From Polytrichum commune (lineage: Eukaryota > Streptophyta > Polytrichopsida > Polytrichales > Polytrichaceae), in NCBI GenBank assembly GCA_950295325.1, contig OX485803.1:45025554-45089553 (forward strand): a stretch of 64,000 nucleotides of DNA, written 5' to 3'. Below are positions 1 to 64,000 of the stretch, in pieces (the first letter of the stretch is position 1; each line of letters opens with the position of its first letter). The position numbers and the translations under genes are program-made. Under the pieces are notes generated by a model. That model saw nothing but the letters and a program-made list of their open reading frames with translations. It was not told the origin of the DNA and made no database searches.

Positions 1-287
1 CAAAATGGTTACATATAGTGTGGTCCTCCATATTGACATGCTGTTTAGAATCATGAGTGCAGTAATCTATCGACAACCAAATTCTTTAAGTTTGTGGGCA
101 CCTAGTGCTAGGCATTAGAACGTCCTCGTCTTCGAGGTGGTTGTAAAGCTATAGGGTAGATATTTACAAGTGCTGGTGTGTTAAAGATAGAAGTTGCAGG
201 TCTTCTCCATGCTGTCTCCTCCATTGTACCTACAGTACTCTCCTCTTTCACAATTGTGGTGTTGACACTGGTGTAACTGTGTGGCAG
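1..287 (+). other. Intron (or intron plus unseen exon) upstream of the first visible HCF107 exon
   Basis: The sequence ends in a pyrimidine-poor but usable acceptor (TGTGTGGCAG) at 287, directly before the HAT-repeat exon. I could not identify another HCF107 exon in these bases. The open frame on the opposite strand here is a shadow. Confidence 0.5.
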
Positions 288-2555
288 AGTGGGGTGGAAG
301 CAAGTCCCAAGAACCGTTATGTTTGGCAAGCATGGGCCTTGTTTGAGGCGAAAGAGGGAAATGAAGAGCGTGCTCGTCATTTATTTCAACGAGGACAGGA
401 ACTGAATCCAAAAGATCCTGTCCTTTTTCAATCTTATGGACTATTTGAATATAATTGTGGTCATCTAGCAATAGCTCGAGCACTGTTCAAACGAGGGATT
501 GCTGTGGCTCCACAACATCAGCCTCTTTGGATTGTGCGTTATCTCTGAAATGTCCCTTCTTATTACTAGAAAGTCACAGATTTTCCTCGATTTTGTGTTA
601 AGCTATGATTTGTCTTTGTGAAAAGAAGAAAATGTTAAGCTATGATCTGTGAGTGGAGATATCATGTTATCTGGTGCACTTTCATGACCTTCCTCATAAT
701 GAGCATTTTACTTCTTAAGGGGGTGCTCTGCTGTTGGTGAGTATTGGATAGAGAAAATATGCACCCTACTGAAAAATTTTGCACGCTTAATAAGCGCTGT
801 TAATATGCACTGAATATTTACATCCTGCTTTTGGGACAGGGATGGGCTTGGGTGGAGTGTAAAGAAGGTAAAGTGGATGTTGCAAGGGAGCTTTTTCAAA
901 GGGCTATCTCCGTTGACTCAAGAACCTTAGATGCAGTCCGAGCTTTCCAGGTACTATTCTGGCTTTGTGGTCATCATCAGCAGGGGTTCAAGGAAAGACA
1001 TTTTTGAGATACAGTTTACACGTAAAATATGTCTTGGGCTGAGGGCTCAATGCTTGTAGGTGAAATTAAGGCCAAGTTTATCTTGGTAAGACTGGTTCTT
1101 GAGAGCAGTGCATTCAATGTTACATTTAAGGGCCAATTTAAAATTTACCCACCATCTTCCGCCTCTTAATATTAATCAATTAATATCACTTGTGCTCCGG
1201 CTTCCTTCTCTCTGGCATCATTGAGCCAAACTACAGTTATATATGTATAGGGCTCCTCCCCCAACACACCCTTTGGTGATCAGGGACCTTGCCGATGTAT
1301 TGATCATAGAATCTCACTCTGAAGCTTCCCCTTGACGGTTTGTCATCTATGGCAACCTCAAAAGAAACAACTGTAAATTTTGGAGGAATGATTTGTGAAG
1401 TTCAATGAACTCAGTAGTGTGAACATGTTTTGTAGGCATGGGGGATCTTGGAAGACAGAGAAGGAAATGTGGGAGTGGCACGTGTGCTTTTTAAACGTGC
1501 CTTACAAATTGACTCTCAGAATGTGCCCACATGGATGTCCTGGGCTGCAATGGAGGAGCGAATAGGCAATGCCGTACGAGCTGATGAATTGCGAAATCTC
1601 TGCCTGCAACAGGTAGGGACCCATCTTGATAATTACTACCATGTGTACAATCCTGCTTGCTTATCCCTTGAGATGCCTTTGCATGATCTGACCACAAAGA
1701 AGTTATTCAGGTAGGTACTATTGTTTCAGAATTCCAAAATGGCAAGATGCTCATAGACAGTTCTTTGCTATGCCCAGCACCTTGAGTGGAGATTGTAGCA
1801 TGTTTAATTTCCGTTTTCTTCTTTGATATGTATTTTGGACCTCCAACTGTCCCCTTCAACCTTGAACTCATATACCTGCTACATCTCTCCTGGCCATGCT
1901 CTGTTGAATTCTGTGTGGAGGAATCCATTGCCCACTTGCAGAGGGTAGTCGATTTGTTGCTTTGATAACCTTAGCAGTCTGGTCTTGAAAACCTGTCACT
2001 GGTTCCTCCAATGTCTTAACAAGACTACCAGTAATCACACCAGTTTGCTTGCTTTGCAGTTTCCCTACGAGTGTGCCTCCTTGTTCGTTTGGGCGGATAA
2101 AGTGTTGAAGCTTTAAAATCTGTGCCTTGGAGTAATCACGTTTCCGACGCAAGTAGGGGTCGTGAGACATGTTTGTAGAGTCTCTTATTTTTGCTGCTAA
2201 TGCGAACACATGTTTTAATGTGTTGCAGAGGACAGAGATTGTGGACGAAGAACCTTGGGATGTGAATTTGAACAGCATGCTAGCTCCCGCGATTGATAAG
2301 ATTAAAGACTTTTTAAAGCTCGAGCAGAGGTTCCCGTGGTCAAAAAGCGAAGGAGAAGAAGTACCCAAAACAGAACCAGGGATTGCTGAAGTGTTTGAAG
2401 CAAAGAGTTTGAATCAAGAGTTCGATGTGGACGGCTTCTTGAGAGACAAATTCCCTGCACGCTATGGGGACCTGTCTAGGCAGCAGGAGAAACAAGGATC
2501 CAAAGTTGCAATTCGAACTCTAACCGACAATTCAATCAGCTCCAGGACGTTCTGA
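288..2555 (+). CDS. HCF107: HCF107-like chloroplast RNA-binding HAT/TPR protein, 3' part (last four exons)
   Basis: Exons are 288-533, 840-950, 1436-1612 and 2229-2555 (stop TGA). All three introns are phase 0 with GT-AG ends. The 286 visible residues are a run of HAT (half-a-TPR) helical repeats, e.g. AWALFEAKEGNEERARHLFQ, WAWVECKEGKVDVARELFQR and AWGILEDREGNVGVARVLFK, followed by the RTEIVDEEPW segment and a charged C-terminal tail. The order and wording of these repeats and the tail match plant HCF107 (Mbb1 in Chlamydomonas). In that family the protein binds the 5' region of psbH RNA in the chloroplast, protects and remodels it, and supports psbB/psbH expression. The N-terminal part, including the transit peptide and the first HAT repeats, lies before the window. 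No lesion is seen in the visible exons. The family call is from recognition, not a search. Confidence 0.9.
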
Positions 2556-5500
2556 TGTATATGTCATTTTCCATGTTTGAGCATGGAAGCACGTATTCTC
2601 CGTGACCTACTGGTCCTTGCACATTGATGTGCCTAGTTTATCTAGTGTTAAAAATGAAGAGTGTAGATATTCCTTCATGAGCTCAGGATGTGAGCACTTG
2701 CAGGCGAGGCTTCGGACTGTGCTGACAGTTTTCTTCTTCTCCTTTTTATTTTTTTATTTATCATTTTGGCAGCAGGACTCGAGAACATCGCCCACCCATT
2801 TGGGCACTTGAAAGTTGAGTGTGGCCTTCCTGAGAGTCCAAGTTGAAAAAACTGCAACAGGAATTCAAGCTATTCATGTCTAGGTGTCATGTTGTCATGG
2901 CACCTTATGAGTTTGCTGCTATACAAGGTTCAATGAGGGATGGCTTTTATTTTTAGATGGGGCATTAGAAGGGGAGAAAACAATAATACTACATTGGTTG
3001 TTGGTTCAATTAATTATGTGAAACCATTGGTGGCAGCCTTGTGCCATTCTATATACTGTCACTTGCAGGTGAACTTGGATTTAAAGCAAAGAAGGTAGAT
3101 GATTCCCAAGTAAGTTGTTCACCACAGCACTTAGATGCTTGAGAAATGGAAGGTTGTTGTGTGTACACATATAAAGAGTCCAACCGTCTTCAAGAGGACT
3201 TCTCCTTTGCATTAGTGTAATCACAAATGTGCAACTAACTCACGTGGTGTAAGATGATTGTGCATTACCAACACTTCGTGTTGTGACCAGACAAATGCCC
3301 TTCAACCAAGCAGTGAACTCCCATTGTCAATCGTGTATTAATGTGATGGAATTAACTATACCTATAATTCATCCGTAAGTTGTATAACTCACAGGTGAGA
3401 AAGCAAGTAAAAGCAAGGTGATCAACAAAGGGGATGAGGATAAATTTCCTGATTATCAGCGTTTAGGTGATGGATCAATGATGATAGATTCAGCTAAAAG
3501 AAATGGTGATTATATTAGGTGATCACATGAAACTTGGCATTCGTGTGCTTACTAGATCTTCACATGAGTATGTTCAATAGTATTATGAAGTGTATGTTAT
3601 ATGTTTTTTAGTGTCCATTCTTAAATCCACATGCATGTAACCATATACCACTCCGGTATGGGTGTCCAGTTGAGATACGTAACCAACCTAGGCCCAATTG
3701 ACCTTATGGTTGATATCCCTCGCAACATCTTTTGCTCTTCGTGCTCTTGTTGGGTCGCTTATCAAAACTTGATGCACTAGCACAAGTGATCCTCTCCAAT
3801 GCTACAAAGAAATACAACAAAGGGATCCACATCATTTATAATGAAAATAAAGTCCAAATTTGAAATGTTAAAGTTATATTATGTAGGAGATTATAAGGAT
3901 TCAACTATGATAATATGTGGAAGTTACATGTTTGAATTTAGTGTTTGTAAGGATATGAAAAAAAGGATATAACAAGGGAGGTAGCAGTAGGGAAGGTAGT
4001 GGCACATTTATGTCTAACACTAGTTGTCATGGAATTGAAAATTAGTGTTGAGCAGGGTAGGGTGGTAACAACACTAAATATCCTATTTATTGTAGTGGTC
4101 TTGAGGGTAGCGGTGTAGAAATTATATCGGGTTGGATTTTGGTTAAAACCTCCACTTGAAACATCTCCAAATGGAAAAATGTTGCCCTTGTTCAAAAGAG
4201 GGGTAACATACCTATTCAAATCAGCTCACAAATCTTGAAACCATTATTTTGTGATTTGTTGGGAAGCTTTGCAATTTCAGGTAGCAATGTCACAACTATG
4301 CACCTCCCACATGGATTCACACCCACAAACCCATGTCCAACTAAAAATTCCAATGGTAGATGTTTAGGATATGTTGCGTTTGAGTGTCATGCAAATTTTT
4401 CAAATCAATTGGGAATCATTTGCACATAGGGATCAACGAATAAACATGTTTAAGATATGTTGCCCTCTTGAATGGATGGATGCCCCTAAACTGCCGCAGA
4501 GGTGACAGATGTCAAGCAAGTGTTTGTGGACTGGTTCCACTGTGAACTGGTTCAAAGCGCATTCCCATATTTGAATTGATCTAAAAATAGATCGATTATG
4601 TTGAATCGTGATTATCCACTTGACAGGATATAGCATACCTAAACATGAACCTAAACAAGAGTAAACCAAGCAGTCTATAAATCATCCAACTTAAGGTCAA
4701 AGGGGTCAGAACGAATTGTTCACCACCAAATTATGGTCACATAGGGCATTAAAAAATAGTATACTTGATGCCTTTAAGGGTCAAGGGTTATTTGGAGGCC
4801 TTGGGTGTTCTAACTTGACAAAGTCTATATAGGGAGAGCCAAAAAACCTTGAACGGGAGGCTAGTACAAGTTTGTTGAGATTATTCATCATTCAAAGGGT
4901 CCAAGTTATGTATGATATGTCAATGTTGTGTACTAGACATTGTGGAGCCAAGCCTGAAATGGTCTATCACATACCTCAAATATTATGACTCCATCTTCTA
5001 AACCCTTTGACTAAGTTTGCGATCACAAATAATTGTCGAAGTCTACATAGAAAGTTGAATCATCACTATAAAAACATCCCATTGAACTTGCTAATCAGAT
5101 ACTTTAGCCTTGACTACTTCCCCAACCCTTGCTCAACAAGTTGGAGTGCCAAATTGGAACACACATGTGGGATCCTGGAGGGTCCAACTCCAAACCAATG
5201 GGGAGATGACACGTAGCAAATTTATTTCAACAAATAATGATTTTATGTCAAAGCATGTATGCATTACAGTTCTAGGCACATTGTGTATAATAAATGTGTG
5301 GGCCAGATTATAAATGAGGACACGAACACTAAAAACATCAGTGGATATATATTATCCCTGGGGGTAAACTCTTTCATTGAAAACCTAAATGACATGTTTT
5401 GGAGAATTTGAAATAAAACCCCCTATATATATATATATATATGAGAAATATATGTAAACATGGTAATGGTAGCCTAGAAAATGGACTCATGTTGTTATAC

Positions 5501-6483
5501 CAAGCTTTTTTTTATTTAATGCGATAAATGCCTTCACTACATATATAAAATATAGATCATGGAATAAATATCCCTTCATTACATCTCTATTGGATGGAGT
5601 AATGTGCACTTAAGAGACTACCGACAAAGTGAGGTTCAATTCATATCCATCCTACCTGGGCAATTTGTCAACAATTTTGAATTCAAGCTTCAAATACCTA
5701 AATTAACTCCAAAAATAAGACTTCAACCAAAATAAGAATATCTAATTCTTATTAAAAAAAATTCGTCTGAATGTATAATAAATTTTGGTATTTTAAGAAA
5801 TAATATATGTTTCCATTGCAGTTGCCTAAGTAGGACGGGTATGTGAAGAGATTGATGCAAAAATGATTCCCTTGAGTTTACGGTTCTACGCTTATTTCTA
5901 TGTGTGTGATGGTGTATATTGGGGATCACATTATAGTACAACGAAGGTTATTCACACCAGGAGCGCATCCTCAATTTTACCACAAACAATGCAATCTACA
6001 ATGAATATTGTATTTAGTGTCACTTACTATTTGAAATTATGCAATGTTATAAATAGTTACAATATATCTCATTTTTCCTACAAAGGTCACATTTTTTTGA
6101 TAATTATCGAATATTAGCATCTTTACTTGGTACATCATTACATTAAAAGTAAAAATATATAGTGCCGTGTAGCTCCAAGTAATAAGTGACACTACATATC
6201 ATATTTAGTGTAGTAGTCCACAAAGGGTCAACATACATGATGAAATAATGTCGCCTCCATTACATTCGAGATGAAAAATATATAAGGTGTGGCTAACCAG
6301 GCTTCAAATTCCAATCGAGGTCTTTCCAAGATGAAAATCGTTGCATCCAAAAACCCCCAATGGAGCAAACACAATAACCGTTTTTGGGAGTAAGTGACCT
6401 TTTAAATAGAATTCTCACAAATCATGTGTGATACACTAAGTGTCACACTAAATCTTAAATCCACTAAATAATAGTGTTCAATA

Positions 6484-6517
<34 letters not shown>

Positions 6518-9500
6518 GTATTATATATGCTAAAATACTCTAATGATATTATAAGATATTAAAACAAAGATTTTAGAACTGAATTGCTACATCCTTACAT
6601 TAAAATTATCATAAAAGTTGTCACACTTACTTTTATTTGAAAATGTAGCATGCATATTCTCAAATTGATATATATAGATGAATGCATGTTAACACACAAC
6701 ACACAATATCAATAATGAATACAAACCTACATTGAAGAACTTGATGCACTGATATCAAAATTATGATGCCCAGTCAAGTGTAGATACTTGTTGGGTTTCA
6801 CAAGATGAAGGAATCTTTACATACACGAGTCATTATTTTGGTGAATACCATTTTTTTATCATATTGATACCATGGTAACTTTACTGAGGTGTGAAAGGTC
6901 GTGCATGGGCCAAGGATTCATGGCACTCAAGTAAAGGCATCTGATAACAAAAACCAGATGAGTCCACCAAGAGGCTTGGATGGAGCGTACTTAAGTGCAG
7001 TGTCTCCGAGTTGGCTCGTAAGACCCCCTTTGTTCCCTCTTAGCTATTGTGAACTAGTTTTGTGCATGTCAATGAGTTGGCAAGGAGCCATGATGTGGCT
7101 TTGGATACTCCAAGGTTATTTTCTAACACCCCCGGCCGTGTTTTGTCACCAAGGTCATGATGTGGCTTTAAATTTCAAATGATTATTCTGATAAATGTCG
7201 CAAGATGTCCACAAGTGCAATATGTAGTAAGTGGGCATGATGCAATATCATAGCTAATTTTTTTTTATTGTATCAATAGTTTACACATGCGTGAATACTC
7301 ACACACTTGTAACATGTTGAAACCAATACACATCATCTTATGAAAATATGATTAACTTACATTCTCAAATTGTTGTTGTTGTTGTTGTTGTATCATCTAA
7401 GTATATTGATAGTGATAGTTTTTTATTCAATTTTTAAAAAAGAAATAATATATGATAATGATAAAATGTTACAAACTTTAGAGAAGCTATAGTTTAAAAT
7501 GTTTAATTTTATGAGTATCCCTCATCTATAACATTATTCTATGAGGCCTAATCATTTTGACATATCACTAATTTTATTCGTTCATTTTATATTGTCTAGA
7601 ATTTATATATATATATATATAAAGTAATCTATATCTCAATATACCTCTTTAATTTTGGTCACCAACATATCATTTTATTTTAGAAATCATTTCCTATCTA
7701 ATGTTCATGATTTATTATACCTTATCTTATTTAATTAATTAATTAATTACATAAAATTATATTCATTTGAAGCACTTGTGTAAATTATAAGTTGTTCTCA
7801 TTATATGTTATTGTCATTAATTTCAACACTTTACCAAATGTTACTTCCCGTTATAAGCTTATCATCAGTAGCAAAAATGAGCTAGTTTTTTTATCACATT
7901 GGTTATTCAACAAGTAATGTTGTATAAGGTAGTTGGATTAAAATCTTACATTGACAATAAATGAAGAGTGATCTTAATGATGTCAAAGTTGGTATGAGAG
8001 AATGCTTTTAAAACAACTTTTTGAACATACTTCTTAGTGAATTTGAAAAAAATTGTTAGTAGCAAAAATTCTATTAGTACGGAACATAATATCATATGCA
8101 TTTCATAAGTATCCACAGTAGTTACATGAATCCTAAAGATACCTTATCCTACACTATTACTTTTAGTGTCATAAATAACATAGATTTATGAAGATATGTT
8201 ATGTGTGATATAAGTTATGTACTTATGACCTTACATTGAAATGTGGAATAAATTATTTACCTATAAATATATGTATATAAAAATGATTATTTTGTAAATA
8301 TATGTATGTGTGAAGATAATGACAGTGGATGATAAGATATCAAGAATTTCATTATCATGAAAAGTCAAAAATACAACGTATCAAATATGATCACACAAAT
8401 CATAACTAATAAAGGTATTTTATCTTACAGAATTCATACTTATTATAAAACAAATTAAAATATGTCATGGAAGAGAAAAAAAATGTGATTTTATTAATAA
8501 AAATAAATAATACAACCCAAAATTTCAAAACACATGAATAATATCACTTTAATATTTATATATTATCCATATATTTATTCAATATAAGATTAATTATTTA
8601 TAAGAAATACAAACTCTCAAATCCAATTCCCATCTAAATTTAAAGCCATATTTTATTTTTCATGTTTTACACGATCATCAACAAAATTTACTTTGATGCT
8701 ATCATCAAGGCTCAAGGCCATCCAATCTGTCTCCTCATCACTTTCCTGACATTGAATTTACGGGCATTTGATACATCTTGTTTGCCTTAAATACACGTAT
8801 ATCAAAGGTTGAAGCCCCAATCCAGGCCCATAAATTTGTAAAGATGAGTGTCAAATGCCTTAAAGTTGTTGAAATGTTGTATTTTTTTTAAGAGCATGCA
8901 TTATAGTTTTGGATTTTGTGAGACCTCAAAACACACGATTGCAAAATGCCACACAAATTCGATTTGTAATTTTCGCATGGATTCAGACATGTACTTTAAT
9001 CAAGTTTTTGTGATCTAAATACGCACATTCTAGCGGTCTTTAAAAATCGTCCATGTGGCGAGGTCTAATCTCAATTTCGTTTAACCAATTAGATTGAAAA
9101 AAATTAGTGTGGGAAAAGTAATTATTTTGACAATGGATTTTTTTTGGTATTGTGTAGCATCTTTTCTTGTTGTCATTGGGTGGTGAACACTCATCTTGAT
9201 TTTGCCTTCGCATCTTGACCTTTGAGTCTTATGATGGGATTAGATAGTAAGCACAAATCATTAACTTTATTATCATCCAATGTTATTTTGTACGTACATA
9301 TGCGCATCATCAATTATGGTCTACCTTCTTTTTCAATGGCCACCACATCAAGAAATGTATGATCATTTATTTAAAAAAATAAAAAATAAATCTTTTATAT
9401 AATTTTCCCTGCAACTCACTTAAAGGTAATAATAAAATAAAATAAAAAATGGGCACCATCATTCTGATTGATACAATGGAATTTTAGTTGAGCAATTTCA

Positions 9501-10379
9501 CTGGCCTTAAGTTGAAGGTGAGGCATCCTTCCGGATGTGTCATTCTCCGCCATGTGAGATTGATCTTATTGCTCATATATTTTTATTTCATCATTATCCA
9601 CCAGAGCCTCAAGGCATGATGAAGTGAAGAGGACAAAATCAAGAGCCAAAACCAATATAATGGATGTAAAAACTAATTATAAAAAATTGATGAATAAAGA
9701 TACAAAATTGTAGTGAAAAATCCACGTATAACATACTAGTTATGTACATGATTAGTGTAAAACTTTAATGAAAAACCCACCTTTATCACCCAAGGATAGT
9801 AAAGACATGGATGGTAAGGATCTTACTTTATGTCTCATAACAAGAGGCTGATGAAATTATGTTTTTGAAAAGAATAATCTTCATAATTGAATGGGGAACA
9901 TATTACAGATCAATAGTTGTTGTACTATTCATCTCGGGAATTTGTAATCACATGAGTATCAATAATGATTCTATAACATTGAAAATAATGATTGTTAGAT
10001 ATGAAATTCATTTGGACTACAAGCTCCCAAAAAAATGATCTTAAATAATTATGATAGTAATAATTTAATTTAATTAATGCAAATAAGAGATAGGAATTAA
10101 ATTGATGTCAAGTAAGAGAATAAAATGGTGTGTTACAAATGTGCAGCAAAAACATGGTAAAAAAAGTGGCAAAGATAATCAGGAAGAACAAGAGATTCAA
10201 TGCACATTTTAATCTAGATAAGTATAAATAATCAACGTGTGAGTTTGAGGTGGTAAAGGCGATGAGAAGATGCAATTTAAATCTAATTGTTTACAAAAAG
10301 TCACATACGATGTAAAATGTGATACAAAAGTGTGACCGTCAAATAATAAAGATGGTAAGGAAAACTAAGAATTAAGATG
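2556..10379. other. AT-rich intergenic region without a supported gene
   Basis: The first few hundred bases are probably the HCF107 3' UTR. The remainder is AT-rich, with no open frame above 128 codons and none that I recognise. It holds (TA)n runs at about 5424-5442, 6494-6517 and 7604-7621, a TTG run at 7371-7391 and a TTAATTAA run near 7731-7748. A member of a dispersed repeat lies at 3930-4110 (listed separately). Short peptides around 3400-3540 read cleanly for about 45 codons but match no family I know. Confidence 0.6.
3930..4110. repeat. Dispersed repeat, copy 1 (ACACTAAATA family)
   Basis: This stretch shares ordered blocks with 13700-13945: AGGATATGAAAAAAA-like sequence, a run similar to GGTAGCAGTAGGGAAGGT, CACATTTATGTCTA, and GTTGAGCAGGGTAGGGTG followed by ACAACACTAAAT. 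A third, inverted copy lies at 55355-55450. The outer ends of the copies carry ACACTAAATA or TATTTAGTGT, so this is likely a small non-autonomous DNA element. No transposase is seen. Confidence 0.55.
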
Positions 10380-10640
10380 CATGTTCAAACCTCAATGTCA
10401 ACAAAACTTTAATATTATCTAAATACAAAATGCAATTCAAACCTCAATGCCATTTAAAATTCAATGTTATTTGAATTCAACGTGATTTAAAAGTAAATGC
10501 AATCCAAACCTCAATGCAATCTAAATGTGATTTAATACTAAATGCATCCAAACTTTAATGCCATCTAAAACTAAGTGCAATCTAAAGCTAATGCCATCCA
10601 AAACAACATTCATGCTAAAATTAAGTAGCATTAACATTGA
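10380..10640. repeat. Degenerate short tandem array (AATGCAATCTAAA-like units)
   Basis: Units resembling AATGCAATCYAAA with spacers of varying length recur about every 20-30 bases, for example CAATGCAATCTAAATG, AATGCATCCAAACTTTAATG, GTGCAATCTAAAG and AATGCCATCC. The array is imperfect and non-coding. Confidence 0.5.
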
Positions 10641-12470
10641 CGTGGGTTGCCCGCCTGCCTTCAGCAACAACACAAAACAAAAATAGGGAGGGAGCACAAG
10701 AACGAGGAGGGGTAGCAAATGAGACAAATCAAAACTATCAAATTACTTAAACAAAGGAGGGTAGGGGGAAAAGAACCAATAGGAGCAAGAATAATGGGTT
10801 GGGCGGGGAATAATGGATCAAGCCATTGGAGGTGTGCATGAGACAAATTTCAAAAGGGGAATGGGGAGGGAGAGAGAGAGAAGCCTTAAATGGGTGAATA
10901 ACCTTCAATGAGTCTAATTAAATATATCCCAAATAATCATGGACGGTTGGCTTTCCATGCTGCAATCATTTGCTCCCTCCACTAAGCAATCATTTTTAGC
11001 AATATGATGATTTGTATCATTGCACTCCTTTAGATTATGTTGGGATTGATTTGAATCCACCAAGACTAAGTATTTTCAATCACCTTGAGACTAGGAACTG
11101 ACGATGTAAGATAGGTTCTAAAGTGGTTCATCTCATTTGAAGAGATGAATACGCTCACTAGTGAGAATAGGTGAGTGCCACGAATCTAGCCTCCTGCATG
11201 GTACAAAGACATGAATGGTTTCAAAAAATTAATATGGTCAAATATTCATGCTCTATAAGTATCAGAATGTGTAACCTTTGTCATACAAATGTGTGCGCGT
11301 GTGTGCGTGTGTGTGTAAGGTGATACTAGTCCAACACTATGCAACTCACTAAATCCGAATGTTCATAGACAATGTGGTATGGGAATTAGTGTAAGGCACA
11401 CAAACACATACACAATTAGGAATTATCAAGATGTTTAGTCATTAGTAGATGTCGAACACGGTGTAGCATAAAGTAGATACTCGTCGTATGTTCTTTATTA
11501 GACACCCATATTTGAGTGGTGTATGGGTGGGAGTGAATCTAAGAATGGACATTGGAAGATACAAGTTGAAAAGAGATTGGAGTACATGTTTAAATTTTTT
11601 TAACCATTCTAGACTCAAAGTCACTGTAATTGGGGGACCTATATGATTGTTTAAAAACTAAGAGAATCTACACTTTGACAACGACTAGGATATTCATACG
11701 AGCTCCAAAAGTCTCAAGGAAAGCACATTGTTAGATAGTCCTATTACTGTGGGTGGAAAATTATCGTGGAAATAATTAGCATGGGCCACATTAATTTTCT
11801 AGTTAGGGTGGAATTAATGTGGGTCCAAGACCCCGGGTCTTCCCATTAGTCTTCATGAAGACTTCTAACCAAGACATTGATTTTGAGTTTTAGGACATAC
11901 GTAGCACAAAACAAACCATTCACCCACATGATCTTCTAGAAAAGCCGTTGATGTGGCCCAAGCCGATTTTCTACTACACTAAATATGATATTTAGTGTTT
12001 GATATACTAAATACGAACGCATCACGGGGGGGTGACTATCGGAATTTTAGAAACCACGTGAGATAAAAAATAGGGTCAATTTAATTCATTGAGGGTAAAA
12101 TTTATAACTTCGTTAGATCTACCATAGCTTTGGAAATATGTCCCATACATGATTATATATAAAATAGGGCGGTGAATAATTCCTCCATTTTAGTAATCAG
12201 TAGAAAAAAAATAGGATTATAGATATTGGATCCCCCCAAATGTGTGTAGTAGAATCAATAGAATAATTATGGGTTTGACTACTTGGATGAAGAATTGTGT
12301 AAATTTTGTCCAAATTTGAATGAAAAGTGTTAGTATGGAGGGAAAATGTTGTGGATTTTTTTGGGGGAAGGAACATTGTGACTTCTCAACGGCCTTTGGG
12401 TTGGCTTAGGGTTTGGACAAGCATAGTGGCGTGAAGGCGGTGAAGCGTTTGGGTAGGAGGTCTTGCGTTG

Positions 12471-12519
12471 GTGAAGCGTGAAGCGTGAAGGGGTGAAGCA
12501 GTGAAGCAGTGAAGCGTGG
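12471..12519. repeat. Short tandem repeat, GTGAAGC units
   Basis: Six imperfect units of GTGAAGC/GTGAAGCA/GTGAAGG follow one another, with further single copies just upstream. The minus-strand open frame through it (serine- and histidine-rich) is best read as low-complexity sequence. Confidence 0.6.
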
Positions 12520-13699
12520 CACAAAGGCGGTAGGTAAGACATATTTTTTGGAGCTTTTTTCATTGCTCCATAGCATTCACAGCATTCACACAGGTGTTTC
12601 ACTCAAAAAACCTAGTTTTCAAGCCATGAAATTATGAGAATTAAGATTGGAATGTAGTTCGTTCTTCATAAATTTTTGTTATTAGTTTTACTTGTCTTGC
12701 TAGTAGTGTCTAATATGCCAACATTCTATTCATTGCCTTTTTGCTACAACAACCTTTTGTAGATGATCGATGATGCGCTACAACATTTGGCACCTCACCA
12801 TGGTAGACTCGGAGGATTGCGCTTTGCCTTGGAGGATACGTGATGGAGTGGTTGGAGTGGTTGGAGACTTCGAAGGTTGCCCGCCTCATGCCAACAATTA
12901 GTTTTAGTTATTTGTCATCATTGGTGTTAAACCTCTCCAAAACATTTTGTCTTATCATGACATTATAGAGGATATCAATATGTACCTTGACATGTATTGG
13001 AGGGTGCATAGTTATATCCTAACCCTTCACATTGTAAATATTTGGTACAAGGTTGAATGTGTTTGTGAACACAATTAAAGTAAATGTTTTCAATTTTTGT
13101 ATTTGGTTTTTTCAATTGAATGCAATCTTTTGTTTTGGAGTAGATAATTATGCAAAATTTCATGTCTTATGACAATTGATTATAATTCTTGTTTTGTTCT
13201 ATCCGTGTTTACAACTTGTCTATGTTAGCTTGTACATTTTGTTATCTTCATGTTCATTGGTAATCTTTTAACTAAACTCCAAGTGTTATTGGTTGTGTTT
13301 TGAATGGCATTTTGAATGCTTTAGCATTGGTATAACTAATTGAAACCGATTAAATGATAAGATGGATGGTGTGGAACGTTTGTTGCCCACATAGTTGATT
13401 TTGCAATGTTATAGTATTCCGTTCACTATTTGGTACTTGTACGATTTATAAAAAAAAAATGATGCCAAAAATTGGTCTCTCTAAAAAATTACAAATAAAT
13501 ATAGGGTGCTTAAAAATATGTCAAAGCAACTTTATATCTACAAATAGGGAGGGAAAAAATACCGAGAGGTGCATAAATACCCCCCCATTAAATACCCCAT
13601 TATCGCACGTGGTTACAAAATGTAAGGGGGTGTGACCCCCCCGTGGAACGCATACACTAAATATTACTAACCCTATGAAAGTAAGTAACATCAAATGTA

Positions 13700-13945
13700 A
13701 ACTCAAACACTAAATATCAACTATGGTAACATGTGGAAGTTACATGCACGAATGTAGTGTTAGTAAAGATATGAAAAAAAATTAACAATGATACAAGGAG
13801 AAAGGAGGTGGCGGTAGGGAAGGTGGTGGCGCATTTATGTCTATCACTAATTATCAAAGAATTGAAAAGTAGTATTGAGCAAGATAGGGTGACAACAACA
13901 CTAAATTTAATCAAACACTAACTATCAAATTTAGTGTAGTGTGGG
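13700..13945. repeat. Dispersed repeat, copy 2 (ACACTAAATA family)
   Basis: This copy matches 3930-4110 in order and orientation. The shared blocks include GATATGAAAAAAAATTAAC-like sequence, GGCGGTAGGGAAGGTGGTGG, CATTTATGTCTATCACTAA and TTGAGCAAGATAGGGTGACA. It ends in TTTAGTGTAGTG. The match to a third, inverted copy at 55355-55450 supports a mobile origin. Confidence 0.55.
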
Positions 13946-14249
13946 TCGAAAATTAATGTGGCCCACTTTACTTCTCATTATGAGAATTAGCGTGGGCTCT
14001 AGAAATTATTGTGGCTCACACTAATAACACTATCTAGTGTAGTCACATGCATGATTTGGATTTGTGGATAGTCTTGCACTAATTTTGTGTTTCATATCCT
14101 CTGAGAAGTGCATGAAGAGAGAGAAAAAATGTCCGGTTAAAGCATGCTTACCTTAGGTAGCATCATGTATGGTTCCATGTTTGGGGAGATTTTTTGGGCA
14201 TAATCAATCGAGACCCTAGTGTTTCCAAGTCCAAGTAGTAACATACTGA

Positions 14250-14530
14250 CATCTTTCGGTTGTTCTCTAAATTCCTCTAAAATAATCAGTAATCATCCAG
14301 AAATCTTGAACTACTGAACCAACTCATCGATAACTAGCAGTCGGTTCTTCCCATTCATTGGTCTAATTGACATCTTTCAGTTTTTCTTTATTAATTTGAG
14401 GTATATTCTTTAAATTCATCTCAAATGATCGGTAACTATCCCGAAGTCTTCATTTCAACTCGTTATTTCTCAAACTCAACCAGTTCATCGATAACTAGCG
14501 GTTGGTTTTCCCCGTTCATTGGTTTGGTTG
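14250..14530. repeat. Imperfect direct duplication, about 162-bp period
   Basis: The block containing CATCGATAACTAGCAGTCGG and CCCATTCATTGGT (14325-14365) recurs as CATCGATAACTAGCGGTTGG and CCCGTTCATTGGT (14487-14526). The flanking GACATCTTTC and AAATTC blocks also recur. Function is unknown. Confidence 0.5.
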
Positions 14531-15887
14531 ATTTCCTTTGAATGGGTTGCCTATCGTTTGAATGAGTAAATTAGTAGTGTACCCAACTTTGACTGTGGCG
14601 AGGCTTATTATTGTATCATCTCCTAAGTTTTTAATAAGCAAGGCAACTGACGGCCGGCCTTTACAAATGCGTTTGAATTTTGAAATACCTAGTCGTGGTA
14701 CATAGCATTCATAAACAGCACTTGTGATAAAAACTTCTTCATGTACTTCTTCATGTACTTATTGAAACAACTCGGTGCTAAATTAGGGTATGAATTAGGT
14801 CTTAATTGTGTTCTTTAATGGAGGCCGGGAAGTGTTCAACAGCCCCCATGAAAGCCCGGCCTAGACCATATACTCTATATCATGATTTTAATTCAAACCC
14901 TTGAACCCTTCTCTCTAGCCTATGAGGAAGATTTGGTAGTTGGTCTCTTGGGTTTCCACCTCGAAACCTGTGAATGGTTTCTCAACGATTTGCATGTTTT
15001 TACAAATCACAAATGAACACGTTACATGTGGACAGGATCTTGACTATGAACTCAAAGGAAAACAAAAAACAACAACAACATCATGATAAAAAGCATTATA
15101 ACTCCAAAATATAATTTGTGGAGTAGACATTGTCACTAATCTCAAAAGGCATCCTCATTTTAATAAATAAATACATAAATAAATAACCAACGTCGGGAAT
15201 CTAACCTGAATTTGAGCCTGTTGGTCCCACTGTGTACAAGAATTTTCTTGGTACAAGGTGAGGTTTACTGCCTACCTTGCGGTAGGTTGGCTCTTGGCTT
15301 CCTACCTACCTAGCTAGTTTTTTCATGTCAAGTAGAGAGAATTTCATGGCGGGAATCGAACTACCAACCCTTCCATTCGAGAATGGGTACATGTCCACTA
15401 ACTTATCACGTGGTTTAGGGTTTAGAGTCATCTCGGACCTTCCTCGTTTTAAAGTAGACCTCCATAACATTACTAAAGTTTGACGACTCGTTGAGTGGGT
15501 TGGAGAATGACTCCAAGTTCATTTGGGTTGGGATGATTCCCTAAGTATATCATCTTACCCCATCCAAAATCTCCATTGAATATGAGAGGCGCATGCTTCA
15601 TGGAGCATGGGGTTGTAATATGGTTCTACAAACAATGAAGGCCGGAGTTACATAGGCACCGTCCCACAACATTCCCATGACAACAAAGTGTCATGTACAC
15701 CATGATTACATAGAAATTTGAGGTTGGAAGCTATAGTGTACCTCTTGTTTGGATAGGTCTAGTGAGCGGTTTAAGGACATGAGCGGGACATGGCCCCTCT
15801 ACCTTAGTCATATTGTTGAGCATGCGGTGTAAGGTGGCGGGCCGGCCTCGGAGTAGTGGGTGTCGATAACTACACTAAATATAGTTA

Positions 15888-16407
15888 TGACCCCTCCCCA
15901 CCTGACTTTAGCTAAGCCTAAAAGTTGGTTCTAAAAACATAGCCTTCACACCATCGACATTATCTAGTCCCGAGCCTAGTTGGCAAATGATGTGGCATGG
16001 CTTAACAGTGGAGGTTTTAAGCCTCAAGCACCGACCCTCCCATCGGTACCTTGACATGAGGCAAGAATGTAGGACCTTTAAAAGTGTCGCCTCCTGCCCT
16101 TGTGATTGGTTGCTTCTAGTCTTAGCTGTGAGGGCACGAGGAGCTCCATTAACAAAAATTGATGGTAAGATACATGAGTAGTAAGGCATTTGGGGATGGG
16201 ACAAAAACTACCCAACATTCATTGCTTGGTAGATAAAACAATGAACATATGTGAAAGCTACTTAACTAAAACCTACTTGAAAATCTTCGGAGCAAGTTCT
16301 TATAAGTGCATTGGGAGAGCCGGATGCCTCTGCTATAACCGAGGGAGCTTTACCCAGGTTTTAGGAAAAACTTTGGTTATTTGGTAAAGTCAGGTGGAGA
16401 GGGGGCA
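15888..16407. mobile_element. 520-bp MITE with TTA target duplications (family M1)
   Basis: The ends are TGACCCCTCCCCACCTGACT and AGTCAGGTGGAGAGGGGGCA, an inverted pair, flanked by TTA on both sides (15885-15887 and 16408-16410). The element has no transposase. A 3-bp TTA duplication fits a PIF/Harbinger-type origin. A full copy of the same 520-bp length lies at 56289-56808, with others at 54274-54806 and 54918-57094. Short open frames inside (64-98 codons) also appear in the other copies only because the DNA is repeated. Confidence 0.85.
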
Positions 16408-16410
16408 TTA

Positions 16411-17601
16411 GTGTCACCAATTTTGATTGTCTTGCTCAACACTAATTGTAAACCGCAGGATAGCGTCACCAACACTAAGTGTTAACCCAAATTATTTCTC
16501 ATTCCTTGTAAATTTTTTTTGGGGGGGGGGTTTATAGATTTACAGTATTTCATTACTGCTGTCACTTACCAAGTGAAGTTTTCATCCACATTTCAATCAT
16601 CCATGACAATATTTCATCACAAGTGGCTAACAAGAGAAGGTAGGCTTTTGGCCAATGGATGAACCCATCCATCATCCATGACAAGATTTGTTCACTTATT
16701 CATAATGAGTGTCACCTAAAAAAATACCATAGTGACATAGAATACCATGTGATGCTAAATAACATAATAGTGCAGCAAGTGCTTTAAAAATTCAATGTTG
16801 TCATGTAACGGCTATGCCAACAACATGATGGACCCACATTGGTTACGCTGGGATATTCTTTGGCCACTCATGCTGATATAGAAAGAGAACACAATAGAGC
16901 GAATCCAAACAATGTTGTATTCATGGGTGATAAGGGGCTACAATAATGGAGTGGTGATCCTAATCTAATACATAGTGGACAATGAAGTGTTGACTAGAGT
17001 AGAGGCACTCATAACCAACCACTCAAGAGATTTTGTGCCAAACCTGGAGAAGTATAAGGAGGTGCAATTTTTTTCCGTGTAGGAAGATACAAATCACGAC
17101 GACTGTAATTTTTTTTGATAATTTTATTTCTTAAATTGAAAATACTGTGAATTTTTGAAGCCAAAAGTTGGCTTGAGCATATTACCAATGTCTACAGTAT
17201 GCCATAACTCCTCATTCCTCCTCAATTTAGCACTCAGAACTAGAACACGTGTCATGGCACTATAGGGTCCGCCCTTATTGAAATTTAGTCCCAACCTGAT
17301 TGAAATTCAACTCCAACTTGATTGAAACTCCAGTTTCCTATAGATTGCCGATGGGGTCCTGATCGGGAATAGGTGCCTCCGCTATATTGCCCCATTGCTC
17401 CCCCATCAGTACTTGTGTTGTTCTTAATTGATAATACTATTTATGATAAAAGGAGTTGAAAACATAACATTATTTGGCCGAGTGATCAAGTTGGACGGGG
17501 GTGAGAATATGTTATGTAAGGTGCTAGAATTATATCTTATGGATACATATTTAAATATATTCAACATGATAAACTCAGGTAAAGCATTGTCATTATTAAT
17601 A
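16411..17601. other. Intergenic sequence without a recognised feature
   Basis: AT-rich sequence with a G run near 16520-16530 and no convincing open frame. Nothing else could be identified. Confidence 0.5.
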
Positions 17602-17750
17602 ACCCACCCACGTTTACTGGTGCGGGCCACCAGTGAACGGTTCCTATCAATAGGGACCACTTTAAGAGTTTGTTGAGCCAGTGAGAGCCACTGGATGTAA
17701 CCGGTGCTGGTAGGAACCGTTCACTGATGGCCTGCACCAATAAGTGTGAG
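17602..17750. repeat. Foldback element with arms of about 40 bp
   Basis: The left arm includes GGTGCGGGCCACCAGTGAAC and GGTTCCTATCA. The right arm, reverse-complemented, includes GGTGCAGGCCATCAGTGAAC and GGTTCCTAC. About 55 bases separate them, so the transcript would form a long hairpin. It resembles a small foldback MITE. No target duplication was assigned. Confidence 0.7.
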
Positions 17751-19367
17751 TGAGCTATAAGTAAAATGAAACGGCTGATAAGAGGTGAATAATGTTATGA
17801 AAGTATGAGACGATCCTATACATGCATGTGAAAGGGAGACCTAGTTCTTCCTATAGAAAAGCCTTTCTAGCCCTTCATAAAACCCTACAAAGTTCAACTA
17901 CAAAGTTGACAGGAAAACAAACAAGTGGCGACCAACACAAGAAACATTTGGGTGGCCACCCACCCGCTCGACATTTGCATAAAGAACGAATAGTTTATAG
18001 GCTTACTAGGTGGCGTGATGGCGGCGATGAGTCATCGCCAAAGATTCCGATTACTAAGACCCGCTTTGTCATGTTGCACCAAGGGGGGGATTATAGGATA
18101 CCTTTCTCCCTTTTTCTTTTTCCCTCCTTTCAAAACTACTTCTTATTTTATTTTGGGCATCAAAGGGCGAGTGAGAGTGGATAGGATACCTTTGGGTATA
18201 GAGCACACTACCACCTAGGGAGCAGTGTATTCAAACGTAAACCGGTCAAGTCAATATCGTGCTCCATACAGGCGGCCCATAACACATCACGCATACGCAT
18301 ACGCTTGCCAAACAAGAGCTAAGGTAGAAAGGCTTAAGAACTAACTTATGGCCGAAGGTCGAGAGGCTGTTGATTTCCACTAATCAAATGGCAAGAAACT
18401 AAGAATTCAGCCTCTCGACCTTTCACCTTACAGGCCAAAGTCCAAAGGTCGTCGCTCTCCAAAATGGCTACATGGCAATACTTTTTGACCAAGGCGATGG
18501 ACTCTCTTAAATGACTTTTGGTTTGGACAGGAATGGAAGCCCAAACTATGGTCGAGAGGTCATCGATGTTTTTTCATAAAAAAATAAAACTAGAAACTGA
18601 TAAGATCTTGGCCGTTAGATTGCAGGGGTTGTTTTGGGCGGGGAATAAAGTGGGATGCTCCTTCTTTCTTTGGACTTTGGGTTTGGCCTTTGGAGGCTTC
18701 ACACTATGCCCGGCTGAAGGCTCCAATTCCTATGTTTTGTTGGCTATGAGTGCGAGATGGTTAGCAAATCCCAAATCAACCCGAGGCCGTAGCCACAAGT
18801 TTCCTCATAATTCTCGAAGCTCATATGCATGTTTCAATATATTTGTAAATCAAAGTATAAATTCTTGCGGTGATTAAATGGTCATGTAGGTGCCCCCAAT
18901 TATGTTGACCATTAAACTTAGAAATGGTGATCAAATTTTGAGCACGTCCACTCGCTTTTGAAGATTTTTTTTTTGGTATCCGTGTTTGGAGACACACTAA
19001 ACCACGTACCACTCAACATAGGTATGCTAGTAAGAAAAGTAACCAAAAAAAGGTTGTCTACTTAGAGTAGCATCCCCAGCACAAGCCAACCATCTTATGT
19101 GGCTAGGAATTTGTGGTGTCTATGTAAACTGATCCATTTTGAATCTGAATAAATAAATAAATTATATCATAACTCATTAACAAGTAGTTTTATCTGATTT
19201 GACTCCATAAATAACATCAGAAACCCCAAATTAATGTAGTGGAATCTAGTTGAAATGATTTGGCACTCAACCTTGTAGGGGGACTTGTTTTTACTAGAGT
19301 CCCTTCATCCGCCATGGGTGAGTTTACATGAACGCCATGAATTCCAAGCCCCTCTGAGCAGTAGAAT
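17751..19367. other. Intergenic sequence upstream of the small membrane-protein gene
   Basis: No supported gene. A perfect 13-bp inverted repeat, GGTCGAGAGGCTG (18357-18369) and CAGCCTCTCGACC (18408-18420), forms a small foldback. Two open frames of about 120 codons (17822-18184 and 18518-18877) lack family resemblance and convincing start context. Confidence 0.5.
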
Positions 19368-19382
19368 ACCATATATATACAG
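19368..19382 (+). promoter_or_regulatory. Probable TATA box of the 19.4-22.6 kb gene
   Basis: ACCATATATATACAG stands just before a sharp change from AT-rich intergenic DNA to a more GC-rich leader. The distance to the proposed start codon at 19869 would give a leader of about 460 bases, which may itself contain a spliced UTR. Confidence 0.5.
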
Positions 19383-19868
19383 ATACGCACGTAGGAATAC
19401 GAATACGGTCGCCGAAGACGAGCTAGGAGGCTAGCAAGAACGAGGCGGACATTCTATTCAATTCTCGTTCGTGTGTGGAATTGGTTTGCGGCAGGTGAAA
19501 TTACTTTCTCACAGCTGCAGGAATTGAAGAGGCGTGACGCTGGCGGCTTTCTTGCTTGTGAATTTAGGTTTGTTGCTGTTGGGTTGGGAGACCTGAGAGG
19601 CGTGCAGCGCTTGCGTTCTACTTAGTTGTTGGGTTTGTTGATGTTGAAGTGAAGAGAGAGGTTTGCTTGGTTCGAAGGAATTGCAAAAGGAGTCCAGACC
19701 TCAGACGCAAGAAGAAGGGGGTTCGTTGTAGAAAGAGCTTCTGAAGCCCTTGCTGCAAGTTTCTTGTGTTCGTGGATTGGGTTTGTGCTTGACACCTAAG
19801 TGAGTCCTTGGAGGTCCTCGTATCGTCATCACAGGCTGTGGGAAAGCAAGTTACAAGTCATTGTCAGG

Positions 19869-19952
19869 ATGTTGATGCTGCTGCTGTTCTTGGTTGTGTA
19901 CACTCTGGTTATCATCTCCCTTCTCAAGTGGCAACGCTGGATCACGTAGGCG

Positions 19953-19993
<41 letters not shown>

Positions 19994-22486
19994 GCCGTGT
20001 TTTCTTTTCTCTTTTGATTGATTCCTAGTGGTGTTGTTTCGAATCTGAGTGTTGTGGAGCTCTGTTTAGCCTTCAGGTCATGTCATCGTTTGGGTGACCT
20101 TTCACCCATACGATGACCATCCCATGCCCACGTGATGAACCCGAAGGTTTATCACAGGTGCATAACGCTCAAATACGGAACAAATTGAAGTTCGAGTGGG
20201 AGGCGATAGGATGCTGTGAATCGATTAATTCTTCGCGTCTCTGGCCATGATCGTTTGAGAGCGCAAGAGCTTGTATGGTAGAAGAGTAGAATCAAGCGTA
20301 TTCGGATCCTTGTAGGGGCTCTTTAATTGTTAATAAGTCTGTTGTCGACTGCATGTGTGTGCAGAGTGCATTCCGAGAACGTGAGGAATAACAGAGCCAG
20401 GCAGCTGTTCGAGCTGGCCATTCAGTTGGGCGACATAATTGTTGCGAAGGTGGGTTTTTGTTTCAATGTGTTATTGATTCGCATTAATTTCTCTGTCTCT
20501 CTCTCTCACTCATTGATTGGTAGTTAAGTTGTTTCATGTGTTACTACTTCTGTGTGGGTTAGTCTTAGAATGAACGGTGCATGAGAGGCTTCGTGTTCTC
20601 TCAGCCCTGTGTCTAGTGAAGGTGATTGTCATCGGCTGTGGCCGTTCTTCATCATTCCTTATCTGTCACTTGAAAAAGCGTGTCAAATCGCCAAACCGTC
20701 CTGGCTGGGTCAGAGACGGCTACCGGAACTGGATATCCCTTAAGCTCAAGATTAGTATAGGGGAGACGTGGGTAATCTTTGAGTCATAATCCAGTGATTT
20801 ATGAGGTCCATCACATGATGATTATATGTATTGTGAAACGAAACTAAATGTGTTCCGTCCCGAGAAGGCGTTAAGATCGTGGAGCCTTTGTTCAACAGAA
20901 GTCCGTTCAGTATCCTGAACATATATGCACAATTTGTCTGGATGACCTCGACTTCGTTGTCCTTCTAGTCATTGAATGTCCCGAGGCATATATAAGACAT
21001 TGACGCAGGTTGGATATACCTGGGATATTGACAACAGAGGATCGCAGTGAACCTCACGGTCATCATATGTAATGGGGAACGAAACGAAATGTGCATTGAC
21101 CTGAGAAGTCTTTTATATTGTTGAGCTAGTGTCCTACAGAAGGTCGTTCAGTATTCGAGAATATATGCACATTGATTGGTAGTTAGGTTTAATTGTCTAG
21201 ATGACATCGGCTTTGTTGTCCTTCTAGTCATTGAATGTCCCAGGATATACCTGGGACATTGACACAGATTGAACATAGATTGAACATACCTTGGACATTG
21301 GCAATAGAGGATCGCAGTAGCCACAGTGACCATGTGATTGGAACAATTCGACGGGGACAATATTAGTCCAATCTGACTATGACCAGGCGCTTCGATTGAG
21401 CCTTTTTTCGTCTTGTTTGGCGGAAGGTTCTGGCCAATTGAAGTTGCTGAGCTACAATTTTGGCACACCCGAGTTCTCACCGATTTAACTTTCTCCTGTG
21501 AATGGAGGAATCGGAGAAAAAGACAGCCGCTAAGGCTGTTGTAATTTGATTTTATTTTCATATCACTTGTAAATTGTCTCCGCGGCAGAATAGAGTCTGT
21601 TTATGTACTTCAGATCTTTTCGGAGTGCTCGAATTTAAGTGTCTGTGTAACTGGCTCTGGTTTCATCATCTCGATGAACTCGCCTTCTCTACCCTTCTAG
21701 TTAGTCTCCCTGAATAGAGAGAATCATTTGAACGTCCCAGGTGTGAATCTTAAGGGTACTGACACCAAGGATCTTAGTAATTATGCGACCGGTACGATTG
21801 TATACTAGCAGTATTAGTCCAATCTGACTATGACCAGGTACTTCGATTTTGAGCCTCTTTTTGGAGTGCTCCACAAAGAATTTTAGCCGATTTTCGCACA
21901 CCCGCGGAGTTATCATGGCTCGCTTACCTTATTGCAGCCAGCGAACTACGCCTCGGCTGATTTTGATTTGATCATTTCCGTTTCACTCATGACTTGTCTC
22001 CCGCCTATCTTGATGTGTGACATGTTGAAATTCGAAGAGGTAGCTCAAACCGAAGCGTCTCAAGCGATCTTAAGCATTCTGTGAGTAGATGAGAAACCGA
22101 GTGATTGGTATCTTGACACGAAGTGGCTTTTCACGAAATGTAGTCTACATATGAATTAAAGAGGCTCGGGTCAGGTGTGGGATGAAGATCATCAGCTTAA
22201 GTATGTGAATTCTCTCTCACAATCCTCTTTCATATCTCGATTTGTAACATGATCTGATTTGTGATTTGCCCTGAAATTGCAGTCGTTGGACTTATTTGCA
22301 ATGGTGGCGTCGCGTGCCTCTGGCAATGCGCAAGGATTTTACAGGCCCGGGCCTCCGGGGGTTGGCCCAGGGTTCGATAGACGTCCACCTGGAAATGCCC
22401 AGGCATACGAGCGGCCTGCACCGGCATACGAGCGGCCTGCACCTGCATACGAAGGCTCGGCTTACGAAAGACCTGCTTACAGATAG
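19869..22486 (+). CDS. Unrecognised small single-pass membrane protein with a Pro/Tyr-rich tail (three exons)
   Basis: Exons are 19869-19945, 20365-20449 and 22283-22486 (stop TAG). The introns have GT-AG ends and compatible phases (2, then 0), giving 121 residues. Residues 1-19 are strongly hydrophobic (MLMLLLFLVVYTLVIISLLK), followed by KWQRW, which fits a signal anchor or transmembrane helix. Residues 27-70 are a charged helical-looking region containing NNRARQLFELAIQLGDIIVA and SLDLFAMVASRAS. The tail is rich in Gly, Pro, Tyr and Arg, with repeated AYERPAP units. The frame upstream of 19869 is closed by TAA at 19797, with no earlier ATG. A CT microsatellite sits just inside intron 1. I do not recognise the family. 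The model rests on open frame, splice-site phase and composition. Confidence 0.6.
19956..19990. repeat. (TC)n microsatellite in intron 1
   Basis: An uninterrupted TC run begins 11 bases after the proposed donor of exon 1. A shorter CT-rich run lies at 20492-20510 in intron 2. Confidence 0.9.
20930..21860. repeat. Repeated blocks within intron 2 of the membrane-protein gene
   Basis: The block CTTTGTTGTCCTTCTAGTCA with GAATGTCCC occurs near 21210 and, in slightly changed form, near 20955. The block ATTAGTCCAATCTGACTATG with ACCAGG occurs near 21361 and again near 21810, followed in each by GAGCCT and TTTTT. The intron therefore grew partly by local duplication. Short frames on the minus strand across it are not supported as genes. 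Confidence 0.55.
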
Positions 22487-23633
22487 ATACGAACCTTGCT
22501 CCATCCACAACCCCCTTGCAATTCCGTTCTTCGGTGAATTGGGGAGAATTTTGAGCCCATCTCCGAGGCCGCTATCCTTCCTTAGCGGATCCGACTATGC
22601 ATTGCAGTGATGCCGAGTCGGATATTTTCTGTACTTTTTCTACCGAGAACATGGAAGTTTTCATGAAATTTGATGGTTCGGTGATTTGATCTTCCTTTCT
22701 GTATAAAACGGGAAACTTAAACATCTTTCGAGTTTTTCCACCTTTGCTGGGTGCCTGTGTGTATTAGATTGAGGTAGATGTGTCTTAGATGGATAATTTT
22801 ATCTCTACACCACTTTTCTTATGAAACACGCAAGCAATGCAAGATGATTAGCAACTGCAAATTGGGCCTGCAGCTTTTTGCCTCTTAATTTCCGGAGTTT
22901 ATGTGAACATCTTATTCGTTATCAAAGTGGTTTTTAAGTTCTCGTATGGATCCTCAAACATATTCACTATTGAGCCTAGAATGTTGAACATATTTGAGCA
23001 TATGATCCAATCTCTATTAAGCACATGTCTTTTTGGTTCCAATGTGTCCAAATTATTGTTGTGTATGGTCATAACATTATTCAACTAAGTCTGTACATTA
23101 GGTGGGGCCGGGAATAAGACATATTCTATTCAAAATTATACTAAATAGGGAGGAATCCGATTTTGAATCTTATTTCTGTTGATGTCATTGTAGATTTGCT
23201 AATGCAACACAAGCTAATCACTAGAAGCTGGAGAATATGCAAATTGGACTGAATAACACCCACATAACTCAGTTTAGTTTGGGTCCATGTTGCATGTGCA
23301 CATAACTTAGGTAGATCATCTCTCCGCTTGGTTTTGGTGTCCAGAATGCCCCGAAAATCAGGTCACAAACCCAGAAACTGAAGTGTTCATAATTAGGTCA
23401 CAAATCCAAAAACTGAAGTGCATATAAATGGGTCACAATTATAAACACTTACTGATCACTTCATTATAAAGAATTCTTATTTTTCAATTATTGAAGTTCT
23501 CCAAAAACGGAAGTGACCAATCATCCTCCTCTTTGAACAATGCGCACAGTGGACACACTCTCGTCCTGGTGATGAGAAAGATTATGTTGATTTGGTATCC
23601 CATGTTTAAGATATATGGACATGTTTCGAAACC
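22487..23633. other. 3' UTR of the membrane-protein gene and intergenic sequence
   Basis: The first 150-250 bases are probably 3' UTR. Positions 23338-23460 carry near-repeats of GGTCACAAAYCCARAAACTG. A 29-bp block at 23590-23618 has a perfect inverted copy at 36785-36813 on the far side of the retrotransposon. Confidence 0.45.
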
Positions 23634-23637
23634 AAAA
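23634..23637 (-). terminator. Pol III T4 terminator of tRNA-Thr
   Basis: Four consecutive T on the minus strand, three bases after the tRNA 3' end. Confidence 0.7.
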
Positions 23638-23640
23638 GCC

Positions 23641-23712
23641 TGCCTCCACAGAGGATCGAACTCTGGACCTTCAGTTTACAAGACTGACGCTCTACCACTG
23701 AGCTATAAAGGC
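23641..23712 (-). tRNA. tRNA-Thr (anticodon TGT)
   Basis: Read on the minus strand, the 72 bases fold into a complete cloverleaf. The acceptor is GCCTTTA paired with TGGAGGC, plus discriminator A. The D arm is GCTC/GAGC. The anticodon stem TCAGT/ACTGA encloses the loop CTTGTAA with anticodon TGT. The T arm CAGAG/CTCTG encloses TTCGATC. A-box-like TAGCTCAGTGGTAGAG and B-box-like GTTCGATCC sequences are intact. A run of four T (plus-strand AAAA, 23634-23637) just after the end is a suitable Pol III terminator. No intron is present and CCA is not encoded, as expected of a nuclear gene. Confidence 0.93.
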
Positions 23713-24038
23713 GATGGGTACGTAAAATTCATGCTGAAAACCTATGATTACAAATTTGTCTGCAAAGTGCTAAAATCACTATTCAGTTTTAGCACTTCTT
23801 TCCTTAGAAAATCACCTGCCATTCTGTGAGGGAAATCTCTTTCTGGATCATCACATGCTTATCTTCTCAACGAAGGTGTGATGAAATTGGTTTGCAAGTC
23901 ATTACCATTGCGGAAAGAGCATGAAGTTCGACCTATCTTGAGGTTTCGTACCATTAGGTTTCGTACAATTATGTTAGTTTTGATTTCTTTGCAACATCAT
24001 TTTGGAGTCCGAGATGTTCTTCCTCTTGCCACTCTATG

Positions 24039-24050
24039 TTCTTGGATCTT
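24039..24050. repeat. Left target-site duplication of the non-LTR retrotransposon
   Basis: TTCTTGGATCTT is repeated exactly at 36248-36259, on the other side of the element. Twelve identical bases at the two expected places define the ends of the insertion. Confidence 0.8.
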
Positions 24051-25454
24051 GGTGTGGAAGAATTTTGTGGGGGAGCATGAGAGCCCCGACAGAGCCGAAC
24101 ACGGCCAAGCAACATCAAGACAACACCCAGAAACACAACGCCGAGGATCAATGGCGACTGCGCCACCAACAAACCCGAGCCCAAAACCCTAACAATGCTA
24201 CAGAAGCAGCCTCAACCCTACCCGACAAACAGCCAACCCACAGCAACACCGGACGGAGACAACCAAGAACCAAGCACAGGACAACAGAAGCAGATCCAGA
24301 TCCGAAACAAGTGAAAGATAGAAGAGCAGCAACAACATTTAGGGTTTTTTCTTTACTCATAATATGGGTGCTTCTAAGCACCAATGATCTGTGGGTATGC
24401 CCACACCACACAATACTCACACAAAAAATTGCATCCACAATCCACCCTCCAATCTACTCTCCAATCTACCCCTCCTCACTAAGATGTCTACACTCCACCC
24501 CGCCTCCAGCACCGCACCCACCAGATGGCTGCCCCTCACTAATCACCCCCAAAGATTCATACAGTCCTCTCAGATCACCCATCTACCAGCTAACGCTCCC
24601 TCCTCGTACCACTCCAGCTCCTCGATCCACAAAAGCGCCGCCGCCACCCACACAATGCCACACCACAGTGGTTAGAAAAAAGACTTGCACCTATCACACA
24701 AGCAACACAACCATCAAGAAACACCACACACCCAACATCACACTTTCAAAAAGCTTACCTACGCGAGCCCAGAATGCATCCTCCCAAACGACCGCAACCG
24801 CTCCGAACACATATCGCCGCACAGACATACACATCCACAGGACCGAGGCAGACAAGAACTACGCTCCCTCGCAACCTGCCACACTGGATCATCCCCAACC
24901 CCCCGCACATACCACCAAAACAGGCAGCCAACGATCTGCTACGACAGCTAGCCCCATACAGACAGCCAAGCAATCCAACCTCAGCATACCCCCTCCTACT
25001 CAAGAACAACACCACTCTCAACACACAGAGGTCCCCCGAATCGGAAACAACAAAATCACAGCAGAACCACCACTAATCACGCTGAGATCTAACACACTAA
25101 GCCACCCTAAACAAAGCAGATATGCACAAATACCATCCCACACCCAGACAAGAGACAAACAACCTGCCACTCAACGCCGTAAATCCAACCCAAAATCAGC
25201 CGAAACACACCTGGATGCACAACCCACCGATCCCTCACCCAGCCAAGCAGACCCCAATCCGCACCAAAGACTACACCACCCTCGCCCACCCCCTAACCTT
25301 CAAATACCCCACCTCCACACTGAATCCCTCACCTCACTCTCAGTACCATACATCACCACACTTCACTCTCTATCCCACTGCCCCAGATCACTCTCTCCCA
25401 TCAAACTCCCCACCTCACCCCTCTCACACTCTCCCAAATCACTCCTCCTCAACA

Positions 25455-25846
25455 GGTCCTCCCCCGCACTCTGTCCACCACACAACGACACACCTCTGTC
25501 TCTCTCTCATTCTTCCACAGCAATCTCTTGCAGAACGGCCCCCACAAGAACTGGGCGCAGGGCACCCTCTCTCAGATCACTCCCCCCCAGCAGGTCCTCC
25601 TCCGCACTCTGTTCACCACACAGCGACGCACCTCACTATCTCTCTCATTCTCCCACAGCAATCTCTTGCAGAACGGCCCCCACAAGAACGGGGCGCAGAA
25701 CACCCTCTCTCAGATCACCCCCCAGCAGGTCCTCCCCCGCACTCTGTTCACCACACAGCGACGCATCTCACTCTCTCTCTCATTCTCCCACAGCAATCCC
25801 TCGCAGAACGGCCCCCACAAGAACTGGACGCAGGGCACCCTCAACT
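25455..25846. repeat. Three tandem repeats (138, 135 and about 119 bp) in the retrotransposon leader
   Basis: Units start at 25455, 25593 and 25728, each with GGTCCTCC and CGCACTCTGT, and each containing CACAGCAATC and AGAACGGCCCCCACAAGAAC. Tandem leader units are common in LINE promoters, and a promoter role is an inference. Unit lengths are multiples of three, and all three forward frames are open across much of the array because the sequence is poor in G and T. Confidence 0.85.
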
Positions 25847-25879
25847 AAAGCGGCAGCCGACCCACACAACAAACTCGCA

Positions 25880-28015
25880 ATGCAGGGCCCGAAGAAAGCA
25901 ACCTCGGAGATCGTCGTCGGGAGGGGAGGAGCCGAGAACTCAGCTGGCGAAGCAGGGGGAAGGTCCAACACCGACGGACCTCGCAGCCGCACCGGAGCAG
26001 GGGCGGAGACACGGATGGAGACCAGCCAACGGCAGGTAAATGACAGAGGTGTAGGTGCCACGCGAGGTGCAGGGGCCGGGAGCACCAGAGGCCGGTCGCA
26101 GAAATACAAGACTAGGAGCAGAAGAGCCATCTTAGAAGTCACCAGCGATGAAGATGAAGAAGAGGAAGCTGCCACTCCATCAAAGCAACCGCTACTTAAA
26201 CAAGATAAGCCCCCTCCCTCTCACGATTACGACATTGACATGCAGCTCGATGATGTATCCCCCGAGCGTGGTGGGAGCTCCCTCCGGCTCTCTATGTCAA
26301 ATGATGAGTTTGTCGCGGTACTCAACCAAGCGGCCACATCAAGATTGGACAACATCAACCTCGACAACATGACTCCCACACCCACCACACACAAGAGCCC
26401 AAGGATAGCGGCCACAACCGACAACCATAGCGCCAAGAGGAGACGAAACGAAGAGGGACGACACAAGACACACTCCGATTCCAATAAATCTTACAACATG
26501 AGGCCCAAGGAAGCAATTCCTAGCATCGATATAGTCTCACGAATGTGGCTCGGATTCCCAATCCACGAAGCCGTCGCCAACCATAGAGGCAAGGAAATCA
26601 TTCGAGAACACCGCACCAAGGAGGAATTTGCAAGAGTAGGCACCCCCCCACAAGAAGTCATAGAGTTCACAACACTCCGAAGAGCATTCCCAAGGGTGCC
26701 ACAAATGCTCTACCCCAACGAACGACCGGATGCGGTCCCGGGTAATCATCTTCACTTTACTCAACTCCCAAGATTCGAAAAGGTAGACCCCACTACCGGT
26801 TTATCGGAGGGCTTTCAAGTCACTATCCGCTTTGATCATGGTTTTAAAGGTATAGCTAGACACGATGCATGTGTAGCTTGCCTAGAGCGCCTTCGCACAA
26901 TGAATATCTCCCTAGGTACAATGTACGCTAACCCGCTTGACATAGGCCTTAACGCTGTCACCAAGCATTGGGCGGGATTCATTAAGCTCCATTTACAACA
27001 ACCACAACAAGATGGGATTGCACTCCTCCAAGGAAGCCGCGCATTTGTAATGACAATGGAGGATGGGGAGCGGGTCATCGGTAAAGTAGAAAAAAGTTAC
27101 GAACTTGCCACCAAGGCTCGTAATCTCCGACTTCACCTCAAAGGTGACTCATTACGACACGAGCACGCTTTTGACATCTTTGAGGCCATTGTCCGGGAGA
27201 ACTACTACACCGGCAAACAACACGAGTTCATGGGACTCGCCAAGCCGGAGCTCAAGAAGAATTTCGTTTTTCTTACCCTAACTATGGAGGAGGCACGTGA
27301 CCTAGTGTTAAAGGAAGGAATCACCTTTAACCATGAGAAATTGCAAGTGAGTCTCACCCGGGATAGAGGAGCTAGCCACCCATCGGAGCTTAGAATTAAC
27401 ACAACGTTGGTCGCCAACAACTTACCACAAAGGGAGACTCAAACCGCTATCACGCGCGCCATTAAACAAGTATTTGGGGCGGACAACATCGTCGGCATCA
27501 ACTATGGTGCCAACAATCACCCACATACCGATAAGCAAGCGGGATGGTGCCACATCCATTGCCTAAACGCCGCGGTCTACACGGAGTGGCTACACAAGTC
27601 TACATCCATACTAGGGAGGCGTGTCGACTTCATCCCACACCGCGGAAGTATCGACGGCGCGCTTCCCAACGACACGGCAATCCGACTTGCCCACGCACCC
27701 GCACGAGAGGCCATCGCGGATAAAATCCAAGCAATGACCAACGCGGCCAACCCCAACCCATTAGTTACCGAAAGGTATCTCTCTAAAACCATGAAAGAGT
27801 TCGAGGATAAACTCGAAGAGAAATTCGGCACCCTCACCACCACCATCAACACACACACGGATCAACGACTCGAAACAACGGTGGCGACTATCGTCCATCA
27901 CACAACCCACCTTCAATCGCTCCTTGAAACGATAGCGCACGAGTTCCAACAATCGAACATCCGAATGCAAGGATTAGTCAACGGACTATCCGCCGCCGCC
28001 CCGGAGCTCCTCTAA
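25880..28015 (+). CDS. Retrotransposon ORF1 protein with RRM-like folds, intact
   Basis: The proposed 711-residue product starts at the ATG of MQGPKKATSE. It is the first ATG at the change from repetitive A/C-rich leader to balanced coding sequence. Residues about 1-90 are Gly/Arg-rich. An acidic DEDEEEE run follows at about 90-97, and a basic KRRRNEEGR patch near 187 is a candidate nuclear localisation signal. Residues about 300-495 read as one RRM-like fold (NFVFLTL, ITFNHEKLQVSL). Residues 504-591 form a clearer RRM, with RNP2-like TLVANNLP and RNP1-like AGWCHIHCL. Residues 633-704 are a predicted coiled coil. ORF1 proteins of this kind bind element RNA and act as chaperones in the RNP. 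The frame stays open upstream to 24077 (ATG), so a longer N terminus cannot be excluded. No stop or frameshift is present. Confidence 0.75.
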   Translation: MQGPKKATSEIVVGRGGAENSAGEAGGRSNTDGPRSRTGAGAETRMETSQRQVNDRGVGATRGAGAGSTRGRSQKYKTRSRRAILEVTSDEDEEEEAATPSKQPLLKQDKPPPSHDYDIDMQLDDVSPERGGSSLRLSMSNDEFVAVLNQAATSRLDNINLDNMTPTPTTHKSPRIAATTDNHSAKRRRNEEGRHKTHSDSNKSYNMRPKEAIPSIDIVSRMWLGFPIHEAVANHRGKEIIREHRTKEEFARVGTPPQEVIEFTTLRRAFPRVPQMLYPNERPDAVPGNHLHFTQLPRFEKVDPTTGLSEGFQVTIRFDHGFKGIARHDACVACLERLRTMNISLGTMYANPLDIGLNAVTKHWAGFIKLHLQQPQQDGIALLQGSRAFVMTMEDGERVIGKVEKSYELATKARNLRLHLKGDSLRHEHAFDIFEAIVRENYYTGKQHEFMGLAKPELKKNFVFLTLTMEEARDLVLKEGITFNHEKLQVSLTRDRGASHPSELRINTTLVANNLPQRETQTAITRAIKQVFGADNIVGINYGANNHPHTDKQAGWCHIHCLNAAVYTEWLHKSTSILGRRVDFIPHRGSIDGALPNDTAIRLAHAPAREAIADKIQAMTNAANPNPLVTERYLSKTMKEFEDKLEEKFGTLTTTINTHTDQRLETTVATIVHHTTHLQSLLETIAHEFQQSNIRMQGLVNGLSAAAPELL

Positions 28016-28136
28016 AGGAATATTCCACCTCCCATACCTCAAGGCCTCAACAAGACCGCACCACCGCTCCCACTCCAAGCCCCCCCGGGCTTCCACGGAA
28101 ATCCACAAATGAACCACCAAGGACCTCCCACATTCC

Positions 28137-31100
28137 ATGAATAGACAACCCATAGGCTATCTTAAATGGATCGTATATGCCATATGTTATATTTTCTTAT
28201 ATCTTTATAATAAAGAGCTTGCACTCATCCTTTTGTTATCACACACTATCTCCAAGGACACTCAAAACATCTACCAACAATCAAGCCTCTTCATTCATCT
28301 CCAAAGAAAACTACACAACACATATATAAAACTACAACTACACACATACTATCACCTAAGAAACTCAATCACACTTAGCCTTACATTCACAACTTGGTTA
28401 TTATACGGGCCCACCCAATACAACCATTATGTCAACTATCAAAAACATCTCCATAAATCCATAAACGCCCAATACCATAATACACCAACACTCCAATATC
28501 TACAAATACTATACCACCCAAATAAATTTAACACACTTAGCCTTACCTTCACACTATGGCTAAGTCTCCTCCTTACCCCTAACCAACTACAACCTCCATA
28601 CCATGCTACATACGCTCCCCAAACACAAGAAAATTCCCATAACACATCAATAATAAACCAACACCATCTAAAGAAACTAAGGATACCTAACCTCACACAT
28701 ATAATGAATAGGTGTCTCCTAGGATATCACAAATGGCTCCTCCCTCTCATAGGTTGTACCGCCTCACTCCCATATAATAAAAAGACCACAACTTTGTTAG
28801 GAGAAATCGCCTCATACATAAACATGCACAAAAAGATACCCACCACTAGATATATATGTATCCTCACAATTATTCTTCTTCTCCCAACAACACACATACA
28901 CACTAAATCACCAATACCCCACAACACAACACACTCCACAATACACACACAAAATATAATGCCCACAGTCCACAAAGCTACCAACACCGTTCCCCACTAT
29001 AACCACGCACTAAATAACCATACAATCACCACCCCACAATACACACCCCCTAACAAACTTCCCACCCCACACATAATAATCAACAATGTAGACAAAATAG
29101 GTAACATTTGCTACATAACACACCTACACCTCAAAACCCCTAAAAACAAACCCATACAATACTACACATGGAATAACTCTACACTCATCCTCCTAAGTGG
29201 GGACATCCAACTTAACCCGGGACCAATATACAACATACTCAAGAACCTCCCCCAAGCATATATAAAAAGACAAAAACAATACTTCCTACCCAACACATTA
29301 ACACTCAAACCTCAATACACACACTTAGAAAAACTATTCGAACCTCATCTTTCACACACCACCAATAATCCCCAAAATCTAGCACTAACACACTTACGAA
29401 CACATAGTCTACTCCTCTCACAATATCCAACACACCACATACGATATGCACTTATAATAGTATATAGCCCACTACCACAAGTTTGTAATCAACTAATGTC
29501 CAAAAAACTAGACCCAAGATACCTAACCATCCTACGGAGACTTCAAGCACTCCCCATAGACACATACTCAACACCAACACACATAAATAACTACCCCCTC
29601 ATGTACACAACCACAACAACCATAACACAAGCATATTCCAACATTAATGACAAAATAGCCAGAGGAATACCTATAACTCTAAATAGTCTAAGGATAGAAC
29701 TACCTCACTTCCCAACAAAAATATTACAAGAACTAACCAAATGCACTCAACCTATAATAGGACACCACCCTACCACAAGACCAACAAACCACCGACAAAC
29801 ACCACCTAGCGACACAAGACCAAACAACCCTCAAACTCAAACCTTAAACATAATCACCTGGAATACCGGATGCATTAGCACTAGCCTACCCGGTATCCAA
29901 GAGCTCACAAGAAAATTACACCCAAACCCTCACATCATCCTTATCCAAGAAACCAAAATCCCAAAAACTAAATCCACATCATACATAGACCGCCAACTAC
30001 AAACTAATATACAACAATTCCAACAACATGACACAAAGGCATAATAGATACTCCGGGCCCACACAAACAAGAAGAGGCATACTTACCATGATACCCAAAT
30101 CGATATATACAAATGAAAACATCGCCAAAATCCCAACCCCGAGTCACATATCACCATACCTCCAAGCCATCCTAATCAACAACAAACCCTTAACACCAAT
30201 ACTCCTACTAAATATGTATATGCCAACAAATCCACAAGACATACACCTTATACCGGACATTCAAAATAAAATCCTTACCCTCATGACCCAACACGCTAAC
30301 CACCAAACAATATTAGGAGGAGACTTCAATCGAGATATCTTACTCAAAGGTAGAATATATAACGGCATCCCTACACCACCCAACCACAACGACCAAGAAT
30401 GGGCCCGCTTCACACAAACCAATAACCTCAATGTGGTTCCTAACCCAAAACTGCTCACAAGACAAGGAGGCCACAACTACACATCCACAAGTCACATAGA
30501 CGGTTTTTACACTAACACTTCCCACACTCCGAACCTCATAAGCCACACAATAACTAACCTCAACCAAAACTCGGACCACTACCCGGTCCAACTCCAACTA
30601 AACCCAAATAACATAATCATCAAAGACCACAATACACCCACAAACCAACCCCGTATCACATATCCCATATCCCCCAAAAGCCTCCAAACCCTACAAATCA
30701 CATTCCTAGAAAAACAAAACTTAGCAATAGAAGACCTCACAAAAATTCTCCAACATGACCACCTCACACATACACAATGGGAGAACGCACAAACTACACT
30801 TCAAGAAATCATCAACTCCCTAAGCCAATGTATTGAACACACTTGTATGACAAAACCTACCCCGCCTCTACCTAATAGAGTCAAAAATCAAGGAGGCTTC
30901 CTCCCTAGAACACAACAAAAGAAATGGAAACGGCTACTAAAAGTACACCATACTATTCATAAAGCCATAAGAGCCACATGTCAATACCCCCTCACTCACC
31001 TTTACAACGAACCCGACATCATATCCCTCCAATTAATCCAAACACCTAATATCCCACCCTTACCTACCAACCCCGCGGACTTACATACTTGGGTGGAAGA

Positions 31101-34100
31101 ACTCGCCAAAATCGGTAAAAATGCCAAGAGCGAAGCCCACAAAATCATCACTAAACAAACATCCACCAACTGTAAAATAGCCATTACAAAATATAGAGCC
31201 CTACTTAATAGCAAACCCAAAACCATCCACAAAAAGATATTTAACCCGACAACCAACAACTCCCTAGATTGCCTCCAAAATATACACGGACAAATCCTTG
31301 TCAATTCCCGAGATATAGCCCAAGAAATATACCAAACACAACAACAATCATTTCAAAGACAAGCCCCCTTATGTGATGACGTCACGGACCACCCAAACAC
31401 ATGCACATGTGCAGTCCGCAAATACCCATGACACTCACAACAAGGCTTCATCCTAGATAAGAGAAGCCCCCTAAATGCACACATAACCCCCCAATTTACT
31501 AGAGAAATATACGATTGCTGCATCAAACGATTAACAAGAGGAAAAGCCCCCGGTCCGGACAACATCCCTAATGACATACTCAAAGCGCTCCCACCGCAAT
31601 GACACGATCTCCTTTTCCTCTTCTTTACCCACTGTTACAAACAAAGGACAATCCCGCACCACTGGAAACACAGTAAAACAATATTACTGCACAAAAAAGA
31701 CGACCCGACCCACCTAGCCAACTATAGACCAATAGCATTAGCCAACACGATTTATAAGCTATACACAAGTACACTAACCACATTACTAACGAACTATGGA
31801 GAGCAACATAGATTACTCCACTTTAGCCAAAAAGGTTTTAGACCACAACGAAATACATCACGCCAAATTCAAACCATAATAGTGGCCCTAGAAGATGCCA
31901 AACTTACCACACAAGACATATACTTAATTTACATCGATTTCCGAAACGCATTTGGATCCATAGACCACGCCCGCCTCCTCGCCCTAATGGAAGACCTAGG
32001 CTACCCCCTAGACAAGGTCGAAATAGTGGGTAACATATATGAAAACTCTTCCACCTCCTTCGCGGGAAGCCATTTCCGGACAACTCCTCCAATACGAATA
32101 AGTAGAGGGACGATACAAGGAGACACCCTTAGTCCATATTTATTTATTATCTTTCTTGAACCACTCCTAAGATGGCTAGAGAAAGATGATGTAGGATACC
32201 ACTTCAATACCTCCCACTCCACGTGTACCACCACCGCCTACGCCGATGACTTAGCCATCCTCACGGACAACATACAAAGTATCCAAACGCAAATCATCAA
32301 ACTACAAAAATATGCGGAATGATCCTACATAGATCTCAACCTCTCAAAGTGCGCCATCACCGGATGTCCTAATAAATCTAAACTCAAGCCTAATACCTTC
32401 AAAGCCTACATCCAATCCCAAAATATCACGTACAAATCACAAAATTTTCCCATCCTCACCCAAAATGAATCATACACCTACCTAGGCATACAATTGACAC
32501 CATCACTTAAATGGAATTTACAAAAAGAAACAACATTAAAGAAAGTCAAACAACAAAGTCAATTGTTAGCCAACTCGCCAGCTAGCCTTATACAAAAAAT
32601 AAAAATCCTAAACACGGTCATTAAACCTCGTATAGCATACGCATACTATGCAGTCCCATTTTCCAAACCTGACATTAAAAAATTAGACAAAATAATTAGT
32701 AAGTTAACCAAAGACATATGTCACATCCCCAAAAGCACGGCCAATATCCTCACTCACCTCCCTCACGAAAACTTTGGAATCAATGCAACCTCCCTACTAC
32801 CGGACTATGTAAGATGCATAGGCCAACAATTAATCCAAGCCCTTAACGACCCCGGTCAATTAGGTATCATCTACCAAGGACTCACAAAACATATTACGGC
32901 CAAATATGGCGGCTCACTCCACCTACCTAAACTCAAGCAACAAGCATGCATAAGATCGCCCATAGCTCGAACGCTATTCCTCCTCGAAAGGGAATATGAA
33001 ATACATGTCACCTCCGCAAAATGATCATTCCCCATCAGAAAGACACCATTAGAACAAACTTGGACAACTAATCCCAACAACGCCAACCTCACGGAAAACT
33101 CCATAACCAAAACCCAAAAATATTTAAATAAACTCTACACATACGGCATAACCACACTACCCCAAATCCAAAACCCCGACACAAAAACCATCCTCACCCC
33201 CCAAGAATTCCAAGCCAAATATAAACACGCCCCAAAACTTATCAAAGAAGCCCTCCAACAAGCCACAATATTATTCCCTACTCCCACCGTCACAATACCC
33301 ACGTCCCTCTCTCAAGACCCTTATGCTCCTAACACTCCCGCCATAACCTCCCAACCCACACTAGGGCAACCCATCCAAAAAATAATCAATGACAAAACCA
33401 ACATCCGAAAAGACAAATGGGGAGCACAAGCCATAAAACAAATGTACCTATGCCAATGGCAACTATCACAAGGAATCTCCCAACAATGGCGCAAAGAAGA
33501 AGAACTAATTCACCCGGATAACATCCTCCTTGAACATAACATACTACGCATAACACAATACCACCACACCCAAACAAAACAACAAAATATACAAACATAC
33601 GCCAACTTTCTCAACCACAAACAAACAAAAGACAACAAATATGTACACCCACCCCGAAGAATTACCAACCTAACACTATCTATACACGAATGCAACCCCG
33701 ATAAAGATATACAAACGACCCAACCTACCATCCAAATACAAGCCTTGGAGGCCAACATATACGACTCCACAGGCAACTACATGGCCACCCTTACCATTGA
33801 AAGACTACAATGGCTTTGGGATCAATTCTCACACAACAACCATACTCACTTAATTAATGAAATCCAACCCCCACCCCAAAATTTTGAAACAGAAGTACTA
33901 TGGCTTATACAAAGATACATCACAATCCTTCCTAAGAAAAAACCAAAAAACACACTACCAAGCAACCTCCACCATACACTACACCCAACAATCACCAAGA
34001 CATTAATAGAATCACTTAACATCACACACTCATACTATTCATCCCCCCTCACATGCCCCACCCAACTCACACAATTTTACTCCCCACACAACCGAGATAA

Positions 34101-36094
34101 AATCTTTGGCTCATTGGGTCATGCCCAATCTTCTAGATGGAAAGGTATTGGCCTCGCACACCCCACGGACTACAACACCACAATAGAAGCCATCCATTGG
34201 GCCCGTATGGCAGCTAAGGAAGACATAGACACAATAACTATCCTCGTAATCAACCATAATGATTGGACGCCACAACAATTCCCAATCTCAACAAAGGGAG
34301 ACATACACATACTAGCCACTATCCCTCCACACACAATACAATACAACCCTACACCCGAATGGCCAAAATACTACCACTACGAAGAACCATCCCTAGTCTC
34401 AATAATTTGTATACATAGCCAAACACACTTAGCACCGAACCTAAAAACCCCCCCCCGCACTCACACATGCACTAAAACTAACCACTAACACACACATTGA
34501 CACCTACCCCATCAAACCCACCACACCAAACTACCATATCAAATTCTCAAATACATGGAAAAATGCTCCCAAAATAGATACTCCCATAACAACAACCACC
34601 ACTCCAATACCTTTACCAAATAAATACTACACCCAACACCCCCCTAAATACCAACCACAACAATGCATGTACACCGACAGGTCATTCATCCCCCCATCAA
34701 AAAACTCGGAAGGCCAAATAATAGGCAACACGGCCGGCTCCGGAGTATATAGTCCCCACCAAGACATCCAAATTTCAGAGAGATTACCGGGATACCAAAA
34801 CATACTCAGAGCAGAACTCAACGCCATACTCATAGCGGTCAAAACCATACAAACTACCCAAATGGACACACACATATTCACAGATAGCCTTAACAGTATA
34901 TACTTAATTAACAACCATATACAACGCCCAACCTCGCAACATCACCACCCCGATAAACTCCTCATAGCAGCCATAATACACCAAATCTATTGGACTCCAC
35001 ACTCCATCCACATTCACAAAGTATGAGCCCACACAGGAATTGTGGGAAACGAAAAAGCGGACATATTAGCCAACGAAGGAAACCTCCAAGAAAAACCAAC
35101 CAACACCCCACACATCCACCTGGCACACGCCACACCTTACTGGCTAGCAAGTTGCCCAACCGCCACCCACGATGGAGCTATCAGAAATATTCACAAATTC
35201 ATACTAAAAGAACACACCAACCGAGAAAAAACACATGCCCAACACAAATTCCCATATGTAGAAAAATGGTTAACTAATGACCATATAAATCAAAAACTCT
35301 CCAACCACTTTTGGAAAAACACAAAAATAACAGACGCTCAAATCACCCAAACACTAAAATTCAGATATGCCCAATATATGGGTAACCATAGAAAAAACAT
35401 TTTTTGGCCCCTCAAATTCCGAAACCCCAATTGCACACTATGCTACAAAAATGATAGAGGCACATGGCCCCATCTACTATCAATGTGCGAGCATCCCTAT
35501 CTAAAAGGCCTAAGAATAGCCCGCCACAACAACGCGGTTCACTTCATCACTCAAACACTACAAGCCAACAAACACACAAGATACTACACATTAACAAATG
35601 CAGGAAACCTCAATAACACAAACCAACAACAAACGGTCCCAGAATGGCTCTTAGAATGCACGTGCCCACAAGCACAATGTCAATGCCAAGCAAGATTACG
35701 CCCAGACATCCTTTGTATAATAGGAGCCCCAAACCAAGCCTCAACACCCCTTATACCCTCACCCGCTCACACAATACAATTTATTGAATTCACATATTGC
35801 CATGACAGATTCCCGGAACAAGCAATCACACAAAAACATACAAAATACGACCCACTAATCAATGCTATACGGAGCAAAGGCTGGAAAACAAACCCCCTCA
35901 TAACTATCACAGCCGGCGTAAGAGGCGCCATACACGAACAATCCATCACAAGGCTAACAGACCTCAAAATACCAAAGACTAGCGTCAAAACTCTCATGAA
36001 AAACATACACCAAAATGCCATTAAATACTTAACATACCTTGTACTTAACAAAAGAAAACTAGACAATAAACAAAATACAGTCGCACCACCCTAA
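28137..36094 (+). pseudogene. Retrotransposon ORF2 polyprotein: leader, 2A-like, APE, RT, RNase H, CCHC-RLE (frameshifted, five TGA)
   Basis: About 2,650 codons in three frame segments. Segment 1 is 28137-30044: a hydrophobic leader, GDIQLNPGP at residues 355-363, and the start of APE (NIITWNTG, IQET). Segment 2 begins after a frame change near 30040: the APE remainder (GGDFN, SHIDGFY, NSDHYPV), then RT with KAPGPDNIP, NYRPIALANTIYK, SQKGFRPQR, QGDTLSP and YADD at 32239-32250. Segment 3 follows a frame change at a nine-C run near 34448-34456: RNase H (YTDRS at 34670, RAELNAI, FTDSLNS, AHTGIVGNEKAD), then CX2CX9HX4C from 35432, RHNN, RPD at 35699 and IEFTYCHD at 35783. In-frame TGA codons lie at 31429, 31600, 32320, 33022 and 35024, and there is no TAA or TAG. 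The protein would nick the target and prime cDNA synthesis at it. The start at 28137 is the first ATG of the frame. Confidence 0.85.
29199..29225 (+). other. 2A-like ribosome-skipping motif GDIQLNPGP in ORF2
   Basis: The motif ends in NPGP after LILLSGDIQL, matching the 2A consensus D-(V/I)-E-x-N-P-G-P except that Q replaces E. Skipping would fall between G362 and P363. It would release a hydrophobic 362-residue leader from the endonuclease/RT part. 2A-like motifs at this position are known in some animal and trypanosome non-LTR elements. Activity here is unproven, given the E-to-Q change. Confidence 0.7.
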
Positions 36095-36121
36095 AAAGGG
36101 ACCGAACATTACAAACTAAAA

Positions 36122-36199
36122 GAGCCCACCTCCCACAAGAGGCATAACTCCTTATGTAACAACACGGCTCGCCGTGTTAAACATCTGGATAACGGGCTC
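36122..36199 (+). other. Structured 3' UTR of the retrotransposon
   Basis: A perfect 8-bp hairpin, AACACGGC-TC-GCCGTGTT (36161-36178), is enclosed by a possible outer stem of GAGCCC (36122-36127) with GGGCTC (36194-36199). In non-LTR elements, 3' UTR structures are often the recognition site of the element's own RT. That role is inferred here. Confidence 0.65.
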
Positions 36200-36247
36200 A
36201 CATTCATGCCGGTACAATGTACAGGCGTAATTTTTCTTTCTTTCTTC

Positions 36248-36259
36248 TTCTTGGATCTT
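36248..36259. repeat. Right target-site duplication of the non-LTR retrotransposon
   Basis: An exact copy of TTCTTGGATCTT at 24039-24050. The first two or three bases could also be part of the pyrimidine tail, so the duplication may be 10-12 bp. Confidence 0.8.
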
Positions 36260-37807
36260 ACGAATGGGAAGAGATATTTGTCTTTACTGTGCATTAGAAG
36301 ACATCCGAACTGCGATAAACTTTCAGGGTTTGCCGTCCTGGGGTTTGTGAGACATCCTTCCTTCATTTTCCTCGAGTGATCAGAGTAGGTGACACTGAAG
36401 GGTAACACTCTTTCACATGTAGCTTGTGGAACCTCACTTACAATACAAGGTGTTGATCAAGTTCTTGTCCATGTTCATGTGCAGTTCATGTGAAGCAAGA
36501 CACTGGATTGGGAACTTGTATCATTGTTTGAATTCGCAATTGTTGTGGCTCGTGAATCACGACGATCGTCATTTCACATTTTAGAATTTTATTTGAGATG
36601 CAAAAAATGTCAAATGTCAAAGTGAAGGTTCTTTCTTTTCAAGTGATCACGTAGACCTTCTCAACTATGCTAACTATTGATCCTAGAGTGGTGTTTATGT
36701 TTTGAGCACACAATCCACTTTTTAAGCCTTGCCATATACCACAAAGACAAAGGTCTTTGGTTAAGAAGAGTGACCACGAAAGGCCCATATATCTTAAACA
36801 TGGGATACCAAATTATTTATTGTTGTTGAGGAGATGATAAAGTTTCTAGTACACATTGGAACAAATTTTGAATATAGGAGAACTTTGAAACATCAAATTC
36901 GAAATATAGCATTTGAAATAACATGCAGCTAAGCATATTGTTGGAGAAGGAATGTCAATTAGAATTAACCGTTGGAATTGCTTATTGCATATAGGGATTA
37001 GATATGCATTCAAGAGATAAGTTTTTTGTGGGGTGCGTATATATACATTGTGACCTAGTAATGCACAAGCTCCTTGCCTATATTTAACTATAATCCTATT
37101 GGTTTGATTTACATAGAGTACAAGGAACCTATTATATGTATGTACAAATAGTATGCGAGGAAGTTTTGTGATGGTGCACATTAGGGTTTAGGTTTTAGGG
37201 TTTAGGCCCTTGAACCTTTGAACCCTCCAATTTATAAAATGCCTATCTCACTTTTGGAAGAACATGCTATGTATATAGAAGCATCACTATGAGCGTCACT
37301 TCATGAGTATAGTTATTTGGATAAACTTCAATGGTACAAAGTTTTATGTCTACTATATCTTGCAAAAAAATGTTTGTCATTTTCGTTTAGGTATAATATC
37401 GATTCCTTTATTGTTTTCCTTTCTTCTTGAACATTTTCTTTAGAATGATTTTGAAGATGATACACTCAAATTGTGTTCAAGCAACTATAATTTGGTTCCC
37501 TTCCTTCCAACCTCTAAGGGAGTTTCCATACTTGCTTATCATTTATGGAGTGAGAAGCCAATACATTCTCAAGGATGCATTCAAAGTATGAAAATACATG
37601 TATTCATCCAAATACACTTACTTTCAATGATTCTTTAGCAATATCATCCTTTATGCAAGGAATATGGATGTTTCGCCCATGAAATCCCTAAGAAGTTGTC
37701 ATTGTTACCTTAAGAAAAGCATTCAAAGACATATAGGGCTACAAAAGTAGGATGGTAGACATCAATGGGTGCCATCTGTGCAACCGCTTAGACCCTAAAT
37801 GGAGAGC

Positions 37808-37841
<34 letters not shown>

Positions 37842-38127
37842 AATCCATGTACCAATATCTCGAGGCCACCAAGGCCTACAAATAATTTTGATTTGATCCT
37901 CATCTATGAATGACCTACCTTGTGCACCCATTGCTCACCTCAGAAGACCTATGCAAGATTTTGCAAGAAGATTTTACTCTAACTTCACTTGTTATTTCAA
38001 ATAGTGTAGAGTGCGTTTGAACATTTTCAAATTAACATGGAAAATATTTTTATAATATTAACAATATTTTTCTTTAAATAAATACCGTGTGATTATAAAT
38101 GAAACATTACGGTATGTGAAACATGGT
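36260..38127. other. Intergenic sequence right of the retrotransposon
   Basis: No supported gene. It includes a 29-bp inverted copy (36785-36813) of sequence at 23590-23618, a short TTTAGGG-like run at about 37183-37204 and a (TA)n run at 37810-37840. Open frames are short and unrecognised. Confidence 0.5.
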
Positions 38128-38942
38128 TTAGGGCCACTTCACACACAAGACTGAAGGGCCTTGACCATTGCAATCTTAGAGCTCTCATTGGTCAAAAGGG
38201 TGGAGACTATCTAAGTTCACTTCACACACGAAGGTGAAGGCCGAAAGGCCCAAGGAATACTTAATGGATGAAAAATGTACATGCAGTCCTACATGGCGGT
38301 GTGAGCCCAAAATTGATGCCCACATTGGTTGTTAACACTTGTAAAACATTACAAGTGGTGTTTTGGTGATTTATGATTATTCACAAAAATATAAAAAGAA
38401 TGAAGCTTGAAGAAAGCTTAGTTTGAATCATTAGGCTTTTGTGGAGTGGATTTAAGTAGGAGAAGGACAAACCTTGGTAAAGTGTGGTAGGTAGAAAACC
38501 AAGGTTAGTTAAATGTTTGAATTAGGATCTTTGTTGATCATTTGAGGGAGGAAGACTTAGGAGATAGGATAAGAGTCTACAAAGTAGGAGGAAATCTCGA
38601 GGGCTTATCGTGAGCCTTGAGGGTGCTCACCCCCTCAAACTCACTATATAATCCCTCATTCTTCCCTCACTCATCCTCTCTTTTCTTCGTGCTCCTTGGC
38701 ACTCCACGTGTTATAAGTGTGGGTGCGTGGGAAGCAAGATAGGAGCACGTGTGTGTGCATGGATGTAAGGTTAGGAGCCAAGGCTAGTTGGCCTTGAAGA
38801 GGGCTTGACCTCTTGTTAGTAATAGTTGGGCGTGAATGATTTAAAATTCAATTTATGGTTTTGTTTGAATACTTGGATTTACATTGATTAGCCTTATACT
38901 TATGCGGATGTGAAAAGTTTCTTATTGGAGCATTTAGTTTTG

Positions 38943-39192
38943 TTGGACTTCATATGAATTTTTGAGAGCCAAAAAACCGAGACTATGTCCAAACTTCCAA
39001 AAACTAGTGAAAAAGTGTAGGTTCAAAGGGAACAACGTAGAATTGCGACCATATACTTTGTGGCAGTAGAAATATTATTGCATATTCATGTAGAGGACTT
39101 CATTACCTATCCATGGATACCAAGAACTCATTTTTTGGACTTCATATGAATTTTTGAGAGCCAAAAAACCGAGACTATGTCCAAACTTCCAA
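38943..39192. repeat. 58-bp identical direct repeats inside element H1 copy A
   Basis: The block beginning TTGGACTTCATATGAATTTT and ending TGTCCAAACTTCCAA occurs at 38943-39000 and 39135-39192 with no difference, 192 bases apart. The second copy runs into four AAACTTCC units. The identity suggests a recent duplication. Confidence 0.9.
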
Positions 39193-39403
39193 ACTTCCAA
39201 ACTTCCAAACTTCGAGATTAAGGAGTGTAAGAAGACATAGTATAGACTTGGCTAAGTTGCGTATATTCCAACGATAGATTGGAATCATACATTGTGTTAC
39301 AAAGAGAGAAATCTCTACATGTCATTATAAACTTCTCCATTTGGGCTAGGACGAAATTGAAGGGTGGAGGCTTTTTGGTGATAGGCGGACTATGGATAGG
39401 TTT

Positions 39404-39474
39404 CATGGTCCCCCGGAATTTTTGTTTGGCCCACCTCCAAGAGGTGGGCCTGACGCAAATTCCGGGAGACCATG
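39404..39474. repeat. 71-base foldback hairpin inside element H1 copy A
   Basis: Two 34-base arms, CATGGTCCCCCGGAATTTTT... and its near complement ending ATTCCGGGAGACCATG, flank a CAA loop. The same 71-base hairpin lies in copy C at 63007-63077. Confidence 0.85.
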
Positions 39475-39813
39475 ACTTTTTTTGTAATTTTTCTAGCAGA
39501 ACATATTTCAAGACAAATTGCACGGCAAATTGGAGGATAGATTCCAAGACAGACAAACACCACCAAGTAATTCTTTCAAATTGATAGAGTTTGAGGCATA
39601 TTATATTTTCTCCCAAATCCTCCCATTTCTTTCCGCAAACAAAATATGCAATGGTCCTGCAACATGGTCCATTCTCACTTCACACCATGCTTGAGGGCCT
39701 GTGAGTACATAAAACGGCTTTCCCAACACACATGGTACAGCCTTTAGATGAAAATCAAGGGTCCTCACCATTACAAGGTCATGGCTCTTGGCTCATGTGT
39801 GAAGTGGCCCTTA

Positions 39814-42800
39814 CTATGAAGTCAATTAAAATTGGATTATCTTGTCCATATGTCATATGGCATCAATATTGTCATTGGTGTGCATAGAAATCCCATTTTC
39901 CTTGAGATATTGTGGTAAAAAAATATTGTAATATTTAAAAAAGTCGGCAAGTCCATCATCACACCTTCATTAATATATGAATCATGTTTAAAATGATTCA
40001 ACTCAACATGCCATTTGTGCTTTTGTCAACATTGCAATATTATATGCTTCCCCTAGCTAATCTAAGCAATTCTACATTGATGCGGTCCACTCACGCGTAC
40101 ACAAAAAGCCCATGGGAGGCCCACCCGAAGGTTGGATGCAACTCTCAAGGATGCGTCAAACCAATGCTTCAAAAAAGACTTTTCTATCAAATTGTAGATC
40201 CTTGGGCCGTGTAAAGGTAGGTGAGCTATCAATCTAGGGTAATGTCATATTGTGAACAATGTAAAAATTTGACGTGACGCAACCTTTGGCTGTCATGATA
40301 TGTCATGTCACATCGGGACATGACAACCGTAATATGGTAAATTTTTCATATTGCAAATTTTTTTGGTTAATTTGTTTTTTGGTTAACTGTTCTAGTCAAC
40401 TATTAGTAGTGATTGTCTTCTAAAAATTTAAAATTTAAAATTCCCAAAAAGATTAGAAACGAATATGCACCGTTAGGTCTTGTTAGATGCAAGATCTAAC
40501 CACCTATAATAGTTTTTGGAATTTTTTTTTGTTTTTTTTGGTTTTGTTTGACTTTTCCTAGAAGTTGACTACTACTAGCAGTCGACCAATTATTCAATTA
40601 CTCCTGATCAATTGTAATAATCAATTTTGAGCAATGGACCAAGTAGTTGATTACTAAAACCAATTAAAATGAAGACAAAAATATAAGTGCACATATATTC
40701 AAGCGGATCACCTAACATTTAGTGTCTATGTTGTCGATAAATGTAACTTGATCAAAACATGTACACTAAATACGATGTTTAGTATTATTTCCAGGTCGAA
40801 TTTTTTTTTACTATGAATGTTAATTTTACTAAATAAAACATTTTTTAATATCCAAACAACTAATTTGACTGTAATTGGGAAATATTTTATTAAAATATTT
40901 ATGTATAAATTTATAAATAATAAATAAATTTATAAATACTTTGACTGGCTAGTAACCAATGTGCCACAATAATATAATAACTAAATATAAATCACTATAT
41001 TTAGATATTATCATTATAAATTATTTACAATAATGGATTGCAATTGCAAAATTTAATTGTAAAAAATCATTTTATATCAATAATTCAAGTGTTTAGAAAA
41101 TACTAATAAATTTTTTAAGAACCCAATCATTGTAGTTAATACAAATTAAGCCAAATGAATATATATCTATCTTATCATCCGAACTAATATAAATACAATA
41201 AGATAGCTTGCTGATATCATTATTCAAACATACAAGTTCAAAAGACTATTACTTGTATTTACATTAATTATTATGATAACAATAATATTATTTAATATTA
41301 AAATAATAATGAGATAATTACAAAATAATATCACTAAGTGTTGATATTCCATGTAGCTATCAATTTGTTTCATCTATGGCAGCTGATCTTATGATACTTC
41401 AATGACCGTCACTGCATTGTCTGAAATCTCCTTGAAATATATTCAGGCTTGTTGGAAGCTTGACTTGACGATACAACATCCGTCGAAAAACCAATTCATG
41501 ATTCTTCATGATTTGTTCAATGTTACTCTCCAAAGTTGTTATTGACAATTCACTCCAAAAATTAAAAACAATTGAACTTTTAATTTTTAAATGGCCGACT
41601 ACTTTGTCGTAAATGTCCTTGACTCAAACTTAGACTTTTTGAAAGCCTAGCTTGATGATTTAATAACCCTCTAAAAATTAGCTTCTATTTCTTTATAGTT
41701 CATCTCATATGGCCCTCCAAAGTTGATCTTTGATACCATACTAAGAATTGAAGACAAGTAAACTCTCTTTATTTATTCTTACATCACGGCTTAAGTTTCG
41801 TTCTGATTGGAGCAAGTTATAGTTTTTTTTTTTTAATTTACAACACAATTTATAATTTACCGAAGAAAATTCTGCCTATAACTATGTGGTTAGATTAGAA
41901 AGAAGAGATCATAAAAACACATATATTTTAAAATGAAGAAGACTACCCAATATATTAATTCTAATAATTTGAACAAAACACTTAGAAGATTTTCAGGAGC
42001 TTCATACAATATTTTATTTTTTGACTAACAATATATTAATCCTAAGTCTATTATACTATGAAGTTACTCATATAATAATTTATTACTTTAATTTTTTTTA
42101 TCAACCGATCAACCATTTCAATAATTATCGAGAATAATTTTATAATATCTTATATTATGAAATCCATATCAAATATTAATATACAAAAATATAACTAATT
42201 CATCTAAATTCCACCAATTCATAAGATTTATGTGAAAATTCGATCTCACGCTTAAACATCTAATTACACACTAAATCATTTATTAAGACCACGGGTAGGT
42301 CACTTAGTGCATTTTAAAAATGACGTGCGGCATAATATAGAGAGGATTAAAATCATTTGAAATAAAAATTATAAAGGAATTCCAAATAATGAAGGGGCCA
42401 TTAAATGTAGACAATCCCATTATAAGTAAGTTAGTGGACATAAAATGTGGGCCATTATTTTTTTGTAAAATTAATATAGGGGCTGAAGATAAGGATCCTA
42501 GAAGGTATGTTTAGTATGTTTGCTATGGTCTCCTATGTGTTTTCTTCATAACTTTGTTTGCAATGATATTACTGTTTGCACCCTTCTTTGTTTCCATGGT
42601 TTCCCTTAACACTCGTCAATGCGTTAGGAAGTAGATTAGCTTTTATTACTTAAAAAGAATATAGAGTACAAAAAATTGCAGTGACTTGGACAATATAAGT
42701 AATGGAAGGGTGCAAACAAATGGGCCATTTTTGAAATTTAAGTAATTATAGGGAGGCTTTAATTCAGCCCTTGAAGGTAAATAGCCCCAAAACAAAAAAC

Positions 42801-43810
42801 CCCCAGCCGCACGTGGTGCACAAAAATGCCTTAGAGTGACCTACCCATGATTAAAACCAATATATGAAATTTAATAAAATATTTAGACTAAATATCTAGA
42901 ATATAGAAAAAATTCTAAGTAATGTAACAAATGCCTTAATGTGGTTTATGAACCGTTTGAACGATTTACATAGATTTTTTATAATATTTGATATAGCTCT
43001 TGATTAAATGACAACTTATTCAAAATGACTTAAAATGTAACACATGGTGCGACATATTACCAAACTAAATTTTAATACAAAATCTCTACAATTGCATCAT
43101 CATCTATCATTTCAAAGTTTCCCATTTGGACTCTATTTATATGAGCTTTAGGCATAACCTTGTCATCGGTAAAGTGGACAAATCCTAATTCTTGCTTAAG
43201 TTCAAATAAAAGTGATTCAAAATTGGACACGAACTTTGAATTTTATAAAAATCAAATTCATAGAGATTCCAAAAACATTTTGGTCTACAAAGCCAATCAA
43301 TTTATGGTGACGTGAAAAATTCCAAGAAAAGTCTACATATTAATTTTTAGAAAACGGTGCAAGTGGTGTGCAAGTAGGTGATATTGAACAAGCAACTGTC
43401 TAAAATTTATTTAAAATACAATAAAAGTAACATTAAATTATTGGTATTCTACAAAGTTTTGTGATGATGACCTCACGTATGTAATGAATTCAAGGAATTT
43501 GAAAAAAAAATATTTCCACCTTCAAAATATTCAAGGTCATGAAATTTACTTTCAAAACGAGACTCAATCATGTGCTTTTGAACATCACTTGTAATAATAA
43601 GTTTTGAAAGTCCCAACTTGGTATCCTACCTTTGAGCATTAAACACAACAACAAAAATCATCACGAAAAAAAAAACTTCAAAAATCCAATTTAAACAACA
43701 CTTTGCTACTACTTTTAGACGTTTGACCAAAAAATACACGGTTTCAATCTACCGGTGCACTATTTTGGTCCACTTCTACCATGCATGCTTGCACCCAGGT
43801 AACAATGAAC
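39814..43810. other. AT-rich intergenic region with repeat remnants
   Basis: No supported gene. Positions 42575-42720 show TTTGCACCCTTC opposite GAAGGGTGCAAA, the ends of a small inverted-repeat element. Positions 43230-43799 carry a copy of the GTGCAAGCATGG family (compare 49039-50390), ending in ATGCTTGCACCC at 43788-43799. The rest is low-complexity AT-rich sequence. Confidence 0.5.
43230..43799. repeat. Copy of the GGGTGCAAGCATGG inverted-repeat family
   Basis: The block AAAATTCCAAGAAAAGTCTA, then GTGCAAGTAGGTGATATTGA and CAAAGTTTTGTGATGA, matches 49140-49290 in the same order, and 50080-50230 in reverse complement. The right end, ATGCTTGCACCC, is the family's terminal motif. The left end is degenerate. 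Confidence 0.55.
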
Positions 43811-43820
43811 GATCATCACC
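43811..43820. repeat. Left 10-bp target-site duplication of the MULE-like element
   Basis: GATCATCACC, repeated exactly at 44990-44999. Confidence 0.75.
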
Positions 43821-44989
43821 AGGGGTGCTTTTTCACAAAGTTTTAACCCGTCCACGTCCAAAAACCTCGAATTGAAAGGCAAAAAAAATTGCAACCCGTC
43901 CCAAAACCGGTAATTTTAAAACCAACCCGTCCATGGAAAGGTTAAAGAAAAAATAACCCGTCCCAAAACCGGTCATTTCTAAACCAACCCGTCCATGGAA
44001 AGGTTAAAGAAAAAACAAATTGATAAAGATAACCCGAAAGATGTCGGCATGTGATTAGTTGCACTTGGAAACAATAGTATCTTCCTTCAATTTTGCTTTA
44101 TTTATTTTAGCTGCCACCTGCCCCATTTCATCCACATAGACTAGTTCAGAGAAACATACTCAAATCCTTCACAACAACTTGTTGTCTCCTTCATCCTTTT
44201 CTCTCGGGACTGTATATGCTTCCGAAGATACCAATCATATCTTCCAATTGTTCTTTCCTTGTCGCGGTTTGAACCGGCTGCGGTGATGAGTGTTATTTCC
44301 TTTCCTTCTTTTTTTCCTAAGTTGCACTTTCTGACCTGGTCTTTAAGTTCATCCTTTCCCCAGGCTATTTCACCTTCAATATAGAAATGGCACTCCGGTG
44401 ACTCAAGCATCACACTGATCAATGATTAGGATTCATGAACTTGAAGCAACTCCAATAGGACTCATCAACCATGCCAGCTAAGTAAGTTAAGTGAGTTGAG
44501 ATCCTAGTGTTTGCAATTTAAAAATTCAAGTGAATGCATTCGCCCTTGGTGGGGTGTCCTCAGAAGAGTCCAATCCTGTGGATGTGGATGTGGGACATGT
44601 TTATATATACTAATTCATATTCAATTACTAAGTTTACCTTCAATTATAATCTTTGACATTATGTTAAAAAGGTTCTAAATTTTGTGGTTGATGAATTAAT
44701 GTATGCAGGTGAATCAAGCACTTCAAGATTGATATTTTGATTGGGTATTAGTGGTTTGATTGCATTCTGCTTATACTCACATGTCATATATGACATAATG
44801 TAATTGGTATTTGTACCATTTATTTTTTTGGAAAAAAATTTATTTTTAAAATTTATTTTTAGAACCCGTCCAAAGTGAATTTGACACATCCCAAAACCGG
44901 TTCATTTTCTAAGAACCCGTCCACTGGAAATATTTTTTTTTATGAACATGTCCCTAGACATGTTAGGGACCTTGTGAAAAATCACCACT
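43821..44989. mobile_element. 1.17-kb MULE-like non-autonomous element with 10-bp duplication
   Basis: The ends AGGGGTGCTTTTTCACAAAG and, reverse-complemented, AGTGGTGATTTTTCACAAGG match at 17 of 20 positions. GATCATCACC flanks both sides. Long (9-11 bp) duplications are typical of Mutator-like elements. Near the left end, a 62-bp unit containing ACCCGTCCATGGAAAGGTTA is duplicated (43892-44016), and related AACCCGTCC blocks lie near the right end (44863-44925). The middle carries a 93-codon minus-strand open frame (44141-44422) that may be captured host sequence. Confidence 0.7.
44141..44422 (-). other. Unrecognised open frame inside the MULE-like element, possible captured gene fragment
   Basis: 93 codons, rich in Lys and Glu, with a balanced residue mix (for example HFYIEGEIAWGKDELKDQVR) that differs from the AT-rich surroundings. 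Pack-MULE elements carry gene pieces between their terminal repeats, which is why it is noted. I cannot assign a source gene. Confidence 0.3.
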
Positions 44990-44999
44990 GATCATCACC
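44990..44999. repeat. Right 10-bp target-site duplication of the MULE-like element
   Basis: GATCATCACC, identical to 43811-43820. Confidence 0.75.
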
Positions 45000-45240
45000 T
45001 GCTGGCTCTATTCTCGTAGCCATTCCGGCCTCCTTTCAGTAGGTCGATGCCATCAACGCTCTTCAACCATGGATCTGTAACAACTTCGCAGTAGCTTCAT
45101 GAAACTTGCTTAAAAACGAAGCTCAACATGCTACTTCCCGGAGTCCTCATCACCGTTTTCAACTATCCAGTTAGCACGCTTCTTGTTCTGGTGCTTACAC
45201 CAATCTCAACACTTTGGACCCGCTTTGAATCTCACAAGCA

Positions 45241-45589
45241 CGGTCTTTGAACCAGAGCTGGATTCTCTCGAATGTGTGAGAAATGCTTTAACAAGGTAAA
45301 GAAAGAGAAATATCTTTAGGTTGTGCGGTCTTTGAACCAGAGCTGGATTCTCTTGAATGTGTGAGAAATGTTGTAACAAGGTAAAGAAAGAGAAATATCT
45401 TCAGGTCATGCGGTCTTTGAACCAGAGCTGGATTCTCTCGAATGTGTGAGAAATGTTGTAAGTTAACAAGGTAAAGAAAGAGAAATATCTTCAGGTTGTG
45501 CGGTCTTTGAACCAGAGCTGGGTTCTTTGAATGTATGAGAAATGTTGTAAGTTAACAAGGTAAAGAAAGAGAAATATCTTCAGGTTGTG
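45241..45589. repeat. Four tandem repeats of 85-90 bp
   Basis: Units start at 45241, 45326, 45411 and 45501, each with CGGTCTTTGAACCAGAGCTG and ending AGAAATATCTTYAGGT. Units 3 and 4 share a 5-base insertion (AGTTA), so unit 4 probably arose from unit 3. The sequence is less AT-rich than its surroundings. No open frame spans the array convincingly. The flanks (45000-45240 and 45590-45940) hold nothing I recognise. Confidence 0.9.
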
Positions 45590-45942
45590 GAGACATCGAT
45601 CGCGACTCCTCACAACCCACAAACTCCTTTCTCACAGTGACTCGATTTGCATGGACATCTGTACTTTCAAGCTAGTTCACCTTGTTATTAGCATCCTCAA
45701 GGAAGGAAGGAAGGAGTCAGCATTGCCAAGGAAGCGTAGGTTGAAGAGGGGTGGGTTTGTTTTCCCATTCCACAAGGACTATGGATCAAAATCCGACGTT
45801 CATTGTATTGATCGAGACAGACTATTCACCTGAATCAAACTTCAAAGCAGTCCCAATGTAGCGGCACAGTTGGGACCAAACAGAGGACAGTGTGTCTAGA
45901 AAGTGAGATTGGACACACAGCAGGTCCCGACTTCGATGCTGA

Positions 45943-46250
45943 GGGCCACTTCACACACGAGACTGACAGCCCGTGACCATGGGAGTACACGTCAAGCACG
46001 CACTCTCATTGGTGGAAAAGGCGGAGCCGGTCCAAGTTCGCTGCTTCCCACTACGCTTGAGGGACCAACGGACCAAGTTGGTGGATGTGAAGTCTGCATG
46101 GATTCATTCCTACATGGCATCAAAAGGCATGATCATGTTTCATGGTCACTTGGACTCTTTTCGAAAACCACCTCTTGTAGGTAGGCCTAACACAAAACCA
46201 TCGGGAGACTATGGCACTCCGAATGTTCACGACTGTGGACTTTATTTGTG
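45943..46250. mobile_element. Diverged partial copy of element H1 (copy B)
   Basis: It starts GGGCCACTTCACACACGAGA after TGA and follows the left half of copies A and C (CTCTCATTGGTGGAAAAGGC, GTCCAAGTTCGC, CTACATGGCA). It then shows a degenerate form of their foldback near 46140-46210. The right terminal repeat was not found. Confidence 0.65.
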
Positions 46251-49038
46251 AGGAGCCGCATGAATTGACGTTCATTGACATAGCATTTAGTTGAGGGCTT
46301 GATCACATGTGTGTTAGAGTCAGATCATTATGTCATGTGGGTGAAAATTTGTTCAATGACTTTCTGATTGCAAAGTGAAAGTGGATTGCACCGTAGCACC
46401 TTTACCACTTCAACACTAAGTAAACAAGTCTATGGAAAACCGGGTTTTTTGAAATTTTTATTTTGAATTCAAAAAAATTAATGTAGATTTTTTCCCCTAG
46501 AAATTCGGGATTGTCGAATCAAAAACAAAATAATTATAAGGAATTATTATAAATAGCCTTAGTGGTAAAGGTAGTACAATATATGTAATGAAGGCCTATT
46601 CATTCCGACATTTATATGTTGTGTATGTAGTGGAGGCATATATCACATACATAGACTGAAAAGCTTATTATAAATACACGAATCCATTTTCTAGCCTACT
46701 AGAAGTATGCATACATTTGTTTTTCTTTGTAAATTTTTTGTATATAGGGGCTTTTATTTCATATTCACTCATGCACATCATTTTGGTCTCCAATGAAGAG
46801 TCCACCCTTGGGTACACTTGTGAGTCAATTGAATGGCCATCCAACTTAATCTAATGATCGATTGACTTAAGAATAAGGCCGGCATATTATATTATACGAT
46901 GCCTAAACTCCTTACCGCCAAAATTCATGATACTATCTTAAATCTTGGTTGTGATTGCGGAGGGTGTTATTTTGACACACTTGAAGCTAAAATTGTCAAG
47001 ATAGTGGCCGACCCAAAAAAATTAGCTCCAATTAGGGTGAGGGTTTATAGGATGCGTAGAAATTTTTGGTAATCGTAGGGTGGAGTATAGGGATCCAATT
47101 AACTTGATGGACTGTCCATCAAACATGGAGATTGGTTTATGTTGGTATAGAACATGAACCAACAATAACTGGACTTACAATCTGCTGGATCATTTGATGG
47201 TAGATTCAGAGACAATTTTTGCATTAGCTTCTATGGCATAAATTGGAGATTTAGATGCTTATGAGTTACATCTAGTGAATAAATGAAAAGTCTTCAATGA
47301 TTTTATTAATGAATGCTAAAGTTTTAAATTTTACACATGATAGGGTTTTAAATCTATCATTCAAAAGTTTATTTGTATACATATGTTAATGAATATACAT
47401 AAATGTAGATTTATTTTATGCACACATATTGCCACTTGTAATTTATCATCAAAGTTGTTCATTTATTGGTTGATTTTATTAAATAAAACTTGTATATAGG
47501 GGTTTTTAGAGTATGTTGCGAATGCATGTGGTTCTTGGTTTTTTGATGAAAGATTCACTCCCATTGGGTACATATGTTGACAAATAACATCATAGTGGCA
47601 ATTAGTGGATGTGACACTTTGAGAGCTCTGGCATCTACTTTACGCCCTTCTAAATATTGTACATGACACTAAATACCATAAACGAGTGTAATGAACTTCA
47701 TTTCCAGGTGAAATTGGAACTAAGGTAGATGCGCCTAATGTGGTTACTTATCTTAATCAAACACATGTATTTGAGTGGTATATGGCTTTGGACAGACATC
47801 AAACCTTCCCCTACAAACTTTTAGGGGGAGGTGTCTAGGTTGGGATAAAGCATGGGCTAGTGACATGCGACCCCTTGGGCAAACCCCAGACATAAAATTC
47901 AAATTTTTTTAAACCTAATTGAGAAAAGTTGCCCACCCCGCCCAACTTCAAACTTGCCCTTGCATTCTTGAAGGTTGCTTATCCATGAAATCTATATTGA
48001 GTGCACCTTACCTTCAAGATCCAAAATCTAATATATATCTTCACTTTCACTTAGTGAATTATAAGCGATTGACTAGTATTTCATTTTGAAAGGAAAACCG
48101 TCAATAAGGCATGCAATTAACTTGAAAGTTACAAATACTAAAAAATCCTCATTAGCATTGAGGTTATGATCTTTGTCATTTAGGCTTTGTCATTTTAAAA
48201 GTGAACTTAAAATAATGTGCTGATTTAAGCTTTTTTAAATTAATATTTTGATCAATGTCTTCTTTTTTCACAAGCATTCAAACACATTCAAACTAATTAA
48301 ACCCAATTAAAATTAATTAATCATAATTGAGCATAATCAAGCGCAATGCGTAAGCCTAATTTGGTGCCTACTACAACATCTAGATAAATGTGACAAGTCA
48401 GAGAATTATATCAAACTAAACAAACTAATAAAGCATAATTAAGGTGTTAGGGTGCAAGCATATACAAACTATATATCATGAATTAAGTAGGCATTTTATT
48501 ACACATGACATCCACCTTCATTTTCTTCTGAAAAAGTCATTTTCACCATAGCATGTTACTCAACAGTTGTATCAAACAAACAAAGACAAAAGTGGAACAA
48601 CTTAACCACAAACCGGAGAGCATAACTCAAGGAATTCCATGAGTGCTCCAAGAGCCTATAAGTTGTAAAAAATCTAGAACCCAAATGCAAATTCTTACAA
48701 GAGCATACATGGTATTCATCGAGGACTTTGACCATATGACAACAATGGATGAAAATATGAATTGAATGAAACTAACACATCTATTGCCAATTCTTTCTTT
48801 AAGTTTTAGGGGCCCCTTTTGTACATCTACCTGAACTTCATAAAAATTAATAATCTTTTTAGATGTACACATTAGAGGAAAATAATACCTCTCCCTTTAA
48901 ATGTATATTATGTATGCTAATTCCTCAAATAATACCCCTTCTCACACTTATGTGAGTTCATACGTGGACTGAAGAGTTCACCCCTTGGGTATTATTTGAG
49001 GCATTAGTGTACATGGTACACGTAAGGAAGACATGGTA
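46251..49038. other. AT-rich intergenic region without recognised features
   Basis: Only short open frames, none recognised. A lone TTAGGGTGCAAGCAT motif near 48447 may be an end of the GGGTGCAAGCATGG family. Confidence 0.5.
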
Positions 49039-50390
49039 TTGGGTGCAAGCATGGTAAAGACTTGGTATTGGATAGCTCTTGAACCTTGCCTAGTGTTAAG
49101 TGAAAGTGATCGTACAAAGCCAAACAATTTCTGATGACAAAAAAATTCCAAGAAAAGTCTACATATTTTAGAAGATGGTGCAAGTGTTGTGCAAGTAGGT
49201 GATATTGAACAAGCAAATGTCTAAAATTTGTTTTAAATGAGATAAAATTACATAAAATTAATGGTTTCCTACAAAGTTTTGTGATGACGCCCTAAAATAC
49301 ATTATGAATTCAAGGAATATGAAGAAAAAAAATTCCAACTTCAAAATACTTAAGGTCATGAAATCTACATTCAAAATCACAATCCAACATTAGCTTTTGA
49401 GCATCACTTTTGATGATAAGTATTGAAGATCTCAACTTGATATTCTAAATTTAAGTATTTAACACAACAATAGAGGTCATCATGGGAAAAAAAATCCAAT
49501 TTAAATAACATTTTGCTACTACTTTTATGCCTTTTGATGATAGATTCATTTAATACACGTTTTTATCAATTCTTATCATATGATAATAGTCCTCAATGAC
49601 TACTTTGTCCATTCTTTTTAGGGTTTGCATTTGGTTTCTAGATCATACCCATGAGGGTCTTGAAGTGTTGAGGGTCCCTTGAGATTTGCTCTCCATATTA
49701 AAGTTAAGTGACTATGATACTGTATTCATAACATTCTTCAGCTACATGGTTGTGTTCCTATATTTAGCATTTGACATGCGTCTGGGTGCAAGCATGGTGA
49801 GTGGACCAAAAAAATGCTCTAGTATACTAAAACCATCATTTTTTGTCAAATACCTAAAATTAGTAGAAAATCATTACTTAAATTGGAATTTTCTTTATGA
49901 TGACCTCTATTGTTGTGTTGAATGTTCAAATGTAGAAGATCAAGTTGAGATCTTCAATACTTAGCATCAAAAGTGATGTTCAAAAGCAAATGGTTGAGTA
50001 TGGTTCTGGACATAGATTTCACGACCTTAATTATTTTGAAGTTGGAAATTCTTTTAAATTCCTTGAATTCATTATCTACATGAGGGCATCATCACAAAAC
50101 TTTATAAAAAAACATCTATTTAATGTGATTTTATCATATTTAAAAAAAAGACAATCATTTGTTCAATATCACCTATATGGACACCACTTGCACTATCTTC
50201 TAAAATATGAACACTTTTCTTGGAATTTTTTTGGTCATCATAAATTGCTTGGCTTTGTAGATCAATATGTTTTAAAAATGTCTATGATTTTTTTCTTCAC
50301 AAAATTCAAAGTTATTATATAGTTTTGAATCACTTTCATTGAATAGTAGGCATGGATCATGAGTTGTCCACTTTACCGTGCTTGCACCCG
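49039..50390. mobile_element. Inverted pair of GGGTGCAAGCATGG-family elements
   Basis: GGGTGCAAGCATGG occurs at 49039 and again at 49785. The complementary end, GTGCTTGCACCC, lies at about 50379-50390. The block at 49137-49490 (TTCCAAGAAAAGTCTACATA, GTGCAAGTAGGTGATATTGA, ACACAACAATAGAGGTCATC) returns in reverse complement at 49890-50265. The region is thus either two adjacent elements head to head or one element with arms of about 370 bp. No transposase is seen. Confidence 0.55.
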
Positions 50391-51100
50391 TCTCTATTAT
50401 CTTACCTTCATGGGAAGAAACTTAAAAATTAGGATGAAATTGATGCCGGTACGAGTAATGAATGATGCCAGTATGAATAATATGAATATTGTGAAATAAT
50501 GTCAGTATTTCAATGACTGTGCTACTATGAATAATATTATCATGGAATAATACTAGGATGAACAATGTTTCTTGTGAATATTCACCGGGATCAATAGTGA
50601 TTTTTGCGCGTAGTGTGGGGAGTATAACTCCACCAAAATTTCCAAGTTCAACCCGAATGTATGTATAGTAAATGGATATTCTTACTATTTTTAAGGGTCC
50701 AAAAAACATAATTAACATATTCCAGGGTCATGGCTGAATAGTGTTGTGTTTGTTTGTCATGCTCCAAATGAAAAAACATTCAATGACTTTCTCATTGAAA
50801 AGTGAGAGTAGACTTTATGTGTAGGTCTATTTAATTCATGATTTATAATTTTTATACTTTGTGAATTAAAAATATTAACATAAATACATGAGTCCCTTTT
50901 CTAGCATATCGTTAGTATATATATATATAAGTTTTTCTCTGCAATCTCTCATATATAAGGGGGTTTAATTTCATAGTGACCCATGCACATCATTTAGGTT
51001 TCCAATGAAGAGTCCACTCCCGCGGTGTTTGTATAAGAACCACAATATAGAAACAATCCTTGTGTTTTGATACTGTGGTAAAATGACATATTTTAAATAG
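50391..51100. other. AT-rich intergenic sequence
   Basis: No supported features apart from a short TA run near 50921-50930. Confidence 0.5.
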
Positions 51101-54100
51101 TGTGGAATGTTGATATATGAGCGTGAGTTGATAAATTGCACATATGAGTGTAGAAGGGAACACTATATTCTATTGAAAAGGTATGAATCATATCCAAGCG
51201 AAATCTTTCTTACGTTGTTAGGTCGAGTAGCTAATATGTAGAGGGCCACGTAGGTCCAATCGGATAGCCATGTAGATTTATTAACTAGTGACATAGCTTG
51301 CCTTGTTACGTTGCTTCTTCTTGAAGATTCTAGAATTATGGTCTTCCTGCTCTTCCTGGTCGTCTCGGGCCTTCGGTAGTCTATTGAAGTGTGCGCGTCT
51401 GAACAACCATAGCGGTATTTCTTGATTATCTTTTCGACAGGTTCTCCAGGCAAGAACATGAATACATAACACGGTGAAAAGATAATTAGATATAGTGTTT
51501 TGCAGGAAGAGCAACATATCACAATTCTTCCAGATATATACGCAGATCCACCTCCGATCCACCTTCTTCCAGCTCCTTTCCCAGCTTCTCAATGCAAGAA
51601 AATTGGAGTTGGACCTCATATGAATTATGTGCACTAGAACTGTATTTCAATACTTCGAATTGAGATTATTATCCAATAGATAATAATCCTGTACAACTGA
51701 TTTCGCAGGAATTACGTATCTAGACAGACCTATCAGGACTGGGCCGGGGAGGAGGGAAAACTGACCAGGATGAAGCAAACATTACTGATGTATTCCGCAA
51801 ACGTTAAGTTTCTCTGAAGTCTGTTTGTCCGTGTGGTCAACCGTCATCCTAATACTATCACAATTGGGAAACTAGAGGAGCTGCGTGGTTCGATAACAAG
51901 TTGTACAACATGCAGTTGAAGCCTGCAATATTTCACAAAATCTACAGATGGCATGGCTGAGACTGTTGATCAGAAGATCCATCGAAAGTATCTTCAACTT
52001 TGTGGTGCACCGACAAGCATCAAAAGGAAATCGACCTCAACGTGTAGTAGTTTGTGCGACATCTCTTAATTCGGTATTGGTAAATAACGGACGGCGGCCT
52101 TCCATTGGTGTCTGTTCAACTTTCTCCGGGTGCATTATTCACAAAGTGCACGAGCGTCGAGAATACTTCTAGCTGCGTCCATAGAACCTTGAGTAAGCTA
52201 ACTATCCCTGATCCGGAGAATTAAAAGAACAATCAAACAATAGTCAGTACAGAAAACTATCTATAGGTATGCTGTCTCCAGGAAATCATTCTCAACAAGC
52301 AATTCTTGAAAGGTTAGAACCTCATATCTCGAAAGCTATGTTTGAAACCAATTACGTGTCGAAGTCGTCGTCGTCATCATCTCATCATCATCCATGATAC
52401 GGTTTTCTCTTCTGGTGTATGTTGCAGATCCTTCTTTTGCTGAGTGAAGCAATGGAAGCATCTCTATATGTTTGCTTGGTGAAGCAAATGAAGAATCTGC
52501 AACATAGACTAGAGGAAGACAACCAGAGTAGCAAGCGGTACGAGGAGTTCAATCTTCGCAGCGATGTTCTAAATGCCTATAGACAGGTGACAATGACAAT
52601 AATTCATCTACTCTTAGGCAGGGTGAAATGTCGCTCTTCCAAACGCTATATGTATCCTTTTAACATGAACGCCAGACGACTTGCAGAGCCAATGATAAAG
52701 TCTATCGGAGGCGCTACCGATCAAGTCCTGGATATTCTACACGAGTGCAGGGAGTGCAGAACCCGATCATTCGCTAGTTCTTCTACATAGGACCCTGCTG
52801 TGAGAGGGCAAGGCGTTCATCATCTCCGTTCACGTGAAGGCCTGAATCGAGATGATTACACAGATGAACACCAAGCTCCCAAGGGTCGTATTTAAAGACC
52901 ACATGGCGTGCAGTGGGAGAGGGGAAAGTTTTTCTTACTTAGTTTTCTCCCCGTTTTCTCATTACGGCAACTCCTGCAGAGAGGATAATTCAAGCTGGTC
53001 AGAGCCGCAATGGTTCGTATTCTATGTCCACGCGACACGTCCCGAGACTTGGTCAGGCTCCCGTAAAAGGCCTGTCGTCATCACCTCTTCCTGAAGCGTG
53101 TCAGCATATTTTCTGTAATTCTTACACTTCGAAGGAAGAGAATCTTCACAAGCAACCATTCTTCATATAATATTATTCACTCGCCTAGTACCGTAAGACT
53201 AAGTATCATTTTTACACAACTTATTAGTTGCTGAATCCTGGTCCCTAGGGTTTGTTTCTTCACCTCATCTTTCCCTTTGTCATGATCAGTAGCACTGTCA
53301 ACTTAATCACGTGCTTGCACAGTGCTTCCAAACTTCCAATTTGAGTGGCCTTTCGAGTCCGCGGCATCCTCAACTACGTAATGACAATAAGCAGGCAGTA
53401 TCTGTTTTTTTCTTCCTGTTTTCTGGTGACAAATCTATGTAAATTAAACCTTCTCCACGTATTTCTAAAAAGCACACAACTGTGATCATCACCAAGATCG
53501 ATATCCAAGCAGGCTGTGAAGGTTGAGCCTCCACCGCGTCTCCTTTGAATGTTTCACGTCAACTCAGAGGAGAGGTGGCCCCTTCGCATTGTTATTCCGT
53601 AGTGGAAAGAATGTACCGAAATTTTCTGAGTACACGCAAGATCTCACCGTACCTTTGACTCCATTTTACTTAAGACATCTTCAATGCAAACTTTTCCTAA
53701 TTGCATGGACCGCTTGTCCGAGTTACTGGTACAAACTTTACCAACCCTTGCTGATGCTGTTGGATTATTAGAACCTGGAAACTAGCAGTAGATCCGGTGG
53801 TAATATTTGGGTGGATGCATGTGTAAACGCGTGCGAAATGTAATTGTCTCAGTGCAAAGCCTGTTTAGTGCATTTCGTCAGATTATCCTGGACTCAACGA
53901 CAGGAGCAAGTGGGTGATGTAATTGTAACATGACCGAAATAGCGGAAGGATCTTCGAATACCAGAAACTATAATAATGAAGACTGGCGGAAACATTCCCC
54001 AGGCACGACAAGAACAGATGTTGGGTGCATCATGACTCATGATGCATGCATATACAAGTCTTGTTTTTATGTTATTCACTCTATATACGCCTCTCTTTTT

Positions 54101-54270
54101 ATAGGCTTACTAAGTAGAGGCCGGCCTTACCTTTTTAATTAAAGCAGCCTGCCTCTCAACCCTTTGTTAGAACCTTTAAGGTTGAGGCCGTTATTTGCTT
54201 TGAACATGTGCAGATATGTTCCTGTGCCATTGCCCAATTATTTGTTTGGCCACGGGAGTGCTAGGGCAGC
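51100..54270. other. Gene-like but unassigned region
   Basis: Base composition is less AT-biased than the flanks, and several short open frames read as plausible protein on both strands. On the minus strand near 51500-51620 one frame reads FSCIEKLGKELEEGGSEVDL before a stop. On the plus strand 52428-52586 reads as an exon (below). I could not join these into a gene model or recognise a family. The region may be a decayed gene, a fast-evolving gene or a long non-coding transcript. Confidence 0.35.
52428..52790 (+). CDS. Possible exon of an unrecognised protein
   Basis: A TGTTGCAG acceptor is followed by 120 codons of open frame, beginning ILLLLSEAMEASLYVCLVKQ and containing a charged helical stretch (NLQHRLEEDNQSSKRYEEFN). 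It could end at the GT donor at 52587 or run to the stop at 52788-52790. No compatible upstream exon was found: the nearest candidate donor, near 52311, gives a stop in the needed frame. This is a weak call, kept because the residue mix is unlike random AT-rich sequence. Confidence 0.2.
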   Translation: MLLLLSEAMEASLYVCLVKQMKNLQHRLEEDNQSSKRYEEFNLRSDVLNAYRQVTMTIIHLLLGRVKCRSSKRYMYPFNMNARRLAEPMIKSIGGATDQVLDILHECRECRTRSFASSST

Positions 54271-54273
54271 TGA

Positions 54274-54806
54274 TGCCCCCTTCCCACTTGACTTTAGTTA
54301 AGACCCAAAGTATTTCCTAAAAACCGGGTAAAGCTCCCTCGGTTATAGCGGAGGCATCCGACTATCCCAATGCACCTACAAGAACTTGCTCCGGAGATTT
54401 TCAAGTAGGTTTTAGTTAAGTAGCTTTCACACATGTTCATAGTTTTATCTACCAAGCAATGAATGTTGGGTAGTTTTTGTCCCATCCCCAAATGCCTTTT
54501 ACTACTCACCTATCTTACCATCGGTTTTTGTTAATGAAGCTCCTCGTGCCCTCATAGCTAAGACTAAAAAGCAACCAATCACAAGGGTGGGAGGCGACAC
54601 TTTTAAAGTTCCTATATTCTTGCCTTATGTTTAGGTACCGATGGGAGGGTCGGTGGTTGAGGCTTAAAACCTCCACTTTTAAGCCATGCCACATCATTTG
54701 CCACCTAGGCTCGGCACTAAAAAGAGCCGTATGTGTGAACCCTAGATAACTAAAACCGCTTTTAGACTAAAACTACTTCTAACTAATGTCAGGTGGGAAT
54801 GCCCCA
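54274..54806. mobile_element. MITE of family M1, inverted orientation
   Basis: It starts TGCCCCCTTCCCACTTGACT and ends GTCAGGTGGGAATGCCCCA, with TGA flanking both sides (54271-54273 and 54807-54809). The body is the reverse complement of the copy at 15888-16407. The 533-bp length is close to the 520-bp standard. Confidence 0.75.
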
Positions 54807-54950
54807 TGAGGAATGTTATGTTTCATTGCCACATAACATACAAGGTCACTGGAACCACAATAAAGAAAATGGGGCAACTCTCTAGGTGCATACTAGGCTG
54901 GAACAAGACAACTCTAATGCGCCCTTCCCACCTGACTTTAGCTAAGCCTA

Positions 54951-56074
54951 CGGGGCAGTTTACACTATGGACCATGAAGTCGTCCCACGTAAGAGGCCTA
55001 TTTTGCGTGGGACGACTTCATGGGACGACTTCCATGGTCCGAATTACTAAAATATTAGTTTTCATGGTTCATGGGCCCTTCACTAGGTGTAAACCGAATG
55101 TGGACCATGAAGAATGACCATGCACCAAAAAGTGGAGGTGCTGATTTTTTTAATACATGCCCAAAAAGGGCAATTTTGAAAAAAAATTAAGTTTGATCAT
55201 TCCTTGTCTTCTCTTGGGCTTCACTTCTTGTTAAATGTGTCGAAGACGTGGCTTGCAAATCTTCTCAACAATTTTTTTTAAATAAAATAAATGAGCAATT
55301 TAATTTGTACATGCTCAAATGTAATTTACATGTGACATGTACCTTGTGTTGTCACTACACTAAATAGGATATTTAGTGTTTGATTATATTTAATGTTGTT
55401 ACCACCCTACCTTGCTCAACACTAATTTTCAATTCTTTGATAATTAATGTTAGAAGATTTCCCATTGCACTTCTTTTGACTACCCTGATCTACAATCACT
55501 AAACCACTACAGATTTTTTTTTTGCAACTGCATTTTGTAAGCATATTGGGGTGTGTAATATACTGTTGGAAAGGTATTTTCAAGACCTTTCCAACGGTAT
55601 ATTACAAGCCCCAAAATTCCAAACATTACATTTGGTAGACCAAAAAAACAAATCTGCACTTGAATTCTTGAGTTCTAGATGTCCCGCATTGTTTGGTGAA
55701 ACACGTGTGAGCCGGTTTAAGGGGTAGGGCAAGGTACTAAGGTAGTGTTGGTATGTCTCATGGGCTATGGTATAATTAAGGCTCTTAAAAGGTAGATTCA
55801 TTAAAAATTTATTGAAATGGTATTTCTCTGACATGGGCCCTTGCCTTTTCCTACCAAACCACCTCTCTTGCCTCTCTCAACGTAAAACCCGTTGGACCAT
55901 GTCAGTGCATTTATTAGGCCTTAAAATTTATATTTTGGGGACCTCGATCTCCATGGTCCCTCTGCCATTTTTTCCTTAGTGTAAACCAAAGTTGTCCCGG
56001 GAGAACTTCAACAGCCAATCAGCTGCCTTGCAGAGCCCTGGTCCAACTTCATGGTCCATAGTGTAAACCGCCCC
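54951..56074. mobile_element. 1.12-kb element inserted into the split M1 MITE
   Basis: The ends GGGGCAGTTTACACTATGGA and TCCATAGTGTAAACCGCCCC are an inverted pair, with complementarity running on through CCATGAAGT/ACTTCATGG. Inside are further inverted CGTCCCACG/CGTGGGACG blocks (54990-55018) and, at 55355-55450, an inverted copy of the ACACTAAATA dispersed repeat. No transposase. The insertion point lies between GCCTA and AAAAG of the outer MITE. Confidence 0.7.
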
Positions 56075-56288
56075 TAAAAGTTGGTTCTAACAACCCGGCC
56101 TTCACACCATTGACATTATTTAGTGCCGAGCCTAGTTGGCAAATGATGTGGCATAGCTTAAAAGTGGAGGTTTTAAGCCTCAAGCACCGACCCTCCCAGG
56201 CTCCCATCGGTACCTAAACATGAGGCAAGAATATAGGACTTTTAAAAATGTCGCCTCCCGTCCTTGTGATTGGTTGCTTTTAGTCTTA

Positions 56289-56808
56289 TGCCCCCTCTCC
56301 ACCTGACTTCAGCGAGCTTAAAAGTTGGTTCTAAAAACACGGCCTCCACACCATCGACATTATCTAGTGTCGAGCCTAGTTGGCAAATGATGTGGCATGA
56401 CTTAAAAGTGGAGGTTTTAAGCCCCAAGCACCGAACCTCCCATCGGTACCTAGACATGAGGCAAGAATATAGAACTTTTAAAAGGATCGCCTCCTGTCCT
56501 TGTGATTGGTTGCTTTTGAGTCTTAGCTATGAGGGCACGAGGAGCTCCATTAACAAAAACCGATGGTAAGATAGATGAGTAGTAAGGGATTTGGGGATGG
56601 GACAAAAACTATCCAACATTCATTGCTTGGTAGATAAAACCATGAACATGTGTGAAAGCTACTTAACTAAAACCTACTCAAAAATCTTCTGAGCAAGTTC
56701 TTGTAGGTGCATTGGGATAGCCGGTTGCCTCCCCTATAACCGAGGGAGCTTTACCCAAGTTTTAGGAAAGACCTTGGTTATTTGGTAAAGTCAGGTGGGA
56801 AGGGGGCA
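56289..56808. mobile_element. 520-bp MITE of family M1 inserted inside another M1 copy
   Basis: It starts TGCCCCCTCTCCACCTGACT and ends GTCAGGTGGGAAGGGGGCA, with TTA at 56286-56288 and 56809-56811. It sits within the CTTAGCTATGAGG site of an older copy of the same family. Its length equals the copy at 15888-16407. Confidence 0.85.
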
Positions 56809-57094
56809 TTAGCTATGAGGGCACGAGGAGCTCCATTAAAAAAAACCGATGATAAGATAGGTGAGTAGTAAGGCATTTGGGGACGGGACAAAAACTACCC
56901 AACATTCATTGCTTGATAAATAAAACAATGAACATGTGTGAAAGCTACTTAACTAAAACCTACTTGAAAATCTCCGGAGGAAGTTCTTGTAGGTGCATTG
57001 GGATAGCTGGATGTCTCCGCTATAACCGAGGGAGCTTTACCCGGTTTTTAGGAAATACTTTGAGTCTTAGCTAAAGTCAGGTGGGAAGGGGGCA

Positions 57095-58711
57095 TGAGAT
57101 AGGTCAACAAATTGTAATACTCCTAGTAAAGCATGATTAATTCCAAGCCAACATAAGGGGTTTTAAGGTGGCAAGAATTTGTAGAATCAGATCTATGAGA
57201 GAGGAGGACATTGTCGAATTTGTTGAGGACATTGTTGTAAAGGGGAGGAAGTCTTCTTTACGTGCTTTAGGACTTTCTTCCACATAATTCTAGGATAGTC
57301 AAGGAGACATTGCTAGATAGTTTGCATCGCCTTCTTAACATTCCCTCTATGTGAAGATGTAGATGGAGATAACAAGAGAGGACCTTCGCAAAGCCAATGC
57401 CACACAAGTATGGCTTTAGATATAAAAATAAGGCCCTCGGCCTTTTGCATTATGGGAATAAGGACTTGGTCCATTTTGCATAATTTTTCCTTTATCAAGC
57501 ACAAGTAAATTCAACCAAGTTCTTCTAAGGCATTTATGTCATCTAGGATTAAAGATGACATGATGCCACCTAACAATGGAAAGTCTTGTCCTCACCGAGG
57601 ATTTGAAACTATGGATTACGCATATCCATGGTGGTACATCTACCTTCATCTTAGTTGAGACAGAGGAGGTGAAACGCAAGGTCCTTATGAATATGGAGGA
57701 GTTCTAGTCAAGTGAAGGGAACAAAAAGCTTGTAGAGAATTTTATTGGGATCTTCACCTAGAACTGTAGCCTTAAACAACCACATGGTATATAGTCCTAC
57801 CTCTTTAATATGACACATTTGGGAAACGAGAAAGCCGTTGTATTATTGAGGTGTCACATATTCAATACTATGACAAATTGGACCTTGTTGTCATAATAAC
57901 GAGGTATTTCATGAAAACACACATTAGATATTTTCCCACATATATATAAAAAAAAATTCTTTCAAATGTCTTTACAAATATGCAAATTTCTCTCATGAAA
58001 TCTATGTGGACTTGAAGAAGGAATCAATAGTCTACCTGATGTTGCCACTTCAAGTTAGCAACAAAGATCTTATTGAACTTCTCTGATATGGCATGCACTT
58101 TCATTACATTCGCAAGATTAAACTCTAATGGGTTGTCCATCACAAACATAGCTAACAATTGAGCATGATGTTGGCAACAACCAATTTCTCAATAAGTGGA
58201 GGTTTCTCATCAACATCTGAAGAGATCCAAGGGCCCTGCATTAAGGTCAAAACTAGGTGGCTTTATTCTCTGTCCCAAGGCTTTCCAACAATATCCAATA
58301 TCAAAAGCAATATCATAATTATTGAGTTCAAAATGCTTGAAAACAAACTGTGCACCTAGATTTAGGGTTTCGGTGAAAAACCAATGCAAAAGGAACATAA
58401 GCTAATGAGTCTCTTGATTAAGATGAGATAGAGAACCTAGTTCCCTTAGTTCCCATGTTTTAACATCATTTTACATTAATTAGTCTTTTATCTACATTTC
58501 GTACATGAAAGGTACATAAATTTAATATGAACTACGTACTTAAACATGGATGGAGCCCACCATCTATACATTTATCACCCTCTATAATATGACATTTTGG
58601 AGGGTCCAAGAATGTTTTTTTAGCAATGTCACAATTGTATTATAAAAATATATTTCAACTATAAAGTTTGGTTACAAAATTTGTGTCATTATATCAAGGT
58701 TGTCGTATTAT
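57095..58711. other. AT-rich intergenic sequence
   Basis: No supported gene. Open frames do not exceed about 66 codons and none is recognised. Confidence 0.5.
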
Positions 58712-58714
58712 TGA

Positions 58715-59247
58715 GGGCCGCTTTACACTTAGAGGCCGGGCCAATTCGTTGTGTAAGAGGCTTGAAATCCTCATTTGTGATTGGTCAAAAGGCTCAAATC
58801 GGCCCCAACCCCTTTACATCTAGAGGCCGGGCCGATTTGGTGGTATGATTTTTTAAATTAAAAAATGTATGTTATGACACGGCCCGAGCTCGTTGAATTG
58901 GGTGCACCCAAAATGGAAGGCCAATTCTTGGCCTAGAGGCCAATGTCATATTCCACTAAAAAAATCTTCTTAAATAAAGTATAATTTTTTAAAGTGAACT
59001 AGATCCATTGGATTATGTGGAATCTAAAGGCTCTATCTTAGATTATGCTACATCCGTTGGATTAGGCTAATTTTTTTGAATAAGCTTGGCTTCTTGGCCC
59101 GAGGACCTTTACATATGGGAAAATTGGCCCCCGGTATAATCTTATTATAATGTGTAGTAGAGGCCGGCCTCCAACCCAAAAAAGGCTAAAATTTTGTGCA
59201 ATCGGCCTCAAGGAAAATTGGCCCGGCCTCTAGGTGTAAAGCGGCCC
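58715..59247. mobile_element. 533-bp MITE with near-perfect 32-bp terminal inverted repeats
   Basis: The left end GGGCCGCTTTACACTTAGAG continues GCCGGGCCAATT. The right end, reverse-complemented, is GGGCCGCTTTACACCTAGAG with the same continuation, a single mismatch in 32. TGA flanks both sides (58712-58714 and 59248-59250). The left arm motif recurs internally near 58809 (TTTACATCTAGAGGCCGGGC). No transposase. Confidence 0.88.
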
Positions 59248-59250
59248 TGA

Positions 59251-59824
59251 GTGTTGTATTAAAGAGGTAGCCTGTAAGTTGAGAATTTCAGTGATGTCAG
59301 AGTCTGAGGATATTTGGTCAATCCTGAGAACTTCAATTCCATATACGTCGTTTCAATATATAAGTTAGCAGCAGCAGTTTCAATGATTTGTAGGTCCCAA
59401 ACAAAGAAGTTTGACTTGGCTGACATAAAGCAGGTTATGAGCTTTTGTGATATTAATCTTGCCCAATGAGTTCTGCTTTTCCGGCTGTCATCTGAGTTTA
59501 ATGTATATTGGAGGCACAGCTAGCTGCTACTACACTGCCTCTGCAAGTTAGTGTGTGTTACTATTCAGAGTTACGCAGTGCTATATTTATTTATCAAGAA
59601 CATAATATTTTATCAAGGAAAGTTTAATCTATGAACAACCTATTGAACTTTTGTTAGTAAAAATTGAACTTATGAGTAAGTCGTGATTGTATTGCATAAC
59701 TCCAAATAATAACACATACTAATTGGGATAGTCGATATAGTAGGTGAGTTGTTTCTAGAGCAAAAAAACAAAGAGTAAATTAGGAATTCTCGCACTTCGA
59801 GATGCTTGGACTATTTCTATAGCG

Positions 59825-59870
<46 letters not shown>

Positions 59871-62817
59871 GCTTTGCTCTAGAATTTGCCTTTGAATTAA
59901 AAAGTAATATTACTGACAATCTAATATGAACATTCCAATAGGGTTGAGACACCTAAGGGAATCAACACCATAGTCAGATGGTTGAAACTAACCATGGGTT
60001 AAGTTACCATGGTAAAAAATAGTTACCATACTCCACGTTTTAGGGTTTCCGTGACCTAAAACAACCTCTTTGCTTGACCACACCAATACTTAAGCCTCTT
60101 TTCTCCCATGTGAAAACTCTTTTACATGTGTGAAGGACGTGAATGTGAGAGCAAGGTTGGAGGGAAGGTGAAAAAACTGACATTGGGTGAATTAGAGATT
60201 GTCACTATCAAGTTACACAACATGGCAAAAGAGCAGGTTTGTATACTCATTGATTTGTAATGAGTATTGTCTTTGCAAAGCATCAATGGACTTGACAGGT
60301 GAGGTTAATGTGTGACATGGATAGCAACTGAGCTTAGTTGAAGACACCTGACACACGCCTTTCTAACACACATTTTGTTTGTTTGGGTTGGCACGGGTGC
60401 AGGTGAGGCTAGCTCTTCACATTTTCTACACCAACAATAGTACATTGTTCAAGTTTGAATACTCTTTCACCTTATTATATGATAAGCATGAAAGTAGTGT
60501 TATTGCTTTGAAATAGTATTTTGATTAGCACACAACCACTACAAAGTAGTTGAGACAGTATTGATAAATATGTACAAGTTTACATATGATATACTCAACC
60601 TAGTACTTGATGATGATATTGGTGACATTGGTAACATTAGTTACAATGGCTTCCAAACACAATACATTGCATAGTTAGACTTTGTTCTGAACTAAGGTTT
60701 TGAACTTAGGTTATGGACTAAGGTTATGTATACAAGTCATGTAATGAGCACACCAAATCTCTACATTCTGACTACTCATACCACACAGACAGAGTTTTTA
60801 GTTAACTCCTGAAAAATCAAGCCATTCCATATTGTACAAAGCCTAGTACTACAAGCATAATGATAGACACTATGACTTGAAAGGAAATAGATTTGTGTTG
60901 AGGAAAATCCCACCCACCCACCCTTGCTTTATTTTGATGAAGAATAGAAAGGAAAGGGCCTCTGAAAAGAGGAAGATCAAGCTTTGAAAAAAGCTTTGAA
61001 AAAGACAACTCTCTCTACATGCATATATGTTAATGGAATGTTATCATATTCTTTTTTTTTTTAAAGAATTAGATGTTCAATATCATCTACTTGCACACCA
61101 CTTGAACTGTCTTCTTGATTTTTCTTGATTTTTTTTTTGTCAACATAAAATGCTTGGCTTTGTAAATCAATGTGTTTTATTATGTTTATGATTTTTTTCT
61201 TCAGATAATTCAAAGTTAGTATCTAATTTTGAATCACTTTCACTTAGACATGTGCAAGGTTCAAGAGTTGTCCACTTGACTATGCTCGCACTTATTTATG
61301 AATTTTCTTTCACAAAATTTAAAGTTAGTACACAGTTTTGAATCACTGCAGTTCAACCTATGTAGGGATCAAGAGCTATCCACTTTAATGCGCTTGCACC
61401 CATTTACATAGATATGTGAATCATGATACATGCTACCGGTAACACATATAGACCATGTAGTTTTGGTATTTGGTATTGGTGAGAAGTAGGTTTAACTGTA
61501 GTAAAATATGTGTAATGAACTAATATTTTATTGCCGTTTATTATCAAGTAATGATTTTTACAAAAATATTAGAGGGACTCTTCTACTTATAAGACTTATT
61601 TACAACAACAAAAACCCAAAATGAGTTCCTATACTAGACAGTTAATGGTATCTAGTGTCACTTCCTATTCAGAGGTACACCATGTGTTGACATTGAATTA
61701 CTTAGAATGTAAGTTTCTACAAAGTAAAGTTGTTTCTATTTGGTAACGACCAGAACAACCTATTTGTCTTGTGGGAGTAAAAGACTTCTAGCACAAGAAC
61801 TAGTTCAGCTGTTGCTTAAAAAGAAAACGAAAAATCCCAACATGTTCATTTGTGGTCCGTGGCCGAATTATAATCTTGGCTAAAGTAAGTAACAGGTTGG
61901 TCTAGCTTAACAATGTTATGCATGCTTCGTGTTACATCTCACTAGAAGAAAACTTGCCCACTACAACCATCTCATACGACTTGGCCATGCTGACTCATGG
62001 CGAGAAAATGCACAAATAAACCATGATTGTGGTTGACAATCGGAGAGGGTTGCAGCTTTTTGGACAACTGGCAACCAAAACCCTCCAGTTCACAACTAAA
62101 ATTATGATATTTACACGAGTTTCTCGCCATAGTCGCAGTGACCAAGTCACAACGGATGGTTGAAATGGACAAGTTTTCCTCCTCTAGTGTCTAGACCTAC
62201 TAAAGCATATTCTTGAGCTGTCACATACACGGTCACAGTCACCGATGCACCACGCTTCTGTGGGCCGGCTACTTATATGGACACTTTTTCGGAGCTCAAC
62301 ACCCAACATGCATGAGCTCACATCTGACTCTTTTTTCACCCCCGGTTTCCTACTTTCTCTGCAACTCGGCACATGCTTTACCTTGTCTCCTGCACGCACG
62401 CCTGACTGGCTTATCTTGTCGGGAGATCGGAACCATTCCATTCGAGCTTCACGTGGACTCCCGACTCGCACTTGAACTGCTCATGGAGTTCACGCGTCCC
62501 TCCTCATCACCATGCCCTCCATCTGTCTGACTCCGCACGTGATCAAGCAGACAAAGGAATTGAGTTGGGACTGGCCTTATAGGGGAGTCCAGATTCATTA
62601 TTGGCTCCTACTAACAGCAACTCCCGACTCAACTCGACGTGAAGCTGATTATTCCCAAACCGCCATCCGCTGCCTGCCTCTTGATGAACTCGAGCTAGGG
62701 TGATGACCATGGCAGGGCCACATGGGGCCCTCCTCAGCAGCAGCAGCACAAGCACACTAATTGTGGCTACTACTCATCAGTGGAGCTGCCTCGGAAGATG
62801 CAAGTTGATCATCACAT
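59251..62817. other. Intergenic sequence
   Basis: It includes a (CT)n microsatellite at 59828-59871. A degenerate copy of the GGGTGCAAGCATGG family lies at about 61060-61400 (ATGCTTGGCTTTGTAAATCA, GTCCACTT, GCTTGCACCC). A less AT-rich patch at 62200-62800 has several short open frames, none recognised. Confidence 0.5.
59828..59871. repeat. (CT)n microsatellite
   Basis: About 21 uninterrupted CT units. Confidence 0.95.
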
Positions 62818-62820
62818 TTA

Positions 62821-63872
62821 CGGCCACTTCACACACAACGCTCAAGGCCCCTCACCATGGCAATGTAAGGAGCTCTCATTGGTCGAAAAGGCGGAGACCG
62901 TCCAAGTTCACTCCACGCTAGGAGGTGAAGGCATTAAGGCCCCAAGAAAAGTTCGTGGATGAAAAGTCTACATGGAGTCCTACATGGCAGTGTGTGGATA
63001 AGGATGCATGGTCTACCGGAATTTGCGTCAGACCCACTTCCAAGAGGTGGGCCTAACGCGAATTCCGGGAGGCCATGACTTTTTTTTAATATTTTTTTCT
63101 TTTTCTGGCAGGACAGATTACAGGACAGACAAACACCACCAAGAAAATTCTCTTAAATTGATAAAGCTTGAGACATATTAGAGTTATCCATAAAGTGAGC
63201 TGGTGTTTTGACAGATTTTGAGTGCACTATTCACACAAACCCATGGAAACGCAAAGTAAGGCTCTTGAATTCCGGGGCATAATACACAAGGCCAAGGTTT
63301 AGGGTCAGAGTTGGTCTGCTTGTTTTTGGATGAGAGAATCCGCCTATTCGTGGTTGAGGCCATCATGCGTGCTTGCTGATTTTGGGTGTGCTTCACTACT
63401 TACTTAGTCTTGTCTGCACCCCTAACAGAATTAGCGAAACAGGGCGACAGAATTAGCACCCTCTGACAAAACGACGCTAAATTCCCGGGGCGCACTCGCA
63501 ACACAGGAGCAAATTTTTTTTTCACCATTTCCGGTTTCTCAAAAGATTTGTGCATGTGTTTTTTTATAGCTACAGACACCTACTCCACTTTTAGGGCTTG
63601 TCACACAATTTTCTCAAATCCAAGCCCAAAACCCTCTCTTCAGCTCACTTTACGGATAACTCTATTATATTAAACCAAATCCTCCCCTCTTTTCTCGCCA
63701 ACAAAATATGCAATGGTCCCGCAACATGGTTCATTCTCACTTCACACTGCGCTAGAGGGCCCAAGATTACATAAAATGGCTTCCCCAACACCCATGGTAC
63801 GGCCTTTGGATGAGAGTCAAGGGTCCTCACCATTACAAGGTCACGGCTCTTGGCTCATGTGTGAAGTGGCCC
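62821..63872. mobile_element. 1.05-kb PIF/Harbinger-like element with TTA duplications (family H1, copy C)
   Basis: The left end CGGCCACTTCACACA and right end TGTGTGAAGTGGCCC are flanked by TTA (62818-62820 and 63873-63875). It shares with copy A the CTCTCATTGGTCRAAAAGG block, the 71-base foldback (here 63007-63077), the GACAGACAAACACCACCAAG block and the whole right end. It lacks the middle of copy A. No transposase. Confidence 0.88.
63007..63077. repeat. 71-base foldback hairpin inside element H1 copy C
   Basis: Arms of 34 bases around a CAA loop, as in copy A. Seven positions differ between the arms. Six are transitions (A/G or C/T), so RNA from one strand could still pair by G-U. Confidence 0.85.
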
Positions 63873-64000
63873 TTACAGAAGCGCCACTCATCGAGTGCAG
63901 GGCCGCAGTGAAATTAACCCCACGTATTTCTAGTTAACCTAGATCGGCCTCTAAGTTAAATCCAGGTCAGGGACGAGGGTTCGATCCACTTGGATCCAGA

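What the first reader, a model, noticed from the sequence alone, without database searches (positions are those of the whole stretch)
28137..36094. One retrotransposon protein with two unrelated endonucleases, APE and RLE, in a land plant
ORF2 shows APE motifs before the RT (IQET, GGDFN, SHIDGFY, SDHYP). After an RNase H it shows a CX2CX9HX4C finger, an RHN motif, RPD and a downstream IEF...K, the pattern of restriction-like endonucleases. Nearly all non-LTR elements have only one of the two. The Dualen/RandI group of green algae is the known exception. A 12-kb member in a streptophyte genome would extend that group or define a new branch. The motifs are seen directly; the clade assignment is inference.
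Basis: partly seen in the sequence, partly recalled or inferred. Interest (0 to 1): 0.85.

Follow-up and report, generated by a model that had tools for sequence, protein, structure and literature searches.

The report
Dual-endonuclease LINE retrotransposon in a moss
A jumping gene in what is probably a moss encodes two unrelated DNA-cutting enzymes in one protein, a design known from green algae; near-identical, still-readable copies show that it moved recently, so how two cutters share one insertion could now be tested.

Summary
The window carries a 12.2-kb non-LTR element (24051-36247) between 12-bp target-site duplications. Its ORF2 (28137-36094, broken here by five in-frame TGA stops and two frameshifts) reads APE - RT - PCIF1-like domain - RNase H - RLE. 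It belongs to a large family in a 408-Mb, probably moss, genome: 15 of 150 scored RT matches lie in open frames of at least 2000 aa (longest 2924), and two copies are 99.7% identical over 9.8 kb. Both nuclease domains show purifying selection. In trees the RT is apart from L1 and R2. Its closest relatives found are contigs of an unidentified eukaryote, apparently mis-binned in two bacterial MAGs; one has APE, RT, PCIF1-like domain, RNase H and RLE in a single 3038-aa frame. Best read as a land-plant branch of the Dualen/RandI group; no algal Dualen sequence was available for direct comparison. That APE and RLE divide the two strand cuts is inferred.

The parts
24039..24050 (+). 5' target-site duplication (12 bp)
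   Evidence: Identical 12-mer at 36248-36259, directly after the 3' tail; 1 of 2000 shuffles as long
24051..36247 (+). Whole non-LTR element, about 12.2 kb
   Evidence: Bounded by the duplications; sister copy 98.9-99.1% identical over 24103-36242; the first 52 bp do not align to the sister copy
25425..25842 (+). 138-bp tandem repeat, about 3 copies, in the 5' region
25880..28144 (+). ORF1 (start inferred, MQGPKK...; stop TAG 28142-28144; an earlier in-frame TAA at 28013-28015 in this copy); RRM-like pattern around 27407 by eye
   Evidence: no Pfam match
28137..28144 (+). ORF2 start / ORF1 stop overlap ATGAATAG (pattern ATGNNTAG)
   Evidence: Sequence, ORF1 frame; same -5 offset computed in L001, L004, L014 and same context printed for L003, L005, L013
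28137..36094 (+). ORF2, broken here (in-frame TGA at 31429, 31600, 32320, 33022, 35024; frame changes near 30000 and near 34450)
29196..29225 (+). 2A-like motif SGDIQLNPGP upstream of the enzyme part
   Evidence: GDIxxNPG in 15 of 16 rows, full GDIxxNPGP in 14 of 16
29853..30585 (+). APE domain (ITWN, QET, GDFN, IDG, SDH), across the first frame change
   Evidence: Pfam; alignment; weak ExoIII-type hits in PDB, best 1.2e-4
31546..33021 (+). Reverse transcriptase and thumb (in-frame stops at 31600 and 32320)
   Evidence: RVT_1 6.2e-27; profile against PDB: R2 1.1e-42, L1 1.6e-25
33667..34446 (+). PCIF1-like domain with AHPT where PCIF1 has NPPF
   Evidence: PCIF1_WW 9.7e-8; PDB PCIF1 best hits; conserved in a distant element
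34628..35080 (+). RNase H domain (in-frame stop at 35024)
35300..36091 (+). Restriction-like endonuclease region: CCHC finger 35432-35488, RHN 35522-35530, CXCX4CXC insert 35657-35686, RPD 35699-35707, IEF 35783-35791, KxxK 35834-35845
36095..36247 (+). 3' UTR with two predicted stems and a T(TTTC)n-type tail
   Evidence: 13 of 26 predicted pairs keep pairing through changes on both sides in 9 copies; tails
36248..36259 (+). 3' target-site duplication (12 bp)

Best explanation
It is a degenerate copy of a recently mobile, autonomous LINE with two endonucleases, most likely a land-plant branch of the Dualen/RandI group. Shown: two ORFs, the ORF2 AUG overlapping the ORF1 stop in the copies where I could read it; ORF2 order 2A-like motif, APE, RT, PCIF1-like domain, RNase H, RLE; dispersed copies with 10-14 bp duplications, 5' truncation and a conserved 3' UTR with a TTTC-type tail. 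Inferred mechanism: ORF1 packages the RNA; ORF2 is made by termination-reinitiation and its enzyme part is released from the hydrophobic N-terminus by the 2A-like motif; the RT recognises the 3' UTR stems; one nuclease nicks the first strand where A residues can pair with the U-rich tail and prime reverse transcription; RNase H removes the template; the other nuclease cuts the second strand about 12 bp away. I think it more likely than not that APE makes the first cut and RLE the second, but which does which is not shown. The PCIF1-like domain has lost the catalytic NPPF motif and more probably binds RNA (cap or 5' end) than methylates it; that is a guess.
For: Pfam and alignments. Open frames up to 2924 aa; 15 of 150 scored RT matches in frames of at least 2000 aa. 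Mean dN/dS in subfamily A: APE 0.15, RT 0.05, PCIF1-like 0.16, RNase H 0.09, RLE 0.09. Clear duplications in 11 of 14 copies examined. 3' UTR pair changes. RT group apart from L1 and R2. A relative from another eukaryote with the same domain order in one 3038-aa frame and a TTTTC-type run at its 3' end. RLE profile: its best PDB sequences are two R2Bm entries, at the CCHC-RHN region.
Against: No biochemical activity is shown for either nuclease. In the moss rows the E-x-K place of the RLE core is E-x-T; a lysine pair follows, as in R2Bm, but its role is inferred. RLE-to-R2Bm E-values are weak (0.18, then 0.026). No usable structural model. No Chlamydomonas Dualen sequence for the tree; the tree is unrooted, with long R2Bm and human L1 branches and three rows of odd composition flagged. 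R2Bm scores no better than L1 with the RT profile (2e-24 against 1.6e-25). No duplication found for L006 and L014, ambiguous for L004. dS is high (means 1.1-2.1 in A). The 2A-like motif is missing in L007 and altered (NPGA) in L015. Some copies score under the PCIF1_WW cut-off (L005, 27.4 against 31.1 bits).
Confidence: 0.85

Rival explanations
1. Only one nuclease works: APE does the cutting, and the RLE region survives as a DNA-binding or strand-separating module (or the reverse).
For: E-x-K is E-x-T in the moss rows; the R2Bm finger is described as holding DNA strands apart (PMC10499050, passages).
Against: CCHC, RHN, PD, E and both lysines are invariant in 13 of 13 moss RLE rows; mean dN/dS about 0.09; PD and E are conserved in the distant L062, which has a standard E-L-K. 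The APE catalytic motifs are conserved too.
Confidence: 0.3
2. An ordinary plant L1 or RTE whose C-terminal zinc finger was mistaken for an RLE.
For: Plant L1s also end in a CCHC-like finger (zf-RVT family, 141 matches among 150 scored in this genome).
Against: Four moss L1 copies from the same genome and human L1 form a separate side, 100/98 to 100/99; the RT profile scores R2 9nl2 1.1e-42 against L1 1.6e-25. RTE was not in the trees.
Confidence: 0.02
3. A chimera of two elements: an APE-LINE beside, or interrupted by, an RLE element.
For: The window copy alone is broken into several frames.
Against: Single open frames of over 2600 aa hold all domains in copies on different contigs (L001 on C4, L003 on C1), and the same order occurs in another eukaryote's contig.
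Confidence: 0.01
4. A distinct clade that gained a second nuclease independently of the algal Dualen/RandI elements.
For: No algal Dualen sequence could be compared; whether algal Dualen has a PCIF1-like domain is unknown to me.
Against: The same rare combination with RNase H, and a TTTC-type tail; RandI families of Chlamydomonas are listed with (ATT)n and (CTATTT)n tails and SINEs linked to them with (ATT)n or (CTTT)n (PMC3747384, tables seen in passages).
Confidence: 0.15

Closest known systems
Dualen / RandI non-LTR retrotransposons (Chlamydomonas and relatives)
   Same: APE and RLE in one protein, RNase H, RT between RLE-type and APE-type LINEs, microsatellite-like 3' tail (PMC4640811, PMC3636483, PMC3747384, PMC8226300: passages only)
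   Different: Host is a probable moss; PCIF1-like domain, 2A-like motif and CXCX4CXC insert found here, status in algal elements not checked; no direct sequence comparison possible
R2 (9nl2, 9nl3/9dou, 8gh6)
   Same: 9nl2 and 9nl3/9dou are the best PDB matches of the RT; C-terminal CCHC finger and RLE
   Different: No APE or RNase H and site-specific (general knowledge); R2Bm matches no better than L1; separate RT group; this element lies at many dispersed sites
Plant and mammalian L1
   Same: APE before RT; plant L1 also carries RNase H (PMC4640811, passage) and a C-terminal finger
   Different: Different RT group; no RLE; mostly poly(A) tails (PMC3747384, passages)
PCIF1/CAPAM cap m6Am methyltransferase
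   Same: Similar middle region (Pfam; PDB 6irx and 6irv as best but weak hits)
   Different: NPPF replaced by AHP, AFP or AYP (8, 5 and 2 of 15 moss rows) or CHPI (MAG elements); embedded in a retrotransposon protein

Membership tests
Dualen/RandI | APE and RLE domains in the same protein | tested here: met
   Long open frames, alignments A1 and A4
Dualen/RandI | RNase H domain | tested here: met
   PF00075 2.9e-12 in L003, 1.4e-14 in L002, 1.3e-14 in L005
Dualen/RandI | RT lies outside L1 and outside the R2 clade | tested here: met
   trees are unrooted and hold only R2, L1 and the MAG elements as references
Dualen/RandI | RT groups with Chlamydomonas Dualen/RandI | not testable with these tools
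   I could reach no algal nuclear sequence; five viral-contig scans found no relatives
L1 (plant) | RT nested with plant and mammalian L1 | tested here: not met
   L1 rows form their own side, 100/98 to 100/99
R2 | RT nested within R2 | tested here: not met
   R2 rows form their own side, 97/96 to 100/97; moss plus R2 without the MAG rows rejected, p-AU 0.0015, a group that I named after seeing the first tree
PD-(D/E)XK nuclease (RLE) | CCHC, RHN, PD, (D/E), K in order | tested here: met
   Invariant in 13 of 13 moss rows, with the lysines after E-x-T rather than as E-x-K; L062 has PD and E-L-K
PD-(D/E)XK nuclease (RLE) | PD-(D/E)XK fold | tested here: inconclusive
   Single-sequence model pLDDT 33.8, not used
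PCIF1 methyltransferase | Catalytic NPPF motif | tested here: not met
   Element AHPHN lies against ANPPF in the alignment with 6irv; NPPF in none of 15 moss rows, nor in L054 and L062, nor in the 5 high-scoring PCIF1 fragments read

The most novel reading that the evidence does not exclude
An ancient plant and algal lineage of LINEs in which two unrelated nucleases make the two staggered cuts (about 12 bp apart), and in which a captured PCIF1-type cap-methyltransferase fold, stripped of its NPPF catalytic motif, was kept as an RNA 5'-end reader that favours full-length templates.
Probability: 0.25. Interest if true: 0.85.

Novelty: new variant of a known kind. Interest (0 to 1): 0.66.

Why it matters
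Dual-endonuclease LINEs have been taken as evidence that APE replaced RLE in LINE evolution (PMC4640811, passage). If they persist as abundant, recently mobile elements in a land plant, the open question of which nuclease cuts which strand, and whether LINEs passed through a two-nuclease stage, becomes testable in natural open copies. The shared PCIF1-like domain gives the group a second marker and raises a question about RNA cap recognition by retrotransposons.

Tried and rejected
Structure: two single-sequence AlphaFold jobs on window pieces (RLE, PCIF1-like) gave pLDDT 33.8 and 34.7 and were not used for fold searches. Relatives: five scans of viral contigs (RT, RLE, RNase H, widened RT alignment, L054 RT) found none; one genome-contig scan found L053 and L054. 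Identity of the MAG eukaryote: no chlorophyll-binding match in the two bins, and the 18S search got no answer, so it stays unknown. SINE idea: five loci whose 3' tail had no partner row's capped RLE list turned out to be pieces of the same element, not a SINE: L048, L049, L050 and L052 are short 5'-truncated copies, and L051 carries most of the RLE. Chimera and L1 readings rejected (see rivals). Literature: the ten searches cover only the CC-licensed PMC library and several listings were capped (for example 20 of 471, 40 of 95, 15 of 444); nothing in the listings I saw reported Dualen/RandI in a land plant or PCIF1 in a retrotransposon. Repbase and subscription journals were not searched, so an earlier record cannot be excluded.
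Full report
What is in the window. ORF2 is broken by two frame changes and five in-frame stops, all TGA.

Boundaries. A sister copy on the same contig (L030 plus L010) matches the window at 99.1% over 24103-26687 and 98.9% over 26609-36242. A 12-bp direct repeat lies at 24039-24050 and 36248-36259, the second directly after the tail (1 of 2000 shuffles as long). The element is therefore 24051-36247. Its first 52 bp, and about 180 bp between the sister's own duplication and the point where the match begins, do not align to each other, so the 5' ends differ or one boundary is less certain. Of 14 copies examined (window, L010, L004-L008, L013-L015, L048, L049, L050, L052), 11 have a clear duplication of 10-14 bp next to the tail; L004 is ambiguous because its flank is repetitive, and L006 and L014 gave none in the stretch searched. 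For L005, L007, L008, L013 and L015 I did not check separately that the 5' copy abuts the element. In L049 an 11-bp copy abuts the element, but the motif also occurs 20 bp further upstream, which is the longer match that one search lists. Read this way all 11 begin with T, though the edge with the T-rich tail is uncertain. L048, L049, L050 and L052 are short 5'-truncated copies, a usual sign of target-primed reverse transcription; L051 was not tested because its 5' end was not in the stretch fetched.

Family in the genome. The window lies in a 407.8-Mb assembly whose seven large contigs measure 42-78 Mb. The window's RT piece gives 150 matches among 150 scored (1722 rough candidates), identity 63-100%; 15 of the 150 lie in open frames of at least 2000 aa, longest 2924. 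RLE: 150 of 150 scored matched, 6326 rough candidates. PCIF1_WW: 150 of 150 scored matched and were over the curated cut-off, 697 rough candidates. More RLE than RT candidates would fit 5' truncation, but the counts are rough. I fetched 15 long copies (L001-L015). They fall in two subfamilies, A (with the window) and B. L001 and L003 on different contigs are 99.69% identical over 9831 bases without gaps: recent movement.

Architecture. ORF1 has no Pfam match in the window or in L005 and only a weak one in L001 (Apolipoprotein, 0.026, far under its cut-off); an RRM-like pattern near its C-terminus is my reading by eye. In the window ORF1 has an in-frame TAA at 28013 and then stays open to TAG 28142. 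The ORF2 AUG overlaps the ORF1 stop: the -5 offset was computed in L001, L004 and L014, and the same context is printed for L003, L005 and L013 (ATGACTAG in B, ATGGATAG in A); the script's anchor failed or landed elsewhere for L006, L007, L008, L010, L011, L012, L015 and the window, and L002 lacks the pattern. The window has ATGAATAG at 28137-28144. A 2A-like motif sits before the APE: GDIxxNPG in 15 of 16 rows, GDIxxNPGP in 14 of 16 (L015 has NPGA, L007 none). 2A-like motifs are reported in other non-LTR elements (PMC4981915 passages; PMC12846837 reference list).

Both nucleases are conserved. In 13 moss RLE rows (of 15 at hand; L001 and L013 left out as cut, L004 partial, window and L010 alike) the CCHC finger, RHN, PD, E and two lysines are invariant. 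In the APE alignment (14 of 16 rows at hand) the GDFN, IDG and SDH residues are invariant; TWN and QET are kept in the 13 rows that reach them. Nei-Gojobori mean dN/dS in subfamily A: spacer 0.33 (28 of 28 pairs), APE 0.15 (21 of 21), RT 0.05 (12 of 15), PCIF1-like 0.16 (28 of 28), RNase H 0.09 (19 of 21), RLE 0.09 (20 of 21); other pairs were dropped for saturated or very low dS; L004, near-identical to L005, and the window were left out, and not every copy is in every domain's set. dS means are 1.1-2.1, so values are approximate. Subfamily B gives 0.05-0.21 with few pairs (1 to 6 per domain).

Is it an RLE? The RLE profile has only two PDB matches up to E 10, two sequences of R2Bm, at 940-979 (E 0.18). 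With L062 added and four moss rows left out they reach E 0.026 over 932-979, ahead of an unrelated lectin at 1.5. R2Bm's catalytic residues are Asp996, Asp1009 and Lys1026, the lysine on a helix rather than the usual strand (PMC10499050, passage). The moss rows have D136, E163 and K179/K182, with E-x-T at the usual lysine place; L062 has E-L-K there. That fits a lysine that moved as in R2Bm, but this is inference. The moss rows also have a CXCX4CXC insert before RPD that L062 lacks.

RT placement. Against PDB the RT profile scores R2 9nl2 1.1e-42 and R2Tg 3.4e-38, but L1 1.6e-25 and R2Bm 2e-24, so R2Bm is no nearer than L1. In maximum-likelihood trees of 20, 22 and 23 rows (12 moss copies; L001, L008, L015 and the broken window piece left out) the moss element is one group, apart from four moss L1s plus human L1 and from three R2s; branches of R2Bm and human L1 are long and three rows have odd composition. 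One genome-contig scan found two contigs, L053 and L054, in bins titled Mollicutes and Clostridiales, 34-36% identical over about 465 aa, E 1e-88 and 1e-84 (relative to the candidate stretches). They join the moss element at 100/99, and holding moss plus R2 together without them is rejected, p-AU 0.0015, a group I named after the first tree. I take these contigs as mis-binned eukaryotic DNA because they carry a LINE; that is inference.

The independent relative. In the bin behind L053, contig C3 (L062) has one open frame of 3038 aa with APE (Exo_endo_phos 2.5e-11), RT (5.9e-24), a PHD-like Cys/His region (by eye; Pfam shows only a weak RING match, 0.018), the PCIF1-like domain (by alignment; Pfam did not call it in L062, but did in L054 at 9.4e-6, under the curated cut-off), RNase H (1.4e-15) and RLE (2.5e-12, 28% identity to the L003 RLE). 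The bin behind L054 gave no RLE match. The L062 RLE finds 142 of 142 scored matches in the moss genome, best 2.4e-20. Its 3' end has a (TTTTC)n run like the moss tails. The same order in a second eukaryote makes a chance fusion untenable.

PCIF1-like domain. With six B-type rows the best PDB sequences are PCIF1 structures 6irx (E 0.018) and 6irv (0.056), then a flagellin at 1.4; the 6irv alignment places the element's AHPHN against ANPPF. With 15 rows only 6irx appears, E 0.04. NPPF is absent from all 15 moss rows (AHP in 8, AFP in 5, AYP in 2), from L054 and L062 (CHPI), and from five high-scoring genome fragments (AHP). NPPF as PCIF1's motif: PMC8868631 (passage). Loss of methylation is therefore likely; an RNA-binding role is a guess.

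3' UTR. In nine copies of subfamily A, 13 of 26 predicted pairs keep pairing through changes on both sides; the structure was predicted from the same alignment and I ran no shuffled control. With the TTTC-type tail this suggests stringent 3'-end recognition.

Host. A tandem Lhcb array lies on contig C5. One of its proteins is nearest, among single LHC chains, to 8htu_U and 7xqp_a (482 and 480 bits), then 8c29 (447) and 5zji (443); a longer 620-aa chain, 9vfj_2, scores higher. I recall 8htu and 7xqp as Physcomitrium and 8c29 as spruce; the listing gives no organism. A moss is the likely host; seven large contigs would fit a Polytrichaceae moss (recalled base number 7), which is a guess.

What is known. 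Dualen/RandI encodes APE and RLE (PMC4640811, PMC3636483, passages) and was found in every species curated in a comparison of Chlamydomonas relatives (PMC8226300, passage). A 2013 review's tables show RandI under green algae (PMC3747384, passages). My ten searches in the CC-licensed library listed no land-plant case. I therefore file it as a probable new branch of Dualen/RandI with added features, not as a proven member.

Noticed in passing
window 28137-36094: Strong strand asymmetry: G is 10.4% and A 39.6% of the sense strand of ORF2, against 22.5% G in one moss L1 ORF2. Cause unknown.
   Followed up: partly
window 31429, 31600, 32320, 33022, 35024: All five in-frame stops of the broken ORF2 are TGA.
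   Followed up: no
window 25425-25842: 138-bp tandem repeat (about 3 copies) in the 5' region of the element.
   Followed up: no
window 35657-35686: Conserved CXCX4CXC motif between RHN and RPD of the moss RLE, absent from L062; possibly a second metal-binding site.
   Followed up: partly
L062:5862-6068 and L054: PHD-like finger between RT and PCIF1-like domain in the MAG elements; I did not see one in the moss copies.
   Followed up: partly
L053, L054, L062: Contigs with LINEs sit in GTDB genomes titled Mollicutes and Clostridiales (PUMO01, PUOC01), probably mis-binned eukaryotic DNA.
   Followed up: partly
G000:C5:1751760-1846160: Tandem array of 14 Lhcb matches with the same score.
   Followed up: no
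L052: A truncated copy next to RT sequence of another copy, with a 14-bp duplication: a nested insertion.
   Followed up: partly
window 147-2555: Fragments that look like a TPR/HAT-repeat protein gene (by eye, perhaps HCF107-like, recalled).
   Followed up: no
window 56523-57095 and 45241-45589: 286-bp and 85-bp tandem repeats.
   Followed up: no
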